Of a DNA stretch of 64,000 nt, positions 1 to 64,000 are shown piece after piece. The position numbers were made by a program, and so were the translations under genes. Source of the stretch: Bacteroidales bacterium. GTDB lineage: Bacteria > Bacteroidota > Bacteroidia > Bacteroidales > UBA6680. The notes below the pieces were generated by a model that made no database searches, had not been told where the DNA came from, and saw nothing but the letters and a program-made list of their open reading frames with translations. The DNA is taken from NCBI GenBank assembly GCA_025210735.1, contig JAOARD010000073.1:1-64000 (forward strand), read 5' to 3'. Position 1 is the stretch's first letter; each line of letters begins with the position of its first letter.

Positions 1-770
1 GGTTTTAGTGTTAACTTCAAAAAGTAAGCAATCTCTTAGCATAATTGATAGGAAACGATTGTAACAAGAATTAAAACTATAATACAAATAATGTAAGAAT
101 GTGCTATAAACGTTAATTCTTTATATTTAGCTGAAAAGCTATTAATTGCTTATTCAATACTTTTTTCAATAGCAAAAAAAGTATTCAAAAATGCCACCGC
201 CACACAAAATATCTTAATATCTCTTTATGTTCAAGTCCCCAGATGCTAGTTCGAGCTGGTAGCTCGGACTGAACCCGCTTAAATATAGAAGATATTCTGA
301 TTGATGGTAACAATTCTACATACCTACAACATATAATCAATTTGTTTACAGTATACTAAACATCAAATCTTATACGCTTAAACTTTAAGCTGTCTTTTCA
401 GGACGCCTTCTTCCATATTCATTTAACCCGATGTGTTACATCGGATTAAACAAGCTGGGATTTCAGCCCGTCATTGTAGAACGGTTGACATCCATACATT
501 TTACCTGTTACAGCTGCTTACTAAGACATGAATCCACTTAACTATTAGAAATATTCCAATTGATGTAATACATACAAGGATATCATTCATTCCGCCACGA
601 AGTGGCAGCTTACCTAGCCCTATGCAACGCGTAGGGCGATAGGATTAAAAGAACAAGCGCACTGAAAGTGCAGGTTAAAACAAGATATATACTAATTACC
701 CATCCACCCCTCCTAGTAGGGGAGTTTATTGTAACACAATATATTACGGATATTAACACATATAACTGTA
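1..770 (+). repeat. Hairpin-repeat array A
   Basis: No gene is visible in the first kilobase. Instead there is a chain of different short perfect or near-perfect palindromes separated by AT-rich spacers: an AGCT-centred one at 252-266, GTCxTTTCAGGAC at 392-404, CCCGATGTGTTACATCGGR at 427-445, GGGATTTCAGCCC at 457-469, GCCACGAAGTGGC at 594-606, GCCCTA/TAGGGC at 617-637, GCACTGAAAGTGC at 659-671 and a C-rich/G-rich one near 707-722. Bases 1-60 resemble another module seen near 10.51 and 12.25 kb. Order and spacers recur in arrays B to F, so this is one repeat family. It looks like REP/BIME-type intergenic sequence, but no transposase lies nearby. Seeing the repeats is certain; their nature is inferred. 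Confidence 0.85.
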
Positions 771-848
771 AGCTAAACAGAGAAACCTTTATTTAATTTA
801 TAAGCAAGCAAAAGCGTAATGAGATTCAGAATAGACAGCAATTAAACT

Positions 849-910
849 GTTATAAAGTATGTTTTTTATAACATAACACTTTGTAGATAGGTATATCTTT
901 TATAGTTTCG
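849..910 (+). promoter_or_regulatory. Candidate rdrAB promoter with upstream palindrome
   Basis: TTTG at 880-883 is followed after 19 bases by TAGTTTCG at 903-910, a 7/8 match to the Bacteroidota -7 element TAnnTTTG. Just upstream is a perfect inverted repeat, GTTATAAA (849-856) and TTTATAAC (865-872), which could be an operator or the end of an upstream transcript. It lies about 95 bases before the rdrA start. Motif matching only. Confidence 0.4.
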
Positions 911-1005
911 GGATTTCTAAATACAATATATTAAATAACAATATTTATTATCAATAAACTAACCCAAAGAGTAGGTACTTATGCCATTCTGAAAAAACAT
1001 ATTTT

Positions 1006-3741
1006 ATGAGTAACTCAAAAATCCTAAACATTGATCTTAATGAGGAGTACAAGATCAAAATAGAGAGTCCTTCTGAGCTAAATGACTCTTTCTTTGCTGA
1101 TATATACAGACAAGCAGGAGAAGCAGCAAATGACATACTTGATAAATCATACGAAAAAAATAATCCTGCTCAAGATGATACTAGAAAAGATAGTATCAAA
1201 TACTTTAAAAGACAAAATGAAGAGTATAATAATATAATAGCTTTCTGTGGTGACAGAGGTACCGGAAAGAGCTCTGCAATGCTTAGCTTTGCTAACAGCT
1301 TGAATCAGATAAAAAAATGTAAAAACATCTACAAAGATACAGCTCTGGAAAATTACCAATTCTTTCATATAGAAGTCATTGATCCATCTATGTTTGAGGT
1401 AAAGGAAAGTATATTCGAAGTAATCCTTGCTCAACTATTCTCCTCTTTTGAGAACAAATTAAAGGATAATAATCATGATGGTAATCATGAAGAGAGAAGG
1501 AAGATTCTTGAACTATTTGAAAAGGTATATGATAATCTAAAAACAATACAGAAAAATGGAGAGAAGTATAATGGAGAGGCTCTTGAAACATTGAGTAAAC
1601 TATCGTGTGGGGCAAATCTTCGTAACAACTTCAACAATCTTATTAAGAATTATCTTGATTATCTTAAGAAGGATAAAGACAGTAAAGCATGTCTAATAAT
1701 CCCGATAGATGACTTTGATCTGAATATAAAGGCTGTTGCAGATATGGCTGAACAGATACGCAAATATCTTATGATACCAAAGGTTATTATATTAATGGCA
1801 GCGGATATAAGACAGTTATCTGATGCAAAAGAGCAGAGCGTTCGTAAAGATTTTAAAACTCTGATTGATGCTAACTCTATGTCTGAGACTCCAAAATCCA
1901 TTACTGCAAAGTATTTACTAAAACTCATTCCTGACAAAAGAAGATTAACATTACCTTTTACAACAAAAAAGGATTCTAAAATATCACTTTACGATGGTAC
2001 AAATAATGAAATATGTAACAGCGAAAATATTCAGGATTTATTTTTAAAATTATGCTATACTAATTATCACATATTATTTGTAAAACCAGAGACTGGTACT
2101 CATCCAATTATTCCAGGAAATATAAGAGAATTAATTGAATGGCTCATATTTCTGAACATAACCTACGATAATAAATTAGTTGCTTTAGATTATTTCAATG
2201 ATAGGTTTGTAAATGTATATTGCGAAAATTATCTATCAAAAGAAGATCTTAATATTATATATTTAATAAACGAAACCACATCTGACAGATTTCACAAAAC
2301 TATAATTGAAGAGATAGTGGCTCTGTTTAAAAAGAATGACTTTTCTATAGAAAAAGAACATATTAATATTGTTGGTAATGATGATTCTGAATTAATTAAT
2401 GAGTTTAAAGAGATTATCAACAGAGGTAATTATGCTTACAATATATCATTAGGCGATATTCTTCTATTTCTTGATATTGTAGAAAGATATCATAGTACTG
2501 ATAGGTTTAAGAAATTAATTTTTGCTATAAGAACGTTAATAACAATTAGATTAAAGAAAGGTATTCTAAAAGATGATGATAATTTAAAATTTAACTCAAT
2601 TGTTGCTGGTAATATATTAAATTCTAAAAGAGTTCAACTATTACCAAAAAATAGAACCCATTTTAAATTTTCCTATGAAGGAATACAGGTTGACAATTTT
2701 AAACTGAACGATATTCTTAAATCCAGTTTTCAGAAAGTGAATAATGACAAATTACACTATGTTGACATGGCTGAACTTCTTCATTATTTTGTTTCAAGAA
2801 TTGGCGGTAATGAAAATTACAGAAAAGAAAGTGCTAAATTCTACGATCAGAAAATAAATAGATGGGGGTCTAAACAGCAACATGCATTCTTCGATTTGCT
2901 ATCACCTATTTACTACTTAGAGAATACAAAAACTGTTTCAGAAAGAATTCATAATATATATAACGAAAAAGACGATAGTCTATTTTCTGAATACATTCAG
3001 AACTTCATTAAAGAAAACTATAAACATAGTTTTCCATTTGAAAGCGTAGAGCTAATAGAGTATATCTTTAATGACTTCGACAACGACTATAAAGAAAAAA
3101 TTGAAAATATAACGTCTCTGTTTAGTCAACCATATAAAGGTATCATTGATAAGTTCGATTATTTCAAAAAACATCATACATTCTACAATATAGACATTGA
3201 AGGTTACTTTAAAACAAGTCCTATTCTTGAGATATTTTTCAATGATTCATTCAGGTCTAAATCAAAAATTGACAGTAATTTTGAAGAGAATGCTCTTATT
3301 AATTCATTATTAGATTCTATTAAAAAGTATAGTGACGAAATTCATATAAAATCTCCAATAGTTAAAAAACTTAACGACAATAGTATTTACTTAAATATTC
3401 TCGATGAAATCCATAAAGATTTCGATGAAAATAAATCTAAAAAGGATAGTATTTACCTTGATATTTCAAGCAGTTTAGACAGTTTAAAACAAACTCTAAC
3501 AAAAAATCCTAAAAAAGGAACAACTTTTAGCAGTTATATAAAGAAAATAATACCAAAGCTCACTAAGACATACCAACAAGCAATAGCTTACGACCATTTA
3601 TCGTCTGCTATTAACAGAAATATTGATAAAAATAAGTTTTACTCTCATAATGAACAATTAAATTTTATTAATAGTATTGAAAGTTATCTTAAACATCAAG
3701 AAAATAAAAATGAATTTATAACAGAAAGCTCCGATGAATAA
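1006..3741 (+). CDS. rdrA: RADAR anti-phage system ATPase RdrA
   Basis: This 911-residue protein carries a Walker A motif, GDRGTGKS, at residues 82-89 and a Walker B motif, LIIPIDDFD, at 230-238, followed by a long region without recognisable motifs. It has no signal peptide or membrane segment, so it is cytoplasmic. Sequence alone would only say large P-loop ATPase. The RdrA call rests on the combination of size, an N-terminal ATPase and the directly overlapping adenosine-deaminase gene. In characterised RADAR systems RdrA forms ring-shaped assemblies that work with RdrB against phage. The ATG at 1006 lies shortly after an AT-rich leader, with a candidate promoter at 880-910. Reading into rdrB overlaps by 8 bp, indicating coupled translation. 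Confidence 0.88.
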   Translation: MSNSKILNIDLNEEYKIKIESPSELNDSFFADIYRQAGEAANDILDKSYEKNNPAQDDTRKDSIKYFKRQNEEYNNIIAFCGDRGTGKSSAMLSFANSLNQIKKCKNIYKDTALENYQFFHIEVIDPSMFEVKESIFEVILAQLFSSFENKLKDNNHDGNHEERRKILELFEKVYDNLKTIQKNGEKYNGEALETLSKLSCGANLRNNFNNLIKNYLDYLKKDKDSKACLIIPIDDFDLNIKAVADMAEQIRKYLMIPKVIILMAADIRQLSDAKEQSVRKDFKTLIDANSMSETPKSITAKYLLKLIPDKRRLTLPFTTKKDSKISLYDGTNNEICNSENIQDLFLKLCYTNYHILFVKPETGTHPIIPGNIRELIEWLIFLNITYDNKLVALDYFNDRFVNVYCENYLSKEDLNIIYLINETTSDRFHKTIIEEIVALFKKNDFSIEKEHINIVGNDDSELINEFKEIINRGNYAYNISLGDILLFLDIVERYHSTDRFKKLIFAIRTLITIRLKKGILKDDDNLKFNSIVAGNILNSKRVQLLPKNRTHFKFSYEGIQVDNFKLNDILKSSFQKVNNDKLHYVDMAELLHYFVSRIGGNENYRKESAKFYDQKINRWGSKQQHAFFDLLSPIYYLENTKTVSERIHNIYNEKDDSLFSEYIQNFIKENYKHSFPFESVELIEYIFNDFDNDYKEKIENITSLFSQPYKGIIDKFDYFKKHHTFYNIDIEGYFKTSPILEIFFNDSFRSKSKIDSNFEENALINSLLDSIKKYSDEIHIKSPIVKKLNDNSIYLNILDEIHKDFDENKSKKDSIYLDISSSLDSLKQTLTKNPKKGTTFSSYIKKIIPKLTKTYQQAIAYDHLSSAINRNIDKNKFYSHNEQLNFINSIESYLKHQENKNEFITESSDE

Positions 3742-6397
3742 CCTAAGAGCATCCATTGATGTACTATTCAGAAAGATATCTCCAGACAAAGTATTCAAAG
3801 AGTTTTTTGAGCCGTTAAATAGCAGGATTTTATGTGAATATATTTGGCGGGACAAAACATCTGCTTACAGGATATTTGATGAGTTATTACACTACTCGCA
3901 TGATGAGATTCACAATATATGGAACAAAATAGATGAGGATTGGGCAAAAGATAGAGAGACTGACAAAAGATCTGTATTTGGTTTACTTTATGAATTCGCT
4001 AAAGAGGTTCTTATTCAGGATGGTAATAGCGTTTGTGTAGATTTTAAGGATCTGTTGCGATGGAGAGAGTTATCACTGTTAGTTGGAGAGGATCTGCTTA
4101 CAACATGTTTTCTATCTCAACGCGACAGGGTTTCACGACATAAACGATCGTTCTTTTCATGGAGTCCTATACTCACAACTAATAATTACAGGTTAAAACA
4201 GCTACTCAAAAAGGGTACTGCAGAGAATCACTTTCATCTGGGTGGATCAGCCCCGCACTCTGATATCAGTTGGATTGCCCTTATGAACAGTATTACAGAC
4301 AGAAAAGGTCAGTTCAAGGATTTCCTGAAAAAGGGTAAACTGTCTCCGACTGTTAGTTATAGCGAGAAGTGTGAGAACTCAGAGTTATATATACTTACTA
4401 TAAAAGCTTGTTATATAAGGTTACTTCTGTTTTACAAACTAAATAAATTAAAAACAGATTCTAATATATTCGATAACAACGTAATTAGCAGACTGCTTAA
4501 ACCGGATTCAAATAGCAGGGATAGTCTTGATATAATTACTAAAACAGCTGAGATACAAAGGTATATTAACAGCACCAAACATATACATGGTAAGAGACTA
4601 TCTGATGACAAGTTCTCTGTAATACCAGATTACTGTATAAGCAAGAGTACAGACGTCTCTAATATTAATGGAAATGTAATGCTTAATGGCGAACGCCAAT
4701 TTATGTATAAATGCTTCAGAGCTTATTTTAGTAATGATAAAGATTTTATGCCTTATGCAGATCTGTTCTATTCTTACATACTGATAAAGTCAAAGTTCAG
4801 AGAGGAGATGATACAGCTAAATAAAAATGTTGGCTTTGCCAATTTTGCAAACTATCAGGACAGGAAGGATGTGTTTGTTAAAAACAGCGCTAATATATAT
4901 AGGTTTGCAATAACAAATATGGCTGTAAATGTCAGTTGTAAGAATCAGGCAATACAATCAATTGAGGCACGTGTAAAACCTAAATCCAGTAAAGAAAGTA
5001 ATATATCAACAATACGTGCTTTAGATAACACTGTTAGATCCGAGATATTCTCAAATATATCAAATAACAGGTTTGATACATTTGCTGAGAGATATAATAA
5101 TGATAAATCAGATACAGAGTCTGATAAACACTTTTATGTTACACACTTTATAAAAAAGGGTGATAAGGATAAGAATGGTAAGTTATCTGACGATATCTTC
5201 TCTATGAGATGCAGAGATATGGTAACCAGAAAGGGCACAGAGGATGAAGCTAGAGCGATAATAAGGCTGCGCAGTAGTTTGAGCAGAACAGCTCAAAGAA
5301 TACGGGGTATAGATGCAGCCTCATCGGAACTGGATTGCAGACCGGAAGCCTTTGCTCAGGCATACAGGTATATAAAGTATCACAGACTGAATGGTGAACT
5401 TGATCATTTAAGAGAGAAAAAGAATATGCCTGTTTTAAGAGCTACATTCCATGCCGGAGAGGATTTTTATGATATTGTTGATGGTTTACGGGCAATTGAT
5501 GAAGCTATAAAGTTCCTTAATCTGGATGATGGAGACAGACTTGGACACGCTATTGCATTAGGTCTGAATGTAAGGGACTATTATGAGAGTAAACATTATG
5601 ATCTTATGTTGCCTAAGCAGTGGCATCTGGATAATATTGTATGGCTGATATCACGCATAAATAAGTATAATCTGCATCAGTACTCAACACATACAAATCT
5701 GTTAAAGAATCAGTTCTATAATCTGTTTAATGAGATATATGATATTGATGATCTGTCTGGTGTAACACCTGATCTCTATTATGAGGCATGGAAACTAAGG
5801 GGTGATGATCCGTATATGTACCGATCGGGCAAATATATAGAGTATAAGAATACAGATTTCTGGCAGCGATGTGCAAAGAATGAGTTATATCCCGGAAAAC
5901 GTGTAAACAGGAACGATAATATTGTAAATAAACTTTATTATCACTACCACTTTAATGCAAAAGTTAAGAAGAGTGGATATGAGATGAAACGTTTTGTTGT
6001 AGAGCAGGATTATATAAATATTGTTACCGATGTTCAGCGTTGCTATCAGAGAGATATTGCCGAGAGGCATATTGGTATAGAGACAAATCCATCATCGAAT
6101 TATCTGATTGGTACCTTTAAGCGTTATGATAAACACCCAATTCTACAGTTCTTTAATCTTGGTTTAGAGAGCAACTATGAGAAGATTGATAACTGCCCGC
6201 AGTTGTTTGTATCTATCAATACAGATGATCAGGGTGTGTTTAATACTTATCTTGAGAATGAGTATGCGCTAATGGCTTTGGCTTTGGAGAAGATGAAGGA
6301 TGAAAAAGGAAACAGGTTATATAAACCTGCAATGATATATGATTGGTTAGATCGTATTCGCCAAATGGGTCTGGAGATGAGTTTTGGGCACGATTAA
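3734..6397 (+). CDS. rdrB: RADAR anti-phage system adenosine deaminase RdrB
   Basis: This 887-residue protein has a split adenosine-deaminase catalytic core. The zinc-binding HFHLGGS lies at 166-172, FHAGED at 572-577 (candidate catalytic Glu576), RLGH at 602-605 and SINTDD at 827-832, the expected motif order for metal-dependent deaminases. The ~400 residues between the first two motifs are far longer than in nucleoside-salvage deaminases (about 330-350 residues in total) and match the large RdrB architecture. In studied systems RdrB converts adenine in RNA and/or ATP/dATP to hypoxanthine during phage infection. All metal and catalytic residues look intact, so it should be active. It is the last gene of its operon; a strong hairpin follows. 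No SLATT or Csx27-like accessory gene is in the operon. Confidence 0.92.
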   Translation: MNNLRASIDVLFRKISPDKVFKEFFEPLNSRILCEYIWRDKTSAYRIFDELLHYSHDEIHNIWNKIDEDWAKDRETDKRSVFGLLYEFAKEVLIQDGNSVCVDFKDLLRWRELSLLVGEDLLTTCFLSQRDRVSRHKRSFFSWSPILTTNNYRLKQLLKKGTAENHFHLGGSAPHSDISWIALMNSITDRKGQFKDFLKKGKLSPTVSYSEKCENSELYILTIKACYIRLLLFYKLNKLKTDSNIFDNNVISRLLKPDSNSRDSLDIITKTAEIQRYINSTKHIHGKRLSDDKFSVIPDYCISKSTDVSNINGNVMLNGERQFMYKCFRAYFSNDKDFMPYADLFYSYILIKSKFREEMIQLNKNVGFANFANYQDRKDVFVKNSANIYRFAITNMAVNVSCKNQAIQSIEARVKPKSSKESNISTIRALDNTVRSEIFSNISNNRFDTFAERYNNDKSDTESDKHFYVTHFIKKGDKDKNGKLSDDIFSMRCRDMVTRKGTEDEARAIIRLRSSLSRTAQRIRGIDAASSELDCRPEAFAQAYRYIKYHRLNGELDHLREKKNMPVLRATFHAGEDFYDIVDGLRAIDEAIKFLNLDDGDRLGHAIALGLNVRDYYESKHYDLMLPKQWHLDNIVWLISRINKYNLHQYSTHTNLLKNQFYNLFNEIYDIDDLSGVTPDLYYEAWKLRGDDPYMYRSGKYIEYKNTDFWQRCAKNELYPGKRVNRNDNIVNKLYYHYHFNAKVKKSGYEMKRFVVEQDYINIVTDVQRCYQRDIAERHIGIETNPSSNYLIGTFKRYDKHPILQFFNLGLESNYEKIDNCPQLFVSINTDDQGVFNTYLENEYALMALALEKMKDEKGNRLYKPAMIYDWLDRIRQMGLEMSFGHD

Positions 6398-6415
6398 TGT
6401 TTTTTAGAATCATAT

Positions 6416-6455
6416 AAAGAAGGGCATTGTTAGTTTTAACATCGCCCTTCTTTTA
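6416..6455 (+). terminator. Rho-independent terminator after rdrB
   Basis: Ten-base arms AAAGAAGGGC (6416-6425) and GCCCTTCTTT (6444-6453) end in a short T tract. The loop itself contains a smaller GTTA/TAAC stem. It lies 18 bases past the rdrB stop, closing the two-gene operon. Confidence 0.8.
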
Positions 6456-6474
6456 TAAATAACCTTATCTCTTA

Positions 6475-6690
6475 AATCAGACTGAATCCTCTTAACTATT
6501 GAAGATATTCAGATTGATGTAGAATAACCAAACATCCATTTAACACATAACCAGTTTGTTTACAACATACTAAACATCAAATTTTATACGCTTAAACTTT
6601 AAGCTGTCCTTTCAGGACGCCTTCTTCCGTATTCATTTAACCCGATGTGTTACATCGGGTTAAATAACCTGGGCTTTCAGCCCGTTGTGT
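6475..6690 (+). repeat. Hairpin-repeat array B
   Basis: This is a shorter copy of the composite repeat, in the same orientation as array A. It holds the TGTTTACA-like spacer, the GTCCTTTCAGGAC hairpin, the CCCGATGTGTTACATCGGG hairpin and GGGCTTTCAGCCC. About 140 bases (6548-6687) match roughly 331-472 closely by eye, so RADAR sits between direct repeats. It fills the gap between the rdrB terminator and the convergent membrane-protein gene. Confidence 0.85.
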
Positions 6691-6701
6691 AAAGGCTCTG
6701 T

Positions 6702-7226
6702 TTATGATTTCTCTTCTTTATTAAATGGCCAAAGAATTGCAACTGCAGGTGAATAGAACATTAACCAGAATCCAGAAATAACCCTTACTCCTCTATACTC
6801 TATTCTGTTATATTCACTCTCCGTAATCTCTTTAATTATCTCAGCTCCATTCTTTATAAAGTACCTGTCGCCTGTAATAACAGCTGAATATCCATTCATA
6901 TTATCACTGAAATCAATATAAATTGATAGTCCAAAATGAATTATGTTATAAAAGAAAAAACATGCTGCCATTATAGCAAGAAATCTAGGGCTATCTTTTA
7001 ATGCAACTCCATAAAAAGGTCCTGCATTTAACTTACGAATATTTTCATAACTAAACTCAGGTTTCTTATTTAGCAGTATAATTGCCTGTCTGAACACCAC
7101 AAATATGCCTATAGTAAGTAACCATGTTATTATACCATCGATATATACCCCTAAAATATTAGCTATATGAATAATAAAGCCAACTATTAACCCTATAACT
7201 GCTAAACCAAAAAATATCTTTCTCAT
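6702..7226 (-). CDS. Small membrane protein, unknown
   Basis: I do not recognise this family. From the ATG at 7226 it is 174 residues long. Two hydrophobic helices occupy about residues 4-42, a third lies near 80-100, and a final hydrophobic stretch at about 150-168 leads to a charged C-terminus. A TTG 45 bases upstream would lengthen it but would overlap the preceding gene, so the ATG is preferred. It is third in a tight minus-strand run (NADAR protein, secreted protein, this protein), with 20 bases to the gene before it. It faces rdrB tail to tail. RADAR operons can carry small membrane accessory proteins, but the opposite strand and separate operon argue against that role here. Confidence 0.65.
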   Translation of the reverse strand: MRKIFFGLAVIGLIVGFIIHIANILGVYIDGIITWLLTIGIFVVFRQAIILLNKKPEFSYENIRKLNAGPFYGVALKDSPRFLAIMAACFFFYNIIHFGLSIYIDFSDNMNGYSAVITGDRYFIKNGAEIIKEITESEYNRIEYRGVRVISGFWLMFYSPAVAILWPFNKEEKS

Positions 7227-7246
7227 AAATGTTTTGTATATGTACG

Positions 7247-8119
7247 TTATTTTTTTGAATATTTTAACCAAAGATCAAGCTCTATCTCTGATAAGCATCT
7301 GCTTTCTGCATTAAATTCAAACATAAAATCATAGGTACTCGTAATCCTTTTGCCTTTTCGTTTTATAATATCAAATCTGATATCTTTCAATGATTTCGTT
7401 ATTATCTTATCCAGATATTTACAATCACAATCTGAGTCAGTACATACAACATCTTTAATACAACCATTCTTTCCTATTTTTATATAAAAATTGCCAGAGC
7501 AGCTACTATTAATCTCAGACCAATCTATAGACTCTTTCAGTTTATTGTATAGTGTTACTCTTGTTTTGTGATAATTAAACCTGTTGATACCTTCAGGAGT
7601 GTCATAATAGTTAACGTGCTTCTTAAACCGTTTTACAATGCCCTTTTTAATCTTGTAGCTATAGGCAAACTCTTTATTATAAACATTAAACTCCCTGCCA
7701 AAAGGGCAGTATAATTTATTGCTAAACCAGTAGGCAAACACTCTGCCATTCTTATATCTATTACCAAACATTGTACTCATATCTGCTTTTGCTGTGTCCT
7801 CTCTTAAACCTGTGTATGAGTAACAGTCAAGAATATCTGTCAGAAAAAGACTATCATTCTGTATTGTCCAAAAAGCGACATAGTCTCTATAGCACGCAGT
7901 ATAGTTACACCCTGATGTACCGGGAATTGTTCTATCACCAACCTCATTAAGATAGGTTTCAAGAGGAAATCCCTCATAATCCATCATCATATTATCTAAA
8001 TATAGTGTATCACTATTTATTACTAATATGTCTGATATCTGGTCACATCCGTATGATATATCCGTATTCCGAATTAACAGGATAAATATCACAGACAATA
8101 GTACTGTAGTTTTTTTCAT
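7247..8119 (-). CDS. Secreted protein with TonB-C-like tail, unknown
   Basis: This is a 290-residue protein from the ATG at 8119, the start that opens with a clear signal peptide (MKKTTVLLSVIFILLI); an upstream in-frame ATG would overlap the NADAR gene by 61 bases. Just after the signal comes SDILVINSDTLYL. Cysteine-containing central segments follow, and the C-terminal ~80 residues resemble the TonB C-terminal fold (GCIKDVVC, then a long beta strand). It has no proline-rich linker or N-terminal anchor typical of TonB. It is clearly paralogous to the protein at 31870-32652, sharing the DTLYL opening, the LFLT/LYLT line and the KNG...W motif. The substrate and role are unknown; a periplasmic or envelope location is inferred from the signal peptide. 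Confidence 0.72.
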   Translation of the reverse strand: MKKTTVLLSVIFILLIRNTDISYGCDQISDILVINSDTLYLDNMMMDYEGFPLETYLNEVGDRTIPGTSGCNYTACYRDYVAFWTIQNDSLFLTDILDCYSYTGLREDTAKADMSTMFGNRYKNGRVFAYWFSNKLYCPFGREFNVYNKEFAYSYKIKKGIVKRFKKHVNYYDTPEGINRFNYHKTRVTLYNKLKESIDWSEINSSCSGNFYIKIGKNGCIKDVVCTDSDCDCKYLDKIITKSLKDIRFDIIKRKGKRITSTYDFMFEFNAESRCLSEIELDLWLKYSKK

Positions 8120-8136
8120 TGATCTTTGTATATATA

Positions 8137-8682
8137 CTAACTCAACTCGTCGCGTACCTCCATCAGGGCAAAGCCAAGCAGGTTTAGTCCGCGCCATTTT
8201 AAGGGGTTTTTAACATGTTCGTTATCTGCTGCAAGACCTATTCCCCATATTGCATCAACGGGGCTTGCCTCAACAATTACTTTATCTTTTGTAGATAGTA
8301 TAAACTCTTTAAGCTGGCTGTTTTGCGAAAATTTTGCAGCATTACCTCTCTTTACAATATCGTATCTGTTGGCTACCCATACATCTTCATTAAAACCTTT
8401 TACCTCTCTTCCGTACTGTTTGGTTTGTTTAGACGATGTTGCATTAATTATCTTCTCAAGTGTAACTGAATCGTTAAATAGTCGCGCTTTTTCTGCCATC
8501 ATATAGTGTTCTGCAGAGAAGTATTTTATATTATCTATTGTAAATTCAGATTGCCACCACTGACTAAAACAACTTACTCCTATCTCTCCGTCTTTTCTCT
8601 TCTGGTGTCCCCAGAAGAATATGTATTTTGGTTTTCTACCTGACCTAAAGTCCTCTTTTAGTTTATCTATATTGTATTTCAT
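8137..8682 (-). CDS. NADAR domain (YbiA-like) protein
   Basis: This 181-residue single-domain protein matches the YbiA/DUF1768 NADAR fold. It has IFFWGH near residue 22, SQWWQSEF at about 40-47, the characteristic AEHYMMAEKARLF at about 56-68, and the C-terminal AIWGIGL and NPLKWRGLNLLG. Members bind ADP-ribose-type ligands. YbiA protects bacteria from reactive riboflavin-pathway intermediates by N-glycoside hydrolysis, and other NADAR proteins remove ADP-ribose from nucleic-acid bases and occur with phage defence and DarT toxins. It heads a three-gene minus-strand run, 17 bases before the secreted protein. Its position 1.7 kb from RADAR, within the same repeat-bounded segment, suggests but does not prove a defence or counter-toxin role. 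Domain call is firm; the substrate is unknown. Confidence 0.85.
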   Translation of the reverse strand: MKYNIDKLKEDFRSGRKPKYIFFWGHQKRKDGEIGVSCFSQWWQSEFTIDNIKYFSAEHYMMAEKARLFNDSVTLEKIINATSSKQTKQYGREVKGFNEDVWVANRYDIVKRGNAAKFSQNSQLKEFILSTKDKVIVEASPVDAIWGIGLAADNEHVKNPLKWRGLNLLGFALMEVRDELS

Positions 8683-8735
8683 TTGTTTTCTATTACTTTA
8701 TTATCTATCTAGATGTTAGTTTCAGCAGAGTCAAT

Positions 8736-8800
8736 AACTACATATTTCGACTCCGCCCAATATGACAAAAATGACTACACTAAATGTGACAAAATACACT
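8736..8800. repeat. Short dispersed repeat, TTTCGACT type
   Basis: The 150-base gap between the NADAR gene and the DUF3592-like gene contains TTTCGACTCCGC followed by a CAATATGACA-like stretch. A close copy is at 15028-15052. This is a second intergenic repeat type, distinct from the hairpin arrays. No gene is seen in the gap. Confidence 0.5.
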
Positions 8801-8832
8801 CAATACTACAGCCAATAAATTCATTTATAAAA

Positions 8833-9585
8833 CTACTTCCAGTTCTCTTTTATGTAGTCTGGTACTGTCCACGGAAGAGTGTCAACAAGAATTGCTTTTC
8901 GCGGATCATCTGAGCTGTATATGATTTTCTCTCTTAACTCATCTTCAAGTTTATGTGTATTATGCGTTTTTGCTGTTACTCTGTGTTCTTTACCTTTACT
9001 GTCAATATATTTGAATATGTACTTATACACCTTTTCTTCGTTTATCTCAGTTGAGGTAGCAATCTTATCCACAAGGTCACCATCTGTTAAAACACCACGG
9101 TTTATTATGCTCATCTTCTTATTTCCTCTAATGATATTTAAGATTATCCATACAGAGCCTATAATGAGTGGTATTAATCCTAATAGGGATAATAAATAAC
9201 CTCCCGGATTATTTGTCATTCCTTTTATTCTATTTATTTCCGGTCTCTCTTTATAGTACTCTATCTCAACCTCTGCTCCTTTTTCATATACATATCCGTC
9301 AAAATACGATACCCAACTATATTGTCCTTCGGGCGAGAAGAAGGTGTATTCGTAACCATATACATCTGTTTCATTTACTGATATGTTTGTCTCAAACACA
9401 TCGGTTATCTTTCCTTTTCCTATTGCTGCATCATCGTTAAGATATATTATCTCTCCAAAATCAATATCCTGAAAAATACTTTCAGCAATTGGAAATCCTA
9501 TAATTGCAGTAACTACTGCTATAACACCAAAGTATCCGTTCAGGTAAATAGCAAATTTTTCAAAAAGAGGGAGTCGTTTTCTCAT
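8833..9585 (-). CDS. DUF3592-like membrane protein
   Basis: The protein has 250 residues, with one membrane helix near residues 13-35 and a second at about 128-150. Each helix is followed or preceded by a beta-rich soluble domain. The first soluble part (about 50-120) reads as a DUF3592-type domain: a stretch converting conventional tyrosine-rich strands, then a YEKGAEVEIEY line. The second soluble part (about 150-245) repeats the pattern with KYIFKYIDSKGKEH and ends in DPRKAILVD, again typical of this group. Function is unknown. It follows the RDD gene by 36 bases on the same strand and is probably cotranscribed with it. The family assignment is by pattern, so moderate. Confidence 0.65.
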   Translation of the reverse strand: MRKRLPLFEKFAIYLNGYFGVIAVVTAIIGFPIAESIFQDIDFGEIIYLNDDAAIGKGKITDVFETNISVNETDVYGYEYTFFSPEGQYSWVSYFDGYVYEKGAEVEIEYYKERPEINRIKGMTNNPGGYLLSLLGLIPLIIGSVWIILNIIRGNKKMSIINRGVLTDGDLVDKIATSTEINEEKVYKYIFKYIDSKGKEHRVTAKTHNTHKLEDELREKIIYSSDDPRKAILVDTLPWTVPDYIKENWK

Positions 9586-9621
9586 TTCTATCGGGTTTAA
9601 ATTTTTAATTCTTTATGTATT

Positions 9622-10098
9622 TTATCTGTTCTGATCAGCTTTAATAACAACCGTTTTCGCCCACATATCGCCTAAACGCTGACTTTTGTCGTTACTCTTA
9701 ACCACAATAATACCTACAATGCCAAAAAACGATATATCAACAAAATCTAACAGGTGCCTTTTTAGTGATTGTCCGAATGAAATACGTTGATGTTTTCCGT
9801 TGTAGTTGTTTATCATGTATGAATCAGGTACAGATATTGGCATAAGTCCTACTATTCCGTTACCAATAGTGGCTCCGAGAAGTTGTTCTGTTACTACTGT
9901 TAACAGAAACCATAATATTACAGGAACAAGTATCTGCGATCCGCTAAGTACAAATCCTCCGGATGTATCTTCTAATCCAAATGCCGATGCATAAACGTAT
10001 GTTAATCCGTATATGGCAATGTAATCTATTAATGCAGCAGCAATCCGTTTTCCAATAAATGGTTTTGTGGTAAAGTGTTCTGAGTTATCTGTATTCAT
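9622..10098 (-). CDS. RDD family membrane protein
   Basis: This 158-residue protein shows the RDD family layout: an N-terminal KPFIGKRIAAALIDYIAIYGLTY (Arg-Asp signature in helix 1), a second helix at about 55-72, the middle GNGIVGLMPISV segment, and a final helix with ...LLDFVDISFFGIVGIIVV followed by SQRLGDMWAKTVV. The last motif is highly characteristic. RDD proteins are small integral membrane proteins; some act as ion antiporters, most are uncharacterised. It is the first gene of a two-gene unit with the DUF3592-like protein, behind a TATATTTG promoter element at 10169-10176. Confidence 0.85.
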   Translation of the reverse strand: MNTDNSEHFTTKPFIGKRIAAALIDYIAIYGLTYVYASAFGLEDTSGGFVLSGSQILVPVILWFLLTVVTEQLLGATIGNGIVGLMPISVPDSYMINNYNGKHQRISFGQSLKRHLLDFVDISFFGIVGIIVVKSNDKSQRLGDMWAKTVVIKADQNR

Positions 10099-10168
10099 AT
10101 CTGTCTGTTTTTAGCCACTGCCTTTTATTTGTTGGTGGTTATTAGTTCAGGTTGTTTGTTAGGGCAGA

Positions 10169-10176
10169 CAAATATA
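10169..10176 (-). promoter_or_regulatory. Candidate -7 element for the RDD operon
   Basis: Read on the minus strand this is TATATTTG, a perfect TAnnTTTG match, about 70 bases before the RDD start codon. No well-spaced -33 TTTG was found, so confidence is limited. Confidence 0.4.
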
Positions 10177-10194
10177 TTGTTTTTATGAATACAT

Positions 10195-11370
10195 AAGGAA
10201 TCTCAAATAGCGAAAAATACCCACCCCTAGCCTCTCCAAGGAGGGGAGTTTATTGTAGTATAATGTATTACGAACACTCAATCACAAGTTATTTAACCAA
10301 TCTCATAATTCACTGAACCACTTTAACAATTGAAGATATTCTGATTGATGTAGAACAATTACACATATAACCAACTTATTTACATCATAATAAACATCAA
10401 ACTTTATATGCTTAAACTTTAAGCTGTCCTTTCAGGACGTCTTCTTACGTATTCATTTAACCCAATGTGTTACATCGGGTTAAATAACTTGGACTTTCAG
10501 CCCGTTATGGTAAAGCCATCTCTTAGCTTAGTTGATGGTAAAAGTTATATGAATATAATTATTGATTAAGGTAGTATCTGTCAATAAACATGTCTCGCTT
10601 TGAGTAGAGCGATTAACACCCACCCCTATCCCCTCCAAGGAGGGGAGTTTATTGTAACATAATGCATTGCGAATATAACCACCTGAATTACCCTGTAAAC
10701 AATTTTTTCATTTCCGAGGTAGTATTATACAGTAACACATCCATCATCTCCTAAGCTAATTCCAGCTGCCAGCTCGGACTGAACCCGCTTAACTATTAGA
10801 GATATTCCAATTGATGTAGAATTATCTTACACACTAACAACATATAACCAATTTGTTTACAGTATACTAAACATCAAATTTTATACGCTTAAACTTTAAG
10901 CTGTCCTTTCAGGACGCCTTATCCCATACTCATCTAACCCGATGTGTTACATCGGGTTAAATAACCTGGGCTTTCAGCCCGTCATTGTAGAACGGTTGAC
11001 ATCCATACATTTTATCTGTTACAGCTGCTTACTAAGACATGAACCCGTTTAACTATTAAAGATATCTATATCGCCACGAAGTGGCAGCTTACCCAGCCCT
11101 ATGCAACGCGTAGGGCAGTCTGATCAGAAGAACAAGCGCACTGAAAGTGCAGGTTAAAAATAAGATCCATCCATATTTACCCACCCCAACCCCTCCAAGG
11201 AGGGGAGTTCATTGTAAAGTAATGCATTACGAATATAACCACCTGAATTTTCCAGTAAACAATTTTTTTAATTCCGAGGTAGTATTATGCAGTAACTCAC
11301 CCATTAACACGAAGGAACTCTCCTCCCCGGAGGAGACACAGAGGTGGGTAATTGTTTACGAACAGTTATA
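10195..11370 (+). repeat. Hairpin-repeat array C (multi-copy)
   Basis: This gene-free 1.2 kb block holds about two and a half copies of the composite repeat in tandem, in the same orientation as array A. Each copy contains the GTCCTTTCAGGAC, CCCxATGTGTTACATCGGG and GGxCTTTCAGCCC hairpins in that order (near 10430-10502 and 10905-10981). The module between them carries TCGCTTTGAGTAGAGCGA and a CCTCCAAGGAGG stem. The last copy (about 10768-11210) follows array A module by module, including spacers such as GTAGAACGGTTGACATCC. It ends with GCCACGAAGTGGC, CCCTATGCAACGCGTAGGG, GCACTGAAAGTGC and a CTCCTCCCCGGAGGAG stem. A 74-codon open frame here is built from repeat sequence and was not called. Confidence 0.88.
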
Positions 11371-11389
11371 AAGAAACTCAAACAGGCTA

Positions 11390-12001
11390 TTACTCATGTA
11401 AATCAATTAATTTTATCTCAAAATAATTCAAAAACGTCTTTTCTCTATTAAACTCACCATTTGAATCTCGGTTAAAAAAGATTGCATTTTTATCTCTATC
11501 AATAATTAATGTATCAGGAATAAAATCATTATCATATGGCTTATCAATAAAGAATATAGTATCTCTCTTTATATGATATTTACCATTACATATCCTTTCA
11601 AAAAATAAAATCCCGGATACTGTTGTCTCAAAACAACCATTCTCTCTGAATTCTATATCTATTCTGCTTAAATCATCAATAAGAGCAATATCGAGTACTT
11701 TTTTAGATCTAAAAACATCTGTTGTATAAAGTATACATAAGGCTATCCCAAAAAATGCCAACAGATGTATATAGAACATGAATTTTATTTTCCTTAATCC
11801 TTTATCTATTAACCATGTTATGGTTGTAATCAAGGTTATTAAAAATAGAATTGATACAAAAAACAATAATATCAAATGTATTTGCAATGGCATAATCAAT
11901 CCAAAAAGATATTCTATTGGTATCAATAGAAGTATACCAGTTACGGACAAAGCAGATAGATACTCCATTACAATTTGCCCTATATTTTTACTTTTATTCA
12001 T
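11390..12001 (-). CDS. Membrane protein with beta-rich C-terminus, unknown
   Basis: This gene of 203 codons starts at the ATG at 12001; a TTG ten codons upstream is less likely. Three hydrophobic segments occupy about residues 11-35, 40-65 and 75-97. They are followed by a soluble tail of about 100 residues, rich in Asp, Ile and Phe, that reads as alternating strands (IDIEFRENGCFETTV, KYHIKRDTIFFID, DTLIIDRDKNAIFF). I do not recognise the family. It stands alone, with hairpin arrays on both sides, the hallmark of the other accessory genes in this region. An immunity-like or lipocalin-like role is conceivable but unsupported. Confidence 0.6.
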   Translation of the reverse strand: MNKSKNIGQIVMEYLSALSVTGILLLIPIEYLFGLIMPLQIHLILLFFVSILFLITLITTITWLIDKGLRKIKFMFYIHLLAFFGIALCILYTTDVFRSKKVLDIALIDDLSRIDIEFRENGCFETTVSGILFFERICNGKYHIKRDTIFFIDKPYDNDFIPDTLIIDRDKNAIFFNRDSNGEFNREKTFLNYFEIKLIDLHE

Positions 12002-12069
12002 TAATAGTAGTGATTCTAAATCATTATACAAATTACAAAGTTCCGCACTAAGCCCACCGAATTACATAT

Positions 12070-12460
12070 GTTGAACAATTATTATACATTCCTAACATAT
12101 TATAAATATGTTTACAGTATACTAAACATCAAATTTTATACGCTTAAACTTTAAGCTGTCCTTTCAGGACGCCTTATTCCATACTCATCTAACCCGATGT
12201 GCTACATCGGGTTAGATAACCTGGGCTTTCAGCCCGTTATGATAAAGTGATCTCTTAGCGTAGTTGATGGCAAAAGTTATATGTATGTAGTTAATTGGTT
12301 AAGGTAGTATCTGTCAATAAACATGTCTCGCTTTGAGTAGAGCGATTAACACCCACCCCTATCCCCTCCAAGGAGGGGAGTTTATTGTAGTATAATGTAT
12401 TACGCTAACTCAACCTCAAATTATTTAACCAATCTTATAATTAAATTAGAGGTAATTTTT
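12070..12460 (+). repeat. Hairpin-repeat array D
   Basis: This is one copy of the composite repeat in the A orientation: the TGTTTACAGTATACTAAAC spacer at about 12110, then the GTCCTTTCAGGAC, CCCGATGTGCTACATCGGG and GGGCTTTCAGCCC hairpins. A module with TCGCTTTGAGTAGAGCGA and CCTCCAAGGAGG, ending in AATGTATTACG, follows. It is almost identical in order to the first half of array C. It is the last array before the B12 region. Confidence 0.85.
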
Positions 12461-12496
12461 AATAAACTAATACCTTTAGCAAGTTTTAGGATGTTA

Positions 12497-13543
12497 TTAG
12501 TCTTCTAATACTTTTACCAGTTGGTCTGTTACTTTGTCTAAGGTAAAGTTGTTTAGCATACGTTGTCTGCCGTTTTCGCCATACTGTTTACATTTATCGG
12601 CATCGGATATCAGCTCTGCTATTTTGTTTCCCATATTTGTGGTATCAAAAGCCTCAGATACTATTCCGGTTTTATCATTAATTATAACCTCCTCTGAGCA
12701 ATTACCTGTAAATGCTATGCATGGTAGTTTTCGACTCATTGCTTCAAGTAGTACATTAGCAAATCCCTCCTGACGCGATGGCATAAATAGCGCTGAGTAG
12801 TTGTGCATAATAGCGGGGATGTTGTTACAGAAACCCAGTAACTTAACGTTTTTTCCGAGGTTATTATCTGATATTAGCTGCTTAAGTTGCTCCTCCTCTT
12901 TTCCTGTACCGTATATGTGCAGTTCAGCATCCGGCAGTTTATCTGCTACAGTTGCAAAGGTTTCTATACCAAGGTCTACCCCTTTTTCGTGCGATAGTCT
13001 GGCTGCAATAATTACTTTTTTAGATTTGTAGTCAGGTTCTGTAATATCGTTAACCGGGTTTATACCGTTGTGCACAAGGTTAACATTCTCTTTTGGTACC
13101 AGATTAATAAACGATCCTGTTGTAGCGGCAGAGTTTGCCACACAGTGTGTAACACACTTTTGCACAAGATATCTGTTACGTCTGTTATCTTTTATAGGTA
13201 TAATTATTCCTCTGCGATATATTATGCGCTCAATATTCAGTTTTTTTGCGAGTTTTGCTACTGTTTTAAGCTCTCTTGAGCTGTTAAGGATAACAGCATC
13301 GGGTCTCTCTTTTTTTAGAGTATCTGCAATTTTTTTAAGTTTAACCGGGTTAAGGAATGTACGGTTAGTAACATTAAACTGATGATACCTGAATGTGGTT
13401 TTATCTTTTAGTTTACTCTCTCTGTTTACAAAAAAGAGTATATCATATCCTCGTTTTGCCAGTTCCTGCGATGATATATGGCACCAGTTTTCGCCACCAC
13501 CCCAGCTCTTTGAGAAGTTTACAAACAGTATCTTCTTACCCAT
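12497..13543 (-). CDS. Glycosyltransferase family 4
   Basis: This 348-residue enzyme has the GT-B fold of GT4 transferases. An N-terminal Rossmann domain opens with KKILFVNFSKSWGGGENW, the typical glycine-rich acceptor loop. The C-terminal nucleotide-sugar domain contains ARLSHEKGVDLGIE, LHIYGTGKEE, VKLLGF and the E-x7-E motif in EGFANVLLE. It transfers an activated sugar, probably to lipopolysaccharide, capsule or another cell-surface glycan; the sugar cannot be read from sequence. It is cytoplasmic or peripheral to the membrane. It lies 53 bases downstream of cobC on the same strand and may be read through from the B12 operon, although its function is unrelated. Confidence 0.85.
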   Translation of the reverse strand: MGKKILFVNFSKSWGGGENWCHISSQELAKRGYDILFFVNRESKLKDKTTFRYHQFNVTNRTFLNPVKLKKIADTLKKERPDAVILNSSRELKTVAKLAKKLNIERIIYRRGIIIPIKDNRRNRYLVQKCVTHCVANSAATTGSFINLVPKENVNLVHNGINPVNDITEPDYKSKKVIIAARLSHEKGVDLGIETFATVADKLPDAELHIYGTGKEEEQLKQLISDNNLGKNVKLLGFCNNIPAIMHNYSALFMPSRQEGFANVLLEAMSRKLPCIAFTGNCSEEVIINDKTGIVSEAFDTTNMGNKIAELISDADKCKQYGENGRQRMLNNFTLDKVTDQLVKVLED

Positions 13544-13596
13544 TATTTTGTTATATTTTATTTTGAGTCTTAAAAAAGCAAAGGTATCAATTATGT

Positions 13597-14121
13597 TTAT
13601 CCAATAACTATTGGGGTGGCATAATCTACATCAACAGTAAAAACATCTTTAAGTGGTATGTATTTGTAATATGCCAGAAATGCCCGTATTGTTCCGGCGT
13701 GTGCAAATATTATGTAATCTTTTTCAGGTGTTATTACATTATGAATAAAGTTTACCACTCTCTGGTATTGCTGCATATATGATTCGCCTCCGGGTACAGT
13801 TATTCGTACAAAGTCGTTAAACCAGGCTGCTGACTCTTTTCTATTGTTGAATATATTGTTCCATGTATCGCCTTCCCAATCACCAAAGTTCAGCTCTACA
13901 AGGCGTTTGTCTGTAATAAAATTGTTGTCCACAACAGCTTGTGCAAGTATTGTGCACCGTTTAAGCGGACTACTATATATTATTTTATTATCCGTATTCA
14001 GCTGTGCTTTTAATCTTGCAATATATTCTGATATATCTGCCACAGGCATAACATCGGAGATACCGTAACAGGTTCCTTTTGGTACATCAACGGGGGTGTG
14101 TCTTATAAGTGTTATTGCCAT
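13597..14121 (-). CDS. cobC: Alpha-ribazole phosphatase-like (histidine phosphatase)
   Basis: This 174-residue histidine phosphatase has phosphohistidine His8 in LIRHTP, Arg55 in SSPLKR, Glu76 before NFGDWEG and the second catalytic His141 in FAHAG. GGES lies at 111-114. The usual RHG is RHT here, as is common for CobC of this group. The enzyme is expected to remove the 5' phosphate of alpha-ribazole phosphate or adenosylcobalamin phosphate, the last step of the nucleotide-loop pathway. The ATG at 14121 was chosen because the protein then begins at the catalytic strand. It overlaps the cobS end by 10 bases, so the two are coupled. The cobalamin role comes from this context; the family alone is broader. 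Confidence 0.85.
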   Translation of the reverse strand: MAITLIRHTPVDVPKGTCYGISDVMPVADISEYIARLKAQLNTDNKIIYSSPLKRCTILAQAVVDNNFITDKRLVELNFGDWEGDTWNNIFNNRKESAAWFNDFVRITVPGGESYMQQYQRVVNFIHNVITPEKDYIIFAHAGTIRAFLAYYKYIPLKDVFTVDVDYATPIVIG

Positions 14122-14876
14122 ATTGCCACAATTGTTATTAACGATGTAAGATATGTAATCTGCTGTATTGTTCCAAGGCAATCGCCTGTATAGCCACCTA
14201 TACGACGTTTAAAGTAGATAAACAACAGGAACCATACAACAACTACGGATATTGTTGGTATCCAAAGTAGTTTTATATATGGTACAAGAATGGCTACAAG
14301 TGGTATAAGTGCAAACAGAAACGATGACAACTTCATTGGTTTTGCAACATCTGCGGCACGTGATGTACTGTCGTTTATACGGGCATATTTCCCTACAAAT
14401 ACTGTTAATGCTGACATTGTTCTGCTAACAACATGTGCAAACATAAACAGCAGTATAATACTGTAAACTGGTATTGATATAATTGTTGCATATTCGGTTA
14501 TAAAGAATAGTATAAGTGCTATTGTTCCGTATGCTCCTATGTGGCTATCCTTCATTATTGTAAGTATCTGCTCTTTTTTCCATCCTCCTCCAAAGCCATC
14601 TGCTACATCTGCAAGTCCATCGTTATGCAGTGCTCCGGTAATCATTACGTTAAAAACCATTGTGAGTATTACTGCAATATTGTATGGCAGAATAGCGTCT
14701 AACCCAATAATCAGGTATCCTGACATAAGGGCAATTAACAGCCCTATTACCGGGAAGTATATTATTGCTCTGTTCACTATCTCCGGTTTGTACTGAAATA
14801 TATGAGGCAGCGGAATACGTGTAAAGTATAGTATTGATGCAAAGAGTATCTCTATTTGTCGTTTTATAAATTTCAT
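14112..14876 (-). CDS. cobS: Adenosylcobinamide-GDP ribazoletransferase (cobalamin synthase)
   Basis: This is a 254-residue polytopic membrane enzyme with about six hydrophobic helices. The family signature HNDGLADVADGFGGG sits at 84-98 and carries the metal-binding acidic residues; RIPLP at 20-24 and the later RTMSALTVF and GDCLGTIQQIT segments also fit. It joins alpha-ribazole (phosphate) to adenosylcobinamide-GDP at the inner membrane. The ATG at 14876 is used rather than a TTG seven codons upstream. A 26-codon microprotein gene ends 10 bases before it. cobC overlaps its end and cobU is in the same unit, giving the late B12 pathway. Confidence 0.95.
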   Translation of the reverse strand: MKFIKRQIEILFASILYFTRIPLPHIFQYKPEIVNRAIIYFPVIGLLIALMSGYLIIGLDAILPYNIAVILTMVFNVMITGALHNDGLADVADGFGGGWKKEQILTIMKDSHIGAYGTIALILFFITEYATIISIPVYSIILLFMFAHVVSRTMSALTVFVGKYARINDSTSRAADVAKPMKLSSFLFALIPLVAILVPYIKLLWIPTISVVVVWFLLFIYFKRRIGGYTGDCLGTIQQITYLTSLITIVAIWQ

Positions 14877-14886
14877 CCGTCTAATT

Positions 14887-14967
14887 TTACCTTTCAAAGG
14901 TTATATGGAACTCGCATTTATAATCATTTTCGTGTGTGAGAAAATTATTAGTTAATGCTCGTTTCAT
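14887..14967 (-). CDS. Conserved microprotein upstream of cobS
   Basis: This 26-codon frame opens MKRALTNN and contains the core THENDYKCEFHIT. Its partner at 18571-18657 has 28 codons, opens MKRSMRKN and has THENDYYAEFHLT in the same place. The two differ by synonymous as well as replacement changes, and their lengths differ by exactly two codons; both are signs of coding selection. This copy ends 10 bases before cobS, as the other ends 4 bases before btuG, so coupled translation is likely. I do not know a named family. Conserved His, Glu and Asp could bind a metal or corrinoid, or the frame could act as a leader peptide. Too short for routine gene callers. Confidence 0.6.
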   Translation of the reverse strand: MKRALTNNFLTHENDYKCEFHITFER

Positions 14968-15021
14968 CTGTTCATAATATTTTAGTTATCATCCTAATTG
15001 TCAATCCGAACGGGAGCCACA

Positions 15022-15060
15022 AACAACACATTTCGACTTCGCTCAATGTGACAAATACAT
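15022..15060. repeat. Short dispersed repeat, TTTCGACT type
   Basis: TTTCGACTTCGCTCAATGTGACA-like sequence lies in the 196-base gap between the microprotein and the BtuF-like gene, matching the element near 8736-8790. The rest of the gap holds nothing recognisable. Confidence 0.5.
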
Positions 15061-15163
15061 GCAATACTTTTAATAATTTAAATGTATGTTTATAGCTTAA
15101 TCATAATAGTTCCATATGTCTTAATTGGTTTACAATTGGTCTATTTTTCTAAACAGAGTTATT

Positions 15164-16273
15164 CTATTTTAGTTTATTAACATCTATATGTTTGTAGTAA
15201 ACAAATTTATGATCAGGCAGTAGTTCCGGATATAGTATTTTTATGTAATCGGCAAGAATATGGTGTGGGTTTACCGGACCATTCTCCCAATATGCATTTG
15301 CTCCATTATCAGATACAGCTTTTATATTTGAGTATATCTTATTCATACGCCACGGTCTGGTGCGGGAGTTAAATGTTTTCTCTCTCTGTAAACCTGACGG
15401 AAATATCTCGCCCATTGCATTTGTAAGCCATACATCGGCTTTTGATGAGGCTAATAGTACAGCCTCTCTCTTTAATGATACAGATCCTGTTCCTTCAACA
15501 TTATCAAATATGTATCGTCCTCCTGCATCGTTAAGCAACACTGCCATATAGCTTTTGTTTCCGGGCGCATACCATAATCCGCGGTATATACCTCCGCTCA
15601 TAACCTCTCTGGGTTTCTCTATTGTGCTAACAAGTTTTGCTAATGTATTGTATTGCGTTACAGTAGATTCAAAGTATCTGTTTGCCTGTTCTATTTTTCC
15701 GGTAAACAGAGCCATAAGTTTTATCCATTCAGCACGTCCTAACGGGTGTTGCTCAAGGTACGAGAACATATATATTACAGGCAACGATGCTCCTGTTATC
15801 TTCCTGTTCTGCGATTTGCTATCGCGCCATCCGGGCATAAACACAACCTCTGAACCTGAGGTTAGCAGTGTCTCAACACGAATATCATGACTCTCTCCAA
15901 CTGTTTTAATAGTCCCAGACTTAGATTTGTTGTATACAGATCTGTTGTAGATGTAAGTCGGATTATCAATTGCTGATATATTATCGATACACTCAAGTGC
16001 CTCTGCCATTCCAACAAATGGCGATGATAACAGAGCCATTCTCTTTATCGGTATCTTTATATCTAATCTGTTTTTGCGATACTTCTCATCTTTAATAAGG
16101 GTATACTGTTCAAATACAGGATTATCTTTACTATACGGGTTTAGTATTTTTACTATATATCCATTGTGAGTCTTCTCTATAGTAAATCCTTTTGCATATC
16201 TGTTTTGTATTGTCTGTGCGCCAGATAGTGTAAATATCAATATTGTAATGGCAACCAGCAGTATCTTTCTCAT
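15164..16273 (-). CDS. btuF: BtuF-like corrinoid-binding protein of an ABC transporter
   Basis: This 369-residue protein has an N-terminal signal peptide ending near Gly-Ala-Gln (about residue 19) without a lipobox cysteine, so it is probably free in the periplasm. It follows the class III (helical backbone) binding-protein layout: an N-lobe beginning at the conserved RMALLSSPFVGMAEAL segment, the VETLLTSGSEVVFM strand that lines the cleft, a long linker helix (HPLGRAEWIKLMALFTGK) and a C-lobe with ADVWLT. It would hand cobalamin or cobinamide to a BtuCD permease, which is not in this window. Location between cobU and cobS supports a corrinoid rather than a siderophore substrate, but that remains inference. 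Confidence 0.8.
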   Translation of the reverse strand: MRKILLVAITILIFTLSGAQTIQNRYAKGFTIEKTHNGYIVKILNPYSKDNPVFEQYTLIKDEKYRKNRLDIKIPIKRMALLSSPFVGMAEALECIDNISAIDNPTYIYNRSVYNKSKSGTIKTVGESHDIRVETLLTSGSEVVFMPGWRDSKSQNRKITGASLPVIYMFSYLEQHPLGRAEWIKLMALFTGKIEQANRYFESTVTQYNTLAKLVSTIEKPREVMSGGIYRGLWYAPGNKSYMAVLLNDAGGRYIFDNVEGTGSVSLKREAVLLASSKADVWLTNAMGEIFPSGLQREKTFNSRTRPWRMNKIYSNIKAVSDNGANAYWENGPVNPHHILADYIKILYPELLPDHKFVYYKHIDVNKLK

Positions 16274-16295
16274 TGTTTCTTAAGGCTTCGTGAGT

Positions 16296-16814
16296 TTACT
16301 TATCTCCTTTTATATGCATTGGTATTCCTGATACCATAAATGTTACCTTATCGGCTTTTGATGCGATGTATTGGTTCATCCATCCTTGCAGATCTGTAAA
16401 TTTTCTGCCAACTGCTGTCTCGGCATGCATCCCCATTCCTATCTCGTTACTAACAACAAGAACATTTGTATCTATTAAAGCGAATTTGTCCCACTCCTCT
16501 TTTGCATATTTAAGAGAAACATCGGTATCCATATCGCACTTCATGAATATGTTTGTAAGCCACAGTGTAATGCAATCGAGAACTACAGTACGCCCCTGCA
16601 CATTACAGCTGCTTATATTTATCTGCTCCTCAATGTTTGTCCACTCCTCACCTCTGTCGTCCTTATGACGGCGTACACGATCTTTAAAATCTTCGTCCCA
16701 TATTTTGGCTGTAGCAAGGTATACAGGGTTATCTGAATTACTAAGCGCCGTATTCTGGGCAAAGGAGCTCTTTCCTGATCGCTGTCCTCCGGTTATAAGG
16801 TGTATCTGTGCCAT
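16296..16814 (-). CDS. cobU: Adenosylcobinamide kinase / cobinamide-phosphate guanylyltransferase
   Basis: This 172-residue CobU/CobP enzyme has the P-loop GGQRSGKS at 9-16, and further down VVLDCITLWLTNIF, VVSNEIGMGMHAE and GRKFTDLQGWMNQ, all canonical. It phosphorylates adenosylcobinamide and then attaches GMP, giving the substrate of CobS. The ATG at 16814 is preferred over a TTG two codons upstream. Its first 74 bases overlap the 3' end of the preceding NTPase gene in another frame. Together with the BtuF-like protein, cobS and cobC it forms a salvage-type B12 assembly operon. cobT is not in the window. Confidence 0.95.
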   Translation of the reverse strand: MAQIHLITGGQRSGKSSFAQNTALSNSDNPVYLATAKIWDEDFKDRVRRHKDDRGEEWTNIEEQINISSCNVQGRTVVLDCITLWLTNIFMKCDMDTDVSLKYAKEEWDKFALIDTNVLVVSNEIGMGMHAETAVGRKFTDLQGWMNQYIASKADKVTFMVSGIPMHIKGDK

Positions 16815-17352
16815 ATTCAAATGTTTTTATCTGTTCTAATATAAAATCAACTCTGTTGTTGACTGATGTTTTTGGCAGGATTATAATATCAAATCCTAAT
16901 TCAGTATATGTGTCGTATAGTGTTTTTCCTATCTGCTGCGCGTATTCCGGTTTCTCCGGACGTTGTGGGTCGTTAATATAGATATTGTCCCAAAACGGTG
17001 TATAGAATACAATTGTACGGTTATCTCTGTGGTAGTTTACAAGGTTATTGAGTTCTGTAATCATCTCTACCGATCTGAACCGGAGATATGCCATAAGGTC
17101 GGGTGCTGCTCTGTCAAAGAATACCAGTTTACCTCTGTTTCCGGCATACTGTATCTCCATTTTAGCTATTACCTGACGTGCATATTCGTTAATATCATCC
17201 CACGGAAATGCTCTGCCGCCAATCTGTTGCTGATTTGATATTACCTCACGTGATATCTCATTATTACAAACATAACCCAGTTGCTTAAGTCGGTTTATAA
17301 TAGATGTTTTACCTGTTCCCGGCGCACCTGTTATTATAATGTTTGTAACCAT
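16741..17352 (-). CDS. P-loop NTPase, AAA_28 / NadR-kinase type
   Basis: The 203-residue protein opens with a Walker A motif, GAPGTGKT, at 9-16. EISREVI near 34-40, a FFDRAAPDLMAYLRF segment at about 79-93 and a later helical part follow, which is the layout of AAA_28 nucleoside-kinase-like ATPases such as the NadR kinase domain. The exact substrate is unknown. It sits first in the cobU-containing unit, and small ATPases of this sort recur beside cobalamin genes, so a part in corrinoid or nucleotide handling is plausible. The last 25 codons run over the start of cobU, an unusually long overlap. The core fold ends before that part, so a sequencing or evolutionary extension is possible. Confidence 0.75.
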   Translation of the reverse strand: MVTNIIITGAPGTGKTSIINRLKQLGYVCNNEISREVISNQQQIGGRAFPWDDINEYARQVIAKMEIQYAGNRGKLVFFDRAAPDLMAYLRFRSVEMITELNNLVNYHRDNRTIVFYTPFWDNIYINDPQRPEKPEYAQQIGKTLYDTYTELGFDIIILPKTSVNNRVDFILEQIKTFEYGTDTPYNRRTAIRKELLCPEYGA

Positions 17353-17406
17353 ATGTATTCTTCTGTTTTTAGTATAGTTTGTACCTCAATATCTATAGTA
17401 CAAATA

Positions 17407-17469
17407 TAAAAAAACTGAACAGGGAATGTTCAGTAAAAACATGTCCGGAGGTGTCGACTTCTCCGGACA
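17407..17469 (-). terminator. Double-hairpin terminator after btuG
   Basis: Two stems follow the btuG stop. The first pairs TGTCCGGAG (17442-17450) with CTCCGGACA (17461-17469). The second pairs CTGAACA (17415-17421) with TGTTCAG (17427-17433) and runs into seven T on the minus strand. This separates the btuB-btuG unit from the NTPase-cobU unit. Confidence 0.85.
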
Positions 17470-17483
17470 AGTTATGGCAGTAA

Positions 17484-18566
17484 TTATTTACGCTTTTCTG
17501 ATGCAATATTATTTGCGAAAAATCCCAGGTCATACTCTTTTATAAGAGTTCCATTAGGGTTATAGCGTAACATTTTGGCAGCTCCACCATTTGAGTTGGT
17601 AAAGCCTATAATATTTCCGTTTTCAGGGTTAACATTAAACCCGTAAAAATCTTTATTTATAAGTGCCGATGTACTGATAGATGTAGATGTTACTCCCATC
17701 TCAAATACTCCTGTAAAACCAAATCCTCCACCTATAAGGAACTTTGTTCCATCGTTTGAAAGATGAAGGTTTGCAGGGTGCTTATCATCGTATAGCTTTA
17801 TTTTAGCTGCTACTGTATTTGATGATGCATCAATCATAACAAGATAACTCGGCTCATTTCCTATTGGATTCCAGCTTGAATCGTAAAGTGTTTTTCCTTT
17901 ACAAAGAACTGCAATCTTATCGTTTGTTTTTACAAGTGCAATTGGAGCAAAACACTCAGTATCTACAGTTTTTACAACTGTAAATGTTTTTGTATCGATA
18001 ACAGAAACTGTTTTGCTATCAGCATATCCGCCACTGTTTGCTACATATACAAAATCGCCAGATTTAACCATTCGCTCAGCACCGGCACCAACCTGTATTG
18101 TTTTTGTAACAGTATTACTTGTAAGGCTTACAACATGTACCTCTCCGTTGTTTCCCCATGCTGAAACAAGTACAGTATTGTCGTCAAGCTTAAGTGTATA
18201 TCGTGGTTGTTTAATGCTCTCAATCTGATAAATCTGCTTCATATCTGTTGAGTTAGCAATAACAACTTTGTTTGACCCGTTAACGCAGATAACTGCTTTA
18301 TCGTTAACAATAGTCATAGATTGTACAACATCGCCAAGTGGAGTTCCTCCATTAGCGTTTTTAAATACCTCGTTAACAACCTTATCCTTCTCTTTGTCAT
18401 AAAAACTTATAGAACCATTTCCTTTCTGAAATTGTCCTTCGTTTGTTATATAAAAGCCTTTAAGTTTTACTTTATTATCATCATTATCGTCGTCTTTTTT
18501 ACAACCCGACAAAACAAAAGACATTGCCAGTGCAATAGTCAGTAATCTCAAAATCCCCTTTTTCAT
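17484..18566 (-). CDS. btuG: BtuG-like surface cobalamin-binding beta-propeller lipoprotein
   Basis: This 360-residue protein has a lipoprotein signal with lipobox LSGC (Cys22), followed by KKDDDNDDN. An acidic/lysine run of this kind directly after the lipid cysteine is the usual surface-export signal in Bacteroidota. The rest is a set of about seven YncE/DUF5074-type blades: repeated strands such as KVVIANSTDM, TVLVSAWGNNGEV, FVYVANSGGY and KTVSVIDTKTF. In Bacteroides the BtuG lipoprotein of this fold lies on the BtuB transporter and catches vitamin B12 with extremely high affinity. Here it is in the same riboswitch-led unit, directly after btuB and a microprotein gene. The call rests on fold and context. 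Confidence 0.87.
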   Translation of the reverse strand: MKKGILRLLTIALAMSFVLSGCKKDDDNDDNKVKLKGFYITNEGQFQKGNGSISFYDKEKDKVVNEVFKNANGGTPLGDVVQSMTIVNDKAVICVNGSNKVVIANSTDMKQIYQIESIKQPRYTLKLDDNTVLVSAWGNNGEVHVVSLTSNTVTKTIQVGAGAERMVKSGDFVYVANSGGYADSKTVSVIDTKTFTVVKTVDTECFAPIALVKTNDKIAVLCKGKTLYDSSWNPIGNEPSYLVMIDASSNTVAAKIKLYDDKHPANLHLSNDGTKFLIGGGFGFTGVFEMGVTSTSISTSALINKDFYGFNVNPENGNIIGFTNSNGGAAKMLRYNPNGTLIKEYDLGFFANNIASEKRK

Positions 18567-18570
18567 CTGT

Positions 18571-18657
18571 TTATTCTTTCTTTTTAATGGTCAGATGGAA
18601 CTCCGCATAATAATCATTCTCGTGTGTGTGAAAATTCTTTCTCATGCTTCGTTTCAT
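18571..18657 (-). CDS. Conserved microprotein between btuB and btuG
   Basis: This 28-codon frame opens MKRSMRKN, contains THENDYYAEFHLT and ends in a lysine-rich tail. It starts 25 bases after btuB stops and ends 4 bases before the btuG ATG. The paralogue before cobS shares MKR, N-F, the THENDY block, EFH and a final T, with in-frame length difference. Both copies are preceded by an ACAGATG start context. The repeated position just before the start of a B12 gene suggests coupled translation and a cobalamin-linked job. Whether the peptide or only its translation matters cannot be told. I know no described family with this sequence. Confidence 0.62.
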   Translation of the reverse strand: MKRSMRKNFHTHENDYYAEFHLTIKKKE

Positions 18658-18682
18658 CTGTTTACAAGTGTTATGTATCTAT

Positions 18683-20614
18683 TTAAAATTCAAATCCTAA
18701 TCCAAATCTGTAGTTAACCGGAAATTGTGCATAGTATTCACGTATCTCGTAATCGGTATTCCATACATTGTTTACCGATGCAGTTATATTTACATTCCCG
18801 CCTAATAATTTAACTTTTGCTCCGGCCTTTATATTGCCAAGACTGTATGCATCTAGTGTATTTTTATTATCTATAAATGTATATCGTTCGCCCACAAACC
18901 TGTGTGAGTACGACAGATAGTATCTGTTATATGCAACCTCAAGTGCAGTAACTCCTGAGTGCAACGGCGTATAGGCTGTAATATTCCCATTATGTTCACT
19001 TTCTGAATCAGATAATTCCGGTCTTGTATAGTTGTATGACATTCTTAGTGCCATATTAATAAGACCTATACTTGTCTCCAATCTTGCACCTAGTTCGGCT
19101 CCGGAGGTTTTAACCCTTTTATAGTTAACAGGAGTCCATACAGACGTAGCATTACTGCCTCCTTTTCTGGTCTCCTTCCATATTATCATATCTTCAAGAT
19201 CGCTGTAGTAGCCTGTAGCATCAATCTTTACATCTATATCGCCTACCATACGTGCAAAGCTAAGCGTGAAATCGCCACTGTAACCTCTCTCCGGTTTAAG
19301 ATCAGGATTCCCAATTGCTCCCGGACCTGCCCAGTATATATCATTAAGATCAGGCACTTTATAGTTACGGGCAAATTTAGCCTTAAGTACAAAAGCATTG
19401 GCAACTCTTGACTTTAGCTGTAACGAATATATTAGTGGTGTAAAGTCATTACGCACATACCCTTCACGAATATTTATTGCTGCTGTATGTTTTTTATTGT
19501 TTGTTGTGTATTTGTAGTTTGCTGCAATATATGTCTCGTTATAACCATCGGCATTTGGCAATTTTCCTGAGTTTATCCAGTAACCACGGGTCTCCAGTAG
19601 AAATCCAAGTACACTGTTCCTCTCAAATTCATGATATAGTTTTACCTTAAAGTCGTTTGTAAGTGTTTTGTGTGTATCATCAGTAAGGATTGATGGTTTA
19701 TTATATCGCATACGTGTATGCATAACCATATTTGCAATATCTAACTGCCATCTGTTAAGTGGCTGTTTATACTCCGCAATAAAACGTACATCGTCCTCCT
19801 CTACAAACTCCTCGTAGTTATCAGGCACTACATTTATTATCTGCTGAGCAACTTCTCTGTATGAGTTCTGAACCCACAAAAAGGTATTCAGCTTTGCTCT
19901 TTCGCCCAGTTTAAATGAGTTGTTCTGCGCAAAACCCAGCTGATTATATGCAGAGTTTTGCATTGTCATCTCCCGTTTAAGGAAATCGTACTTATTGGTA
20001 AATGTAAAGTTATTCTCCGCGCTCTGTTTATTTACAGATATGTTTGATGCAACCTTTGAATTACTATATGCAACTTTTGCTCCGAACTGATATGTATCAA
20101 AACTTCCTATGCCGGAATATACCTTGCCAAATAGTCCTTTTTCAAACTTCAGCGAGTTATTCATCTCAACAATTCCACCTATAGCTCCAGATCCGCCAAG
20201 AGCACCTTCGCCACCAAAATGGAGTTTAACCTGATCAACAAAAACAGCAGGTATTGTAAACAGGTTTGTTTCGCCACTCATTGGTGGTTGTATATTAAAT
20301 CCGTTCCATAGTATAGCTGTTCTGTCGGCAGCTGCACCTCTCATTCTGATTGTAGACAATCCGCTTGTACCATAGTTTAGTATGTTTACAAGAGCCTCCT
20401 GTTCAAGAACAGCATCTATCTTATTTGATGAATATTTATCAAGATCTACAGAGCTTATCTTCTGTATCTTCTCGCCTACCGAAAACTTATTTAGTCTAGA
20501 TGCAACTACAGATACTGTCTTCATATTTATTGTAGTATCAGTTATCTGTCCGTATACAGATTGACCATATACAGATGCTATTACCAAAAACAAATATTTT
20601 ACTAACCGATACAT
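18683..20614 (-). CDS. btuB: TonB-dependent cobalamin receptor BtuB
   Basis: This 643-residue outer-membrane receptor has a signal peptide (residues 1-22), a TonB-box-like MKTVSVVAS near 31-39, a plug domain with VLEQEALVNILNYG, IRMRGAAADRTAILWNG and GSGAIGGIVEM, and then a 22-strand barrel ending with the aromatic Phe typical of outer-membrane insertion (RFGLGFEF). The length is close to E. coli BtuB and much shorter than SusC proteins. The assignment to vitamin B12 is secured by the cobalamin riboswitch 120 bases upstream and by btuG downstream. It has no N-terminal carboxypeptidase-like extension. Confidence 0.93.
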   Translation of the reverse strand: MYRLVKYLFLVIASVYGQSVYGQITDTTINMKTVSVVASRLNKFSVGEKIQKISSVDLDKYSSNKIDAVLEQEALVNILNYGTSGLSTIRMRGAAADRTAILWNGFNIQPPMSGETNLFTIPAVFVDQVKLHFGGEGALGGSGAIGGIVEMNNSLKFEKGLFGKVYSGIGSFDTYQFGAKVAYSNSKVASNISVNKQSAENNFTFTNKYDFLKREMTMQNSAYNQLGFAQNNSFKLGERAKLNTFLWVQNSYREVAQQIINVVPDNYEEFVEEDDVRFIAEYKQPLNRWQLDIANMVMHTRMRYNKPSILTDDTHKTLTNDFKVKLYHEFERNSVLGFLLETRGYWINSGKLPNADGYNETYIAANYKYTTNNKKHTAAINIREGYVRNDFTPLIYSLQLKSRVANAFVLKAKFARNYKVPDLNDIYWAGPGAIGNPDLKPERGYSGDFTLSFARMVGDIDVKIDATGYYSDLEDMIIWKETRKGGSNATSVWTPVNYKRVKTSGAELGARLETSIGLINMALRMSYNYTRPELSDSESEHNGNITAYTPLHSGVTALEVAYNRYYLSYSHRFVGERYTFIDNKNTLDAYSLGNIKAGAKVKLLGGNVNITASVNNVWNTDYEIREYYAQFPVNYRFGLGFEF

Positions 20615-20736
20615 TAAATAAATAATTAAAATTTACACTTTTAACTACTCTTGCATCTCGGACTTTTTAAAGGAATATGTTGCAACATGTGTCTGTTATG
20701 CATTGCCTTTTCACCGAAAGCTATGAATAATTGTAA

Positions 20737-20925
20737 CAGATTTTGGCAGGTCTTCTGACTTATCTCAACTCTGGAGAGCCTTCCCATCATGTAAAATACA
20801 GACAGTGGCTATTAGATTCTCCGGTTTACTTACGAGATTTACAGCAGCGGGAACTGTTCAGGACTCTCACCTGATTCCCTTTTAAAAACATTACACTTAA
20901 TAAGTGTGTTGTTTACCTAAATCTG
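20737..20925 (-). ncRNA. Cobalamin riboswitch upstream of btuB
   Basis: Read on the minus strand, the element holds the main class I features. There is a GGGAATCAGGTGAGAGTCC-like segment, then TTCCCGCTGCTGTAA, GCCACTG, GGGAAGG and the B12 box AGTCAGAAGACCTGCC (complement of 20745-20760). The outer stem P1 pairs CAGATTT (20919-20925) with AAATCTG (20737-20743). With cobalamin bound it should lower btuB-microprotein-btuG expression. No second copy was found before the cobU unit. Confidence 0.95.
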
Positions 20926-20928
20926 AGG

Positions 20929-20936
20929 CAAATATA
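20929..20936 (-). promoter_or_regulatory. Promoter -7 element of the btuB transcript
   Basis: TATATTTG on the minus strand, a perfect TAnnTTTG, lies four bases before the riboswitch P1 stem, so transcription would begin almost exactly at the aptamer. No good -33 element was seen. The rest of the 454-base gap to the CDF gene holds only AT-rich leader sequence and the riboswitch. Confidence 0.5.
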
Positions 20937-21068
20937 ATACTTAATTATTTAATATATGAGTCTGATAAAATTATTTTGTCAACACAGACTATTAACTTCT
21001 TAAATACTATTATATAGTACATTAAACCCTGAATATATTTTACAAAAGCTACATTTAGGGTTCTTTAA

Positions 21069-21974
21069 TCAGCAATGTACTGTACAGGAGCCGTTAGCTG
21101 TCTCTATCTGAAATGTAGTATGTGGTATCTTAAATTTACTATTCATCTCATACTGTAGTAGCGATAAAAAATCGTCGTCGGGCATTCTCTCTACAACAAC
21201 ATGTGCAGTAAGTGCAACCTGTGTTGTACTCATAGCCCATATATGAAAGTCATGAATATCAACTACATTATCTTTTGACAGTATATACTCCCTTACTTTA
21301 TTCACATCAATATTTCTTGGTACAGCATCAAGTGCCAGATTAACGGAATCTACAAACAGTCGACATGTACCCCACATTATTACGGCAATAATTATAAAAC
21401 TCATAACCGGATCAACCCAATACCATCCGGTATTAATAATAATAATTCCGGCAATTACCACTCCTAACGATACAGCTGCATCTGCTGCCATATGCAGGAA
21501 TGCTCCTTTTATATTCAAATCCTCTTTCTGACCCTTTATAAACATTATTGCGGTAATGGTATTTATAACAACTCCTATTAATGCCACAATAATTATCTGG
21601 TTTCCTGCAACAGGATCGGGATTAGCAAACTTTCCGGCGGCATCCCAACCAATAGCTCCTACAGCACCAAACAGAAGCATTGCATTAAGTACCGATATTA
21701 ATATTGTTGTCTTCTTATATCCAAATGTATATCTGCCTCGTGGTTTCTTTTTTGCAACCCACATTGCAAACCATGCAAACACAAGCCCTAAAACATCTCC
21801 GGCATTATGCCCGGCATCTGCCAAAAGAGCCGATGAGTTTGCAAGAAGCCCGTAGAATATCTCTACACCTACAAAAATGAGGTTTAACCCTATACCAACT
21901 GCAAATGCTCTGTTGTAGTTTGATGTAGTATGTCCGTGACTATGATCATGTGAATGACTATGATGATTTCCCAT
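21069..21974 (-). CDS. Cation diffusion facilitator, ZitB/CzcD type
   Basis: The protein has 301 residues, with a histidine-rich N-terminus (HHSHSHDHSHGH) and six membrane helices between about 22 and 200. Both metal-site motifs are present: SALLADAGHNAGD in helix 2 and HMAADAAVSL in helix 5 (the H/D pattern expected for zinc). A cytoplasmic ferredoxin-like domain with DIHDFHIWAMST follows and ends NGSCTVHC. It exports zinc or a similar divalent metal with proton exchange at the inner membrane. Transcribed alone and divergent from the lipoprotein-LytS operon. Metal specificity is inferred from the H/D motif and His-rich leader. Confidence 0.9.
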   Translation of the reverse strand: MGNHHSHSHDHSHGHTTSNYNRAFAVGIGLNLIFVGVEIFYGLLANSSALLADAGHNAGDVLGLVFAWFAMWVAKKKPRGRYTFGYKKTTILISVLNAMLLFGAVGAIGWDAAGKFANPDPVAGNQIIIVALIGVVINTITAIMFIKGQKEDLNIKGAFLHMAADAAVSLGVVIAGIIIINTGWYWVDPVMSFIIIAVIMWGTCRLFVDSVNLALDAVPRNIDVNKVREYILSKDNVVDIHDFHIWAMSTTQVALTAHVVVERMPDDDFLSLLQYEMNSKFKIPHTTFQIETANGSCTVHC

Positions 21975-22112
21975 ATTATGATAAGATTTAATTTGTTAAC
22001 GTATCTGCTTTAAAATAGTTTATTTGATACCACAAATGTATTTAACCTTTGATGCAACCAGATTGCATTGTTTGCTTTTCAGCTACCTGTAAAAAGAGTA
22101 TATTTACTTAGA

Positions 22113-22146
22113 AACTGCTCTGCACTTTCCTGTTCAACGAGCAGTT
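22113..22146. promoter_or_regulatory. Inverted repeat in the divergent region
   Basis: AACTGCTC (22113-22120) and GAGCAGTT (22139-22146) form a perfect 8-bp inverted repeat with an 18-base loop, in the 248-base gap between the divergent CDF and lipoprotein genes. It could be a binding site or leader hairpin. Function is unknown. Confidence 0.3.
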
Positions 22147-22222
22147 ATTATGGTTTATCGAAAAAGTTTCTGGTTGCGTGATTTATTAACGAAACTTGCA
22201 GTGAACCAAAAAACAGTAAGTT

Positions 22223-22861
22223 ATGAGACATTTAAAAATTATTCTGATTCTAGCAGTAGTAATACTATCGGTTACAGCTTGTAATATAAACTCGTTATAT
22301 CCTCTGTTTTCAGAAGATGAGCCAACAGTTAAAGTTGATGGTTTACTAGGAGAGTATAGCGACGATGAGGTCAGCTTTAAATTTACTCTGGTTGACACAT
22401 TAAGTATTAAAACTTCTAAGAATAAAATGTTTCCGGATTACAGATCTAAAGAAGAATCGGCCTTTTACGCCATTGATATAGAACACAAAGGCGAAGAGGT
22501 GATATATTCCGGCAGGGTAGGTAAAATTAATGATGATTACTATATAAATCTTTTACCTAAAAAGTATGAGATTAAGAATGGTTTTCTGAACATAAACCTT
22601 ACTCCTATGAATACCTTTGCTAAGCTTGATGTATATAAGGATAGTATAAGATTATCGTTCATAGACTTTGAGTGGTTTGGCAAAGCTATTGAGAAATCGA
22701 AGGTACGACTAAAGTATCGGGAGATAAATGATGTAGTTTTACTTCTGTCTGAAACAAAAGATCTGAAACGTTTTGTTGCTAAATATGGCGATGAGGCATT
22801 TACTGAGGATATGGTACTATACAGAAAGAAGAGAGATAATAATGAAAAGCAAAACAATTAA
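22223..22861 (+). CDS. Lipoprotein, unknown, in a LytS/LytTR operon
   Basis: This 212-residue protein has a lipoprotein signal with lipobox VTAC (Cys20). The mature part alternates charged turns and beta strands, with a conserved-looking opening (SLYPLFSEDEPTVKVDGLLGEY) and a central KMFPDYRSKEESAFYAIDIE stretch. No catalytic motif is seen. Lipoproteins with this opening occur in Bacteroidota next to LytTR systems, but I do not know a function. Its stop lies 20 bases inside the following histidine kinase gene, so translation is coupled; it may sense or report envelope state to that kinase. Confidence 0.7.
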   Translation: MRHLKIILILAVVILSVTACNINSLYPLFSEDEPTVKVDGLLGEYSDDEVSFKFTLVDTLSIKTSKNKMFPDYRSKEESAFYAIDIEHKGEEVIYSGRVGKINDDYYINLLPKKYEIKNGFLNINLTPMNTFAKLDVYKDSIRLSFIDFEWFGKAIEKSKVRLKYREINDVVLLLSETKDLKRFVAKYGDEAFTEDMVLYRKKRDNNEKQNN

Positions 22862-23891
22862 TATAGTATTACGTGTATTGCAGCACCTCGCATTTTGGGG
22901 TGTTGCATTTGTTGCTCTGGTAAATATATTTACAATCGGGTTTGATATAAAGAAGATTGATTATATATATACTGCTCTGTTTATTGGCACAATAGTATGG
23001 GGTATATATATAAACCTGTTTATTCTTATTCCGAAACTACTGAGAGGGTGGTTAATTCTGTTATATATTGTTTTAATATCGGGTACAGTAGCTTTAACAG
23101 CCTATGCCAATGAGATGTTCTTTATGCACTTGTCAGATTATCTTTTGCCGGGATACTATTTTATCTCATACTATGAATTCTCGTCAATAGTACTGTTTTC
23201 GGCGTCGTTATTTGCAATTACAACACTGCTTAAGTTATCAAAATCGTGGTTTGCAACGCTTGAGAGAGACAAACAGATAGCACAGATTAATGCAGAGAAA
23301 CGTGCCGTTGAGTTATCATCTTTAAAGGAGCAGATACATCCTCACTTTCTGTTTAACACACTAAACGGAATATACTCTCAGGCACTTGATAACTCAAAAG
23401 AGACACCAAACTCGGTTCTGTTACTCTCTGAGATGCTGCGTTACATGATTTATGAGGCTAATGAGGATTTTATCACATTAAAAAAGGAGATTGATTATGT
23501 TAAACGATTTGTTTCTCTATTAAAACAGAAGACAGATTATCCTGAAAGGGTTACAATAAATGTAGATGGTTATTCTGATGATATAAAGATTGCTCCACTA
23601 CTGTTCTCGCCATTAATAGACAATGCTTATAAACACGGTTTAATGCGCGATATCAGACACTCATATGTTAATATTGATATATTAATAGCCGATAATGAAG
23701 TTGTTACATTTACTATAGAAAACAATCTGAGTAACAATACAGATAAAAAACAGAATAGTTTTGGAGGTATTGGTCTGAATAATCTTACACAACGATTAAA
23801 GTTTATTTACCCGAACCGACATACCTTTAATATAGATAGCAGTAACAACTCTTTTAAGGTTGAGATGACTATTAATACAAACGCAGATTAG
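22842..23891 (+). CDS. LytS-type sensor histidine kinase
   Basis: This 349-residue kinase of the His_kinase (PF06580) group has four membrane helices at about 10-30, 43-65, 70-90 and 108-130, a short coiled coil, then the phosphoacceptor region EQIHPHFLFNTLN (His166). The N box is in LIDNAYKHGL and there is a glycine loop in GIGLNNL. It has no sizeable extracytoplasmic domain, so the signal is probably sensed within the membrane. The ATG at 22842 is preferred; upstream TTG-started extensions lie inside the lipoprotein gene. Two bases separate it from the response-regulator gene. The signal and target are unknown. Confidence 0.92.
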   Translation: MKSKTINIVLRVLQHLAFWGVAFVALVNIFTIGFDIKKIDYIYTALFIGTIVWGIYINLFILIPKLLRGWLILLYIVLISGTVALTAYANEMFFMHLSDYLLPGYYFISYYEFSSIVLFSASLFAITTLLKLSKSWFATLERDKQIAQINAEKRAVELSSLKEQIHPHFLFNTLNGIYSQALDNSKETPNSVLLLSEMLRYMIYEANEDFITLKKEIDYVKRFVSLLKQKTDYPERVTINVDGYSDDIKIAPLLFSPLIDNAYKHGLMRDIRHSYVNIDILIADNEVVTFTIENNLSNNTDKKQNSFGGIGLNNLTQRLKFIYPNRHTFNIDSSNNSFKVEMTINTNAD

Positions 23892-23893
23892 AT

Positions 23894-24565
23894 ATGATTA
23901 GATACATTGTTGTTGATGACGAACCTCTTGCCAGAGGTGTGGTAAAAAGATTTGCTGCTGAGATACCTGAACTTACCATGCTCAGTGAGTTTAATAATGC
24001 AACCGAGGCTATTGAGTATATAGATAACAACTGTGTTGATCTGATATTTCTGGATATCAATATGCCTGAGGTATCCGGTATAAATATGTTAAAGTCGTTA
24101 CCTAATCCGCCAAAGGTTATATTTACCACAGCATATCCTGAGTTTGCAGTTGATGGCTTTGAACTTAATGCTGTTGATTATCTTGTAAAACCATTCTCAT
24201 TTGAGCGATTCAGCAAAGCTATCAGCAAGGTTCCAGAAACATGCGATAACAGTACCGAACAGGATAACTACATCTTTATAAAGGTTGACAAGAAACTTAT
24301 TAAAGTTGACAAGGATAGTATATGCCATATTCAGGCTGTTGGCGACTATATAAAGATATTTACACCTGACAGTGCTTACATCACCTACTCCACACTAAAA
24401 TCGTTTAAAGAGAGGCTTAATTCTGGTTTTATCCAGGTTCATAAATCATATCTGGTAGCAATAAAACACATTGATTATATTGAAGGAAACAGACTATTTG
24501 TTAACAACACTGAGATACCAATAGGGCAGTCGTTTAAAAAGGATGTTATTGGTCTGTTTGAGTAA
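23894..24565 (+). CDS. LytTR family response regulator
   Basis: This 223-residue two-domain regulator has a receiver domain (1-120) with acidic pocket VVDDEP, phosphoacceptor Asp54 in IFLDINMPE and Lys near LVKPF. A LytTR DNA-binding domain (about 125-220) follows, with FIKVDKKLIKV and FIQVHKSYLVA. It is the cognate partner of the upstream kinase, two bases away. LytTR regulators bind short direct repeats; none was identified with certainty near this operon. Confidence 0.93.
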   Translation: MIRYIVVDDEPLARGVVKRFAAEIPELTMLSEFNNATEAIEYIDNNCVDLIFLDINMPEVSGINMLKSLPNPPKVIFTTAYPEFAVDGFELNAVDYLVKPFSFERFSKAISKVPETCDNSTEQDNYIFIKVDKKLIKVDKDSICHIQAVGDYIKIFTPDSAYITYSTLKSFKERLNSGFIQVHKSYLVAIKHIDYIEGNRLFVNNTEIPIGQSFKKDVIGLFE

Positions 24566-24613
24566 CTGTATAGCAGAGGTTGCGAGTCATATTCACCACA
24601 CTCTGCTACACAG
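24566..24613. terminator. Bidirectional terminator hairpin
   Basis: CTGTATAGCAGAG (24566-24578) pairs with CTCTGCTACACAG (24601-24613), 12 of 13 positions. It lies between convergent stops of the response regulator and the LTA-synthase-like gene. No long T run follows, so efficiency is uncertain. Confidence 0.5.
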
Positions 24614-24623
24614 TTTATTATAT

Positions 24624-26447
24624 CTATCTTTTAAGAAAATCTCTGTTATATATCTGCAACAGCGCCTTTCCTCTATTCTCTAGTTGCTCTGTTTTGCCCT
24701 GCTCTACAAGATTACGTTTGCCAACATTATCGTAAACCAGCATACCCTTTTTGTCTATATAACCAAAACCATCGTTATAGGAGTATATTGCATGTCCGTT
24801 ACCTTTACAAAGCAGATCGTTACCAAATATAAACCTGTCGCTACTCCACTTAAGCTGATTAAGCAACGTTGTAGGAAAATCTACCTGACTACCAACCTTG
24901 GTTATTGCAACACTATTATTTACAGCACCGCCAGTCCATATCATAGGTATCTTAAACTTATCAGGATGATGAACAGGAGAGTTGTAAGGATGACGCATTC
25001 CGTGATCAGCAACAAATACAATAAGTGTATTATCCCACCAATCTGTCTGCTTTGCCTTGGCTATAAAATCGCCAATGCAAGAGTCGGTATAGTGAACAGA
25101 GTTTCTGAACTTATTCTCTTCTGTATCGTTCGGAAATATTGGTGTTGCTGGTACATCAAAAGGCTCATGTGAGCTTAATGTAAAAAACACCTTAAAGAAT
25201 TTTCCCTTATCATTATTAATATCGTCAAGGAATCTGTTAAACATTATATGATCGTGCACACCCCATTTTGCATTATATGTATCCTCGCTAAAATCGTCCA
25301 TAGATACTACATCTCTGAAACCAGAACTCTTAACATACGATCGCATATTGGCAAAATCTACATCGCCGCCATAGTAGTATGCTGTTGAGTAGTTACGCTC
25401 TGTAAACTCCTTTGCCAGCGATGGTAACGATTGTGTCTTCTTAGGAAACTTAATTACCGATGTTGTTGGTTGTGCCGGATATCCACTCAACAATGCAACA
25501 ATACCTTTATCGCTTCTGTCGCCACTGGCAAATATATTATTGAATAGCACACCGTTTTTAGCAATCTTATTAAGCTCTGGCGTTACACTATCCTCACCAC
25601 CCAATGCACCAATAAGTTTAGATGTAAAGCTCTCAAGAATAATTACAACTACGTTCGGATCTTCTGTTTTAATCACATACTGTTCCAGATTACTCTTAAC
25701 ATCAATATTATTGGCTATAGAGTCTGCAACAGTATCGTCCATAAACTTATACTGCTTATTTATCTTATTACGCTTAAGCAGCGAGTGATTCACATTCCAT
25801 ACAACATTTATTGCGGCATGGTTTGCAAACTGGTTATCTGAAAAATATACCGATCCTGTATTAATAGGTGCCAGCCCAACTCCTCCTCTTATTGGCAAAA
25901 ACATAAATGCTGCCAGAAACAGGAAAACAGGCATTACACTCCAGTGTATTGGTTCACTATCTTTTAGCGGTCTGAACACCATTCTGTTCATAAAAAACAG
26001 TGTTCCAAAAAACAGAATTGCATACGTTGCAAATCCAATAACCAGAATATACCATTCAGCGGATGCCATTGCTTCGCCCGGAGTTTTAAGATACAACAGT
26101 GGTGTTGAGTCCATTCTAAAACCCCAGTTTCGGTATAGTTCACAATCGGCAGCAACAATACCTGCTGCATATAACAGGGCCAATACAGAGAAGCTATACA
26201 TTACATATCTGAGTACCTTACCCTTAAGCAGTGTTGTTATAAGAAAAAATATTGATGTAAAGAACATTATATATCCTGTAACAGACAGATCAAGTTTTAA
26301 TCCGTATATATAACTCCCTATAATATCTGATGTACTTAGTTCTGCCGATTGAGATATATTGTATATCATAAACAGTGTTCTGGCAACAACAAAAAAGCTA
26401 AGCCAAATTATAAAGTAGTTCAGGTATATGTGTAATCTTTTCTTCAT
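24624..26447 (-). CDS. LTA synthase-like sulfatase-family membrane enzyme
   Basis: This 607-residue protein has five membrane helices (about 8-30, 48-72, 80-102, 130-152, 170-188) and a large periplasmic sulfatase-fold domain from about 262. The domain carries LESF (Glu272), a nucleophile-region RSDKG (Ser312), TLSSHEPF and VADHGMRH, which are the metal and catalytic positions of the LtaS/OpgB/sulfatase superfamily. Gram-negative members usually transfer phosphoglycerol or phosphoethanolamine to surface glycans, not lipoteichoic acid. It is transcribed alone. The nucleophile is serine where Staphylococcus LtaS has threonine, so the substrate should not be assumed. Confidence 0.85.
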   Translation of the reverse strand: MKKRLHIYLNYFIIWLSFFVVARTLFMIYNISQSAELSTSDIIGSYIYGLKLDLSVTGYIMFFTSIFFLITTLLKGKVLRYVMYSFSVLALLYAAGIVAADCELYRNWGFRMDSTPLLYLKTPGEAMASAEWYILVIGFATYAILFFGTLFFMNRMVFRPLKDSEPIHWSVMPVFLFLAAFMFLPIRGGVGLAPINTGSVYFSDNQFANHAAINVVWNVNHSLLKRNKINKQYKFMDDTVADSIANNIDVKSNLEQYVIKTEDPNVVVIILESFTSKLIGALGGEDSVTPELNKIAKNGVLFNNIFASGDRSDKGIVALLSGYPAQPTTSVIKFPKKTQSLPSLAKEFTERNYSTAYYYGGDVDFANMRSYVKSSGFRDVVSMDDFSEDTYNAKWGVHDHIMFNRFLDDINNDKGKFFKVFFTLSSHEPFDVPATPIFPNDTEENKFRNSVHYTDSCIGDFIAKAKQTDWWDNTLIVFVADHGMRHPYNSPVHHPDKFKIPMIWTGGAVNNSVAITKVGSQVDFPTTLLNQLKWSSDRFIFGNDLLCKGNGHAIYSYNDGFGYIDKKGMLVYDNVGKRNLVEQGKTEQLENRGKALLQIYNRDFLKR

Positions 26448-26515
26448 ATTTATTCTCTTAATATTCTATCTGTTTACAACTATTTTCTTGTTATAATTGA
26501 GCGGAGTCTAAAAAG

Positions 26516-26995
26516 TTAATCCTCTTTTGAGACAACCAGTTTATCCTTATTATAGATATAGTATCTAACCTTTTTCTCTCTTATAAAATTGTCTTTAACC
26601 TTTATCTTCTTTATCTCCTCAAACTCTTTCTCAATTGTATCTATATAGTTATTATTGTTCTTCTTAAGTTTCTTTACAACCCTCTCTGCCCAGAAAAGAT
26701 CATTGCGTATATTAAGTATATCAGCATCCTCTTCGTCAACCGATACAATAATATTATTCACACTCCACTTCTTGTTATCTTTCAACATTCCAATGCCTTG
26801 CATAACCTTACTCTTTAATACAGTGTATGAATGAAACTCTTTTGATACAACCATAAGTGCAAGACCATAGATTGGGATAAAGTTTGTAAACGATACAGAA
26901 TCGAACTTAAAAACATGAAATACAAGGGTTACAATACAACAAACTGATATTGCTATAATAATCCTGACTAAATGAACATTTATATCTTTAAACAT
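26516..26995 (-). CDS. Small membrane protein with charged C-terminal helices, unknown
   Basis: The ATG at 26995 gives 159 residues and avoids a 59-base overlap with the upstream gene. Two hydrophobic helices (about 10-28 and 36-53) are followed by a charged, Lys/Glu-rich cytoplasmic region with DEEDADILNIRNDLFWAERVVKKLKK, which reads as a coiled coil. I recognise no family. It is the last gene in a three-gene unit after DUF523 and the FMN-barrel protein, ten bases from the latter. Confidence 0.6.
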   Translation of the reverse strand: MFKDINVHLVRIIIAISVCCIVTLVFHVFKFDSVSFTNFIPIYGLALMVVSKEFHSYTVLKSKVMQGIGMLKDNKKWSVNNIIVSVDEEDADILNIRNDLFWAERVVKKLKKNNNNYIDTIEKEFEEIKKIKVKDNFIREKKVRYYIYNKDKLVVSKED

Positions 26996-27005
26996 AGATG
27001 CAATA

Positions 27006-27416
27006 TTATAAAAATTCTCTCTTAGGTGGCATATGATTAAGGTCAAATACTTCGCCCTCGGCAAGATCTAACGAGAAATAGGTAAGAATTTCATTGTCGA
27101 ATGATTTATAGATAGACTTAAGTACTTCACTATTATCAAATATCTCTCTTTTTACCTCAGTTGACAGGTTAAAGTTAGCCTCTCCTCTTACTCTTATTGA
27201 TATATTATCGGCATAAGCCAGTACCTCTATATTAGAATTCATCTTTATCTGCTTATATACCACTTTCTCTGTAGTTGTGGCAAAATATAGCTTATCTTCA
27301 TCAACCTTCATTACCTGAAAAACACGAACAGAAGGGTTTCCTTTTTTATCAACCGTAGCTATAGAAAGGTTTCTGTTCTCAGAAATAAACTTAGCAATAA
27401 ACTGTTTTGTAGTCAT
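27006..27416 (-). CDS. Pyridoxamine 5'-phosphate oxidase-like FMN-barrel protein
   Basis: This 136-residue split-barrel protein has the N-terminal NLSIATVDKKGNPSVRVFQV, typical of the PNPOx-like fold, then YFATTTEKVVYKQI and VLAYADNISIRVRGEANF. Members bind FMN or F420-like cofactors and reduce small molecules; the substrate is unknown. It starts on the TAATG overlap with the end of the DUF523 gene, so they are cotranslated. Confidence 0.85.
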   Translation of the reverse strand: MTTKQFIAKFISENRNLSIATVDKKGNPSVRVFQVMKVDEDKLYFATTTEKVVYKQIKMNSNIEVLAYADNISIRVRGEANFNLSTEVKREIFDNSEVLKSIYKSFDNEILTYFSLDLAEGEVFDLNHMPPKREFL

Positions 27417-27829
27417 TATAAATCCTCCTCAGTTTTTATATCAATTCCGTTATCTGACAAAAGCTTTGCAAACAATCCGTCTCCCTTTGTCAATGTACCG
27501 CTATAGGTTCCGTTATATATCCTTCCGTATCCGCACGATGGCGATTTTGCTTTTAATATTGCCTCTTTACATCCGGCAAGCTTTGCAATATTCAGTGCTT
27601 CATTCGCTCCTCTGGTAAACTGATCTGTAAGATCAACTGCCTCAGCAGTGCATACTTTACCATTAATTATCTCTGCTGGTTTACGCGGAGTTGTTAAACC
27701 TCCTAACTGCTCCGGACACACAGGAATTGCCTCCTGTCTTTTTACCAAATCAACAACATAATCAACTGTATTTGATTTACCATCGTACCTGCAATTTACT
27801 CCTGCAAGACAAGCACTAACTATCTTCAT
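27416..27829 (-). CDS. DUF523 family protein
   Basis: This 137-residue DUF523 protein opens VSACLAGVNCRYDGKSN, carries VCPEQLGGLTTPRKPAEI in the middle and ILKAKSPSCGYGRIYNG at about 93-109. The invariant cysteines (in ACLAGVNC, VCPE, PSCG) suggest a metal or iron-sulfur site. Function is not established; the family is widespread in anaerobes and often lies with small metabolic enzymes. It is the first gene of the unit behind a TATCTTTG element. Confidence 0.85.
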   Translation of the reverse strand: MKIVSACLAGVNCRYDGKSNTVDYVVDLVKRQEAIPVCPEQLGGLTTPRKPAEIINGKVCTAEAVDLTDQFTRGANEALNIAKLAGCKEAILKAKSPSCGYGRIYNGTYSGTLTKGDGLFAKLLSDNGIDIKTEEDL

Positions 27830-27908
27830 AATGTTCTTACTATATATACATTTTCGAAAAGCCAGTTATATAGTACCCTCTATATACACAACACCCATGG
27901 CTATATTA

Positions 27909-27916
27909 CAAAGATA
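27909..27916 (-). promoter_or_regulatory. Candidate -7 element for the DUF523 operon
   Basis: TATCTTTG on the minus strand is a perfect TAnnTTTG match 80 bases before the start of the DUF523 gene. No suitably spaced -33 box was seen. Confidence 0.4.
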
Positions 27917-28032
27917 GATTAATACTTAATAGCTTTACTGCTGTACAATCTTTTATTTACCAGATGATATAATTCTGTTATATACAGCCATATGTCTTTT
28001 GTTAAAAACATTATAACTCTATCTTTCCAACT

Positions 28033-28377
28033 CTATTTTAGTACCGATTTATAGAAATCGCGAAGCTCATTTTTGGTCTCAATATCTAATCCGTGCCACC
28101 TAATACCTCTAATTGCACCTTCAAGAGCAAGCAACATATGTATACAAACATCGCCATTATAGTAGGTAGATATTTTTATTATTGCATTCTGACTACCGCA
28201 CTCTATTAACTGCTCAGATGTAGATATTCCTACATTCTCAAGCCTTGTACCCAGCTCTTTACCAATATTCGGCAGTTCTCTTACTGAACTCATTTTAATT
28301 GCATTAATATATTTTGATACAATAAAATTAAAAAAAGTTGCCTTTTCTTTTTCAATAAATAAAAGCTTCTTCAACAT
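28033..28377 (-). CDS. TfoX C-terminal domain protein
   Basis: The C-terminal ~85 residues match the TfoX/Sxy C-terminal domain: VRELPNIGKELGTRLENVGIST, a helix-hairpin-helix-like segment, then ALEGAIRGIRWHGLD near the end. Two starts are possible. The ATG at 28377 gives 114 residues; the ATG at 28293 (MSSVRELPNIG) gives 86, the size of a stand-alone domain. The longer frame reaching 28461 runs into a terminator stem and is rejected. Stand-alone TfoX-C proteins are common and their function is unclear; no competence genes are nearby. Confidence 0.75.
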   Translation of the reverse strand: MLKKLLFIEKEKATFFNFIVSKYINAIKMSSVRELPNIGKELGTRLENVGISTSEQLIECGSQNAIIKISTYYNGDVCIHMLLALEGAIRGIRWHGLDIETKNELRDFYKSVLK

Positions 28378-28453
28378 AATATATGTACCAGATAGAGTAA
28401 TCGGAATATATGTGTAACAATTCTTGTCGAAAAAAAATGATTCTCTATCCTTT

Positions 28454-28495
28454 AAAGGCACTGACTAACCCGGACACAGTCAGTGCCTTTATTTT
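28454..28495 (+). terminator. Strong terminator hairpin (plus orientation)
   Basis: Perfect 12-bp arms AAAGGCACTGAC (28454-28465) and GTCAGTGCCTTT (28479-28490) are followed by ATTTTTTA. No plus-strand gene ends here, so it may end an undetected small transcript, or act on minus-strand readthrough, since a run of eight A lies on its other side. Confidence 0.7.
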
Positions 28496-28505
28496 TTACA
28501 AAAAA

Positions 28506-28534
28506 ATCCGCTCTGACATATTATCAGAACGGAT
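28506..28534 (-). terminator. Terminator hairpin, minus orientation
   Basis: ATCCGCTCTGA (28506-28516) and TCAGAACGGAT (28524-28534) pair at 10 of 11 positions. On the minus strand a run of T follows. It probably ends the FAD oxidoreductase transcript, though 200 bases past its stop. The 358-base gap between genes holds the two hairpins and otherwise unremarkable AT-rich sequence. Confidence 0.65.
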
Positions 28535-28736
28535 CTTCATAAACAACTATCAATCGCAAAACATCACCCCCTTCAGGATTAGTTGTTTTAACGTAATAAA
28601 CGATGAATTATATTCACCTATTACAGATCAAATTCAAGAACCTGATCTAACAATTTGTTGTATAACCAAAGTGCTCATAATGTATTGAGTAAAATTATAA
28701 CTAAACCCGATGTGATAAGTCACTATTATACTCGTT

Positions 28737-30167
28737 TCACTTAAGATACTCCAGTACCCTCTCTGCTGCTTTTTTCCCGCTAAAAAAGGCACCGTCAACA
28801 GTAGCATACATCATGTAATCGCCTGCTAAAAATATTGGTCCTCTAACAGTTCTGTCTTTTAGCAATATCCTTATGTTGTTACCATAATTCGGACTAAATA
28901 TTGGGAACGCATATTCAAAACGTGTAATATCATATCCTAAAACATTACCCTCAAAACCCGGATAGTACCTATTCAGTGTTGCGTAAACACTATTCAGTAA
29001 CTCTCTGTCCGATTGACCTGTAAAACCTTTGTCGTATGCATATTCAGGTGCCATGTAAACCGATAGTATTGAACGCCCTCTGTACGTGCTATCAACCTGT
29101 GGTCTTATAGCATCATACAACGTTACAACCTCGCCCTCATCTATACAAGATACCGACCATGTTTCATGAAGCAGTCGTTTTTTCAGAAACAGATTTACTG
29201 TGGCATATTTTGAGTACTTAATTCCGCTTAATGTATTACGCACTCCTGTAGACAGATGATTATCTACTATAAGCTCTGTAACAGGTGCTGGTGTTGCCAT
29301 TATTACGGCTTTAGATTTTACTGTAGTAATAGTTCCGCTCTTTACATACGATACTGTTACTGTTTTATCGTTGTTTACTACAACTCTGTTTACATAAGCT
29401 CCTGAAACTACTCTGTTTTGCAGTTGATTATTTAACGCCTCTATAATGCTGTACATCCCTTTGTTAAATGAGTATACCACACTCTCATTAATAGATAATG
29501 GTACAGGAAAGTTAAATGCCATTTCCGGTATATCAAACAGCATAGAGTAGTTTGAGTTATCGGTACCAAACAGTCCGCGATTCTCTATATCAAAGAATTT
29601 CTGAATAAGTTCTGAGTAACCATTTCTGGTAAGCCACTCCTTAACCGATTGATTATCGAGATGTTCATAATCTATTATATCTAACTGATCTTCAAATAGA
29701 GCATCCTCTATACCCCTCTTATTCATCTTGTCAAGTTGTTTAAGCAAAGCGTAGTACTGTTTCTTCTCTTTATCTGTTAAGAAGTTAAGTATCTCTTTGC
29801 CAAAATAGAATTTACCATTATATGCAACACCATCGGTAGGTGCAGGTATCTTCTCTGCAACAATACCAAGCTCTTTTAACAGCTCTTTCAGATAATCATC
29901 CGGCTCTCCTATATACTCGGTACCTTTAGGATAATGAAAACCATTCCATTTACCCGAAAGACATCTGCCACCAAGTTCCTCCTCTTTTTCGAGAACCAAT
30001 ATATTTTTATCCTTCAGATTATATGCAGCAGTTAATCCGCTAAATCCGCCACCAACAATTATCACATCATATATATCATCGGTTTTTTTACCAGTTCTCT
30101 CTCCCGCAAAAACTGCATTGCAAAATATTGTTAGCAATAAAAGTATTACTGAAAATTGTCTCATCAT
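28737..30167 (-). CDS. Secreted FAD-dependent amine-oxidase-like oxidoreductase
   Basis: This ~476-residue flavoprotein begins with a signal peptide (hydrophobic 5-21, cleavage near VFAGE). The dinucleotide-binding GGGFSGLTAAY lies at about 40-50, then VLEKEEELGGRC, and a C-terminal FAD-contacting segment (PIFLAGDYMMYATVDGAFFSGKKAA). This is the monoamine oxidase/phytoene desaturase/protoporphyrinogen oxidase superfamily. The substrate is unknown. Export of an FAD enzyme of this kind to the periplasm is notable because most relatives are cytoplasmic. Tandem ATG codons at 30167 and 30164 are the likely starts. Transcribed alone. Confidence 0.82.
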   Translation of the reverse strand: MMRQFSVILLLLTIFCNAVFAGERTGKKTDDIYDVIIVGGGFSGLTAAYNLKDKNILVLEKEEELGGRCLSGKWNGFHYPKGTEYIGEPDDYLKELLKELGIVAEKIPAPTDGVAYNGKFYFGKEILNFLTDKEKKQYYALLKQLDKMNKRGIEDALFEDQLDIIDYEHLDNQSVKEWLTRNGYSELIQKFFDIENRGLFGTDNSNYSMLFDIPEMAFNFPVPLSINESVVYSFNKGMYSIIEALNNQLQNRVVSGAYVNRVVVNNDKTVTVSYVKSGTITTVKSKAVIMATPAPVTELIVDNHLSTGVRNTLSGIKYSKYATVNLFLKKRLLHETWSVSCIDEGEVVTLYDAIRPQVDSTYRGRSILSVYMAPEYAYDKGFTGQSDRELLNSVYATLNRYYPGFEGNVLGYDITRFEYAFPIFSPNYGNNIRILLKDRTVRGPIFLAGDYMMYATVDGAFFSGKKAAERVLEYLK

Positions 30168-30429
30168 CAATTATTTTTTTAGTTAACAGCGCAAACATAG
30201 CCTTGGTTTATTACTATTGAGTGTTTACCGATAAGTCAGGACAACATCAGGTATCATTATCAGGTTTAACTTATAAGTCAACACCGCATAACCATTAATT
30301 TCCAAGACATTAACTAAACACACTAAAGTTAAGTGGATCAGTCTGAGTTTTCAGTTGTAACTAATAAATGAGGATGATATAAACCACTCAATTATTGAAT
30401 CACTTACTTCCAGATATAAAATCCTGCAA

Positions 30430-31260
30430 AAGCCACCCTCTGTATCTCCTCCTGGGAGGAGTTAGGTTCTAAATACATAAATGTGTTCTCCATCAATCAG
30501 AATATCTCCTAGTAGTTAAACGGGCTCAGTCCGAGCTGCCAGCTCGAACTAGCATTAGGGTGTGTATTACCAGATAATATTACCTTGAATTGAATTATGA
30601 TATTTATTTATTGGTAAAATAATTGGTTTGCATGCAAATACACGTAACTCATTATATTACAGCAAACTCCCCTTGAAGGGTTAGGGGTGGGTAATTAGTA
30701 TATATCTTGTTTTAACCTGCACTTTCAGTGCGATTGTTCTTATAATCTAACCGCCCTACGCGTTGCATAGGGCTAGGATAAGCTGCCACTTCGTGGCGAT
30801 AAAAGTATCTCCAATAGTTAAGCGGGTTCAATCCGAGCAGTCGTCAGGAATAGGCAAATCGTATGCATGTCAATCGCTCTACTCTAAGCGAGACATGTTT
30901 ATTGACAAGTACTACCTTAACCAATAAGCTATATAGATATAAACCTTTCCATCAACTACGCTAAGAGATTGCTTTAGAATGGCGGGCTTAGTCCGAGCTA
31001 CCAGCTCGAACTAGCTTTAGGGTATGTATAACCGGAGATTATTACTTCTAATTGAATTGTGAGATTGGTTAAATAACTTGAGATAGAGTTAGCGTAATAC
31101 ATTATGCTACAATAACGGGCTGAAAGCCCAGATTATTTAACCCAATGTGTTACATTGGGTTAAATAAATATGAAAGAAGGCGTCCTGAAAGGACAACTTA
31201 AAGTTTAATCGCATAAGATTTGACACTTAGTATACTGTAAACAAACTGGTTATGTATTAC
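30430..31260 (-). repeat. Hairpin-repeat array E (inverted)
   Basis: This gene-free block carries the composite repeat in the opposite orientation to A-D. In order it has a CTCCTCCTGGGAGGAG-like stem, CCGAGCTGCCAGCTCG, the G-rich module, GCACTTTCAGTGC, CCCTACGCGTTGCATAGGG, GCCACTTCGTGGC, TCGCTCTACTCTAAGCGA, another AGCTACCAGCT stem, then GGGCTGAAAGCCC, AACCCAATGTGTTACATTGGGTT and GTCCTGAAAGGAC. Some stems carry paired substitutions relative to other arrays (for example ATTGGG with CCCAAT). The wider 30168-31409 gap holds nothing else but a promoter element. Confidence 0.88.
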
Positions 31261-31361
31261 AGATTTGTATAATTGTTCTATATCTGTAATCAGGCGGGCA
31301 TAGTATGTGTTGTCAGTTGAAACTAACAAGAAAACTATCAGGAACATATGTTTCTGTAATG

Positions 31362-31369
31362 TATATTTG
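31362..31369 (+). promoter_or_regulatory. Candidate -7 element
   Basis: TATATTTG, a perfect TAnnTTTG, lies 40 bases before the ATG at 31410. No matching -33 box at the usual spacing. Confidence 0.45.
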
Positions 31370-31409
31370 CAAACTTGCGTTTGTAATTTTATTGAAAGAT
31401 TAAGTTAAA

Positions 31410-31868
31410 ATGACAATTGAAGATATAATAAACGAATTAGAGAGTTATAGAAGTAACTATTCATTGGATGAGGATGAAATAACAGATTTCTTTGAAAATA
31501 TTGGAGAAAAGATATATGCCTTAAATGATATCGACAGTAATTCTCTTAAACGTATCATTAAGTCATTTTTCACATATTTAGATAACCATTCTCCAAACCT
31601 AGAAGAAAATTGGACTTTCATTCATCTATTAGAGAGTCTTAATAAGCCTGACTATAAGATATACAATAAAATATTGTTAGATTTTAATAGTACCAGTCCA
31701 ACTATAACATCTGTTCTTTTATTAAACAGATATATAAACTCTTTAAGTGGAGATGACTGGAAAGCAAAAGTTAATCTATTAAAGGAAATCTGTGAGAATT
31801 CTGATTTTGATACTTGCGTAAAAGAAGCTGCTGCTGACTTCTATAATTTTCAATCTACGAAATCATAA
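31410..31868 (+). CDS. Helical cytoplasmic protein, unknown
   Basis: This 152-residue acidic, predominantly helical protein has no signal or membrane segment. Its pattern, with regular helices such as DYKIYNKILLDF and DDWKAKVNLLKEICENS, resembles immunity proteins of polymorphic toxin systems, but I cannot name a family. It is one base from the following secreted-protein gene, so they form an operon. Both sit between hairpin arrays E and F. No toxin gene is visible in the window. Confidence 0.6.
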   Translation: MTIEDIINELESYRSNYSLDEDEITDFFENIGEKIYALNDIDSNSLKRIIKSFFTYLDNHSPNLEENWTFIHLLESLNKPDYKIYNKILLDFNSTSPTITSVLLLNRYINSLSGDDWKAKVNLLKEICENSDFDTCVKEAAADFYNFQSTKS

Positions 31869-31869
31869 A

Positions 31870-32652
31870 ATGAAGAGAATTACAATATTATTATTTTTTT
31901 GCGCGTTTTTTGGAAAAGTATTCTCAACAAATCAAATGTCTGATATTCTAATTTGGAATCAGGACACACTTTACCTATATGATTCTCCCTTAGAGATAAT
32001 ACCTGATTTATCAGAGAAATTACGAGCCAATATAGAAGAGGTTGAGATCTCGTCTGATTGTTGGAATGGTTTTTATGTAGAATGGGAAATAATAGATAAC
32101 ACATTGTATCTGACAAATATTTATGAATGTAATTCTGATAAAAATCTAAATTCGAAATTTGAGAAGATCTTGAATCGAAAGTTTAAAAACGGTTTAATGA
32201 AGGCTGATTGGGTAAATACAGACTTTTGGTGTGGAAAGAATTTTGTTCCAGACCAAACTTTGTATATTTCCATATTCAAGCATGAATACAACCTTAACTT
32301 TTTAAATGCAAAACTAGAGAAAATAAAAGAGTCTCATTATTTACCGTGTAAATTTAAAACAGAGGATGATTTTTTAAAATTTATTCTACCCAGATTAAAT
32401 TGGAACAATATGCCTTCATTAGAAAATAGAGAAATTGACATATCAATTTATTTAATAACAGATAAAACTGGAAAAGTAGTTAATGGGAAAATCGAAAATT
32501 CTTCTAATCCAGAATTCAATAGTGAAGTTTTAAAAGTAGCTAGACAAATTCCATGCTTGACAGTCTACTTTAATAGAGGAAAATTCTGGAATGTCGGCAG
32601 AACAATAGACCTCACTATAAATAAAAAGAATGTAAACCAATACCTTCGCTAA
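31870..32652 (+). CDS. Secreted protein with TonB-C-like tail, paralogue of 7247-8119
   Basis: This 260-residue protein has a signal peptide (residues 1-19, ending VFSTN). The mature part opens SDILIWNQDTLYL, the same as the protein at 7247-8119, then PLEIIPDL, EIIDNTLYLTNI.EC, FKNGLMKADW and a C-terminal TonB-C-like region (ITDKTGKVVNGKIE, PEFNSEVLKVARQIP). The function is unknown; the tail may bind a partner rather than energise transport. It lacks the N-terminal anchor of TonB. It is cotranscribed with the 152-residue helical protein. Confidence 0.7.
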   Translation: MKRITILLFFCAFFGKVFSTNQMSDILIWNQDTLYLYDSPLEIIPDLSEKLRANIEEVEISSDCWNGFYVEWEIIDNTLYLTNIYECNSDKNLNSKFEKILNRKFKNGLMKADWVNTDFWCGKNFVPDQTLYISIFKHEYNLNFLNAKLEKIKESHYLPCKFKTEDDFLKFILPRLNWNNMPSLENREIDISIYLITDKTGKVVNGKIENSSNPEFNSEVLKVARQIPCLTVYFNRGKFWNVGRTIDLTINKKNVNQYLR

Positions 32653-32909
32653 CAAAAGCTATATTTAATCGGTCTGTAATTTACTTACCCCATTGTTGAA
32701 AGGAAAGGTCTTCGAAATCGTCAATTCATTTTAATTTGGAGGTTATTAACAATTAGATATTCCTAATACAGATATTTGTATCAATAAACAACTGCTAAAC
32801 CAATTTTGAATCAGAGATTTATAGTTCAAATAAATTGCGATGGACACGATAATAGAGCAATTCTAGACTGCCTATTTAGTATGTAGAATAATATAAAGGA
32901 TAACATAAA

Positions 32910-33185
32910 ATGAACATCATAGAGAAACGACTTTTGGAAAATGTTTTTGATTCGCTTGACAGATTGTTTGATAAAGAGTGTAAGGTTATTGACTTTTATG
33001 CATTGATATTTGCTTCGGATATTGCATTGAAAGAGACTAAATCAAGCGTTAGTTTATCTGAGTATATAGATAAATTAGATACTATTTTAAAAGCAGGTGG
33101 TTCAGAAAATAAACAAAGAGAATGTACTATATCGGCAACAAATAGTTTAAGAGATAAATTGAATGAGTTGTTGCCTATTGATTGA
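32910..33185 (+). CDS. Small helical protein, unknown
   Basis: This 91-residue protein has a strongly helical, charged sequence (IIEKRLLENVFDSLDRLF, SLSEYIDKLDTIL, NSLRDKLNELLPID) and no signal peptide. The style is that of small immunity or antitoxin-like proteins, but no family is recognised. It stands alone, 257 bases after the secreted protein and just before array F. Nothing recognisable lies in that gap. It is probably a real gene because of its codon pattern and clean start. Confidence 0.55.
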   Translation: MNIIEKRLLENVFDSLDRLFDKECKVIDFYALIFASDIALKETKSSVSLSEYIDKLDTILKAGGSENKQRECTISATNSLRDKLNELLPID

Positions 33186-33194
33186 GTTATATAA

Positions 33195-33740
33195 ATTTGG
33201 TAATAAAACCCACCTCTGTGTCTCCTCCGAGGAGGAGAGTTCCTTCGTGTCAAAGGATGTATTACCAGAGAATATTACCTCGAATTGAATTATGATATTT
33301 ATTTATTGGTAAAATAATTGGCTTGCATACAAATACACGTAACTCATTATATTACAACAAATTCCCTCCTTAAAGGGATTAGGGGTAGGTAATTAGGATA
33401 TATCTTGTTTTAACCTGCACTTTCAGTGCGATTGTTCTTATAATCTGGTCGTCCTACGCGTTGTATAGGGCTAGGATAAGCTGCCACTTTGTGCGATAGA
33501 GGGGTGTTAGGTTCTAAATACATAAATGTGCTATTAATCAATCAGAATATCTCCTAGTAGTTAAGCGGGTTCAGTCTGAGTTGCCAGCAAATCAAAAATA
33601 ATCAACCAAACCCACCTCTGTGTCTCCTCCGAGGAAGAGAGTTCCTTCGTGTTAAAGAATGTATTATCAGAGATTATTACCTCAAATTGAATTATAACGA
33701 ACTAGCATTAGGGTATGTATTACCGGAAAATATTACCTCG
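33195..33740 (-). repeat. Hairpin-repeat array F (inverted, degraded)
   Basis: This is a second inverted-orientation array: two copies of the CTCCTCCGAGGAGGAG-like stem (near 33221 and 33623), the G-rich module, GCACTTTCAGTGC, a decayed CCTACGCGTTGTATAGGG and a decayed GCCACTTTGTGCG. Several stems are broken by substitutions, so this copy looks older than A to E. It separates the small-gene island from the core. Open frames here are made of repeat sequence. Confidence 0.8.
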
Positions 33741-33828
33741 GAATTGAAAAATTGTTTACAAGGTAACTCTGGTGGTTATGTTCGCAATACATTATGCTAT
33801 AAGAAATTTGTTTTTAGCATTGGAGTAT

Positions 33829-34713
33829 TCAACATGTATCGGTTATTGGGTCAACGTGTATTGTGGTGTTTATATTCATTTGTTCATTAACCTGTTTTTC
33901 TACTTTATCAACAATATCATGTGCCTCTATAACGGTCATTTCATTGTCTAGTTTTATATGAAAGGTTATCTCCTGGTGTACACCATAATCGTGCATAAGA
34001 AAGTGGTGCGGATGCAGGTTTACAGGGTGAGACTCTTTTACAATCTCTATTATCCGGTTTTTCATCTCGTCTGACGGTGTCTCTCCAAGCAATCTGCTTA
34101 TAGACTCTTTTACTATTCCGTATACCGCATAAAAGAGCATCAGAGCAATAATTATTCCCAATACGCTATCTATCCACCAGAAATAGTCTTTAAGGAATAT
34201 ACCTACCAAAACAACAATAGATGAGAGTGCATCGGTACGGTGATGCCATCCGTCTGCTTTAACGGCTGTATTATCTGTTTTTTTAGCAATTTTAAAGGCA
34301 TATTGTGCCAGCCCCTCTTTCATTAATACAGAGAGCACTGTTACAACTATTGCAACAACACCAAAATTTGCCGACTCCTGTTTTCCGAGTTTTATTATTG
34401 ACTCCTTCATAAAGTCGTAGGCAACAATAGAGAGTAAAAAGCCTATGAATATTGATGATATCTGCTCCCATCTGCCGTGACCAAACGGATATTTATCGTT
34501 AGCTTTTCGTGATGATAGCTTTACACTTGCAATAACTATAATAGAGCTTAATGAGTCAGACAGGGTATGCCAAGCATCTGCAATAAGTGCTATTGAGCCT
34601 GATATTAGTCCTGCCCATAACTTAAGTACAAACAGTATAATATTTACAAATATAGATACTATACCCTCTCTGTAAGCTAGTTTTTTTCGTGTCTCCTGCT
34701 GTTCCGATGTCAT
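33829..34713 (-). CDS. Cation diffusion facilitator, FieF-like
   Basis: The protein has 294 residues from the ATG at 34713, with six membrane helices. The metal motifs are ADAWHTLSD in helix 2 and DGWHHRTDAL in helix 5, followed by a cytoplasmic domain with HPHHFLMHDYGVHQEITFHI and a final HVDP. It differs from the CDF at 21069 in lacking the His-rich leader. An additional histidine in the helix-5 motif is seen in many FieF/MamM-like members. It exports a divalent metal (zinc, iron or manganese); specificity cannot be decided. Its stop lies close to array F. Confidence 0.88.
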   Translation of the reverse strand: MTSEQQETRKKLAYREGIVSIFVNIILFVLKLWAGLISGSIALIADAWHTLSDSLSSIIVIASVKLSSRKANDKYPFGHGRWEQISSIFIGFLLSIVAYDFMKESIIKLGKQESANFGVVAIVVTVLSVLMKEGLAQYAFKIAKKTDNTAVKADGWHHRTDALSSIVVLVGIFLKDYFWWIDSVLGIIIALMLFYAVYGIVKESISRLLGETPSDEMKNRIIEIVKESHPVNLHPHHFLMHDYGVHQEITFHIKLDNEMTVIEAHDIVDKVEKQVNEQMNINTTIHVDPITDTC

Positions 34714-34842
34714 TGTATAAAAAATAATAAATAGCAATATGGTTAATACAAAAAAGAACTGTTTATGTTCAATGCATATCTGTTTTTATAATGTGTTTTA
34801 GTACAATTATGCATATTGTTTATCTTCTTAGCAGGGTTTATA

Positions 34843-34880
34843 AAAAAACAAAAGGGACTATGACAATGCATAATCCCTTT
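34843..34880 (-). terminator. Terminator after the BPL_N/HEAT lipoprotein gene
   Basis: AAAGGGA (34851-34857) pairs with TCCCTTT (34874-34880); on the minus strand the stem is followed by TTGTTTTTTT. It lies 23 bases past the lipoprotein stop. Confidence 0.7.
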
Positions 34881-34902
34881 GTGTGTTTATAATATTTTAA
34901 TA

Positions 34903-36057
34903 CTATCCAAGCATTGATTCAAGCTCTTTAAGACACGATTTAAGAGAGTCTTTTACTGTATTGTCCTTCTCTTCTGCAATAGCAGATTTAAGGTCTGGTA
35001 TACTCTCTGTACTTTCAAGCTCAACAATAGCGTGTGCTGCTGCAATTCTTATCTCAGGTGCAGAATGACGTAACAGTCCCGGCATCCATTTCTGTGATGA
35101 CCATGCTGCGTTATCAATAAGCCACTCTATTGCTGCAAGTATTTCACCCTCATCGCCATATTTAATAGCTGTATAGTGTTTATCCTGCTCTGCTCTGCGA
35201 GCCTTATCAAATAGTATCTCTTTTGTCCACATCTCCGGACGTACTACAGATTTTGGATATTCAATAAGTGGCATATCAAGTGCTATACGAATCATACGAG
35301 GTACCATCCAACGCATACCCGGTGTTGTTTCCGGATGCCCTACAAAAGCAACTGTTCTACCCTCACCAACCTCAGACATTACTACAAAAGGTTTGTTGTT
35401 TGTCATATTAGCAGGAGTTCCTTCTATAAGATGAACATCACTCTGCATTACAGCAACTGTCTCGTAGCTGATTTTGTCGTTATCAGCATCTACAAGTACA
35501 GGTCCCTCATAGTATTGGCAGTATAGTGTATCAAAGCTCTCCAACTCAGGGAAGTATCTTAGCCCTTTATCAGAAAGTGTGAATTTAGCCAATCCGTGTC
35601 CACGGTGATCGTGTTCAATATCAATAGCCTTGGTTCCGTTAAGTGCAAAGCAGTTGTAGTTTGGTGTATTAGACATTACATATGCTCCGGCACAAATACC
35701 AAGCAGACATTTTCCATCCTGTTTTACCCAATCTCTTAACGATTGTATTCCTTTTTGTCCCAGACTAAGTGTTTCTGATGTTCCGCTGCCACCAGGCATA
35801 ATTATAACATCAAAATTGTTAAGTTCTTCACTTGCAATCTGCGATGCACGTACTATCTCTACTTTCATATCACGATCGATACGTACTGCCTCACAAGCAT
35901 CTGTAATACATTCAGGGCTTCCTCCGTTTACGTTAAATACCCCAACTCTTATAAAATCCTTTTTAGCGTCTGTATTATCTTTTTTGACATTGCTATTATT
36001 ACCGCAAGCTGCCAGCATTATTACAGACGAAACAATCAATAAAATTCTGTTAAACAT
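34903..36057 (-). CDS. Lipoprotein with class I glutaminase-like (BPL_N) domain and HEAT-like repeats
   Basis: This 384-residue protein has a lipobox LAAC (Cys18). Residues ~36-250 form a class I glutamine-amidotransferase-like BPL_N domain with IIMPGGSG and the nucleophile elbow GICAGA (Cys122). GHPETTPGMRWM follows. The C-terminal ~85 residues read as two HEAT repeats (APEIRIAAAHAIVELES, IPDLKSAIAEEKD). The cysteine elbow is intact, so a hydrolase or binding function is likely; the substrate is unknown. It is one base from the end of the purine permease gene and in the same unit, which could hint at a purine-related role, but that is weak. Confidence 0.75.
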   Translation of the reverse strand: MFNRILLIVSSVIMLAACGNNSNVKKDNTDAKKDFIRVGVFNVNGGSPECITDACEAVRIDRDMKVEIVRASQIASEELNNFDVIIMPGGSGTSETLSLGQKGIQSLRDWVKQDGKCLLGICAGAYVMSNTPNYNCFALNGTKAIDIEHDHRGHGLAKFTLSDKGLRYFPELESFDTLYCQYYEGPVLVDADNDKISYETVAVMQSDVHLIEGTPANMTNNKPFVVMSEVGEGRTVAFVGHPETTPGMRWMVPRMIRIALDMPLIEYPKSVVRPEMWTKEILFDKARRAEQDKHYTAIKYGDEGEILAAIEWLIDNAAWSSQKWMPGLLRHSAPEIRIAAAHAIVELESTESIPDLKSAIAEEKDNTVKDSLKSCLKELESMLG

Positions 36058-36058
36058 C

Positions 36059-37354
36059 CTATATTATGAATTTAATTATAAACAGTATTGCAATAATAAA
36101 CATTGTTATTGAAACATCCTTGAATTTTCCGGTCAATACTTTTAATATTACATAACTAAGCATACCAAATACAATTCCGTCGGCAATACTGTATGAAAGT
36201 GGCATAAATATTATTGTAAAGAATGCCGGAATAGCCTCTGTAAAGTCATTAAAATCTACCTTCTGAATTGGCGATAACATAAATAGTCCTACCAGAATTA
36301 ATGCAGGAGCTGTAGCTGCACTTGGTATCATAATAAATACCGGTGCAAATAGCAATGCCAGTATAAACATTACAGATGTAGACAGAGCTGTTAGTCCGGT
36401 TTTTCCTCCTTCTGCAACACCCGCTGCACTCTCAACATATGTTGTAACAGTACTTGTTCCTAACATAGATCCTACAGTTGTTCCTACTGCATCGGCAAAT
36501 AGTGCTTGTTTTACTCTTGGCACTTTACCCTCTTTTGTAAGAATACCTGCTTTAGAACTAACCCCAACTAATGTTCCAACAGTATCAAACATATCAACAA
36601 ACAGGAATGTAAACAGCACAATTGCCATATCCCACGATAGAATTTTATCAAACTCAAACTTAAAGAATATTGGTTCTAAAGATGGTGGAAGATCAACATA
36701 CTGATGATTCTCTGGCAGTACAGTTACATCAAATGGTATTCCGGCAACAGTTGCAGCCAAAATTCCGATAAGAAGTGCTCCTTTAACCTTTAATACAAGA
36801 AGAACTCCTGTAATTAACACACCCGATATTGCAATTATTACCGACGGATCTTTCATGTTACCAAGTGTAACAAGTGTTGCCGGATCGTCTGCAATAACTC
36901 CTGCATTCTGTAATCCAATAAACGCTATAAACAGTCCTATACCACCAGATACGGCATGTTTAATGTTTATCGGGATACAGTTTACTATCAGCTCACGAAT
37001 ATTAAATGCTGTAAGCAAAATAAATATTATCCCCTCAAGCAGAACTGCTGTTAATGCAAATTCCCATGAGTAGCCCATGCTTTTTACTACCGTAAATGCA
37101 AAGAATGCATTTAACCCCATTCCCGGAGCAAGAGCAAATGGCAAACGCGCAACAAATGCCATAACCAACGTAGCAACCACTGCCGACAAAGCTGTTGCTG
37201 TAAACACAGCTGCCTTATTCATTCCTGTTGTTCCAAGAATATCCGGATTCACAGCCAATATATAGGCCATTGTCATAAACGTGGTAATACCTGCAATAAT
37301 CTCAGTACGTACCGTTGTTTTGTTCTGCTTTAACTTAAAAAACCTCTCTAACAT
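36059..37354 (-). CDS. NCS2 family purine permease (AzgA/PbuG type)
   Basis: This 431-residue transporter has about 13 membrane segments. It begins FFKLKQNKTTVRTEIIAGITTFMTMAYI, the AzgA-type opening, and contains FALAPGMGLNAFFA, GIGLFIAFIGLQNAG, LFVDMFDTVGTLVG and TSTVTTYVESAAGVAEGGKTG, all hallmark segments. It imports adenine, guanine or hypoxanthine with protons. A small NTF2-like protein gene precedes it by nine bases and the BPL_N lipoprotein follows, probably one operon. Confidence 0.92.
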   Translation of the reverse strand: MLERFFKLKQNKTTVRTEIIAGITTFMTMAYILAVNPDILGTTGMNKAAVFTATALSAVVATLVMAFVARLPFALAPGMGLNAFFAFTVVKSMGYSWEFALTAVLLEGIIFILLTAFNIRELIVNCIPINIKHAVSGGIGLFIAFIGLQNAGVIADDPATLVTLGNMKDPSVIIAISGVLITGVLLVLKVKGALLIGILAATVAGIPFDVTVLPENHQYVDLPPSLEPIFFKFEFDKILSWDMAIVLFTFLFVDMFDTVGTLVGVSSKAGILTKEGKVPRVKQALFADAVGTTVGSMLGTSTVTTYVESAAGVAEGGKTGLTALSTSVMFILALLFAPVFIMIPSAATAPALILVGLFMLSPIQKVDFNDFTEAIPAFFTIIFMPLSYSIADGIVFGMLSYVILKVLTGKFKDVSITMFIIAILFIIKFII

Positions 37355-37363
37355 GATCCTGAT

Positions 37364-37849
37364 TTATTTGTTATGATTTAATATGATGTCCTGATATAAT
37401 TTCATTTTTTCATTCGGAAGTGTAATGGCTAAATTATAGTGGTTTATATACCATTTGCCATCAATAAGTGAAATCACACCACTGCCTCTGCATGTTCCGA
37501 AAGGGGTATCAAGTAGTTCGTTGAACCAAACAAATTGCCTGTTATCTGCTATATAGATGTTTCTTGTGTGGGGGGTGAATGCCCACGCTTTTCCTCTGTC
37601 AAAAAATGGTTTTGCCCAATCTCTGAAATCTTTCTTAACCCAATTCTCTGTTGGGTCGGTGCCTAAAAATATGCCTTCCGGTGCAATCATTGAGAAATAG
37701 TCCTCTTCGTTTGCATCAGCAGCTGCTTTATGCCAGTTATTAATAAGCTCTGCAACCTCTGTTTTTATCTCTTTTTCTGATTTTTTGACACAATTATTGC
37801 AGCCGACAAACAGGAATAGTATCCCTGCCAGTAAGAATATATTCTTCAT
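37364..37849 (-). CDS. SnoaL/DUF4440-like lipoprotein
   Basis: The ATG at 37849 gives 161 residues with a lipobox FVGC (Cys17). The mature part is an NTF2-like fold of the SnoaL/DUF4440 kind: an opening helix with ELINNWHKAAADANEEDYFSMIAPEGIFLGTDP, then strands RQFVWFNELL and KWYINHYNLAI. Members range from small-molecule binding to isomerase-like catalysis; no function can be given. First gene of the run leading into the purine permease. Confidence 0.72.
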   Translation of the reverse strand: MKNIFLLAGILFLFVGCNNCVKKSEKEIKTEVAELINNWHKAAADANEEDYFSMIAPEGIFLGTDPTENWVKKDFRDWAKPFFDRGKAWAFTPHTRNIYIADNRQFVWFNELLDTPFGTCRGSGVISLIDGKWYINHYNLAITLPNEKMKLYQDIILNHNK

Positions 37850-37921
37850 GGATTTGATTTTGTGGATGTTACAAATTCTGTTATAAGAATTGTACATAGC
37901 GGTTTGTTTTTGCTAAAATAT

Positions 37922-37955
37922 AAAAAAAGCGAAAGCCCGAAAAATAAATTTTCGG
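37922..37955 (-). terminator. Terminator after the HAMP-GAF protein gene
   Basis: CCGAAAA (37937-37943) pairs with TTTTCGG (37949-37955); on the minus strand GCTTTCGC and seven T follow. It lies 85 bases beyond the stop of the HAMP-GAF gene. Confidence 0.65.
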
Positions 37956-38039
37956 ACCTTCATAAGGGCTGTTAATCAGCCACAGTAAACAGGGATCTCT
38001 TTATTAATAATTTTACACGTATAAAATCTGTTAAATATT

Positions 38040-39917
38040 CTATATAACTATATTAGTTTTAACCTGTTCCAACTCTTTTAATAGTTCTTGTTCCCTCTGC
38101 TCATATTTCTCTCTTATAACCTGCATCTCTTCCAGATTCTGTGCAAGTTCTTCTCTGCTTTCAGATAGTTCAGCAGTCTGTTTTTTAGACTGTTCAAGTA
38201 ATCGCTGTGTCTCAACATTAATTGTTGCCATTGATATTGCTGCTGCTATATCTCCTGCAATACGATCTATAAACTGCTTTTCCCAATCGGTAAATATATG
38301 TAGCGATGATAGCTCTATAATACCAAGTACTTTACTGTCTGATTTAAGAGGTGATATATATATTGATTCTGGTTTGAATTGTCCTAATGAGACATCAATT
38401 GCCCCATAACTATCCGGAATATCTGTAATAAATATACTGTCCTTTTCAAGATAACACTCCCCTATCAATCCCTCTCCGGGTTTTACTATCTTATCTAAAT
38501 ATTTTAATCTGTCCAGAGCATATGAAGCCTCTAATACTAATTGAGTGTTTTCAAGCTCCTCTTGCTTCACAATAAAAAGTGCTCCTTGCATTGAACCTGT
38601 ATACTTAACAAGTTCACTTATTATTCGTTTTCCCATAACAGAGTAGTCAGATATATTGTCTCTGAGTATATCTGAAAACAGAGCAACTCCCTCATTAATC
38701 CATAAACGTTGTTTATCTTTCTCTTCCTGTTGTTTACGCTCTGCAGCAACCTGAATTAATTTTTCACGCATCTCAACAAGGCTACCACCAAGATCTCCTT
38801 TATTCTCAAAAACATCAACATCTTTCTCAAAGTTTCCGTTACCAACTGCAATTGCAAATTCACGCGTGTTCTTCAGGTTTCTGGTAAGATTATTTATCGA
38901 TCGCTTCATGTTAGCAATCTCGTCGTTATTCACAGCCTTAATATCCTCGGGCAGTTCTCCGTGTCCTAATTTGGTAATGTGCTTTCTGAGTATAGAAATA
39001 CTTTTTATAATAAAGTTAGATACTCCCATAAGAATGAGTATTATAAAGAGCGACAGGCAACTAAATATAATAAATAGTGTATATATGGCGTTACGAATAC
39101 CTGATCCGAATGATTTCTGTACAGTGGATCTGATTGCTAACAGATTAGATTCAATCTCTTTTACAAGCTCATTAAGCTCTTTTCTTACTCCGTCATTAGC
39201 TGTGAGTCCAATCTCATAATCGGTATCAATAACCCTGTAAAAAAGTTCCTGATATTGTAAAAGATAGTCATTAAGCTCTCTATTGTTGTCATCACTCTTC
39301 AGTATAGCAGAAAACTCTGCTACCATATCGGTAAATTTATCTTTATACTTAAGGTCTTTACGCAGAAGATAGTCTTTCTCATGTCTGCGAAGCATTAGCA
39401 TCATTCCTGTATATTGATCATTATCTATATCTTTTAACCTGGTCTCCAGATTATGAATACGCTGACGCATATCGCCAATTAAGCCATAATCTTTGAATCC
39501 TTTTTTACGTACAAGCAACGACATTTTGTCCATTTCAGCTCTGTAGCTCCTGAATCTGTCAAGTAAAATATCAAGATCGTACTTTAGATTGAGTTCTATT
39601 ATTTCTGGCTCTTTCTGAAGCACAACAATACTCTTCTCAATATCGTTATACTGATTATGCATATCTGTTATGTAACTACTTTTTCCTGTTTTAAAGAACT
39701 CAGGATTAATAGTCTCATATATTATAAAATCCTTCTCATTTTTACGTAGCTGTAACTCTTCACTATAAATCTTCTCTACACTACTAATTATATTGTGGGC
39801 AGTAAATGTATTGTTTATATATCTGTTTGTTACAAAAGCAATAGATATAAGTATTATTGCTATTCCGAATGAGGTTAATAGCAATATACGTTTAATTGTG
39901 AGGTTCTTCAGTTTCAT
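38040..39917 (-). CDS. HAMP-GAF membrane sensor without output domain
   Basis: This 625-residue protein has a membrane helix at 10-28, a ~240-residue all-helical extracytoplasmic sensor (two long bundles with repeated LRRHEKDYLLR-like heptads), a second helix at about 277-300, HAMP-like helices to ~390, a GAF domain at about 415-560 and a C-terminal coiled coil rich in Glu/Gln. There is no histidine kinase, methyl-accepting, GGDEF or phosphatase domain. It may pass a signal through the coiled coil to a partner protein, a design seen in Bacteroidota together with stand-alone kinases. No partner gene is adjacent. The domain reading is firm; the function is unknown. Confidence 0.75.
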   Translation of the reverse strand: MKLKNLTIKRILLLTSFGIAIILISIAFVTNRYINNTFTAHNIISSVEKIYSEELQLRKNEKDFIIYETINPEFFKTGKSSYITDMHNQYNDIEKSIVVLQKEPEIIELNLKYDLDILLDRFRSYRAEMDKMSLLVRKKGFKDYGLIGDMRQRIHNLETRLKDIDNDQYTGMMLMLRRHEKDYLLRKDLKYKDKFTDMVAEFSAILKSDDNNRELNDYLLQYQELFYRVIDTDYEIGLTANDGVRKELNELVKEIESNLLAIRSTVQKSFGSGIRNAIYTLFIIFSCLSLFIILILMGVSNFIIKSISILRKHITKLGHGELPEDIKAVNNDEIANMKRSINNLTRNLKNTREFAIAVGNGNFEKDVDVFENKGDLGGSLVEMREKLIQVAAERKQQEEKDKQRLWINEGVALFSDILRDNISDYSVMGKRIISELVKYTGSMQGALFIVKQEELENTQLVLEASYALDRLKYLDKIVKPGEGLIGECYLEKDSIFITDIPDSYGAIDVSLGQFKPESIYISPLKSDSKVLGIIELSSLHIFTDWEKQFIDRIAGDIAAAISMATINVETQRLLEQSKKQTAELSESREELAQNLEEMQVIREKYEQREQELLKELEQVKTNIVI

Positions 39918-40000
39918 GCTTGTTTCTGTTTACTAATACAATAGTAGCCATAAACAGGCAGAAGTGATGTTTATTAATTGTTAAGCAATTGTTACCAATA

Positions 40001-40036
40001 ACAAAAAAAAGCGGCTACCCATAAGGATAACCGCTT
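40001..40036 (-). terminator. Terminator after gdhA
   Basis: AAGCGGCTACCC (40009-40020) pairs with GGATAACCGCTT (40025-40036) with a 4-base loop; on the minus strand the stem runs into eight T. It lies 22 bases past the gdhA stop. Confidence 0.9.
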
Positions 40037-40058
40037 AATATATCATTCAAATGGTTTA

Positions 40059-41399
40059 TTAACCATAGATTCCAAGATCTAACATAGAGTTAGCAACCTT
40101 CATGAAACCAGCGATGTTAGCACCATTGATATAGTCTACATAATCACCTTTTGTTCCGTACTCAACACATGATGAGTGGATATCTTTCATGATCTGCTTA
40201 AGTCTCTCATCAACCTCTTCTGCAGTCCATGAAATATGCATTGCATTCTGAGACATCTCAAGACCAGAAACAGCTACACCACCAGCGTTTGAAGCTTTAC
40301 CTGGAGCAAAAGCAACTTTTGCTTCACGGAAAATCTCGATAGCTTCTGGAGTAGATGGCATGTTAGCTCCCTCAGTACAAAGGATAAGACCATTTGCAAC
40401 AAGTTGCTTAGCATCTGCCTCGTTAAGCTCATTCTGAATAGCACATGGCATAGCAACATCAACTTTTTGCTCCCAAGGCTTCTTACCAGCAAAGAACTTA
40501 GCGTTAGGGAATTTCTCAGCATAAGGAGCTACAATATCGTTGTTTGAAGCACGAAGCTCTAACATGTAGTTGAATTTCTCCTCAGTGTTGATACCATCCT
40601 CATCGTAGATGTATCCGTCAGGACCAGAAATAGTAACAACTTTAGCACCAAGCTCAGTTGCTTTCATTACAGCACCCCAAGATACGTTACCGAATCCTGA
40701 AACTGCAACTCTCTTACCTTGTAGAGAATCACCTCTGTGTGCAAGCTGCTCTTGAGCAAAATAAACAACACCAAAACCTGTTGCTTCAGGACGAATTAGA
40801 GATCCACCCCAGTTACGACCTTTTCCTGTAAGAACACCAGTGTTCTCACGAGCAATCTTCTTGTACATTCCGTACATGAATCCTATCTCGCGTCCACCAA
40901 CTCCTATATCACCTGCAGGAACGTCAGTATCAGGACCGATAAGACGGAAAAGCTCTAGCATGAATGACTGACAAAAACGCATGATCTCGTTGTCTGATTT
41001 TCCTTTTGGATCGAAATCAGAACCACCTTTACCACCACCCATTGGAAGAGTAGTAAGAGAGTTCTTAAAGATCTGCTCGAAACCTAAGAATTTAAGTCCA
41101 CTAAGTGTTACACTTGGGTGGAAACGTAAACCACCTTTGTATGGTCCGATAGCGTTGTTAAACTCAACACGGTAACCTAGGTTAACATGGAAGTTACCTT
41201 CATCGTCTTGCCAAGGCACCTTAAATGTAAGGATACGATCTGGCTCAACTAATCTTTCGATAATTTTTGCTGCTTCGAACTGAGGGTTTTGATTATATAC
41301 TTCCTCAATTGACTCTAAAACCTCAACTACTGCCTGAAGGTATTCCTTCTCTCCAGGGTGCTTAGCCTCTAGGGCAGCCATCAATTTATCTACGTTCAT
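40059..41399 (-). CDS. gdhA: NADP-specific glutamate dehydrogenase
   Basis: This 446-residue hexameric-type enzyme has GPYKGGLRFHP at 85-95, GGGKGG at 121-126 (Lys124 in the glutamate pocket), PAGDIGVG at 161-168 and a Rossmann GFGNV at 235-239. The length and the serine-containing nucleotide loop fit the small NADP-dependent class. It reductively aminates 2-oxoglutarate and is a main route of ammonium assimilation in Bacteroidota. It has its own promoter candidate and terminator. The codon choice is more regular than that of its neighbours, as expected for a highly expressed gene. Confidence 0.96.
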   Translation of the reverse strand: MNVDKLMAALEAKHPGEKEYLQAVVEVLESIEEVYNQNPQFEAAKIIERLVEPDRILTFKVPWQDDEGNFHVNLGYRVEFNNAIGPYKGGLRFHPSVTLSGLKFLGFEQIFKNSLTTLPMGGGKGGSDFDPKGKSDNEIMRFCQSFMLELFRLIGPDTDVPAGDIGVGGREIGFMYGMYKKIARENTGVLTGKGRNWGGSLIRPEATGFGVVYFAQEQLAHRGDSLQGKRVAVSGFGNVSWGAVMKATELGAKVVTISGPDGYIYDEDGINTEEKFNYMLELRASNNDIVAPYAEKFPNAKFFAGKKPWEQKVDVAMPCAIQNELNEADAKQLVANGLILCTEGANMPSTPEAIEIFREAKVAFAPGKASNAGGVAVSGLEMSQNAMHISWTAEEVDERLKQIMKDIHSSCVEYGTKGDYVDYINGANIAGFMKVANSMLDLGIYG

Positions 41400-41467
41400 T
41401 TTTTAAAGATTAAATGTTGATATTCGTTTACTAATAAAAGTAAATTTTTAATTGATTAATGGTTTGG

Positions 41468-41500
41468 TAAAGTTAACTATAGTAATTGCACAATTGCAAA
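41468..41500 (-). promoter_or_regulatory. Candidate gdhA promoter
   Basis: On the minus strand TTTG (41497-41500) is followed after 21 bases by TAACTTTA (41468-41475), seven of eight positions of TAnnTTTG. It lies about 70 bases before the gdhA ATG. Confidence 0.55.
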
Positions 41501-41584
41501 CATTAGAACACATTAATTTATATTTTTAAACACTTTTTATAAACATTTTTTGTGTTTTAGTTGTTATATATTACTGCACAGCCA

Positions 41585-44563
41585 CTAAATGTTAGGTTTA
41601 AGGATTGCTCCCTTATTACTTTTACCATCTATAAATATTTTTACAGGCTCGTCAAATCTTACATGTCGCAGATATTCATCTTCATAAACAGCCTCTTTTC
41701 CATTCAGAAAATCAATATCATAGAATCCATCATTCATAAACGGATTTATTGTTAGATATCCTACTCTGAATGATGTAAGATTTTGGAAAAAGTGTGTTCC
41801 CTGACTAGGATCTATTCTATAGTTATCAAGACCAGACTCTATGATAACACGCGCCTGTGATATTTGCGCCCACTTAATTGGTACACCAAGCCACGGATCA
41901 CTTGAACCCCAACGTCCGGGACCAATAAGAACATAGTGTCTATCCTCTTCGGTAAATTTCTGATTCAGTTCATCAATTACCTGTGCTATATCTTTTGTTT
42001 TTGCCGGATCAAAACTCTCTGGTTTTACATACACAAAATCTGTAATATTCTCAATTTTCCCATTACCAAGAGCTGAATCAGAGCTTATTATTGTCTCTTC
42101 TTTATCCAATGCTTCCCAATCAAAGTCCATTATCTGATCGTTATCAACAATTGGTCTTATCTGTAAAAAGCTAAATATCTTTGGCGATCCTTTAGGGACA
42201 TTAAGATCAACAGCGAACTCAATCTCAATTGGGTTGTTCATCTCACGCTGTCCTATCTCTAACAAATCTTTCAGAATATTTGCCAAAGGAAATGAGTTAT
42301 ATGATAACATACTTCGGAATGTAACAAGTTTCTTACCTCCTTTTTGTACTCCCTCACGCAACATATGTGTATGATAATCATATGTTGATGATATTTTAGC
42401 GAATTGAGGATCGTTCTCTGCCTTTGATACATCTACTTTTAGAATATTAACTCCATCATCTGTAGATGATACAAAACTATCAGCTGCAAGATCAAGTGCA
42501 TAAAACTCTTTTTGTGTATCTCTTAAGGCTATTTCAGGAGTTGATAGTTGCAGTACCTTTTTAGGGTATTTTGGAGAGAATCTTAATGATTTACCACCCT
42601 CTACAATAAGTTTACCTAAACCAAATCCAATGGTAGCAATACCATCTTCGTGTTTTTCTGGGCTTATTGGGTAGAAGTTTATTGAGCGTGCAACTCCTGA
42701 TATTGTAGGATAAAACATCTCATTATTCTCAGAACCACATACCTCTTGCAGAATAATACCCATCTTCTCCTCATCAATTACATTTGATGTGGCATTCATA
42801 TAAGCTTTACTAAGGTTGTAATATACCGATGCATAAACCGATTTAATAGCCTGTGCTAACATCTTAAGCATCTTCTTCTTATTAGGTATATTTGGTATCA
42901 TATATGTTGAGTAGATACCTGCAAATGGTTGATAATGCGAATCCTCAAGCTTACTTGACGACCTGATTGCAATTGGTTTATTTACAACCGATAGAAATGC
43001 CTTAAGATCTTCATGCAAAGATGCCGGAAGGTGAGCTTTTACAAACGATTCCAATATCTTATCGTCACTGGCATTTGACAGTGCTATCTGATACAGTTTA
43101 TTAGCCTCCATAAACTCATCAAAAACATCTGTACTTATTACAACTGTTTTAGGAATAGTTACTATTGTATCTTCAAACTTTGTATGAAGCTTGTTCTTTT
43201 TAATTATAGAGTTAATAAATGCAAGACCTCTTGCCTTACCTCCTATAGAGCCATCGCCAATACGTGAAAAAGATAGATATTCGTCAAATTTATTTCTATC
43301 GAATTTAGCTATAACTCCTTGTCCTTTACTTCTTCTGAAGCTGGTAATGCTATCGTAAATGTATTTACGCACATCGTCAAGATCTTCGAAATCATTAACT
43401 GTTACATATTTAAACAGCTGAGCTATAGGAAATATTGCTCGTGCATTTAACCATTTTGAGAAGTGGTTACGCTGCGAGTGGTACAATAAGCAGTCGTTTG
43501 ATATTTTTAATATTTTCTGCTGTAATTCCTTAAGGTTTTTTGCTCTATTTATCTCTTTATCCGATTTCGGATCGCGGAATACAAAATCACCAAATGCAAA
43601 ATTGCGACTTATATAATCGCGAAGTTCCATAGATAACTTTTTTGATCCTTTATGCAGAAATCCTACCCCTAGATCTTCAGCTATTTCTTTATTATCAAGT
43701 TCTGATGATTGTAACAGGAAAGGAAGGTGTGGGTCTTCAGCACTAACTTTTTTAAATAGTTCAAATCCCATCTTCTCACCTTTCTCTGACTGGTGATTCT
43801 TTTTATAACGTATATCAGAGATTATTCCTAACAGGTTCTTTTTATACTTTTCATATAGTTCTATTGCTTCATCGTATGTTGTTGCCAAAAGTATTTTTGG
43901 TCTACCACGCATACGTAACATTTTCTGGTGCTCATTAAGAGCCTCGTCCATAAACGATTTACTCTGCTTAAGAATTATTTTATAGATATTGGGCAGATAT
44001 GAGGAGTAGAATCTTACGGAGTCCTCAACCAGCAATATACACTGTACTCCCACTTCCTTAATATCGTGTTCAGCATTCATTTTATCTTCTATAAGCTTGG
44101 TTATTGCCAATAGAAGGTCTGCTGTACCCAACCAACTAAATACATAATCTATTGCACTTAAATCTTCTTTCTCAAGTTTTATTGATACTTCTCTTGAAAA
44201 TGGTGTAAGCACAATAATAGGGATAGAAGGATATTTCTCTTTTATTGAGTTTGCAAGGTTAAATGGTCCTACCATATCACTCACACTCAACATAGATACA
44301 ACAAGATCAATTGCATTGTTTTGAAGAAGTTCAAATGCCTCTTCAGCAGAGTTTGTTCTTATAAAAACGGGTGGGTATCTAAGGTTTAACGATACATACT
44401 CATTAAAAATTTGTTCATCAATACGTCCGTCCTCTTCAAGCATAAAGGCATCGTAATTACTACAAATAAGTAATACTCTACTAATGCGCTTTTGCATTAA
44501 CAAATTAAACGAGGTATCATGAAACTGAAAATCTGAAATTATTTTAGGTACTTTACTATCCAT
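41585..44563 (-). CDS. Receiver-domain / PEP-pyruvate-binding domain fusion
   Basis: This 992-residue protein has two receiver-like domains at the N-terminus (about 28-165 and 172-345; the second contains CILLVEDSVRFY and GIISDIRY), a helical linker, then a PPDK_N-type PEP/pyruvate ATP-grasp domain (about 430-860) with GGKARGLAFIN, KPIAIRSSSKLEDSHYQPFAGIYST and FLQIRPI. The phosphotransferase histidine domain and the C-terminal TIM barrel of PEP synthase are absent. Similar fusions exist in Bacteroidota, usually annotated as PEP synthase, but complete catalysis is doubtful. A regulatory or nucleotide-phosphotransfer role is more likely. It lies between gdhA and korB, each with its own terminator. 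Confidence 0.8.
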   Translation of the reverse strand: MDSKVPKIISDFQFHDTSFNLLMQKRISRVLLICSNYDAFMLEEDGRIDEQIFNEYVSLNLRYPPVFIRTNSAEEAFELLQNNAIDLVVSMLSVSDMVGPFNLANSIKEKYPSIPIIVLTPFSREVSIKLEKEDLSAIDYVFSWLGTADLLLAITKLIEDKMNAEHDIKEVGVQCILLVEDSVRFYSSYLPNIYKIILKQSKSFMDEALNEHQKMLRMRGRPKILLATTYDEAIELYEKYKKNLLGIISDIRYKKNHQSEKGEKMGFELFKKVSAEDPHLPFLLQSSELDNKEIAEDLGVGFLHKGSKKLSMELRDYISRNFAFGDFVFRDPKSDKEINRAKNLKELQQKILKISNDCLLYHSQRNHFSKWLNARAIFPIAQLFKYVTVNDFEDLDDVRKYIYDSITSFRRSKGQGVIAKFDRNKFDEYLSFSRIGDGSIGGKARGLAFINSIIKKNKLHTKFEDTIVTIPKTVVISTDVFDEFMEANKLYQIALSNASDDKILESFVKAHLPASLHEDLKAFLSVVNKPIAIRSSSKLEDSHYQPFAGIYSTYMIPNIPNKKKMLKMLAQAIKSVYASVYYNLSKAYMNATSNVIDEEKMGIILQEVCGSENNEMFYPTISGVARSINFYPISPEKHEDGIATIGFGLGKLIVEGGKSLRFSPKYPKKVLQLSTPEIALRDTQKEFYALDLAADSFVSSTDDGVNILKVDVSKAENDPQFAKISSTYDYHTHMLREGVQKGGKKLVTFRSMLSYNSFPLANILKDLLEIGQREMNNPIEIEFAVDLNVPKGSPKIFSFLQIRPIVDNDQIMDFDWEALDKEETIISSDSALGNGKIENITDFVYVKPESFDPAKTKDIAQVIDELNQKFTEEDRHYVLIGPGRWGSSDPWLGVPIKWAQISQARVIIESGLDNYRIDPSQGTHFFQNLTSFRVGYLTINPFMNDGFYDIDFLNGKEAVYEDEYLRHVRFDEPVKIFIDGKSNKGAILKPNI

Positions 44564-44674
44564 ATTTATCTATTTCTATTATCAGAGTTATGTCTGGTAA
44601 AATTTAATAACAACAATAGGATAATAAAGTTATCTATTTTATTCTTTCAGTCATCATGTAATTGATAAAATAGC

Positions 44675-44708
44675 AAAAAAAAGCTCTCCGGAAAAAACCG
44701 AAGAGCTC
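44675..44708 (-). terminator. Terminator after korB
   Basis: AAGCTCTCCGG (44681-44691) pairs with CCGAAGAGCTC (44698-44708) with one mismatched base; on the minus strand it runs into a T tract of eight. It ends the korAB operon. Confidence 0.88.
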
Positions 44709-44732
44709 TATATATAGTTATTAAATAATTAC

Positions 44733-45752
44733 TTATTCAACATCCCATGTAGCGCCACTATTTAACAGATCATCTACACTTTTAATCTTAGATTCCGCCT
44801 GAATAGTCTCTATCTGCTCAACAACCTGATCATCGTATGTTGCAGCTTTAACTTTTCTAATGATACCAAATGCTACAGGATAATGTGGATATTGCATATT
44901 AACAAGCATCATATGTAGTCCAGGATTTTGCTCTTCAGCATCATGAACAAGAATATCATCCTCTGTAATTCCATTCTCACCAATAGTAACAATCTTAAGT
45001 TTAAGACCATCAAGAACAAGACCTTTATCTCTGTTTTTACCAAAGATCATTGGCTTACCATGTTCTAATACTATTGTTCTGTCATCGCGATTCTCTTTAT
45101 CAAGAATTGCTGCATGTGTTTTATCATTATAAATCACACAGTTTTGCAGAATTTCCACAACTGATGTTCCATCATGACGAGAAGCCTCTTCAAAGATCTG
45201 TGTAGATAGTTTAATATTACCATCAAACGATCTTGCAAAGAATTTACCCTGAGCACCAATTACAAGTTCACCAGGGTGAAATGGGTGCTCTACTGTACCA
45301 AATGGAGATGTTTTTGTAACTGCACCAAACTCTGAAGTTGGAGAGTACTGACCTTTTGTAAGACCATAAATCTCGTTATTGAACAGCATTATATTAATAT
45401 CGATATTACGACGAATAGCGTGAATAAAGTGGTTTCCACCAATTGCCATAGCATCACCATCACCAGTAATCTGCCAAACACTTAGTTCCGGATTAGCTGT
45501 CTTTGTTCCTGACGCAATAGCTGAAGCTCTACCATGAATACTATGGAATCCATATGTATCCATGTAATATGGAAAACGAGAAGAACATCCAATACCTGAG
45601 ATGAATGCATATCTCTCTTTGTTATATGCCAATTGAGGTAACGCACGCTGAATTGCATTTAGGATAGCATGGTCGCCACAACCAGGACACCATCTTACTT
45701 CCTGATCACTTTTAAAGTCTTTTGCAGTATATTTTACTTGATTTTCAGACAT
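44733..45752 (-). CDS. korB: 2-oxoacid:ferredoxin oxidoreductase, beta subunit
   Basis: This 339-residue TPP-binding subunit has WCPGCGDHAI at 21-30, GIGCSSRFPYY at 54-64 and the thiamine-diphosphate motif GDGDAMAIGGNHF at 97-109, then NNEIYGLTKGQYSPTS. With the alpha subunit it converts a 2-oxoacid (2-oxoglutarate most likely) plus CoA to the acyl-CoA, reducing ferredoxin. It starts two bases after korA ends. A separate delta ferredoxin subunit is not seen, which fits the two-subunit Kor type. Substrate not provable from sequence. Confidence 0.92.
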   Translation of the reverse strand: MSENQVKYTAKDFKSDQEVRWCPGCGDHAILNAIQRALPQLAYNKERYAFISGIGCSSRFPYYMDTYGFHSIHGRASAIASGTKTANPELSVWQITGDGDAMAIGGNHFIHAIRRNIDINIMLFNNEIYGLTKGQYSPTSEFGAVTKTSPFGTVEHPFHPGELVIGAQGKFFARSFDGNIKLSTQIFEEASRHDGTSVVEILQNCVIYNDKTHAAILDKENRDDRTIVLEHGKPMIFGKNRDKGLVLDGLKLKIVTIGENGITEDDILVHDAEEQNPGLHMMLVNMQYPHYPVAFGIIRKVKAATYDDQVVEQIETIQAESKIKSVDDLLNSGATWDVE

Positions 45753-45754
45753 GA

Positions 45755-47605
45755 CTATTTCTCCTCTAATAATTTAGTGAAATGATCTTTTAATTCCATC
45801 ACTGTAAATGGTAATCCTTGTACCTTATTGTATTGTTCAAACTTATAGTCTGGGAAGTTCATTGTTAAATAGTTAGCAAATTGTCCCATATTAAGTTCAC
45901 AAACAACAATACGCTTGTGTCCTTTAAGAACCTCTTCAACATTCTTTGGTAGTGGATTAATGTAGTTAAAGTGAGCTAAACTAATGTTTTTACCCTCTTC
46001 TCTAAGCTCATTTACGGCTGTTAAAAGATGACCTTTTGTTCCACCCCAACCAACAATAAGTATATCTGAATTCTCTTCACCTATAATATCAAGCTCAGGA
46101 ATGAAATCAGCAATACGAGCAACTTTTGCAGCACGTAGCTCTGTCATTTCCTGATGGTTCATAGGATCGTGCGAAACATTTCCTTTTAGCTTATCTTTCT
46201 CAAGACCTCCAACACGGTGCTCTAAACCTGGTGTTCCAGGAAAAGCCCATGTACGAGCAAGTTTCTCTTCATCTCTTGCGTATGGCATCCAGTTCTCAGT
46301 ACCCTCTTTTACAATAGGAGCTTTAATTTCCGGATATTCTGACATTGATGGAATCTTCCATGGTTCAGAACCATTAGCAAGGAATCCGTCTGTTAAAAGT
46401 ATTACCGGAGTCATATGCTCAACTGCCAATTTACCAGCTTTAAAAGCATAGTCAAAACAATCAGAAGGTGAACTAGCCGCAATAACAGGTATTGGCGACT
46501 CTCCGTTACGTCCGTATAGAGCCTGCATTAAATCAGATTGCTCTGTTTTTGTAGGAAGACCTGTAGATGGACCTCCACGTTGAACATTAACAATTACTAA
46601 CGGAAGCTCAGTAATAACAGCCAGACCTAATGCCTCTGATTTAAGTGCTAAACCAGGACCTGATGTAGTTGTAACGGCAAAATTACCAGCAAAACTAGCA
46701 CCAATAGCTGTACATATACCAGCAATCTCATCCTCTGCCTGGAAACTCTTTACACCAAGATCTTTACGTTTTGAAAGTTCCTGAAGAATCTCTGTAGCAG
46801 GAGTAATAGGATATGACCCGATAAATAGTGGTAATTGAGCCTTCTCTGCAGCAGCCAGTAGCCCCCATGCAGTTGCTGTATTACCATTCATATTACGATA
46901 TTTTCCTTTTGTAATTTCAGCAGGAGCAACCTCATATGTAGGAGTAAGTGCCTCTATAGTATCGGCATAGTTAAACCCTGCAGAAAGAACTTTTTTATTA
47001 GCCTCAATAACTGCCGGTTTCTTCTTAAACTTCTCCTTAAGATACTCTTCTGTATAAGATAAAGGTCTGTTAAAGATATAACAAACAACCCCTAAAGCAA
47101 ACATATTTTTGCTTCGTAGGATACTTTTGTTATCCATTCCCATACCTTTAACAGCCTCTTTTGTAAGGCTTGTTATTGGAGCAGGGATAATATTATATTC
47201 CTGTATACCTAACTCAGTAACAGGGTCAAGAGTAGTATATCCGGCTCTTGCAATATTCTTCTCTGTAAAAGAATCAGCATCATATATAACCGAACCGCCT
47301 TTCTTAATCCACTTTGCATTAGCTCTTAATGCTGCAGGATTCATAGCAACAAGAACATCGCAATAATCTCCCGGAGTATTAACTACCTTATGCCCAAATT
47401 TAACCTGAAATCCTGAAACACCCGCAACAGTTCCTTGTGGAGCTCTAATCTCAGCAGGATAATCAGGAAATGTTGATAGGTCATTCCCAAATAATGCTGA
47501 TGCATTAGAGAATAGTGTTCCTGTTAATTGCATTCCGTCGCCAGAGTCACCTGAAAACCTTATGGTAACCTCTTCTAACTGAACGACATTTGCTTTTTTG
47601 TTCAT
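45755..47605 (-). CDS. korA: 2-oxoacid:ferredoxin oxidoreductase, alpha (gamma-alpha fused) subunit
   Basis: The ATG at 47605 gives 616 residues; the 33 codons read before it encode an unrelated hydrophobic stretch and are not used. Residues ~8-200 form the gamma domain (TIRFSGDSGDGMQLTG, CDVLVAMNPAAL), followed by the pyrimidine-binding alpha domain (GSYPITPATEI, FQAEDEIAGICTAIGASFAG, TTSGPGLALKSEALGLAV) and a C-terminal domain (LDIIGEENSDILIVGWGGTKGHLLTAV). The gamma-alpha fusion matches the 2-oxoglutarate class. With korB it supplies reduced ferredoxin and acyl-CoA in an anaerobe. Confidence 0.93.
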   Translation of the reverse strand: MNKKANVVQLEEVTIRFSGDSGDGMQLTGTLFSNASALFGNDLSTFPDYPAEIRAPQGTVAGVSGFQVKFGHKVVNTPGDYCDVLVAMNPAALRANAKWIKKGGSVIYDADSFTEKNIARAGYTTLDPVTELGIQEYNIIPAPITSLTKEAVKGMGMDNKSILRSKNMFALGVVCYIFNRPLSYTEEYLKEKFKKKPAVIEANKKVLSAGFNYADTIEALTPTYEVAPAEITKGKYRNMNGNTATAWGLLAAAEKAQLPLFIGSYPITPATEILQELSKRKDLGVKSFQAEDEIAGICTAIGASFAGNFAVTTTSGPGLALKSEALGLAVITELPLVIVNVQRGGPSTGLPTKTEQSDLMQALYGRNGESPIPVIAASSPSDCFDYAFKAGKLAVEHMTPVILLTDGFLANGSEPWKIPSMSEYPEIKAPIVKEGTENWMPYARDEEKLARTWAFPGTPGLEHRVGGLEKDKLKGNVSHDPMNHQEMTELRAAKVARIADFIPELDIIGEENSDILIVGWGGTKGHLLTAVNELREEGKNISLAHFNYINPLPKNVEEVLKGHKRIVVCELNMGQFANYLTMNFPDYKFEQYNKVQGLPFTVMELKDHFTKLLEEK

Positions 47606-47862
47606 AGTTTTTTTGTTTGTTGATATACTATCTACGTAAAAAAATATTTTCCAAAATGTAAATGCACATAAAGCATTTAATAAACATGCTTTATATGCAT
47701 TCAACTATAATCTTTCAAAATATTAATATACGTCGATAAAAACTTTTAGTTCAATTGTACATCGCAAAATTAAGTAAGAAATTGTTACAACAACTATTTT
47801 TTGATACTTTTTTTATCAAAAATGGTAATATTTCATCAGTTAATCGTTTTTTGTGATACTGA

Positions 47863-47898
47863 TTTGCAAGATTTATCCACCATTTTATGATAATTTTG
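47863..47898 (+). promoter_or_regulatory. Candidate promoter of the carbonic anhydrase-like gene
   Basis: TAATTTTG (47891-47898) is a perfect TAnnTTTG match 35 bases before the ATG. TTTG at 47863-47866 is 24 bases upstream of it, slightly longer than the usual spacing. Confidence 0.45.
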
Positions 47899-47932
47899 TA
47901 AAAAACATCAGATATTAACAATATTTACAGAT

Positions 47933-48451
47933 ATGGCTTTAATAAAAGAGTTAAACGGAAAGACTCCAATAATAGGAGATGATTGCTGGTTGGCAGATAA
48001 TTGTACTATAGTTGGTGATGTTGAGATGGGTAAAGGATGTAGCATATGGTTCAGTGCAGTATTAAGAGGAGATGTACACAGCATTAAGCTTGGCGACAAT
48101 GTTAATGTACAGGATAATGCTACTATACATGCCACCTATAAGAAATCTCCAACAAATATCGGTAATAATGTATCAATAGCACACAATGCTGTTGTACATG
48201 GGTGTACAATAAAGAATAATGTACTTATTGGTATGGGTGCTATAGTACTTGATGATGCTATAATTGAAGACAATGTAATTATTGCTGCCGGATCAGTAGT
48301 ATCAAAAGGTACCGTTGTAGAATCTGGTAGCGTATATGCAGGTATTCCGGCAAAAAAGATAAAAGAACTTGATCAACGACTATTGGAAGGAGAAATAAAC
48401 CGAATAGCAAATAGTTATCATATGTACTCAGGATGGTATAAAGAGGAGTAA
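47933..48451 (+). CDS. Gamma carbonic anhydrase family protein
   Basis: This 172-residue left-handed beta-helix protein (PaaY/YrdA-like) shows repeated hexapeptide turns (GDVEMGKGCSIW, LRGDVHSIKLGDNVNVQDNATI). The three zinc-ligand histidines are present: His66, His84 and His89 (ATIHAT, SIAHNAVVHG). Some members are carbonic anhydrases; others are acyl-CoA thioesterases or of unknown function. Divergent from korA and convergent with murI. Confidence 0.9.
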   Translation: MALIKELNGKTPIIGDDCWLADNCTIVGDVEMGKGCSIWFSAVLRGDVHSIKLGDNVNVQDNATIHATYKKSPTNIGNNVSIAHNAVVHGCTIKNNVLIGMGAIVLDDAIIEDNVIIAAGSVVSKGTVVESGSVYAGIPAKKIKELDQRLLEGEINRIANSYHMYSGWYKEE

Positions 48452-48453
48452 TA

Positions 48454-49239
48454 TTAAACAGATTTTACGATATTCATGCGCATTGTAATACTATCTACAA
48501 TGCGTTTTGTTTTTTCTATATCACCCGTAGTAAAAAATTCATCTTGTCTATTACTCTTACTAGTATTTATTAATCCTGACATTTTCAGTACAGATAAAGT
48601 ATGTCTGACAACGGCATTTGCAGGATTAACCAATGTTACACCAGAACCGGCAACTTTCTGGATATCATCACTTAAAAATGGATAGTGTGTACATCCTAAT
48701 ACCAAATGATCTATATTCTCTAAAAGCATAGGTTTAATATACTTAGTTAACAGTTCTGCAATGTATATATTGTTTTTTTCGCCTTGCTCAACATACTCTA
48801 CAAGTCCGGTTGCAACGCGGTATATAACATTAACATTATTAGCATATTTTGCCTTTGTATTCTGGTAATGCCCCCCAGAAAATGTACCCTGAGTACCCAA
48901 TACGCCAATGCTACCTGTTTTAGTGGCTTTTGCAGCAGGCTTTATTGCAGGTTCCATACCAATAAAAGGAGTATCAAATTTAGTTCTTAAATGGCTTATT
49001 GCAGCCGCTGTTGCAGTATTACATGCAACAATTATAAGTTTACAGCCCTTTGCTAATAAAAACTCTGTTATCTCTGTACTTCTCTTGATTATATAATCAG
49101 TAGATTTAGGCCCATAGGGTGCATTACCACTATCTCCAAAATATATAACCTGCTCATTAGGAATATGGCTTATTAACTCCTTATAAACAGATAATCCTCC
49201 CAAACCAGAATCAAATATACCAATTGGACTATCAGACAT
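48454..49239 (-). CDS. murI: Glutamate racemase
   Basis: This 261-residue enzyme has both catalytic cysteines: Cys73 in VACNTATA and Cys183 in LGCTHYPF. It opens PIGIFDSGLGGLSV and has YFGDSGNAPYG. It supplies D-glutamate for peptidoglycan. A hairpin at 49290-49314 separates it from the ompH genes, so it may be transcribed on its own, and it ends two bases from the stop of the convergent carbonic anhydrase-like gene. Confidence 0.97.
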   Translation of the reverse strand: MSDSPIGIFDSGLGGLSVYKELISHIPNEQVIYFGDSGNAPYGPKSTDYIIKRSTEITEFLLAKGCKLIIVACNTATAAAISHLRTKFDTPFIGMEPAIKPAAKATKTGSIGVLGTQGTFSGGHYQNTKAKYANNVNVIYRVATGLVEYVEQGEKNNIYIAELLTKYIKPMLLENIDHLVLGCTHYPFLSDDIQKVAGSGVTLVNPANAVVRHTLSVLKMSGLINTSKSNRQDEFFTTGDIEKTKRIVDSITMRMNIVKSV

Positions 49240-49289
49240 AACTATTAAAGATTTATATTACTATAATTACGGGTAAATTTATACAAGAA

Positions 49290-49324
49290 AAGGCTATCTG
49301 TAACAGATAGCCTTCAATTTTTTT
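49290..49324. terminator. Terminator between ompH and murI
   Basis: Perfect 11-bp arms AAGGCTATCTG (49290-49300) and CAGATAGCCTT (49304-49314) with a three-base loop. The plus-strand side has seven T; the minus-strand side has a shorter T-rich stretch. On the minus strand it would end the bamA-ompH transcript. Confidence 0.8.
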
Positions 49325-49333
49325 AAGCAGATA

Positions 49334-49849
49334 TTACTTTATACCTAATTTAGCTTTCACTAAATCCATAATATCAATACTATCATCAGACTGATAAAGT
49401 ACAGATCCTGCACTAGTATCAAGTATATAAGTGAACTTATTAGCTTTAGCCACTTCTTTAATAGCATTCTGAGCTTTCTCCATTATTGGTTTAAGAAGAT
49501 CTCCCTCTTTTTTCTGTAGGTTCTGCTGAGCAGTTCTTTGGTACTCTTGAATTCTTGTCTGTAGATTCTGAATTTCCTCTACCTTAGATTGCTTAATAAG
49601 ATCTGAATATGTCTTCTCATTATTCTGATAGTCATTAATCTTATTATTCAACTCAACTTGTAAAATTTCAATATCTTTACCAAGTTGCTCGGCAAAAGCC
49701 TTAATATCAGCTTCTGCTTTAGTTCTCTCAGGCATTAACGACAACAATTCCTGACCATTTATATGTCCAATTTTCAGCGTTTTCTGAGCAAAAGAAAATC
49801 CTGTAGCAAGAAACATTGCAACAGCGATTGTAACAATCAATTTTCTCAT
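49334..49849 (-). CDS. ompH: Periplasmic chaperone OmpH/Skp-like (copy 2)
   Basis: This 171-residue OmpH-family protein has a signal peptide (residues 1-21, ending SFAQK). The long central coiled coil (INDYQNNEKTYSDLIKQSKVEEIQNL) carries the tentacle, followed by the C-terminal YILDTSAGSVLYQSDDSIDIMD strand. It is thought to bind unfolded outer-membrane proteins in the periplasm and hand them to BamA. It lies directly after a second ompH and bamA. Confidence 0.9.
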   Translation of the reverse strand: MRKLIVTIAVAMFLATGFSFAQKTLKIGHINGQELLSLMPERTKAEADIKAFAEQLGKDIEILQVELNNKINDYQNNEKTYSDLIKQSKVEEIQNLQTRIQEYQRTAQQNLQKKEGDLLKPIMEKAQNAIKEVAKANKFTYILDTSAGSVLYQSDDSIDIMDLVKAKLGIK

Positions 49850-49868
49850 AATTTCAAGTTTAATTTAT

Positions 49869-50381
49869 TTATTTATATCCCAATTTCATTAATACATCAT
49901 CACTCTTATCCAGTTTCGGGTTTGTGTATAACATCTGAACCCCACTGGCTATATCATATATAAACGAGTAATTCTCATCCTTAGCAATATCAGAAACAGC
50001 TTCAAATACCTGATCCTGAATTGGTTTTATCAACTCTTGTTGCTTCTTAAAAAGTTCTCCATTTTGTCCAAAATACTTTTTCTGAAGTCCTTTTATTTTT
50101 CTTTCCCTAGCAATAATATCATCTTCTTTCTGCTTTTGCATATCAGAACTTAAAAGGACTTTCTCTGCCTGATAGTTTTTATATAACTTCTCAAGTTCGT
50201 CATACATTTTTTCTATCTCGCTCTGATAACGTGAAGATGTTTTCTCTATCTCTTCCATTGCAGCTTTATACGATGGTATATTATTCAGAATATACTTAGT
50301 ATCAACAAAAGCAAACTTTTGTGCAGAGGCAGCGGCAACAAAAATTGCAATAAAAACTAATGTGGTTATTAATTTTCTCAT
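49869..50381 (-). CDS. ompH: Periplasmic chaperone OmpH/Skp-like (copy 1)
   Basis: This 170-residue protein has a signal peptide ending ASAQK and FAFVDTKYILNNIPSY at the start of the mature part. A coiled-coil tentacle of about 70 residues follows, then YSFIYDIASGVQMLYTNP. The tandem pair with copy 2 is usual in Bacteroidota. It is 164 bases after bamA; the gap has no gene. Confidence 0.9.
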   Translation of the reverse strand: MRKLITTLVFIAIFVAAASAQKFAFVDTKYILNNIPSYKAAMEEIEKTSSRYQSEIEKMYDELEKLYKNYQAEKVLLSSDMQKQKEDDIIARERKIKGLQKKYFGQNGELFKKQQELIKPIQDQVFEAVSDIAKDENYSFIYDIASGVQMLYTNPKLDKSDDVLMKLGYK

Positions 50382-50545
50382 AATATTATATTTTAATGCT
50401 CTAGTTAATTAATTAACACGATATAAATATAGTCAAATTTATATCTTTCAGCTAATTAAAACAAAAGCCATACCAAAACAGATATACAGTTTTTATACCT
50501 GACTTCGTAAACATTAACAAAGCCAGATATAATATATTATTTCAA

Positions 50546-53206
50546 TTAAAATTGTTGACCAATTACAAAGTGGAACTGACTTCCTCCTGCTTTCACATCA
50601 ACACCATTTGAATTCAATACCTTATCAAAACCATATCCCCAGTCAACACCAAGCATACCCAACATTGGCAAGAATATTCTTACACCAACACCGGCAGAAC
50701 GTTTTGCATCAAATGGATTAAAATCCTTGAACTTAGACCATGAGTTTCCAGCTTCAACAAACACCATTCCATAAACAGTAGCTTGTGGTTTAAGTGCAAG
50801 TGGGTATCTGAGATCTAACGAAAACTTATCATAAATAACTGCACTTCGTCTGGTGGCTATTGCACCGGATATTGGATCCAGATATCTTTCTTCAGCTGTA
50901 AGTGAGTTATTCTCATATCCACGTAATCCAATATTCTGAACCCCGTACATATTGTACCCAGACATACCATCTCCTCCAAGCTGATATTTTTCAAAAGGGG
51001 AGTATCCTAGATCTTTATTATAGTAACCAAGATAACCCATTCTAACATGTGCACTCAAAACCAGATCTCCGATAAGTGATTTATACCATGATCCTTTAAA
51101 ATCCCACTTATGATACTCTACCCATTTATACTTTTCCTTATTTTGGGCATCCTCAATCTTGCTCTTTTTCTCTGATTCTGTCCCACTACCATTCATTATA
51201 GTAGCTGCTTCACTATCAGATAGTTCCCACCATTTACTAGACTTGAATAGCGAAAATGGCGGCGTTAATTCAATAGACAGTGAGAAGTCGGATCCATTAC
51301 GCGGATATAAAGGCTGTGAAACCGAGTTACGACCAAAGACCAAATTATAAGTAAGGATATTTGAGTTACCAGTCTTAAACCCAAATCCCATATCATAATT
51401 ATCAAGGAAATATCTCTTATAACCAACAGTATGCATCAGTGTAAAGTAGTTATCTGGCCACTCCAATCGTTTACCTAAACCTACCGATGCTCCAATAACG
51501 TCAAATTGTCCCGGGTCATCTGTTTGAGATTGGCTATACCAATTATACTTACTATATGAAGAGTAATAAAATGATACGTGGAATGAATTTGGTTTCTTTC
51601 CACCTAACCAAGGCTCAACAAATGAGATATTAAACGATTTATAATATTTACCATTTGTTTGTCCTCTAAGACTCAATGTCTGTCCATCACCAGTTGGTAC
51701 AATAGAGTTCCACTCCTTAAACTTAAAAAGTTTACGAGCTGAGAAGTTTGTAAATCTTACACCAAGAGATCCAACAAACATTCCTCCTCCCCATCCTCCG
51801 GATATTTCAAGCTGATCATTAGCTTTTTCTTCTAACATATAAGTTAAGTCTACAGTATTGTTCTCCTGATGAGGTTTAAAGTCAACACCTAATTTTTCCG
51901 GATCAAAATGTCCGAGTGTTGCAAGCTCTCTTTGCGTACGCATAATTTTAGAACGGCTAAATAGTTCACCTGGCTTCGTACGGATTTCACGACGAATAAC
52001 ATGTTCGTTTGTTTTAGTGTTCCCCTCAATAATTACCTTATTAATGGTTGCCTGTTCTCCTTCAAATATTCTAAGCTCTATATCAATAGAATCTTTATCA
52101 ACTTTAACCTCTACTGGTTGAACATTAAAAAACAGATAACCTCTATCCATGTATAAAGTTGTAACAGCATCCTCATCAACATTCAATCTGTTATTAAGAA
52201 GAGTTTTATCGTAATGATCACCCTTTTTTATATTAAGAATTGTTGAAAGGTACTCTGATGGGAATTTTGTATTTCCAACCCACCTTATATCTCTGAAGTA
52301 ATACTTGTTTCCTTCAGCAATATTAATTTTAATACCTAATTTCCTTTTAATCTTTGGCTTTACAGGTTTACCAAACATTTTTCTAAAAACATTACCAAGA
52401 CTAAACTTATGTTTTTCAATCACATATAATGAATCAGAAACAATAGTTGCATCACGGAATCCCTTCTCTGTATATTTCTCTATAAGAACCTTTTTATCCT
52501 CTTTATAATTAGGTTCATAATATTTTGATGCTTTAAAAATATTCCAGTCAACTTTTTTGGTATTCTTTATCCATCTTCTAACCTTACGATCCTTTATATT
52601 AACATTTCCAACAATTTCAATATCCTTAATTCTTGTTCGTTTACCTCTGTCAACGTTAAAGATCAATTTTACCGTATTTTTATATGTAGTATCATTTTTA
52701 ACAATACTCTTTACATCACAAAAATAGAAACCTTTTTCCTTAAAATGGTCTTTAATAATTCTTTCAGAGTTTTTTACAATGTCCTCTGTTACCTGATTTC
52801 CAGTACGGAGATGCAATTTCCCTCTAATATCTTTCTCCTGCCCCGACCTTAAACCATGAAAAACGACTCTGGAAAGCCTTGGTTGCTCTTGCAGGTAAAT
52901 GTCTATCGATACTTCATTACCTTTAATAGGCGTATATGAAATTTGAACATCAGAAAACAGTCCTTGTTTCCAATACTTTTTAATTGTAGACGTAAATTTA
53001 TCGCCCGGTATATCAATCTCATCCCCTACTCTGAATTCAGCAATATGCAACAGAATATCTGTATCCAGATATTTTATACCTGATATCTTGATATCGCTAA
53101 TAACAAACTTCTTAGGACGGCTATAATCTGCTGTTTTATCTGTTGTCTGAGCCGACAGCGTCAGACCGACAAACATAAAAACAATCAAGTTTATAATTTT
53201 CTGCAT
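50546..53206 (-). CDS. bamA: Outer-membrane assembly factor BamA
   Basis: The ATG at 53206 begins a signal peptide (MQKIINLIVFMFVGLTLSAQ) and gives 886 residues; an earlier start would overlap uppS. About five POTRA domains span 40-460 (for example ISGIKYLDTD, IEIVGNVNI, IRWVGNTKFP, VIIEGNTKTNEHV). A 16-strand barrel follows, ending with the usual aromatic (FVIGQQF). The barrel carries an inserted charged loop near SEAATIMNGSGTESEKKSK, which is larger than in Proteobacteria. It folds and inserts outer-membrane beta-barrels. It is located after uppS and before two ompH genes, the usual Bacteroidota arrangement. Confidence 0.94.
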   Translation of the reverse strand: MQKIINLIVFMFVGLTLSAQTTDKTADYSRPKKFVISDIKISGIKYLDTDILLHIAEFRVGDEIDIPGDKFTSTIKKYWKQGLFSDVQISYTPIKGNEVSIDIYLQEQPRLSRVVFHGLRSGQEKDIRGKLHLRTGNQVTEDIVKNSERIIKDHFKEKGFYFCDVKSIVKNDTTYKNTVKLIFNVDRGKRTRIKDIEIVGNVNIKDRKVRRWIKNTKKVDWNIFKASKYYEPNYKEDKKVLIEKYTEKGFRDATIVSDSLYVIEKHKFSLGNVFRKMFGKPVKPKIKRKLGIKINIAEGNKYYFRDIRWVGNTKFPSEYLSTILNIKKGDHYDKTLLNNRLNVDEDAVTTLYMDRGYLFFNVQPVEVKVDKDSIDIELRIFEGEQATINKVIIEGNTKTNEHVIRREIRTKPGELFSRSKIMRTQRELATLGHFDPEKLGVDFKPHQENNTVDLTYMLEEKANDQLEISGGWGGGMFVGSLGVRFTNFSARKLFKFKEWNSIVPTGDGQTLSLRGQTNGKYYKSFNISFVEPWLGGKKPNSFHVSFYYSSYSKYNWYSQSQTDDPGQFDVIGASVGLGKRLEWPDNYFTLMHTVGYKRYFLDNYDMGFGFKTGNSNILTYNLVFGRNSVSQPLYPRNGSDFSLSIELTPPFSLFKSSKWWELSDSEAATIMNGSGTESEKKSKIEDAQNKEKYKWVEYHKWDFKGSWYKSLIGDLVLSAHVRMGYLGYYNKDLGYSPFEKYQLGGDGMSGYNMYGVQNIGLRGYENNSLTAEERYLDPISGAIATRRSAVIYDKFSLDLRYPLALKPQATVYGMVFVEAGNSWSKFKDFNPFDAKRSAGVGVRIFLPMLGMLGVDWGYGFDKVLNSNGVDVKAGGSQFHFVIGQQF

Positions 53207-53231
53207 GTTAGTTATATATAGTTTAATATGG

Positions 53232-53978
53232 TTAGGATTCTTTAATTTGCTCACTAATCTTACCGAATCTTCTCTCTCTGTTTTGGTAACTTTTTATAGC
53301 TTCATAAAAAGTATCTTTGCTAAAATCAGGCCAAAGTGTTTCTGTAAAATAAAACTCTGCATATGCTAACTCCCATAACAAGAAATTACTCAATCGGCAC
53401 TCCCCGCTGGTTCTTATAAGAAACTCCGGATCTGGAAACTGTGCTGTAGTAAGGTTATTTGTTATGAGCGTATCATTAATATCTTCTACATTAATCTTAT
53501 TATCTTTTATATCTTGTGATATTCTTTTAACTGCATTTGTTATATCCCATTTACCGCTATAGTTAAGGGCAAGAACAAGATTCATTCCTGTATTACTTGC
53601 AGTATTATCTATTGCTCCATTAAGTTTTGCTCTAACATTTTTTGGCAATCTGGTAATATCACCAATAGTGTGCAATCTAATATTATTTTCGTTTAATTTT
53701 TTAGTTTCATTCTCTATTGCAGAAACCAACAATGTCATCAATCCATCAACCTCTAATTTTGGTCTGTTCCAATTCTCAGTTGAAAATGCATACAATGTAA
53801 GATATTGCACACCCATTTGAGCTGCAGCCTCTGTTGCTTCTCTTACAGCTTTAACTCCGTTTTTATGACCAAACAGCCTGGAATTTCCTTTTTTCTTTGC
53901 CCATCTGCCATTACCATCCATTATTATGGCAACATGTCTGGGTATATTATTTTTATCTATCTCCTCTAATAATGTCAT
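53232..53978 (-). CDS. uppS: Isoprenyl (undecaprenyl diphosphate) synthase
   Basis: This 248-residue cis-prenyltransferase has IIMDGNGRWAKKKG around Asp21, FGHKNGV at 36-42, YAFSTENWNRP and the C-terminal RTSGECRLSNFLLWELAYAE. It makes the C55 lipid carrier for peptidoglycan and glycan synthesis. It stands between porG-like and bamA genes in the conserved envelope block. Confidence 0.97.
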   Translation of the reverse strand: MTLLEEIDKNNIPRHVAIIMDGNGRWAKKKGNSRLFGHKNGVKAVREATEAAAQMGVQYLTLYAFSTENWNRPKLEVDGLMTLLVSAIENETKKLNENNIRLHTIGDITRLPKNVRAKLNGAIDNTASNTGMNLVLALNYSGKWDITNAVKRISQDIKDNKINVEDINDTLITNNLTTAQFPDPEFLIRTSGECRLSNFLLWELAYAEFYFTETLWPDFSKDTFYEAIKSYQNRERRFGKISEQIKES

Positions 53979-53981
53979 TGT

Positions 53982-54653
53982 TTATATGCCATTTGTATAT
54001 GTTCTGCAAAGCTTCCTTGATCCTCTAAGTTTATAACTTATATGTACGCCTATAAAAGAGTACCAGTCATTGTTAAAGAAGGTAGATGCATTATTATTAG
54101 TTTTATTTATATTATCATATCCGTTTGATACATCATCAATCTCATCAGAAAAACTCTTACTGTATATCCATTCAAGTCCAACAGTGTACCTACGCTTTAT
54201 TTTAAACTTAACACCTCCTCCAAAAGGAATTGAAGGCACAAGTTTCTCCAGATCATATGAGCATCCAAATCCACCCGCTATATATGGTGTAAACTTCCCC
54301 GAATTTGCCTTTATGTCAGAAAATCTAAAAAAGTTCACCTCATATCTTAATGAGAAATGAACAAAAGACTTCTTAAATGAATAATCTCTGGTTCCAGGAA
54401 TAAAACTGGAAGATGAAGTGTAATCAGATGACAATGTAAAGAAATTAAGATCGGCTTTAACAGCACTTATCTCATCAATATTATATCGCGAAAAAAATCC
54501 GAAAAAGGCATTAGGACTATTTAATATCTTTTTTTGGTTAAGATCACCCTGATAATAACTGGCTCCAAGGTACAATCCAAGATCCATTTTGTTTTGACAA
54601 AACGCATTAAATCCTAGCATTAAACTTGTTAGTATGATCAAAATTCTTCTCAT
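53982..54653 (-). CDS. DUF6089 (PorG-like) outer-membrane barrel protein
   Basis: The ATG at 54653 gives 223 residues with a signal peptide (residues 1-19, ending NAFCQ). The mature part opens MDLGLYLGASYYQGDLNQ, the signature of DUF6089, followed by an 8-strand barrel ending HISYKLRGSR. In Porphyromonas PorG of this family is part of the type IX secretion machinery, and this genomic position next to uppS and bamA is typical. Whether it serves type IX secretion here is unknown because no other Por genes are in the window. Confidence 0.82.
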   Translation of the reverse strand: MRRILIILTSLMLGFNAFCQNKMDLGLYLGASYYQGDLNQKKILNSPNAFFGFFSRYNIDEISAVKADLNFFTLSSDYTSSSSFIPGTRDYSFKKSFVHFSLRYEVNFFRFSDIKANSGKFTPYIAGGFGCSYDLEKLVPSIPFGGGVKFKIKRRYTVGLEWIYSKSFSDEIDDVSNGYDNINKTNNNASTFFNNDWYSFIGVHISYKLRGSRKLCRTYTNGI

Positions 54654-54766
54654 GCACCTACCTTCCTGTTTCAAGTTGTCAAATATAGTAAAACTATTGT
54701 TTCATCTGCCCTCTATCACACAATTTGATCATTATATTAACTCATATTAATAGGTTTTAACATTTT

Positions 54767-55522
54767 TTAATGTCGTGTAACCCATCTCCTCTTTTTAAAC
54801 CTCCTCTTTTGCTCAAGTTTATATGCTACTGTAACAAAGGCATTATGATACATATCATTAAACCTTGTTGTTGTTTCCAGACCATCAATCTTGTCTGAGG
54901 TTGTAATACGTGTTATTAACTCTAACGAAAATACTAGTTTATGGTTATAGTCATATCTTACACCAAAACCAAAAGGAAATCCTACTCCCCAGTTAAACTG
55001 GTTAAATCGGTAATCAGTTTTAAGATATTCTTTAGCAGTTACATTAGCAAAAAAGCACTCCATCCCTAACAGAAAATAGAACTTATATCCATCTCTAATG
55101 TAACGTTTAGATCCAGATCTGACAACACGTCTTCCTTTCCGCTTTCCGGTAAACATCTTAAAGATTGTAACCTCTGTTTTTGCACCAAAAGTAAACATAT
55201 TAGTAGTAAATCCATACCCCTTAAAATAAGGGTTATCTACAGGATTTTGAGCACCAAACCGCAAATATGAGACATTACCGGAATAGTTAAACGGTCCTCC
55301 AGATTTATATCTGTAACCTCCGGATATTCCAATACCAACAGTATTCGTGATATAGTCAGGTATAACTTTAATATAATCCTTTGTTGTTTTCCCCATCTGT
55401 CCGGAATAGAATGTTGGTCCCACAGATAAAAACACCTCGTGATTACCATCCTTTACTCTTTGCCCGTATAACAGGTTAACAATAAAAAAGCATACAAACG
55501 ATATAATTAGTTTTCTACTCAT
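54767..55522 (-). CDS. Outer-membrane beta-barrel protein, DUF6089-related
   Basis: This 251-residue protein has a signal peptide (residues 1-20, ending LLYGQR) and a small barrel with the opening VFLSVGPTFYSGQMGK, which is like DUF6089. A strongly basic loop (GKRKGRRVVRSGSKRYIRDGYK) and a basic C-terminus (RFKKRRWVTRH) are unusual for an outer-membrane protein and may face the periplasm or bind nucleic acid, lipid phosphate or peptidoglycan. It is probably a duplicated neighbour of the PorG-like gene, 113 bases away. Confidence 0.72.
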   Translation of the reverse strand: MSRKLIISFVCFFIVNLLYGQRVKDGNHEVFLSVGPTFYSGQMGKTTKDYIKVIPDYITNTVGIGISGGYRYKSGGPFNYSGNVSYLRFGAQNPVDNPYFKGYGFTTNMFTFGAKTEVTIFKMFTGKRKGRRVVRSGSKRYIRDGYKFYFLLGMECFFANVTAKEYLKTDYRFNQFNWGVGFPFGFGVRYDYNHKLVFSLELITRITTSDKIDGLETTTRFNDMYHNAFVTVAYKLEQKRRFKKRRWVTRH

Positions 55523-55658
55523 TAGAAAATAAAGGACTGATTAAAATCAACATTAACTATATACTCAATAACAATAACTAATATTTAGTAAAATTTATTA
55601 TACAGAGTACACTTTACAAATATACAAAAATCTTACCATGCTCTCTGTTGCAATGCAA

Positions 55659-56537
55659 TTAATTACGAATATCTACACCCCATAATAGCTTTTCTCGTAA
55701 AGTACTGAAATAGTCAGACTTCTCAACACTAGCTATTTTTATTGTATGCGATGCCTTTTTCACAATTACTTCAATATCTGAATCAACTACATATGAATTA
55801 TTATCAACGGACGCCAAAACTTTTGAATCTCTTGATTCAACCTTACATCTTATTACACTCTTATCAGGTATAATTAAAGGTCTTGCAGAAAGATTATGCG
55901 GTGCAATAGGAGATAATACAAAATTCTCAGAACCAGGTATAACAATCGGTCCCCCCACACTTAATGAATATGCTGTTGATCCGGTTGGGGTTGATATTAT
56001 TAACCCATCGGCCCAATAGGTATTCAGAAACACATCGTCTATATAGGTTTTGATTTTTATCATTGAGGTCTCCTTTTTCTGTATTGCAACCTCGTTAAGA
56101 GCAAAGTGGTTATTCAACTTCTTATCATTTATAGCCACCTGTATCATTGTACGCTCTTCAATTTTATAAGATCTCTCCTTTATGGCAATTATTGCACTCT
56201 CAACATCATCTAACGAAATGGTAGCCAAATAGCCTAACCTTCCTACATTAACACCTATTATTGGTATGTTCTTGTCGCTTATAAACGATACGGCTTCAAG
56301 AAATGTACCATCACCACCAATACTTATTATTACATCGGTAGTATCAGGCAAATCAACCTGCTTATCAAAAATTTTAAATGTACCACTCAACTCATGGTTG
56401 TATTCTTTACAACAATCGGTTATATTTTTATGTATATATGCCTCCGATGAGTACTTTTTAATCAACTCCAGAACCTTAACATATGAATCTACCTTTTCTG
56501 ATTCAAATGCTCTTCCGTAAACTGCAATTCTTGCCAT
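55659..56537 (-). CDS. nadK: NAD kinase
   Basis: This 292-residue enzyme has the GGDGT motif at 74-78 (IISIGGDGTFL, catalytic Asp76), ALNEVAI, and TPTGSTAYSLSVGGPIV. It makes NADP from NAD and ATP (or polyphosphate). Located in the conserved pdxJ-CBS-nadK block, 44 bases after the CBS gene. Confidence 0.97.
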   Translation of the reverse strand: MARIAVYGRAFESEKVDSYVKVLELIKKYSSEAYIHKNITDCCKEYNHELSGTFKIFDKQVDLPDTTDVIISIGGDGTFLEAVSFISDKNIPIIGVNVGRLGYLATISLDDVESAIIAIKERSYKIEERTMIQVAINDKKLNNHFALNEVAIQKKETSMIKIKTYIDDVFLNTYWADGLIISTPTGSTAYSLSVGGPIVIPGSENFVLSPIAPHNLSARPLIIPDKSVIRCKVESRDSKVLASVDNNSYVVDSDIEVIVKKASHTIKIASVEKSDYFSTLREKLLWGVDIRN

Positions 56538-56581
56538 TAAATAAAAATTTGGCTAAATATAAGCCATAGAATCTAAAAAAA

Positions 56582-57247
56582 CTAAGTATTAAGAAACCTC
56601 ATTAATGAATCATAATTATCTTTTATGTTCTTGTCTTCGGCATCTTCTCTCATAAACGAAGCCAATATATCGTAATTATACCTTTCAAACGATTGTCTAA
56701 CAGCAGATATATCAATAGTATCCAGTTTAAGCGATAATTGTATTCGTGTTGATTCTGCCATTGGCTTTACATATGAACTCAATATTTTTATATCGTTTCC
56801 TTCCACAATTTGTGCTATCTCTGTAAAAGAATAATCTCTCTCATTAAGTTCAAGAACAATTATACTACCCGGAGTCTGCATTGCTGAAAATGATGAAAAA
56901 TAGTGCAACAAATCAGGTATTGTAATTAATCCAACATACTCTTTAAGCTCATTAAGAACAGGAACCACTGTTAATTTTAAAGAAGATGCTATGTTCATAA
57001 CCTCAAATATATGTTGGTTCTCTGTAACATAAGGTTTATGCAAGGATAATGAATGATTCCCTAGTGGTTCGTCAGGCGTATTGAGGTCATATATATCAGA
57101 TTCCGATATTAGCCCCAAAAACTGAGAGTTATTTACAATCGGTAAATGGTTTACCTTAAAGACATCCATAAGATTCAGTGCATCCATACCTGTGTCGGAT
57201 GTTTTTAATATTGGTATTACTTCTGAAAGGATATCTCTTGCCAGCAT
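56582..57247 (-). CDS. CBS-pair protein
   Basis: This 221-residue protein has two CBS motifs (about residues 1-60 and 65-125: VNHLPIVNNSQFLGLISESDIY and LTVVPVLNELKEYVGLITIPDLL) followed by an ACT-like C-terminal region with VLELNERDYSFTEIAQIVEGNDIKILSSYV. It should bind an adenine nucleotide and control something, perhaps NAD kinase next door, but the partner is unknown. This gene is a fixed neighbour of nadK and pdxJ in Bacteroidota. Confidence 0.85.
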   Translation of the reverse strand: MLARDILSEVIPILKTSDTGMDALNLMDVFKVNHLPIVNNSQFLGLISESDIYDLNTPDEPLGNHSLSLHKPYVTENQHIFEVMNIASSLKLTVVPVLNELKEYVGLITIPDLLHYFSSFSAMQTPGSIIVLELNERDYSFTEIAQIVEGNDIKILSSYVKPMAESTRIQLSLKLDTIDISAVRQSFERYNYDILASFMREDAEDKNIKDNYDSLMRFLNT

Positions 57248-57268
57248 AAAATTGTATGTTATTTTTCC

Positions 57269-57276
57269 TAACTTTG
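57269..57276 (+). promoter_or_regulatory. Candidate -7 element for pdxJ
   Basis: TAACTTTG, a perfect TAnnTTTG, lies 33 bases before the pdxJ ATG in the divergent gap. The nearest TTG is only 14 bases upstream, so no proper -33 box was found. Confidence 0.4.
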
Positions 57277-57308
57277 GAAGTTAATAAATTTTATTTAAAA
57301 GATTAAAC

Positions 57309-58025
57309 ATGACTCGTCTTAGTGTAAATATAAATAAAATTGCCACAATAAGAAATGCTCGTGGCGAGAATACACCAAATGTTGTTGAAGCAGCAATCAA
57401 TTGCGAAAAATTTGGTGCTCAAGGAATCACAGTGCATCCCAGACCTGATCAGAGACACATAACATACAAAGACGTATATGATCTAAAAAAGGTTGTAACA
57501 ACAGAATTTAACATTGAAGGATATCCTAATAGTGAATTTATTAACCTTGTAAAAGAGGTAAAACCAGAACAAGTTACACTGGTTCCGGATCCACCTGAGG
57601 CCTTAACATCAAGCGAAGGATGGGACACTATTAAGCATAAAGATTTTTTGAAAAAGGTAATTGCCGATTTTAAAGCTGATGGTATAAGAACATCAATATT
57701 TCTTGAGGCAAATCCTGAAATGGTTGAACATGCTCTTGAAACAGGAACAGATAGGATAGAGTTCTACACCAAACCTTATGTTGATAACTTCAAAAACAGA
57801 CGTGAAGAGGGTATAGCTCCTTTTGCGAATGCAGCAAAGAGAGCTAATGAACTTGGCATTGGTATTAATGCCGGACATGACCTGAATCTTGATAATTTAC
57901 GATATTTTGCAGAAAATATTCCAGGACTGCTTGAAGTAAGCATAGGACACGCACTTATTTCAGATGCTCTGTATCTTGGTCTTGAGAAAACTATTGAACT
58001 TTATTTGGCAGAGTTACGTTTCTAA
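57309..58025 (+). CDS. pdxJ: Pyridoxine 5'-phosphate synthase
   Basis: This 238-residue TIM-barrel enzyme has the N-terminal [43 protein letters not shown], and C-terminal [13 protein letters not shown] and [12 protein letters not shown]. It condenses 1-deoxy-xylulose-5-phosphate and 3-amino-2-oxopropyl phosphate to pyridoxine phosphate. First of a plus-strand pair with the hydrolase, 33 bases downstream. Confidence 0.97.
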
Positions 58026-58058
58026 ACAGTTCAAGTAAAATGAAATTGTTTTTTTCGA

Positions 58059-58859
58059 ATGAAATTATTCTATAGAAAATATGGGGAGGCTGGACCTCCC
58101 CTTATAATTGTACATGGATTATACGGCATGTCTGATAACTGGGCTACAGTTGCAAAAGAGCTTTCTGATAAGTTTGTTGTTTATACAATAGATCAGAGGA
58201 ATCATGGCAAATCTCCACATTCAGATATACATGATTATGACAGCATGTGCAATGATCTTAAACAGTTCTTTGACGATAACAATGTTGATAAAGCAACACT
58301 TGTAGGACATTCAATGGGTGGAAAAACAGTAATGAAGTTTGCTGAAAAATATCCGGAATTTATTTCAGCTATGACTGTTGTTGATATATCGCCAAAGAGA
58401 TACTCTAAAACAGATGATGCCATATTAACTACCGATCACAGAAAGATAATTAATGCTCTTCATAATATTGATCTTAAAGATATTAAAAGCAGGAAAGATG
58501 CTGACATTAAGCTATCTGAACAACTCAAAGACATCAGATTAAGAGGTTTCTTACTTAAGAATCTTAAAAAAGATAATCATAAAAATTTTTATTGGGGACT
58601 AAATATAGAGTCGATAAGTAACAATCTGGAGAAGATAACTGACAAAACAGATAAAGTATCTAAAAAAGGTTTGTATGGTTTCCCTGTACTTTTCATAAGA
58701 GGTCTTAATTCAAACTATATTACAGATAACGATATATCAATAATACGAGAAATATTTCCGTATGCTGACATTGCTGATATTCCGGATGCAGGTCACTGGG
58801 TGCATGCAGAACAGCCTAAATTATTTATTGAAACATTAAAAAATTTCCTCTTAGAATAA
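58059..58859 (+). CDS. Alpha/beta hydrolase (YbfF-like)
   Basis: This 266-residue protein has the alpha/beta-hydrolase layout: oxyanion loop VHGLYGMSDNW, DQRNHGKSPH, the nucleophile elbow GHSMGGK (Ser near 87) and a terminal GHWVHAEQP histidine. It is most like the YbfF/esterase group; an acyl-ester or acyl-CoA substrate is possible. It follows pdxJ with a 33-base gap and was probably transferred with it in this gene block. Confidence 0.85.
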   Translation: MKLFYRKYGEAGPPLIIVHGLYGMSDNWATVAKELSDKFVVYTIDQRNHGKSPHSDIHDYDSMCNDLKQFFDDNNVDKATLVGHSMGGKTVMKFAEKYPEFISAMTVVDISPKRYSKTDDAILTTDHRKIINALHNIDLKDIKSRKDADIKLSEQLKDIRLRGFLLKNLKKDNHKNFYWGLNIESISNNLEKITDKTDKVSKKGLYGFPVLFIRGLNSNYITDNDISIIREIFPYADIADIPDAGHWVHAEQPKLFIETLKNFLLE

Positions 58860-58895
58860 AAACAATACTGTAAAGAGTAACAATACTAAATACAG

Positions 58896-58959
58896 TACGT
58901 ATAAGTAGTTGATTTTTTTTGCGCAAGCAATATAAAGACTAATTAATTACTTATACGTA
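58896..58959 (+). promoter_or_regulatory. 12-bp inverted repeat reaching the prkA start codon
   Basis: TACGTATAAGTA (58896-58907) and TACTTATACGTA (58948-58959) are perfect reverse complements, 40 bases apart. The last base of the second arm is the A of the prkA ATG. If the RNA folds, the ribosome-binding region is sealed, so this may control prkA translation. Alternatively it is an operator bound by a dimeric regulator. Confidence 0.55.
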
Positions 58960-61034
58960 TGAAAACACAACCTACTCCGGCTAACAAAAACTCTTTACTA
59001 TATCACCTTAACGAGGTAGTATCGGGTAAAAGAAAGTTCGAAAATGTATATCAGGCTCTTACCCGTATGATTCTTGGCGATCATAAATCTATTGAAAAGG
59101 TAACTGTTAATGGCCGATCTACATATAATTTCAAAGTCTTAAGACAAGGTGGTAAGCATATTATAGGTATGTACGATGAGATAAATTCATTTGTATCGTT
59201 CCTTAAAGATGCTGCTGAAGGAGGTTCTTCAAAAGAGATGGCATATGTTTTAATTGGGGAACCGGGAAATGGAAAAACATTCTTTGTAGATTACCTGAGT
59301 CAGCTATATCGTGATTTTGTTGCAGAGGAGAGCAATAAAAAATATACATTCAGGTTCAACTCTCTTGATAAAATTGGTGGATATGGAAAGATAATATCAG
59401 CAGAGTCGCAAACATATGAAGATCCAATGATATTGCTGCTTAATCTTTTTGAAAACAGAGCAGATACAAAAAAATATTTAAATGAAAACGGTGTAACAAA
59501 ACCACAAATAGAGATTTTTTACAGAAACTACAGACCCCTTGGAGCTTGTTCTGATTATATCTGGAATCAGATAAGGGAACATTGCAATAATGATATAGCA
59601 AAAATGTTAGGGTTTATTGAGGTTATACCAATTCCTGTAAGCGAAACCCGGGGTACCCTTACAGGGAAGTACGCTGCAAAAGACAAAATTACCTCCTCGG
59701 CTGTTGATCTGCTTGGCGAGGAGTCAATAACAAGATTGCTACATATTGCCGATACTAATAACCCATACAGATTTGATCTAAGACGAGGAGCACTTGCAAG
59801 AGTTGCTGGCGGAGGAATACATTTTGCCGATGAGATATTCAAAAACAAACGAGATCTTGTTCAGGTATATCTTGGTGTTATACAGAATCGTACTCTTGAC
59901 ATTGAAGGCTTTAAATGGCCTCTTGATACGCTGATTGTTGCAACAAGTAACAACTCTGAGTTTGCACGATTTATTGAGGAAAAAGAGCAGGCTCCAATTG
60001 TTGACAGATGCAGGGTTACTTACATGTCGCACAATACAGATTATAAACTACAAAAAGAACTTACAGAGTATGCAATGGGCGGCGATAACAAAACCACCTT
60101 TCTTAATGAATCAATGCATAGTGATCCTAATCTTAATTATGCTATTTCATCAACAGTAATTCTGAGCAGAATGCCATCAACAGATAAACTTACTGCAATA
60201 GAGATGATGAAACTTGCTGCCGGAGAGGTTGCCGGAGAAAAAAGTATTAAAACACTACGTGAGGTTATAAATGAGTTAAACAGAGATCCGGATATAACAA
60301 AACGCTTTGGACAAAAAGGCTTAGGGCACAGAAATCTTGGACGAGCTATTCAGATACTATTGGAGAGTTCTGAAACACAAGAGGGACAATGTATGTATGC
60401 AGGCGATGTGTTTAATGCCTTTGAGTCAGTTATACTTGATTATGTACAAGATCCGGATACCCGCACAAAATATTTTAACGATCTGAAAACCGCAAAAGAG
60501 TTGCATAGGAAAAATATTATGACAACAATATTTAATGCCTACATGGATGAACCAAAAGCTATTGAGCGTGATGTGCTGAACTATGTAAACATGATTATTG
60601 GTATGGATGCAAAGAATCTTGGCGACGATAAAATATGGACTTACAAAGATCCACAAACAGGCAAACTTGTTGCTTTAAAGATTGATCAAACATTTGTGAA
60701 TAGTGTTGAGGAACGTTTAGGATTAAAAAACGAAGAACAAAAACAGAGCTTCAGAACAACAATATCTAAGATATATGGTCAGAAACTGATACAAGAGCCT
60801 TCATACAATTTTATGGATAATAACGAACTTGTTAAAGCTGTTACTGATGTAAGGTTGAAATCTGATGTAGCTGGTGCAGGTTCGCTTGTTGGTGCTTTAT
60901 CAAACAGAACTAATGAGGAGAACCAAAAGTTGTACAACAGAATGCTTGATACAATGGTTGATAAATTAGGCTATTGTAAAACATGTGCTCTAAAAACCAT
61001 TGAATACTTCTGTACGCTGGACGATTCAAATTAA
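58959..61034 (+). CDS. prkA: PrkA-type serine/AAA protein kinase
   Basis: This 691-residue PrkA-family protein has an AAA domain with Walker A GEPGNGKT (100-107) and FADEIFKNKRDLVQVYLGVIQNRTL downstream. The C-terminal PrkA kinase-like domain (TTIFNAYMDEPKAIERDVLNYVNMI and following) is somewhat longer than the E. coli protein (644). Members act with YeaH and YcgB in starvation and stress responses; B. subtilis PrkA affects sporulation. It is the first gene of the complete three-gene module, with the yeaH start seven bases after its stop. Confidence 0.93.
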   Translation: MKTQPTPANKNSLLYHLNEVVSGKRKFENVYQALTRMILGDHKSIEKVTVNGRSTYNFKVLRQGGKHIIGMYDEINSFVSFLKDAAEGGSSKEMAYVLIGEPGNGKTFFVDYLSQLYRDFVAEESNKKYTFRFNSLDKIGGYGKIISAESQTYEDPMILLLNLFENRADTKKYLNENGVTKPQIEIFYRNYRPLGACSDYIWNQIREHCNNDIAKMLGFIEVIPIPVSETRGTLTGKYAAKDKITSSAVDLLGEESITRLLHIADTNNPYRFDLRRGALARVAGGGIHFADEIFKNKRDLVQVYLGVIQNRTLDIEGFKWPLDTLIVATSNNSEFARFIEEKEQAPIVDRCRVTYMSHNTDYKLQKELTEYAMGGDNKTTFLNESMHSDPNLNYAISSTVILSRMPSTDKLTAIEMMKLAAGEVAGEKSIKTLREVINELNRDPDITKRFGQKGLGHRNLGRAIQILLESSETQEGQCMYAGDVFNAFESVILDYVQDPDTRTKYFNDLKTAKELHRKNIMTTIFNAYMDEPKAIERDVLNYVNMIIGMDAKNLGDDKIWTYKDPQTGKLVALKIDQTFVNSVEERLGLKNEEQKQSFRTTISKIYGQKLIQEPSYNFMDNNELVKAVTDVRLKSDVAGAGSLVGALSNRTNEENQKLYNRMLDTMVDKLGYCKTCALKTIEYFCTLDDSN

Positions 61035-61040
61035 GCAGTC

Positions 61041-62384
61041 ATGAACAGAGATAAAAATGAAATAGACAACACTGGTTATACTGATGCTGATCTGAAAGGA
61101 GAAAAACATTCTAAAAATAACAGTCAAGAAGAGAATCTGTCATTAACAAATAACATATATCAGGTATCTGACTTCCTTATTTTTGGTTATCCGGTATCAC
61201 CTATTAGTCCTGTTAATGCAATGTATACTCTTGATGAGCTTCTTAACAGGGATAAACAACGTGAGAAAGACGGATTTCCGAAACGTATAAGAATTGGTAA
61301 AATTGTAAAACCAGTAAAAGGAAAAGAAGGTACTGTAATTGTAGTACCTACAACAACCGAACCCAAGTTCTATCATGACAACTCTGTAAAAAGAGACGAA
61401 AAGGATATGGGCGAATCAGGAGGTACTGGCGAAGAACAAGAAGGTGAAGTAATAGGGCATCAACCTGTAGAGCCAAAACCCGGCGAAGGTGAAGATCAGG
61501 GAGCCGGACAAGGTGACGGAGGCGAGCATGAACTAACATCTGAAGCTTTTGATCTGGGAAAGATGCTTCATGAAAAATTTCAGTTACCTAACCTTAAGGT
61601 AAAAGGAACAAAAAAAGCATTCTCGAAATTCAGATATGAACTTACAGATAAAAACGTTGGTTTTGGTCAGATACTTGATAAAAAGGATACTATAAAAAAG
61701 ATTGTTGAAACTAATATTCAACTTGGCAACATTGATCCTTCAAAAAGCATAAATCCTGAAGAGTTAATTTCGTCGCCCAATCTTAACGTTTATAAAATAC
61801 TATCGCGTGAAAAAGAGTTTGAAGCACAGGCAGTAGTATTCTTCATGAGAGATTACTCCGGATCTATGTATGGTGTTCCTTCAGAAGCTGTATGTTCGCA
61901 ACAACTGTTAATATACAGTTGGCTAATGTACCAATACAAAAACAGAGTAGAGACACGTTTCATTCTGCATGATACAGAAGCAAAAGAGGTTCCTGATTTC
62001 TATACATATTATAAATCGTCTGTTGCTGGAGGAACAAACATATCAAAGGCTTTTACATTAGCTGAGAAGATTATTACAGATCAGAATCTTGCCAGAGACT
62101 ATAACATATATATACTTTATGGTACCGATGGAGATGACTGGGACAGAACAGGAAAAGATACAATTGAAAGCGTAAAAAGGCTTACCGAAATTGTTAACAG
62201 AATAGGCTGCACAGTTGTACGTAACTCATATGCATCGGCAACTATGACAACTTTTGAACGATATATTATTGGTTCAGGTCTTATAAGGTTAAGAAGTGAT
62301 AAGTTAAGACTTGATGCTTTTCCGTCTACACTATTTAATGAGAATAGATTGGTTGAGGGTATAAGAAAACTATTAAGTGAATAA
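61041..62384 (+). CDS. yeaH: YeaH/YhbH family (DUF444) VWA-like protein
   Basis: This 447-residue DUF444 protein has an N-terminal region, an acidic/Gly/Glu-rich low-complexity linker (about 120-165) and a VWA-like domain with MIDAS DYSGS (271-275), LHDTEA and GGTNISKAF. It works with PrkA and SpoVR/YcgB in stress physiology of Proteobacteria. The linker is longer and more acidic than in E. coli YeaH (427). It starts seven bases after prkA and ends two bases before spoVR. Confidence 0.92.
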   Translation: MNRDKNEIDNTGYTDADLKGEKHSKNNSQEENLSLTNNIYQVSDFLIFGYPVSPISPVNAMYTLDELLNRDKQREKDGFPKRIRIGKIVKPVKGKEGTVIVVPTTTEPKFYHDNSVKRDEKDMGESGGTGEEQEGEVIGHQPVEPKPGEGEDQGAGQGDGGEHELTSEAFDLGKMLHEKFQLPNLKVKGTKKAFSKFRYELTDKNVGFGQILDKKDTIKKIVETNIQLGNIDPSKSINPEELISSPNLNVYKILSREKEFEAQAVVFFMRDYSGSMYGVPSEAVCSQQLLIYSWLMYQYKNRVETRFILHDTEAKEVPDFYTYYKSSVAGGTNISKAFTLAEKIITDQNLARDYNIYILYGTDGDDWDRTGKDTIESVKRLTEIVNRIGCTVVRNSYASATMTTFERYIIGSGLIRLRSDKLRLDAFPSTLFNENRLVEGIRKLLSE

Positions 62385-62386
62385 CC

Positions 62387-63985
62387 ATGGAACTCATAAA
62401 TCAGAGAACAAAAAAGATTATGGAAGAGTGTAAAATGCGCTCTAAAGATGCCGGTTTGGTATTTGACGATGAGAGTCTTGAATACATAATCACCAATAAG
62501 GATATGATCGAACTCTCTCCAAAAAACATGATTCCAACACTATATGATTATTGGGTTAACGATGTTGAGGTACTAAAGGGTAAAGGATTATACAAAGCAT
62601 ATCCAACAAACCCATATGAGACTGTAATAAACTCAAGACCAGCAATATCATTTTACAACGACAATAATCCAGATTGGTTAAATATCATGATCTTCTATCA
62701 TGTGTTGGCTCATATTGATTTCTTTCAGAACAACAGATTCTTTAAACATACATGGAATGATGATTTTGTAGGACAAGCACTTGCCGACAAAAGGCTTATT
62801 GCATCGTACCGTATTGAACATGGTAGATGGGTTGATTATGTTATTGAGTTTGCCAGATCTATTGATAATATAACCTCTTATTACACCCTGATAAAAGACG
62901 AAGTTAAAGACAATATGTCTGATAAACTCAGATACTATTTTGAGATATTTCTACAAAAAGAGAAAGGTGTTACTCACGCCGAAATATTTAATGAGGTAGA
63001 GAGATATAACAAGCTTAAAGAGAAAAGTGGTAATGTTACTGAACGTATATTTTTTGCCGGTATCAAAAATAAATATCCGGAATTAACCACAATGTACTCT
63101 ACATGGCAAAAAAAACATGCTACAGAAGATATTAACGATGTACTAGAGTATATCAGAGATAACTCGCCTTTTCTTATGAAACAGGAGAATTCATGGATGA
63201 AGGATATACTTACAATAATAAGAAATAGTGCAAACTATTTTGCTCCACAAATACGTACAAAGATTATTAACGAAGGTTGGGCATCATACTGGCACGACAG
63301 ATTGTTCAGGTCTGACGACAGAATAAAGGGGCACGAAGTTGCATATGCTGAGGTTAATGCAAAAGTAACATCACTGAACAGAGTTGGTATTAATCCTTAT
63401 GCCATAGGTATGCGTCTTGTTGATTATGTACGAGAACTAAACGATAAAGGTAAAACAAGTTACACTTTTCAGACACTTCTATCAGCTGAAGAGCGGGAAA
63501 AATATAATAAAAACACCGGACTTGGTGACAAAGCACTGTTCAAGCTGAGAAATAATTTCTCTGATTTCAGCCTGATAAACACATTTATTGATCAGGATTT
63601 TATTGACAAACATAACCTGTTTGTTGCTGGTAAAAGAATGCGACGCGATATTAATATGATAGAGTATTATGTAAAAAGCAGGAAAGCAAACGATTACAAA
63701 AATATGATTCTTGATTCTATGTACCATCCTCCCGTTATTAAAATAAACAAGGAGAAAACAAAATCAGAGATTCTTTATCTTGATCATAAATTTGAAGGTA
63801 AACAGTTGGTATTTGAGTATATATCTGATGTAATGATTGGACTTGAATTTCTGTGGGGAGGAGAGATAAAACTTGAAACAACAGAGATATATCCGGCACC
63901 ATCTGCTTCAACAGAGATGCAGTTTGAATACAGAAGGGTTGTATATAGCATGGTTGATAAAAGGTTAAAAAGAATAGAGCTGTGA
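62387..63985 (+). CDS. spoVR: SpoVR/YcgB family protein
   Basis: This 532-residue SpoVR protein has the SpoVR signature segments: MIFYHVLAHIDFFQNNRFF near 102-120, NEGWASYWH near 305, and NPYAIGMRLVDYVRELN. It is complete in the window and ends 15 bases from its edge. In Bacillus SpoVR affects spore cortex formation; in non-sporulating bacteria it cooperates with PrkA and YeaH. It overlaps neither neighbour but follows yeaH by two bases, giving the canonical order. Confidence 0.93.
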   Translation: MELINQRTKKIMEECKMRSKDAGLVFDDESLEYIITNKDMIELSPKNMIPTLYDYWVNDVEVLKGKGLYKAYPTNPYETVINSRPAISFYNDNNPDWLNIMIFYHVLAHIDFFQNNRFFKHTWNDDFVGQALADKRLIASYRIEHGRWVDYVIEFARSIDNITSYYTLIKDEVKDNMSDKLRYYFEIFLQKEKGVTHAEIFNEVERYNKLKEKSGNVTERIFFAGIKNKYPELTTMYSTWQKKHATEDINDVLEYIRDNSPFLMKQENSWMKDILTIIRNSANYFAPQIRTKIINEGWASYWHDRLFRSDDRIKGHEVAYAEVNAKVTSLNRVGINPYAIGMRLVDYVRELNDKGKTSYTFQTLLSAEEREKYNKNTGLGDKALFKLRNNFSDFSLINTFIDQDFIDKHNLFVAGKRMRRDINMIEYYVKSRKANDYKNMILDSMYHPPVIKINKEKTKSEILYLDHKFEGKQLVFEYISDVMIGLEFLWGGEIKLETTEIYPAPSASTEMQFEYRRVVYSMVDKRLKRIEL

Positions 63986-64000
63986 AACTAACATGTACAA

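What the first reader, a model, noticed from the sequence alone, without database searches (positions are those of the whole stretch)
1006..6397. Complete RADAR (rdrA-rdrB) defence operon
The sequence shows a 911-residue P-loop ATPase overlapping by 8 bp an 887-residue protein with HFHLGG, HAGE, RLGH and NTDD motifs in order. Established knowledge: this combination is the RADAR anti-phage system, whose deaminase edits adenine-containing substrates during infection. All deaminase motifs look intact, and no accessory membrane gene (SLATT or Csx27-like) is in the operon. A variant in a Bacteroidota host is a useful comparison with the studied enterobacterial systems.
Basis: partly seen in the sequence, partly recalled or inferred. 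Interest (0 to 1): 0.8.

Follow-up and report, generated by a model that had tools for sequence, protein, structure and literature searches.

The report
RADAR phage defence with swappable sensor
A bacterium of the Bacteroidota carries an intact two-gene RADAR anti-phage system of known kind, and in its nearest relative half of one gene, the suspected phage sensor, looks exchanged while the rest is almost unchanged, which offers a direct way to test what RADAR senses.

Summary
The finding is right in substance. rdrA (1006-3741) and rdrB (3734-6397) overlap by 8 bp and are intact. Both match RADAR profiles. Family profiles reach the solved RADAR complex: RdrB E 5e-109, RdrA E 2e-13. All RdrB zinc and catalytic residues are invariant in 15 RdrBs. 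It is a standalone rdrAB RADAR, a new member of a known kind. NCBI's curated RdrB cut-off is not reached: 189 against 800 bits.

In a same-genus relative, RdrB is 94% and the RdrA AAA+ core 89% identical, but RdrA falls to 55% at residue 315 and 31% from 519, recovering at the rdrA stop. Synonymous change rises there too, favouring replacement over selection in place. All five near-sister pairs compared in this RADAR clade show the pattern; four pairs from other lineages do not. Trees conflict in one group. One lineage splits rdrA near the same boundary.

Best reading: ordinary RADAR (ATP/dATP to inosine nucleotides, after published work) whose RdrA C-terminal half is an exchanged module, probably the phage sensor. 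The sensor role is inferred. Both structure predictions failed.

The parts
1006..3741 (+). rdrA, 911 aa, AAA+ ATPase of RADAR
   Evidence: PADLOC RdrA 2.9e-15; family profile matches E. coli RdrA 8fnt 1.8e-13 over profile positions 66-324
1006..1947 (+). RdrA conserved AAA+ core, residues 1-314 (Walker A from residue 82, Walker B D235 D236)
   Evidence: 89% identical to the same-genus relative L009 (segmentation); motifs
1948..2559 (+). RdrA variable module, first part, residues 315-518; R374 is a possible counterpart of the published sensor 2 arginine (my inference)
   Evidence: 55% identical to L009, break at residue 315; R374 invariant in 7 RdrAs
2560..3738 (+). RdrA variable module, second part, residues 519-911; no Pfam family
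   Evidence: 31% identical to L009 against 24.7% for shuffles; Pfam
3734..3741 (+). 8 bp overlap of rdrA stop and rdrB start; right edge of the variable module
3734..6397 (+). rdrB, 887 aa, adenosine/nucleotide deaminase of RADAR
4229..4237 (+). RdrB HFH (H166, H168), zinc ligands by homology
   Evidence: invariant in 15 of 15 RdrBs; E. coli ligands named in PMC9994260
5450..5461 (+). RdrB HAGE (H573, E576): zinc ligand and catalytic glutamate by homology
5537..5548 (+). RdrB RLGH (H605)
6218..6229 (+). RdrB NTDD (D831, D832)
   Evidence: D831 and D832 invariant in 15 of 15 RdrBs
706..1005 (+). Conserved leader or promoter region; no ORF of note
   Evidence: part of the 80% identical DNA match 706-2559 to L009

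Best explanation
This is a standalone rdrAB RADAR anti-phage operon. By homology, RdrA forms a ring with an AAA+ core that docks on an RdrB deaminase shell; on infection the complex turns ATP and dATP into ITP and dITP and stops phage growth. Shown here: both genes intact, family membership by profile, all catalytic residues present, and strong modularity of RdrA. The RdrA C-terminal half (residues 315-911) has a different history from the AAA+ core and RdrB: in this RADAR clade it has been exchanged or kept as divergent alleles, while the catalytic platform is nearly constant. Inferred: that half is the part that senses phage, and exchange retargets the system.
For: Identity. The rdrA-rdrB order recurs in all 19 systems compared, each RdrA with a Walker A. 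Modularity: segmentation of window against L009 gives identity 0.89 (RdrA 1-314), 0.55 (315-518), 0.31 (519-910), 0.94 (RdrA 911 to end of RdrB). Four-fold sites differ at 42 of 254 in rdrB, 30 of 81 in the core, 11 of 17 and 9 of 14 in the two C-terminal parts; codons for identical residues differ at 111 of 801, 75 of 273, 51 of 109, 47 of 102 (core against the two parts p 4e-4 and 8e-4). Flanks are the same chromosomal locus. Near-sister pairs of the window's clade, RdrB against RdrA C-terminal identity: 94/40, 89/25, 78/26, 78/24, 67/27; four pairs of other lineages: 76/56, 71/70, 48/38, 45/38. Topology: RdrB joins G598 with G980 (99/99) and rejects G980 with G698 (p 5e-8); the C-terminal half joins G980 with G698 (92/91) and rejects G598+G980+G460 (p 0.004). 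BLASTP of C-terminal halves: G980-G698 2e-52, G598-G980 3e-11. rdrA is two ORFs, broken close to the same boundary, in G460 and G1101. Sensor idea: PMC9994260 proposes the RdrA C-terminal domain as the sensor, trigger unknown.
Against: No function was tested. No donor of the module was found: none in 6 further genomes searched with the C-terminal half, only weak hits (E 2e-4 and 9e-4, the second with stops) outside the two species in 386 Bacteroidales genomes with the 519-911 part, none among plasmids. In the C-terminal data the G598+G980 pair is not rejected at 0.05 (p 0.066). The four-fold test of core against the C-terminal parts alone is p 0.057 and 0.078. For G598/G980 synonymous sites do not separate the parts, and the core also differs from RdrB there (62% against 89%). 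The window pair still groups together in the C-terminal tree (90/93), so its module is divergent rather than foreign to the clade. NCBI's RdrB cut-off is not reached. One related locus, L035 (G258), has an rdrB cut by the contig end with no rdrA beside it.
Confidence: 0.72

Rival explanations
1. The RdrA C-terminal half was not exchanged; it diverges quickly in place under selection from phages, or because it is little constrained.
For: Published RdrAs keep little beyond the ATPase site in 270 systems (PMC9994260). In G598/G980 synonymous change is even across parts. The window module is still closest to that of L009.
Against: Synonymous change also rises in the window pair; the right edge falls at the rdrA stop; trees conflict; other RADAR lineages keep this half about as well as RdrB, save the last 120 residues.
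Confidence: 0.3
2. The C-terminal half is the old, vertically inherited part, and the core plus rdrB were made alike by gene conversion between lineages.
For: rdrB has less synonymous change (dS 0.27) than four of five shared neighbours: NADAR 0.43, glycosyltransferase 0.60, cobC-like 0.81, the 250 aa gene 1.17; the fifth, the RDD gene at 0.04, shows that recent exchange happens in this locus.
Against: The C-terminal dS (mostly above 1.1, in part saturated) exceeds most of those same neighbours; one neighbour, the 250 aa gene, reaches 1.17.
Confidence: 0.2
3. The second gene is an ordinary salvage adenosine deaminase, or a CARF-fused deaminase effector, and the operon is not RADAR.
For: Pfam A_deaminase 8.7e-11; PADLOC CARF_ADA 3.2e-6 over residues 774-848.
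Against: 887 aa against about 330-370 for the solved ADAs; RdrB profiles far outscore ADA profiles; no CARF domain found by Pfam; next to an RdrA-type ATPase in all 19 systems compared.
Confidence: 0.02
4. The RdrA C-terminal half varies because it fits different partners inside the host (membrane, other subunits) and not phage triggers.
For: No experiment seen here links this half to phage. The last four helices of S. suis RdrA form a protein interface (PMC9994260).
Against: Two species of one genus with the same locus should have similar internal partners, yet this half is what differs between them.
Confidence: 0.25

Closest known systems
RADAR standalone subtype (rdrAB): E. coli, Citrobacter rodentium and Streptococcus suis systems (PMC9994260; subtypes as told in PMC7699616, passage seen)
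   Same: Two-gene order, AAA+ core, RdrB deaminase with the same metal and catalytic residues, proteins near 900 aa.
   Different: RdrB about 20% identical to the two proteobacterial ones aligned; RdrA C-terminal half without detectable similarity by profile comparison (HHalign probability 1.3 against 99.9 for the cores) and varying as a block.
Same-genus RADAR of Bacteroidales bacterium UBA6680 (L009, also G001)
   Same: Same chromosomal locus; RdrB 94%, RdrA core 89% identical.
   Different: RdrA C-terminal half 40% identical overall; lacks the two genes at 6702-8197 between rdrB and the NADAR gene.
Aureibacter tunicatorum plasmid pAT1 RADAR (L017)
   Same: RdrB 42% identical over 859 columns; same order.
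   Different: Followed by a SLATT-domain gene that overlaps the end of rdrB.
Cad1, CARF-fused adenosine deaminase of type III CRISPR systems (PMC11645235, passages seen)
   Same: Deaminase that makes ITP as defence.
   Different: Switched on by cyclic oligoadenylates through a fused CARF domain; no AAA+ partner.

Membership tests
RADAR (rdrAB) | Tandem rdrA (large ATPase) and rdrB (large deaminase) | tested here: met
   1006-3741 and 3734-6397, 8 bp overlap
RADAR (rdrAB) | RdrB-specific profile match, beyond plain ADA | tested here: met
   PADLOC 5.8e-30, NCBIfam 1.4e-55; 8fnw 369 bits against 45 for the best salvage ADA
RADAR (rdrAB) | RdrB score above NCBI's curated equivalog cut-off NF041744 (an annotation rule, not the biological definition) | tested here: not met
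   189 of 800 bits; none of the 10 matching genomes among 395 Bacteroidota searched reaches it either
RADAR (rdrAB) | RdrA profile match with Walker A and B | tested here: met
   PADLOC 2.9e-15, residues 1-336; family profile to 8fnt 1.8e-13; GDRGTGKS, IDDFD. The window RdrA alone found no PDB chain.
RADAR (rdrAB) | RdrB zinc histidines and catalytic glutamate | tested here: met
   H166, H168, H573, E576, H605 invariant in 15 of 15
RADAR (rdrAB) | RdrA helical C-terminal domain homologous to the solved one | tested here: inconclusive
   HHalign finds no match of the C-terminal halves of the window's clade and of other RADARs; model pLDDT 35, although its secondary structure is helical beyond residue 339
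RADAR (rdrAB) | Heptamer-dodecamer assembly and ATP to ITP conversion on infection | not testable with these tools
   needs purified proteins and infected cells
RADAR subtypes with Csx27 or SLATT | Accessory gene in the operon | tested here: not met
   None downstream on the strand or in the 1005 bp upstream; further upstream is beyond the contig

The most novel reading that the evidence does not exclude
In one Bacteroidota clade of RADAR the C-terminal half of RdrA is an exchangeable recognition cassette, bounded by the end of the AAA+ core and the rdrA stop codon, plugged into a constant ATPase-deaminase platform; swapping it retargets the system, and in one lineage it has become a gene of its own.
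Probability: 0.4. Interest if true: 0.68.

Novelty: new member of a known kind. Interest (0 to 1): 0.45.

Why it matters
What RADAR senses is open: the structural paper names it as unknown and only proposes the RdrA C-terminal domain (PMC9994260). Two nearly identical systems that differ almost only in that domain are a ready natural experiment: exchange the halves and ask whether phage range follows. The same data also say where to cut (end of the AAA+ core, near RdrA residue 315 in the window protein), and that the other RADAR lineages compared would be poorer material, since there mainly the last 120 residues vary.

Tried and rejected
Structure prediction: both models were useless (RdrA mean pLDDT 35.3; RdrB 31.5), probably because only three rows were used, so no fold search was run. 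An ordinary or CARF-type deaminase was rejected on profiles. A local cassette store was looked for and not found in G000 and G001. A donor was looked for in 386 Bacteroidales genomes and in plasmids and not found. E. coli was useless for the pair test: the 23 of 5426 genomes with a match are all at least 99% identical to the Salmonella rdrB used as query. Phage records: no match. Viral contigs: none with the single protein, one distant RADAR with the alignment. The empty site was sought in G002 through the NADAR gene, without success.

Rows not used in the pair counts: genome hits G072, G107, G258, G363, G1333 and plasmid hits H3-H5 (truncated, weak, or not fetched). G1101 was left out of the trees as a near copy of G460. 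The 9 pairs were chosen as near sisters out of 19 systems; one search gives all 21 pairs of 7 systems. Of the five window-clade pairs, four share members and are not independent. The clades tested were partly chosen after seeing the identity table.

Full report
OBSERVATION. rdrA runs 1006-3741 and rdrB 3734-6397, both on the + strand with ATG starts and an 8 bp overlap. Walker A and B are present in RdrA; the four RdrB motifs are present in order and their metal and catalytic residues are invariant in the 15 RdrBs aligned. Open frames of 911 and 887 codons with these motifs are far beyond chance.

IDENTITY. PADLOC models give RdrA 2.9e-15 (residues 1-336 only) and RdrB 5.8e-30 and 6.2e-30. NCBIfam's RdrB model matches residues 73-881 at 1.4e-55, but at 189 bits against a curated cut-off of 800; in a sample of 395 Bacteroidota genomes 10 match this model and none reaches the cut-off, so the cut-off appears to be set for other lineages. 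A single-sequence search of the PDB found RdrB structures (7e-23) and nothing for RdrA. Alignment profiles reached RdrB 8fnw at 5e-109, with the best salvage deaminase at 4e-11, and RdrA 8fnt at 2e-13 over the AAA+ part; only two distinct sequences matched the RdrA profile, both 947 aa. Published systems are themselves only 22-28% identical in their conserved parts (PMC9994260), so this divergence is not unusual. According to a commentary, RADAR has three subtypes: standalone rdrAB, Csx27-associated and SLATT-associated (PMC7699616, passage seen). The window is standalone as far as its contig shows.

MECHANISM. From PMC9994260 (sections on introduction, diversity, RdrA, complex and discussion read; other passages): RdrA is a heptameric AAA+ ring, RdrB a dodecameric deaminase, the RdrA crown docks on RdrB, and infection leads to ITP and dITP. 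The trigger is unknown; the authors propose the RdrA C-terminal domain as the sensor. I take the enzyme mechanism over by homology; nothing here tests it.

THE MODULE. The nearest relative is L009 (Bacteroidales bacterium UBA6680), apparently the same contig as G001:C27 of the same genus. RdrB is 94% identical along its whole length. RdrA is not: likelihood segmentation places breaks at residues 315 and 519 and at 911, the last codon, with identities 0.89, 0.55, 0.31 and then 0.94 into RdrB. On DNA, similarity returns at the start of rdrB, with one mismatch in the next 65 aligned bases. The 519-911 part is only a little above shuffled sequence under global alignment (31.3% against a mean of 24.7%, maximum 30.0%, 60 shuffles), though BLASTP still finds it (5e-17). 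The main blocks of the rest of the shared locus are collinear and 82-93% identical at DNA level.

REPLACEMENT OR SPEED. If only selection on protein sequence were at work, silent change should be even. It is not in this pair: four-fold sites differ at 17% in rdrB, 37% in the core and 65% and 64% in the two C-terminal parts; codons for identical residues differ at 14%, 27%, 47% and 46%. The contrast of the C-terminal parts with rdrB is strong (p 3e-5 and 2e-4 by four-fold sites); with the core it is borderline by four-fold sites (0.057, 0.078) and clear by identical-residue codons (4e-4, 8e-4). Neighbouring genes have dS from 0.04 to 1.17. So the C-terminal half most likely has an older common ancestor than its surroundings. 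Whether it was brought in, or the surroundings were made alike, is not settled.

OTHER SYSTEMS. Five near-sister pairs of the window's clade give RdrB against RdrA C-terminal identities of 94/40, 89/25, 78/26, 78/24 and 67/27. Four pairs of other RADAR lineages give 76/56, 71/70, 48/38 and 45/38, where mainly the last 120 residues vary (window-wise view). The pairs of the first set share members. In the group of G598, G980, G460 and G698, RdrB puts G598 with G980 (99/99) and rejects G980 with G698 (p 5e-8), whereas the C-terminal half puts G980 with G698 (92/91), rejects G598+G980+G460 (p 0.004) and does not quite reject G598+G980 (p 0.066); the core is undecided. G598 and G980 both have a 1146 aa gene upstream of the operon, so the site is probably shared. 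Branches are long and some groups were named after the identity table was seen, so this is support and not proof.

SPLIT GENE. In G460 and G1101 rdrA is two ORFs, 317 aa and then 486 or 493 aa, the second starting two bases after the first stop, close to the module boundary. The two systems are almost identical in sequence, so this is one event seen in two assemblies. It may be a true gene fission or a shared frameshift; the alignment runs across the junction.

WHAT WAS NOT FOUND. No further copy of the module in G000 or G001, and none in six other genomes. No convincing homologue of residues 519-911 outside the two species in 386 Bacteroidales genomes, nor of the whole half in plasmids, and no Pfam family reaching its cut-off for seven C-terminal halves. 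Both structure predictions failed.

LITERATURE. Searches of the held library for RdrA, RdrB and RADAR and for sensor exchange in anti-phage systems listed one primary RADAR study, PMC9994260; a second structural paper (Gao et al., Cell 2023) is cited in PMC11645235 and was not read, nor was the discovery paper. In these searches I saw no report of block exchange of the RdrA C-terminal half; subscription papers are largely outside the library.

VERDICT. A correctly recognised RADAR operon, new member of a known kind, with a modular RdrA that makes the sensor question testable. My estimates: identity about 0.97; published enzyme mechanism applying here about 0.85; divergent-module history about 0.8; replacement as its cause about 0.55; sensor role about 0.5.

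Noticed in passing
window 267-471, 6480-6690, 10312-10509, 10777-10982, 12093-12241, 31114-31259: A family of roughly 150-210 bp intergenic repeats with palindromic cores; 18 matches in the genome, the eight best all in this contig and in C51. The copy at 6480 closely follows rdrB.
   Followed up: partly
window 6702-8197 (-): Two genes (189 aa, 316 aa) sit between rdrB and the NADAR gene here but are absent from the same place in L009, where rdrB and NADAR are 76 bp apart.
   Followed up: partly
window 8137-8682 (-): NADAR family protein (Pfam 4e-53; weak match to a NADAR anti-phage model, 45 of 240 bits) convergent with the RADAR operon and conserved in L009.
   Followed up: no
window 9622-10098 (-): The RDD-family gene has dS of only 0.04 between the two species, far below four neighbours (0.4-1.2), suggesting very recent exchange.
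   Followed up: no
L017 8732-9439 (Aureibacter plasmid): SLATT-domain gene overlapping the rdrB end in the Bacteroidota RADAR on a 615 kb plasmid.
   Followed up: no
L054 2170-7527 (IMG/VR contig): A RADAR pair (944 and 839 aa) on a contig classed as viral, upstream of ORFs that look from recall like terminase, portal and protease genes: RADAR probably carried by a prophage.
   Followed up: no
L036 11207-13740 and L039 11001-13535: Two Bacteroidota RADARs are preceded by a Schlafen group 3 helicase with GIY-YIG and S24-like domains; in L039 the 115 aa gene before it is MazG-like, and L036 has a 115 aa gene in the same place.
   Followed up: no
L035 8-1987 (G258): An rdrB cut by the contig end whose upstream neighbour is on the other strand: no rdrA beside it in the stretch read. 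Orphan rdrB or rearranged system.
   Followed up: no
RdrA residue 267 (window 1804-1806): The position that may match published sensor 1 is D in the window, L009 and the other RADAR lineages printed, but K or N in the other members of the window's clade.
   Followed up: no
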